Positions 1-5,131 of a stretch of 5,131 nt of DNA are shown piece by piece. The notes under the pieces were generated by a model. That model was not told where the DNA came from. It was given only the letters and a program-made list of their open reading frames with translations, and ran no database searches. How positions within the stretch are numbered: position 1 is the stretch's first letter; each line of letters begins with the position of its first letter. Origin of the DNA: Pseudonocardiales bacterium (GTDB lineage Bacteria > Actinomycetota > Actinomycetes > Mycobacteriales > Jatrophihabitantaceae); the NCBI GenBank assembly GCA_030840415.1, contig JAVEEO010000179.1, positions 1 through 5,131 of the forward strand, written 5' to 3'. The position numbers were made by a program, and so were the translations under genes.

Positions 1-491
1 CCGGCCAGTGCCTGGTAGCTGCGCCAGCTCTCCTGCTCAATCTGTACCGAGGTCAGCTCGAAGCGGCCAGCCCGACCGGCCTCGATAAGCCGGACGTGAA
101 CTTCGGCAATTGCCAGCGCATGTTCGACGAAGCGTACCGATGGTTCGCGGACACGAGTCGTGATGCCGTCACCGCTCAGGAAGCTGAGCGCCCGAACACC
201 AGCCGGAGCAAGATGCCAGACCGAGGTCGCCGATCCGGCACCGTAGCCACCGACGCGGCGGGTCAGGCGGACAGCCAAACCACAGTCATCCAAACGACGT
301 AACACCCGACGACAACCTCGAGCACCAGCAAGCGGAGAGGTGTGGTCGGCGAAGGACAGGCGTTCAATCTGCCCAGTGGTGAGAAAACGGTGTCGGTTGA
401 GGGATTCAAGGATGGACGTATCCCGAGGGCTGAGGAGTCGGGTGAGTTCGACCAGACCATCCGCGCCGCGCCCCCGCGTTCGGGTAGTCAT
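1..491 (-). CDS. Replication-relaxation family protein, N-terminal 163 residues (gene runs off the left edge)
   Basis: I read this frame by translating the reverse strand. It stays open from an ATG at 491 to the window edge, so the C-terminal part is missing. Residues about 18-100 look like a winged helix-turn-helix: a helix start with SPRDTSILESL, then RHRFLTTGQIERLSF, a recognition-type helix RGCRRVLRRLDDCGL, a wing containing RVGGYGAGS, and VWHLAPAGVR. Residues 119-135 carry the family-like stretch RFVEHALAIAEVHVRL. This pattern matches the replication-relaxation (Replic_Relax) family, which is linked to plasmid replication and DNA relaxation. From memory, the family is related to the atypical MobC-type relaxases. 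It lies directly downstream of the coupling ATPase, so a role in recognising or processing transfer DNA is likely. The ATG at 491 was chosen because the fold begins just after it. An in-frame ATG at 689 would add 66 residues and overlap the ATPase gene. Neither start has a good ribosome binding site. Family call fairly sure; start uncertain. Confidence 0.8.
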   Translation of the reverse strand, partial: MTTRTRGRGADGLVELTRLLSPRDTSILESLNRHRFLTTGQIERLSFADHTSPLAGARGCRRVLRRLDDCGLAVRLTRRVGGYGAGSATSVWHLAPAGVRALSFLSGDGITTRVREPSVRFVEHALAIAEVHVRLIEAGRAGRFELTSVQIEQESWRSYQALA

Positions 492-646
492 GACGACGAC
501 CCCGCAAGCAGGTATACATTCCTGCCGCCAGATAGCGCCTGGGGCAATGAACTCGGTGAACTCGAGGGTTTCTTCGAAGCGACGAACGGATACGCGAACG
601 GTCGTCTGACCGGACGGTCTGCGACTGGGGTACGGACGGCATTCAT
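488..646 (-). CDS. Possible 52-aa bridging ORF between coupling ATPase and replication-relaxation gene
   Basis: The 152 bases between the ATPase stop and the next likely start contain a minus-strand ORF that begins ATGAATGCC at 646. Its start overlaps the ATPase stop as ATGA, and its own TGA overlaps the ATG at 491, again as ATGA. That geometry is typical of translational coupling. The predicted peptide is rich in Ser and Pro, with a run SSSPSSLP, and has no recognisable domain. Third-position GC is about 60 percent both here and in the alternative frame that would extend the replication-relaxation protein, so composition does not decide between them. It could be a coupling leader whose translation carries ribosomes to the next gene, a small protein, or chance. 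Confidence 0.25.
   Translation of the reverse strand: MNAVRTPVADRPVRRPFAYPFVASKKPSSSPSSLPQALSGGRNVYLLAGSSS
508..525 (-). promoter_or_regulatory. Weak inverted repeat with a possible -10 box upstream of the replication-relaxation start
   Basis: GCAGG at 508-512 and CCTGC at 521-525 form a 5-bp inverted repeat with an 8-base spacer. The spacer side carries TATACC on the minus strand (516-511), preceded by TG, which looks like an extended -10 box about 20 bases before the ATG at 491. No convincing -35 hexamer is seen at the right distance. It could be a local promoter or operator giving separate expression of the downstream gene, or chance. Confidence 0.2.
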
Positions 647-2829
647 GAGGCCGCCTTCGGTCGCCGGTTGGTCGACGGTGCCGGGTCATGGCCGACCAGC
701 AGTTCGGTGAAGCTGGCCTCGATCTCATTCAGCGGTCGGCCGTAACGGGCACGGCTACGAGCCCGCAAGTCGCGTGGTGAGGACGTTGTCTTGCCGAGCA
801 GCGAGGTGACGGCTGAGGCGTACGGCGTGACCTTGTTGGCCGCCATCAGGCTGGCGTAGATCTCGTGGGCACCGAGGGCGGTGAAGTCGTCGGGTGTCAG
901 TTCGGCATGGCCCTTGGCCATAGTGGTGGCGTCTTCGTGGCCGAGCTGGAAGGCCACACGGCTGCGGGCGTTACTGAGTACGGCCGTGCGCATGGCGGTC
1001 GGCAGTTGGCCGAGGTGCTGGTGCGCCAGTGTGAAGCCGACGCCCAGGCCACGCGCTTGTGCGAGAGCGTCGGCCAGGTCGGTTGGGAGGTGTAAATAAT
1101 CTTGCAGCTCGTCTATGTAGATGCTGACTGGGTGACGCTGGTTGGCTGGGACGCCAGCTCTGGCCAGTGTCGAGCGCCAGATGTCGGCCACGACCAGCGA
1201 GCCGAGCAGTCCGGCGGCTTCCGGGCCGACCAAGCCCTTGGACAGGTTGACGAGCAGGATTTTGCGTTCAGTGAAGACCTGCGACACCTGGAACTTGGGC
1301 TGGCGTTGGCCGAGCACCGCCCGGACTTGTGGCCGCAGCAGGAAGGCTCGCAGCTTGTTCATGACTGGTGCCACCACGGCCGCCCGCTCAGCTTCAGACA
1401 AAGCCTCATACCAAGCCCAGAACGGCCCGAGGGCGACCGGATCGTTCAAGTGTTGCGTGAGTGAGCGGCGGAAGCCGGTGTTGGTCAGCAGGAGCGGCAG
1501 CATGACCAAGGACGCGTCGTCGCGACGAGCCAAGGTCAGCAGGCAGGCGTGCAAGATGTCTTGCAGTCGCGGTCCCCACGAGTCGGCGTAGAGCTGGTGA
1601 AAGACGGCCAGAACACCGTCGACCACGACCGCCGGTGGCGTACCGCCTGAGCGAGCCAACGGGTTCAGGCCGACCGGTCGATTGTCAGTAGGGTCAAGAA
1701 CAACCACGTCGTCCAAGCGAGTCTTGGGCATGCGAGCCAAAACATCGGTTACCAGATCGCCTTTCGGGTCGATAACCACCACGCCGCGCCCCTGCTCAAT
1801 ATCTTGAGTGATGAGCCGGGCGAGCAGCGTTGACTTGCCTGTTCCGGTCGGTCCGAGCACGTGCAAATGTTGCAGGCCGTCACGAGCGCCAAGCGTCAGC
1901 CAGCCGTCGAAACCAGGAGCGGTTGCCCGCCCCATGACCCGCCGATCCATAGCTGGTGCAGTGTTGGCAAGGGCGAACGCACCAGCCGTCGGTGGGAGCA
2001 AGACCGGATGTTTAGCCGGCTGTCCGGGCAACTCCCGGTCACCCAGCGGCCAGCCGGTCAACAGCAGCGATTCACTGACGCCGATGCGCAATGGCCAAAG
2101 CCACGGCGGTCGGCCATCGTTGAGCTTGGCAGCCGAATCTCGGCGTGCCCGCAATTGCACCCCCGGCGCCTCACTCGTCCGCAGCGCCCCCACCATGTCG
2201 ATAAGCAGCATCCGCCGCCGGGTCGGTGAACTGGCCTTGACGCCGAGCCGGACGGTGGCTGCAAAACCGTGTTCAGCGACCTTGGCGCGTAGTGCACTGC
2301 GTTTTTCGCCGTCAAGTAGCCCACCGTTGCCGTGCCAGACGATCTGCCACCAGGGCGCAACCACCGACGAGGGGGAATGCATCGGTACGGCCAGTGGAAT
2401 CCGGCGAGGGCCGAGGATGAGTTGCAGGACAAGCACTTCGTTCTTGTCGGCATGAATAAGTGCGGCCAACGTGGCGACCGTGACGGCATCGACTCGGCCA
2501 CTGTCGAGCGCCCGGTGCCGCGTTGACAGCTTGAGACGTAGCGCCGTGGTGACGGGTGTGCGTGCTGGTGCGGCGAGGAGTTGGGCACCGGGCAGCAGGC
2601 CAGTCAGGAGACGACCCAGGCGGCGCAATGCCGTTGGTTCCGCGCCGACCAGATAGCGGACTGAGCCCTTCGTCGCCCGCGCCTCAAACACAATTTGAGC
2701 ACTCCGCTGGTCTGCCGCGATACTTCGCAGCAACGCGACAGCTTGTTCAACCTCGAACGGCCTCGGCCAGATGATTTCCTGCCAAACGAGCCGGGAGCCT
2801 GCACCCGTCGACCCACGATTACTGCTCAT
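643..2829 (-). CDS. VirD4/TraG-like type IV coupling ATPase (conjugative DNA transfer family), 728 aa
   Basis: A P-loop ATPase of the type IV secretion coupling-protein class, which brings the relaxase-bound DNA to the transfer channel and uses ATP to move it. Visible motifs: Walker A GPTGTGKST at residues 326-334; VVVIDPKGDL at 350-359 directly after it, the usual VirD4/TraG/HerA signature; a Walker B strand SIYIDELQDY at 569-578 with the catalytic DE pair; and LAHQHLGQLP at 601-610, matching the Gln-containing motif of the TraG/TraD C-terminal region. Residues 1-320 form an unrecognised N-terminal domain, and I see no membrane helix there, unlike classical VirD4 proteins. The start at 2829 was chosen because GGAG (2839-2836) lies 6 bases upstream. 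A longer frame to 2946 would overlap most of the preceding gene and adds a low-complexity Arg/Pro stretch. It overlaps the 94-aa gene by 11 bases, implying coupled translation. A FtsK/TraB pump is less likely because the motif set is TraG-like. Confidence 0.92.
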   Translation of the reverse strand: MSSNRGSTGAGSRLVWQEIIWPRPFEVEQAVALLRSIAADQRSAQIVFEARATKGSVRYLVGAEPTALRRLGRLLTGLLPGAQLLAAPARTPVTTALRLKLSTRHRALDSGRVDAVTVATLAALIHADKNEVLVLQLILGPRRIPLAVPMHSPSSVVAPWWQIVWHGNGGLLDGEKRSALRAKVAEHGFAATVRLGVKASSPTRRRMLLIDMVGALRTSEAPGVQLRARRDSAAKLNDGRPPWLWPLRIGVSESLLLTGWPLGDRELPGQPAKHPVLLPPTAGAFALANTAPAMDRRVMGRATAPGFDGWLTLGARDGLQHLHVLGPTGTGKSTLLARLITQDIEQGRGVVVIDPKGDLVTDVLARMPKTRLDDVVVLDPTDNRPVGLNPLARSGGTPPAVVVDGVLAVFHQLYADSWGPRLQDILHACLLTLARRDDASLVMLPLLLTNTGFRRSLTQHLNDPVALGPFWAWYEALSEAERAAVVAPVMNKLRAFLLRPQVRAVLGQRQPKFQVSQVFTERKILLVNLSKGLVGPEAAGLLGSLVVADIWRSTLARAGVPANQRHPVSIYIDELQDYLHLPTDLADALAQARGLGVGFTLAHQHLGQLPTAMRTAVLSNARSRVAFQLGHEDATTMAKGHAELTPDDFTALGAHEIYASLMAANKVTPYASAVTSLLGKTTSSPRDLRARSRARYGRPLNEIEASFTELLVGHDPAPSTNRRPKAAS

Positions 2830-3103
2830 CGCGGGCTCCGTCGGAGGACGCAATTTCGCCCTGGTCGTCGTCGGTGTCGGCCGGCATGACTGCATCGGCA
2901 GCATCGATCTGGGCTTGCGCTTCAGCTTCGGCCTGGGCGATGGCAATTGCGACGATGGCTCGGCTCAGTTTGCGTAGGTCAGGTGGATCACGCCGGACTG
3001 CCCGGACGGAAATCTGCCGGTCCTGGTGACCGCGACGTCCGCGTGTCTTGCGCTGATCTGCGCGGCGGTCTCTTGGTCGATTGGGTTGTTGTGGTGTGGT
3101 CAT
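2819..3103 (-). CDS. Small basic/acidic helical protein preceding the coupling ATPase, 94 aa
   Basis: Function unknown. Three zones are visible. Residues 1-40 are strongly basic and probably disordered, rich in Arg (RDRRADQRKTRGRRG, then VRAVRRD). Residues 41-71 start PPDLRKLSRAIVAIAIAQ and continue as an Ala/Glu/Gln-rich amphipathic helix (AEAEAQAQ). Residues 73-94 are acidic (ADTDDDQGE). No membrane helix or enzyme motif is seen. It is the first gene after the strong promoter and its stop codon (TAA, 2821-2819) lies 11 bases inside the ATPase gene, so the two are co-expressed. The basic tail and charged helix suit a DNA-binding accessory factor or an adaptor for the ATPase, but this is only inference. 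The start at 3103 has an excellent ribosome binding site. A longer frame to a TTG at 3223 would begin on the promoter's -35 box and is rejected. From memory, similar small proteins precede such ATPases in other actinobacterial elements. Confidence 0.8.
   Translation of the reverse strand: MTTPQQPNRPRDRRADQRKTRGRRGHQDRQISVRAVRRDPPDLRKLSRAIVAIAIAQAEAEAQAQIDAADAVMPADTDDDQGEIASSDGARDEQ
2836..2839 (-). promoter_or_regulatory. Ribosome binding site deciding the coupling ATPase start
   Basis: GGAG on the minus strand with a 6-base spacer (CCCGCG) to the ATG at 2829. It lies inside the end of the upstream 94-aa gene, consistent with translational coupling. It supports 2829 over the upstream in-frame ATG at 2946. 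Confidence 0.6.
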
Positions 3104-3108
3104 GTCAT

Positions 3109-3114
3109 CCCTCC
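3109..3114 (-). promoter_or_regulatory. Strong Shine-Dalgarno of the 94-aa gene
   Basis: AAGGAGGG on the minus strand, with GGAGG 6 bases before the ATG at 3103. It is the best ribosome binding site in the window and fixes the start of the first operon gene. Confidence 0.8.
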
Positions 3115-3163
3115 TTTTCTGTCGCTCGTAGGTACACAAGGCGGTCGCGTTACGGTTGAACCC

Positions 3164-3179
3164 GCTGCACACATGCAGC
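3164..3179 (-). promoter_or_regulatory. Operator-like palindrome, copy 2 (downstream of predicted transcription start)
   Basis: GCTGCA-CACA-TGCAGC on the plus strand, a perfect 6-bp inverted repeat with a 4-base spacer. It has the same arms and spacer length as the copy at 3202-3217, exactly 38 bp away. It lies about 9-24 bases downstream of the transcription start predicted from the -10 box, so a bound repressor would block early transcription. The transcript could also fold here as a small hairpin. Symmetry and repetition favour a dimeric DNA-binding protein; the regulator itself is not recognisable in the window. Confidence 0.65.
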
Positions 3180-3194
3180 ACTGGGTTTGACTTC

Positions 3195-3223
3195 ACTATC
3201 TGCTGCATTGATGCAGCAGTCAA
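3195..3223 (-). promoter_or_regulatory. Sigma70-type promoter of the coupling-ATPase operon
   Basis: On the minus strand, -35 TTGACT (3223-3218, 5 of 6 to consensus) and -10 GATAGT (3200-3195, 4 of 6) are separated by exactly 17 bases. The predicted start is near 3188, giving a leader of about 85 bases before the ATG at 3103. The spacer is filled by a perfect palindrome, which suggests repression by blocking RNA polymerase. It would drive the 94-aa gene, the ATPase and the replication-relaxation gene. A second TTGACT on the plus strand at 3187-3192 has no fitting -10 box. Confidence 0.65.
3200..3219 (-). promoter_or_regulatory. Operator-like palindrome, copy 1 (between -35 and -10)
   Basis: CTGCTGCAT-TG-ATGCAGCAG is a perfect inverted repeat with 9-bp arms and a 2-base centre. 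Its core at 3202-3217 is GCTGCA-TTGA-TGCAGC, the same N4 architecture as the copy at 3164-3179. It fills the 17-base promoter spacer and touches the edges of the -35 and -10 hexamers, the standard position for a repressor operator. Confidence 0.7.
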
Positions 3224-3331
3224 CGACCTTTGCGGATTTCACAACACCGAACGGACTAGCGCTGCCAGGGGTGGGAGTGGCAGGAAAACCGTGGATAAAA
3301 TCTGCTGACTTCGTCACAGCAACCAGCCGGG
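3224..3331. other. Intergenic stretch upstream of the operon promoter
   Basis: These 108 bases lie between the -35 box and the stop of the 65-aa gene. Besides the weak hairpin, they contain TTATCCACG on the minus strand (3298-3290), one base from the classical DnaA box TTATCCACA. It is flanked by short A/T runs in otherwise GC-rich DNA. I see no second box and no convincing gene. An origin or transfer-origin role cannot be supported from one site. Confidence 0.3.
3297..3320 (-). terminator. Weak candidate terminator after the small-membrane-protein cluster
   Basis: On the minus strand GCT-GT-GAC-GAA-GTC-AGC (3320-3304) can fold into a bulged 6-bp hairpin, followed by AGA and then TTTT (3300-3297). 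It lies 12 bases past the stop of the 65-aa gene. The stem is short and bulged and the T run is brief, so read-through from the upstream cluster into the ATPase operon remains possible. Confidence 0.25.
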
Positions 3332-3529
3332 CTACCAGCCGCCTGAGCGGCTACGGAGGACAAGGATGGCGAGCCCAATGACTGCTGCGACAGCCACACA
3401 AGCCACCAAGATTGTCCAGACAGCCGCCACCAGTTGAGCGGCAATGTAGAGCGCCAGGGCGGCCACCAGCACTGACATGGCCGCGCCGACAAGCTTGTCT
3501 ATCCAGCCGCGCGGGTCAGAACTGGTCAT
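3332..3529 (-). CDS. Small two-helix membrane protein, 65 aa
   Basis: Function unknown. After a short polar N-terminus (MTSSDPRGWIDKL) the protein has two hydrophobic segments, about residues 14-34 and 36-58, with almost no turn between them. It ends in RSRSGGW. The basic C-terminal tail suggests it stays in the cytoplasm. Its start lies 14 bases inside the 78-aa gene and has no clear Shine-Dalgarno, so it is probably translated by coupling. The same reading frame runs upstream to 3709, but that extension is Ser/Cys/Arg-rich shadow sequence antisense to nothing useful and overlaps the 78-aa gene, so the ATG at 3529 is preferred. Placed just before a coupling ATPase that lacks membrane helices, it may be part of its membrane platform (inference). 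From memory, similar small membrane proteins occur in actinobacterial elements. Confidence 0.75.
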   Translation of the reverse strand: MTSSDPRGWIDKLVGAAMSVLVAALALYIAAQLVAAVWTILVACVAVAAVIGLAILVLRSRSGGW

Positions 3530-3752
3530 GGCCGCGCTGCTGCCTGGTGGCGTCCAACATGGCTTGCATGGCACCTTGCGAGAGCTGTTGGATGCGCTGT
3601 TCGGCGCGGAACTGCTCGTGCTGAATTCGCAGGCGCTGCTGGAACTGTCGAATCCGTTCCGCCTGGCGGTCACGCAGATCAATGAGCGCTCCGACGCACA
3701 ACAAGGCAATGGCTGGCAGGACGCAGAGGAGAGAAATCCAGAGATGTGACAT
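3516..3752 (-). CDS. Small single-pass membrane protein with coiled coil, 78 aa
   Basis: Function unknown. Residues 4-25 (LWISLLCVLPAIALLCVGALI) form one clear membrane helix or uncleaved signal anchor. From residue 26 the chain turns highly charged and Gln/Arg-rich (DRQAERIRQFQQRLRIQHEQFRAEQRIQQL), which looks like a coiled coil to about residue 58, followed by QGAMQAMLDATRQQ. The positive charges right after the helix predict a cytoplasmic coiled coil. The start lies 6 bases after the stop of the 113-aa gene, and its end overlaps the 65-aa gene by 14 bases, so the three are one transcription unit. A coiled-coil tether on the membrane fits a scaffold that recruits a soluble partner such as the neighbouring ATPase; this is inference. 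Confidence 0.78.
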   Translation of the reverse strand: MSHLWISLLCVLPAIALLCVGALIDLRDRQAERIRQFQQRLRIQHEQFRAEQRIQQLSQGAMQAMLDATRQQRGHDQF

Positions 3753-3758
3753 GACAGC

Positions 3759-4100
3759 TCACGCCCGCCGCAGGCTGCGGGCGGTGTCGGCTACGACCTC
3801 GCTCATGGCGATAGCCGTCAGGTCGGCGATGGCTGCCAGTCGTCCGGAGGCGTAGGGTACAGCCTGGGCGAGCTGGGTCTCGATCTGACTGAGCATGGCG
3901 ACGTCTTGGAGGGCTTTGCGGCCGACGAAGGCCACGGCGTCGATGGTGGCGGCCTGAAGCTCAGCAGCAGCTTCGACACGAGCCAGTTGCACGCTGGAGA
4001 CTGCGCCGATACGGGAGAGCTCGCGGCCGACCGTGCGGGAGTTTCTGGATGAAAAGGTGCTGAGACCGCCTGCTGGGCTGTAGGGCTGGATGTTGGACAT
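3759..4100 (-). CDS. Helical soluble protein of unknown function, 113 aa
   Basis: Not assigned to a named family. The N-terminus MSNIQPYSPAGGLSTFSSRNSR is polar and probably flexible. Residues about 23-112 are rich in Ala, Leu, Glu and Gln (ELSRIGAVSSVQLARVEAAAELQAATIDAVAFVGRKALQ in part) and look like several long amphipathic helices with no membrane segment and no Cys or His metal site. Start at 4100 is supported by GGAAGG 8 bases upstream. It leads the three-gene cluster with the two small membrane proteins. The helical pattern suggests an oligomeric or adaptor protein. From memory, near-identical N-termini (SNIQPYSPAGGL) occur in proteins of other actinobacterial integrated elements, which would make it a marker of this element type; this needs a search. 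Confidence 0.78.
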   Translation of the reverse strand: MSNIQPYSPAGGLSTFSSRNSRTVGRELSRIGAVSSVQLARVEAAAELQAATIDAVAFVGRKALQDVAMLSQIETQLAQAVPYASGRLAAIADLTAIAMSEVVADTARSLRRA

Positions 4101-4234
4101 GTGTGGTGCCTTCCGCTTGTGCTGCCCCGGTTGGCGGCTAACTTGATCCGCGTTTCGGGCTTAGAACAAGCCAACAGGTCGGCCTGTCCACCAGCCTGGT
4201 TGCGGGAGCGGCACAACCTGGGCACGATCCGGGT
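4101..4234. promoter_or_regulatory. Divergent intergenic region with small palindromes
   Basis: These 134 bases separate the leftward small-gene cluster from the rightward unknown gene, so promoters for both probably lie here. Visible symmetry: ACAGG-TCGG-CCTGT (4174-4187, perfect 5-bp arms, 4-base spacer), and GTTGGC-G-GCTAAC (4130-4142, one mismatch). Neither matches the GCTGCA palindromes. No strong -35/-10 pair stands out on either strand; TGGACA on the minus strand (4191-4186) is the nearest -35-like hexamer but lacks a good -10. Confidence 0.35.
4109..4114 (-). promoter_or_regulatory. Ribosome binding site of the 113-aa gene
   Basis: GGAAGG on the minus strand with an 8-base spacer to the ATG at 4100. 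It supports that start and marks the head of the small-gene cluster. Confidence 0.55.
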
Positions 4235-5131
4235 ATGACGGGCGACTTTGCGGTACCGGCCTACGCTGACCTGCTTGCCGACCTCAAACGGGTGCGGGAA
4301 CGAGGTCTGGGCAAGTTGCGTACCTACCGGGTTGATGCCCTACGGGCAGCCTGCATTGTTACTGACTTATCCATCACGACGGAGCAGGAACCGGCCGCTG
4401 TCGAGTCACTGTTGCGTAAGGCGATTGAGAGCCTGGGTGGCGGTGGTGAAGCCGATGCTGCCGAATACAGCCTGGGGTTGATTGGCGGCACCAAGCTCTG
4501 GCCGGCTGCGGAGCGGCGCAAGCGAGCCGCTGAGGCTTACGGCATTAGCGTCGACCGTTTCCGCAAGGCCTATGAGCTGCCGATCATGGAGCAGATTGCC
4601 GAAGGCATTTTGGCTGCCTGCCGCGAGACACATATGCGCCGGGCTCGACTGCAGCTCGAACGACGTCATCCCGCCGATTCCCGTCTCGCGGTTCAGTGGG
4701 TCGAGCGCTTCGAGGGCTACTACCGCATTTGGACGCCGGTCTGGAAGCTGGCCGCAGACATCGAGGCAACCATCGCCACCTACCGCGAACCACCGAGCGA
4801 CCACCCGCCGTGGGATCCGGACAGCACCGAGGCCTACGACCCGGTCGACCAGGCGCGGGGCTACGCCCGCTATGCCCTGCACGCCTACGCTTGGTACCAA
4901 CTGGAGTTACGCAAGTTCATGACCAAGCACGGTGGTCTGTGGCTACTGTCTGATGCCGCCGCTGAGCTGCAGGCGTCAGATGCGATCTACCGCATTGGTT
5001 GGCACAACCCGCTGAATGAGGAAGACGACTCCTGGCTCCGTCGCCATCTGGCCGATGCCAGGCATGAGGAACAAGATCACTTCAAGCAACTTCTGCTGAA
5101 CACCAGCGCTGGCAGCGCTATCCACGATGAG
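4235..5131 (+). CDS. Large protein of unknown function, N-terminal 299 residues (runs off the right edge)
   Basis: The plus-strand frame from ATG 4235 is open to the last base, and the other frames over it are shadows. No membrane helix or signal peptide is seen. Residues 10-40 (YADLLADLKRVRERGLGKLRTYRVDALRAAC) and 51-130 (a segment with ESLLRKAIESLGGG, then WPAAERRKRAAEAYGISVDRFRK and MEQIAEGIL) resemble, from memory, an uncharacterised helical N-terminal region shared by varied actinobacterial proteins. In those, AYGVS-DRFRK-like helices suggest a helix-turn-helix. Residues 150-235 are Trp/Tyr-rich (WVERFEGYYRIWTPVWKL; YARYALHAYAWYQLELRKF), and 240-299 are charged and helical. No catalytic motif is visible. 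The start has no clear Shine-Dalgarno; CACGAT 7-12 bases upstream could serve a leaderless transcript. It is transcribed away from the transfer genes, so it could be a regulator, a cargo gene or a defence-type sensor. Function unknown. Confidence 0.75.
   Translation, partial: MTGDFAVPAYADLLADLKRVRERGLGKLRTYRVDALRAACIVTDLSITTEQEPAAVESLLRKAIESLGGGGEADAAEYSLGLIGGTKLWPAAERRKRAAEAYGISVDRFRKAYELPIMEQIAEGILAACRETHMRRARLQLERRHPADSRLAVQWVERFEGYYRIWTPVWKLAADIEATIATYREPPSDHPPWDPDSTEAYDPVDQARGYARYALHAYAWYQLELRKFMTKHGGLWLLSDAAAELQASDAIYRIGWHNPLNEEDDSWLRRHLADARHEEQDHFKQLLLNTSAGSAIHDE

Follow-up and report, generated by a model that had tools for sequence, protein, structure and literature searches.

Twin palindromes in the predicted promoter of a transfer-type operon

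The window, i.e. the whole stretch of DNA that was analysed, comprises all 5131 bases of contig C541 of its source assembly, and much of the element to which it belongs is missing because the contig is so short. Two WhiB matches above the curated cut-off are present in that assembly; among 14 control genomes the family was matched in one only, Corynebacterium, and the source is therefore taken to be actinobacterial. An operon on the minus strand has the gene order 94-aa protein, TrwB/VirD4-like ATPase, Replic_Relax protein. Its features, including those of the predicted promoter, are as follows.

3236..3245, minus strand: shared upstream box, GTTGTGAAAT, 27 nt before O1, at about -57
3218..3223, minus strand: predicted -35, TTGACT, from the promoter scan; exact TTGAC stands before O1 in 14 of 20 aligned elements
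3201..3218, minus strand: O1, first operator (predicted), TGCTGCATCAATGCAGCA, within the perfect palindrome 3200-3219; fills the promoter spacer
3195..3200, minus strand: predicted -10, GATAGT, from the promoter scan and aligned relatives
3163..3180, minus strand: O2, second operator (predicted), TGCTGCATGTGTGCAGCG, spanning roughly +9 to +26 relative to the predicted start
2819..3103, minus strand: 94-aa protein, encoded by the leading gene of the operon; in related elements this leading place is taken by homologues (family F7)
643..2829, minus strand: TrwB/VirD4-like (coupling-protein-like) ATPase, 728 aa, from Pfam and profile matches
3..728, minus strand: Replic_Relax-domain protein (Pfam match), cut by the contig end

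The ATPase matched the Pfam families TrwB_AAD_bind, T4SS-DNA_transf and DUF87; FtsK_SpoIIIE, the feature of AICE-type translocators, was absent among its listed Pfam matches. VirB4 was not found among the 10 proteins of relatives and seven of the window that were scanned. Rather than transferring itself, the element may be mobilised. Close upstream of the promoter, 3332-3529 (minus strand) encodes a small hydrophobic protein of membrane type, whose relatives (family F10) occupy the corresponding position in several elements. The divergent frame at 4235-5131 (plus strand) has at least 299 aa, is cut by the contig end and is without a Pfam or NCBIfam match.

A first-pass annotation of this DNA had described two perfect 16-bp palindromes lying 38 bp apart. 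Our search of the window confirmed both, as GCTGCA-N4-TGCAGC is present at 3164-3179 and at 3202-3217, each with 0 mismatches and with a start-to-start distance of 38 bp. At 3202-3217 the symmetry continues outward, giving a 20-bp palindrome (3200-3219) with 9-bp arms. None of 200 dinucleotide-preserving shuffles of the window contained a perfect copy, as compared to the two observed; when up to 3 mismatches were allowed, the 6 window matches were at chance level (shuffle mean 5.99). In the whole source assembly (4.14 Mb, 569 contigs), the perfect pattern was present only as the two window copies, and the pattern read backwards, which served as control, gave 1 match per strand.

According to the same annotation, one palindrome fills the 17-base gap between TTGACT and GATAGT, and the other lies just past the predicted start. 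The minus-strand promoter scan agreed with this placement, with palindrome 3202-3217 filling the 17-base spacer, a predicted transcript start near 3188 and O2 just downstream of it. The scan by itself was near chance, with 1 such promoter found in the window as compared to 0.8 expected, and the promoter call therefore rests on conservation in relatives.

Layout, neighbouring genes and a shared box in related elements

Relatives of the ATPase were sought in 200 related genomes and in overlapping sets drawn from the order (397 genomes), the class (394), one family (112), two orders (3 and 13) and the phylum (396). Public genome contigs were searched as well. The regions taken for analysis were mainly those with long ATPase matches. 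The scan for twin palindromes covered 59 regions, 56 of them with upstream DNA, using 60 shuffles for each. In 19 of the 56 elements, two 18-bp palindromes spaced 34-40 bp apart beat all 60 shuffles and were counted as a significant twin. G287, with palindromes 33 bp apart and a score reached by 17 of 60 shuffles, was added to the twin set on the grounds that its palindromes agree with the others in position, promoter and arms.

The first palindrome of the twins fills the spacer of a TTGAC-like/TATAnT-like promoter. Among 20 aligned promoters, the bases ahead of O1 are exact TTGAC in 14, TTGA with a different last base in 4 and TTGC in the remaining 2; TTG stands directly at, or one base ahead of, the -35 place of O1 in all 20 (G287 included), and an ATAnT-like hexamer follows O1. 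The annotation had seen in the layout what a cooperative dimeric repressor would use; the O1-O2 spacing ranges from 33 to 40 bp across elements, and no single helical phase is kept. Read by eye, G017 has one clean palindrome and G021 a spacing of about 48. Firmicutes, Saccharibacteria and other distant ATPase relatives (L034 to L079), scanned with a stricter threshold than the 59 regions, showed the layout in none; L063 beat its 100 shuffles, but with two dissimilar palindromes 25 bp apart. Among 72,556 named plasmid records, 139 carried an ATPase relative, in no case over 80% of its length, and no close relative was found.

Two other observations concern these operons. The operon promoters of L086 (G003) and L081 (C18) retain TTGAC and TTAACT, with no significant twin, and CAATCGATTG beside the -10 is common to both; G003 gave no XRE match, and the C18 contig ends too early. 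At G094:C1 ~5155745-5157179 (L109/L091), about 1.4 kb containing a 434-aa frame in reverse orientation interrupts the ATPase gene.

Every significant twin element with enough downstream DNA (17 of 17), as well as G287, has genes for an XRE protein and an M78 peptidase downstream; the contigs of the window and of C388 stop short of this position. In each of these 18 elements the pair is on the same strand, downstream of the operon, and not counter-transcribed. The XRE protein is small (about 110-135 aa) with an N-terminal HTH in 18/18, and the M78-type (ImmA/IrrE) match is likewise present in 18/18, with a strict HExxH in all except G094b (HEFKY). With a downstream XRE defined as a same-strand match with E at most 1e-15, a twin was present in 17 of 31 elements with XRE as compared to 0 of 20 without (p 3e-5). 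G287 is counted here among the 14 XRE-bearing elements without a significant twin, which include G017, G021 and G039 with close XREs. The association omits five of the 56 elements, namely the window, C388, C18 and L069, where the contig or locus ends too early, and G026c, where the XRE is on the other side.

The genes downstream in C343, a paralogue in the source assembly, encode a methylase (N6_N4_Mtase), a ribbon-helix-helix-like protein, ArdA, an XRE-type HTH protein, an M78 peptidase and a tyrosine integrase; the ribbon-helix-helix-like protein was called by eye, Pfam giving only sub-threshold HicB matches. A serine recombinase is present in G001. The window's own repressor was not found on the other contigs of the assembly, where the search returned C343's own XRE (E 1e-19) and five weak HTH-like matches, read in part; the gene is located off the contig. 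The annotation had expected the binding protein to be encoded elsewhere on the element, and the downstream XRE of the relatives is the candidate that fits, as judged by sequence.

The annotation had also supposed that the binder may be new, which did not hold, as the candidate is of a known kind, an XRE-family, ImmR-like protein beside an ImmA/IrrE-type peptidase. A new regulator class was thus rejected on the domain and profile matches. The G770 XRE matched HTH_3 (E 1.6e-10), and its model (mean pLDDT 82, pTM 0.58) has a five-helix HTH domain, a further helical part and a low-confidence tail. Its nearest solved folds are XRE HTH domains, e.g. ClgR and SinR, with DdrO lower (E 0.003), and its full-length fold matches are loose (about 8-12 A). 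In the XRE profile search the best matches were 'Immunity repressor protein' (8bny) and SinR, and the ICEBs1 regulator 7t8i was matched with E 2.8e-4, in the HTH part only. A C-terminal acidic tail of the type GPxxGEDE is seen in most of the 22 XRE proteins of alignment A1 (L161, L112, L096 and others), and is missing or degenerate in L163 and L144. This tail could serve for recognition by a peptidase or protease.

A copy of the element's own palindrome (O3), with 0-4 mismatches of 16, precedes the XRE gene in 18/18 twin elements. No control window of the same element matched as well in 17 of them; in G094b, 13% of control windows did. A -10-like hexamer, by a loose pattern and with no chance control, lies 7-8 nt downstream of O3 in 17/18, and O3 would therefore cover the predicted -35 of the XRE promoter. 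A third copy is not clearly present before the XRE gene of G017 or of G021. Symmetry was lower in O3 (6.1 of 8 pairs) than in O1 (6.8) and O2 (6.7), with p 0.011, a weak and biased difference because O1 and O2 were chosen for their symmetry. A search that used neither palindromes nor spacing detected words common to the operon and XRE promoters in 17 of 31 elements at p at most 0.02, including G039 and G127c, both without a twin. The shared word was the upstream box in 3 of the 17 (L033, G466 and G021), and four twin elements (G094a, G094b, G287 and G311) failed this test. Elements with more divergent XREs, namely L164 (G1134), L151 (G039) and L149 (G127c), have other operator-like words common to both promoters, and the operator principle may thus reach beyond the 18-bp twin.

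With at most 1 mismatch, 12 of 20 operon promoters have the box GTTGTGGAAT (GTTGTGnAAT) starting 26-27 nt ahead of O1, and 11 of 18 XRE promoters have it starting 19-21 nt ahead of O3; in the other promoters it is weaker or absent. Its distance to the -10 is 44-46 nt (about -57) in both promoter types, though the operator is placed differently in each. Followed by CAA and TTGAC, it occurs 3 times in the source assembly, all at element promoters, and a host regulon for the box was therefore set aside. It is possible that the box is the site of a second regulator.

Letters of the predicted operators and their covariation with the XRE protein

Persistence of the palindromes in related elements had been proposed in the annotation as one test of the operator reading. 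The layout persisted and the letters did not, the arms varying in step with the XRE protein. Among 25 elements, a set including three later-found elements and two read by eye (G017 and G021), there were 14 different cores (bases 3-7 of the half-site). The CTGCA core of the window is common to only G770 and G287 among the 24 others, and the letters were accordingly rejected as the conserved feature; the O1 of G770 has the window's half-site, TGCTGCAT. Agreement at core bases was 94% between O1 and O2 within an element (24 elements), a value favoured by the twin scan, which scores O1/O2 likeness, as compared to 52% between elements (300 pairs). Three elements on three contigs of the source assembly have the cores CTGCA (window), TTCGC (C343) and TTTGT (C388); the fourth ATPase contig, C18, has no significant twin. 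Core similarity in co-resident pairs was 0.20-0.60, from four pairs only.

Operator similarity was correlated with XRE identity across 20 elements (Mantel r 0.645, p 0.0003, which is the floor of the test; kinship was ignored). The correlations with the ATPase (0.186, p 0.13) and ImmA (0.267, p 0.054) were not significant, and that with Replic_Relax (0.24, p 0.044) was lost given XRE. The values for the methylase (0.084, n 13), F7 (-0.013, n 19) and ArdA (-0.182, n 12) were low, those for methylase and ArdA not significant. In partial tests, XRE remained significant given each other protein, and none of the others did given XRE. The XRE correlation was 0.578 after removal of two near-duplicates, with no other protein significant, and 0.595 after addition of three new elements. 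On the same 14 elements, the ribbon-helix-helix-like protein gave -0.07 as compared to 0.566 for XRE. The recognition helix alone was no better than other XRE segments in tracking the operator, and in per-column covariation the strongest XRE columns showed no concentration in the HTH; common descent of repressor and operator could therefore account for part of the correlation.

Predictions were fixed before the search for four new elements, G770, G889, G1079 and G1134, each of which proved to have an XRE. Three of the four had a twin (0/100 shuffles) and a third copy (1, 1 and 2 mismatches). The strand that was searched in G1079 gave no M78 peptidase. G1134, whose XRE is divergent, had no 18-bp twin, and by eye a longer word, TGTTGACATTG-n-GTATCA, is repeated at both of its promoters. 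Of the two residue rules set in advance, the one for base 3 was right for G889 and G1079 and wrong for G770. The glutamine rule was right for G770, and its converse was wrong for G889. A residue-to-base code is not claimed, as these two preset rules held only partly and the per-column covariation was not confined to the HTH.

Candidate repressor, rival readings and known systems

On this comparison of sequences, the twin palindromes are probably the operators of an element-encoded, XRE-family, ImmR-like repressor silencing the transfer-type operon. We read them so, and as diversified like phage immunity groups, because the layout recurs, XRE genes are neighbours, a third copy is present and operator letters covary with XRE. 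The same findings (conserved layout, downstream XRE, O3 and covariation) support the annotated view that the two palindromes in the ATPase operon's promoter are operators for a repressor encoded by the element. The XRE repressor would occupy O1, within the promoter spacer, and O2, shortly after the start, leaving the transfer-type operon silent, and binding of the third copy before its own gene would give negative autoregulation. The neighbouring ImmA/IrrE-type peptidase may inactivate the repressor and so relieve silencing. Elements with different operators would not silence each other and could share a cell. The twin pair is likely the element's private off-switch, letting several such elements share one cell. 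The three such elements in the source assembly suggest that elements with different operators coexist; that several occupied one cell is what we infer, since the assembly is composite, with 4.25% contamination. A wider model is put forward tentatively, and we hold it with somewhat less than even confidence: a shared promoter chassis (box at -57, TTGAC, spacer operator and -10) would carry lineage-specific operator-repressor pairs forming at least 14 orthogonal immunity groups that decide coexistence, with a second factor at the box.

The palindromes adjoin transfer-type genes, and the elements also encode a ribbon-helix-helix-like protein and a DNA methylase, so that they might instead be sites of another element protein (ribbon-helix-helix-like, methylase, ArdA or Replic_Relax), e.g. 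a transfer-origin accessory site. This is unlikely, as palindrome similarity does not track those proteins once XRE is accounted for, O1 lies between the promoter hexamers and a copy stands at the XRE gene; the ribbon-helix-helix-like protein was rejected as binder for want of any correlation with operator similarity. Slightly less probable still is that the XRE protein is mainly an activator, or both activator and repressor, acting through O2/O3. The position of O1 in the operon promoter spacer and of O3 over the predicted -35 of the XRE promoter argues against it, since a bound protein would block polymerase there, although in some elements, e.g. C343, the -35 of the XRE promoter looks poor by eye and Rco of pLS20 is described as both stimulating and repressing its own promoter (PMC4207663). 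We give very little credence to palindromes arising by chance or acting as RNA hairpins in the leader: O2, being past the predicted start, would be transcribed, but O1 is upstream of it, the perfect match arose in 0/200 shuffles and the layout recurs in relatives.

Repressor operators of the ImmR-like kind would tie this element group to an ImmR/ImmA-like switch and name the likely repressor, although it lies outside the window. No description of this element group or its operators was found among the matches listed from the open-licence literature. What stands out is that the promoter frame is conserved and the operators are specific to each element, a natural set of repressor-operator pairs within a single frame. 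If this is true, evolution of immunity specificity outside phages becomes directly testable, and the set could yield orthogonal repressors for actinobacterial genetics.

The closest likeness is to ImmR/ImmA of ICEBs1 (Bacillus subtilis) and the ImmR-like system of TnSmu1 (Streptococcus mutans), with a repressor of about 127 residues of the XRE family beside an ImmA-type metallopeptidase (for TnSmu1, PMC10233336). As with ImmR/ImmA, sites are predicted at both the main operon (O1/O2) and the repressor's own promoter (O3). ImmR is reported to bind six sites across both ICEBs1 promoters (PMC8960796). Unlike in ICEBs1, where the pair is counter-transcribed, the XRE-peptidase pair here is downstream and in the same direction as the operon, the sequence match to 7t8i is confined to the HTH part, and the operators are twin 18-bp palindromes with element-specific letters. 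In TnSmu1, as described, the pair is not counter-transcribed as in ICEBs1 and is placed elsewhere (PMC10233336), and counter-transcription was therefore not treated as defining for an ImmR/ImmA switch.

The XRE proteins here also resemble DdrO by profile and by HTH fold. DdrO controls DNA-damage genes, a target unlike the operon here. In Deinococcus, DdrO is an XRE repressor cleaved by the IrrE metalloprotease, a work on which is cited among the references of PMC12565409. XRE autoregulation and palindromic sites are described as general (PMC12565409). XRE regulators are named in AICEs in a survey of actinobacterial ICEs (PMC3218068). Rco of plasmid pLS20 is likewise an XRE repressor with two operators at a conjugation operon (PMC4207663), matching what is predicted here for a transfer-type operon; unlike here, Rco answers to quorum sensing and loops the 75 bp between operators at overlapping divergent promoters (PMC4207663). 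In Cluster A mycobacteriophages, the repressor and its binding motif are reported to diverge together and to set immunity specificity (PMC6550527). Repressor and motif appear to diverge together in the present elements as well; unlike those phages, with many stoperators genome-wide, the present plasmid-like or conjugation-like element has three predicted sites at two promoters.
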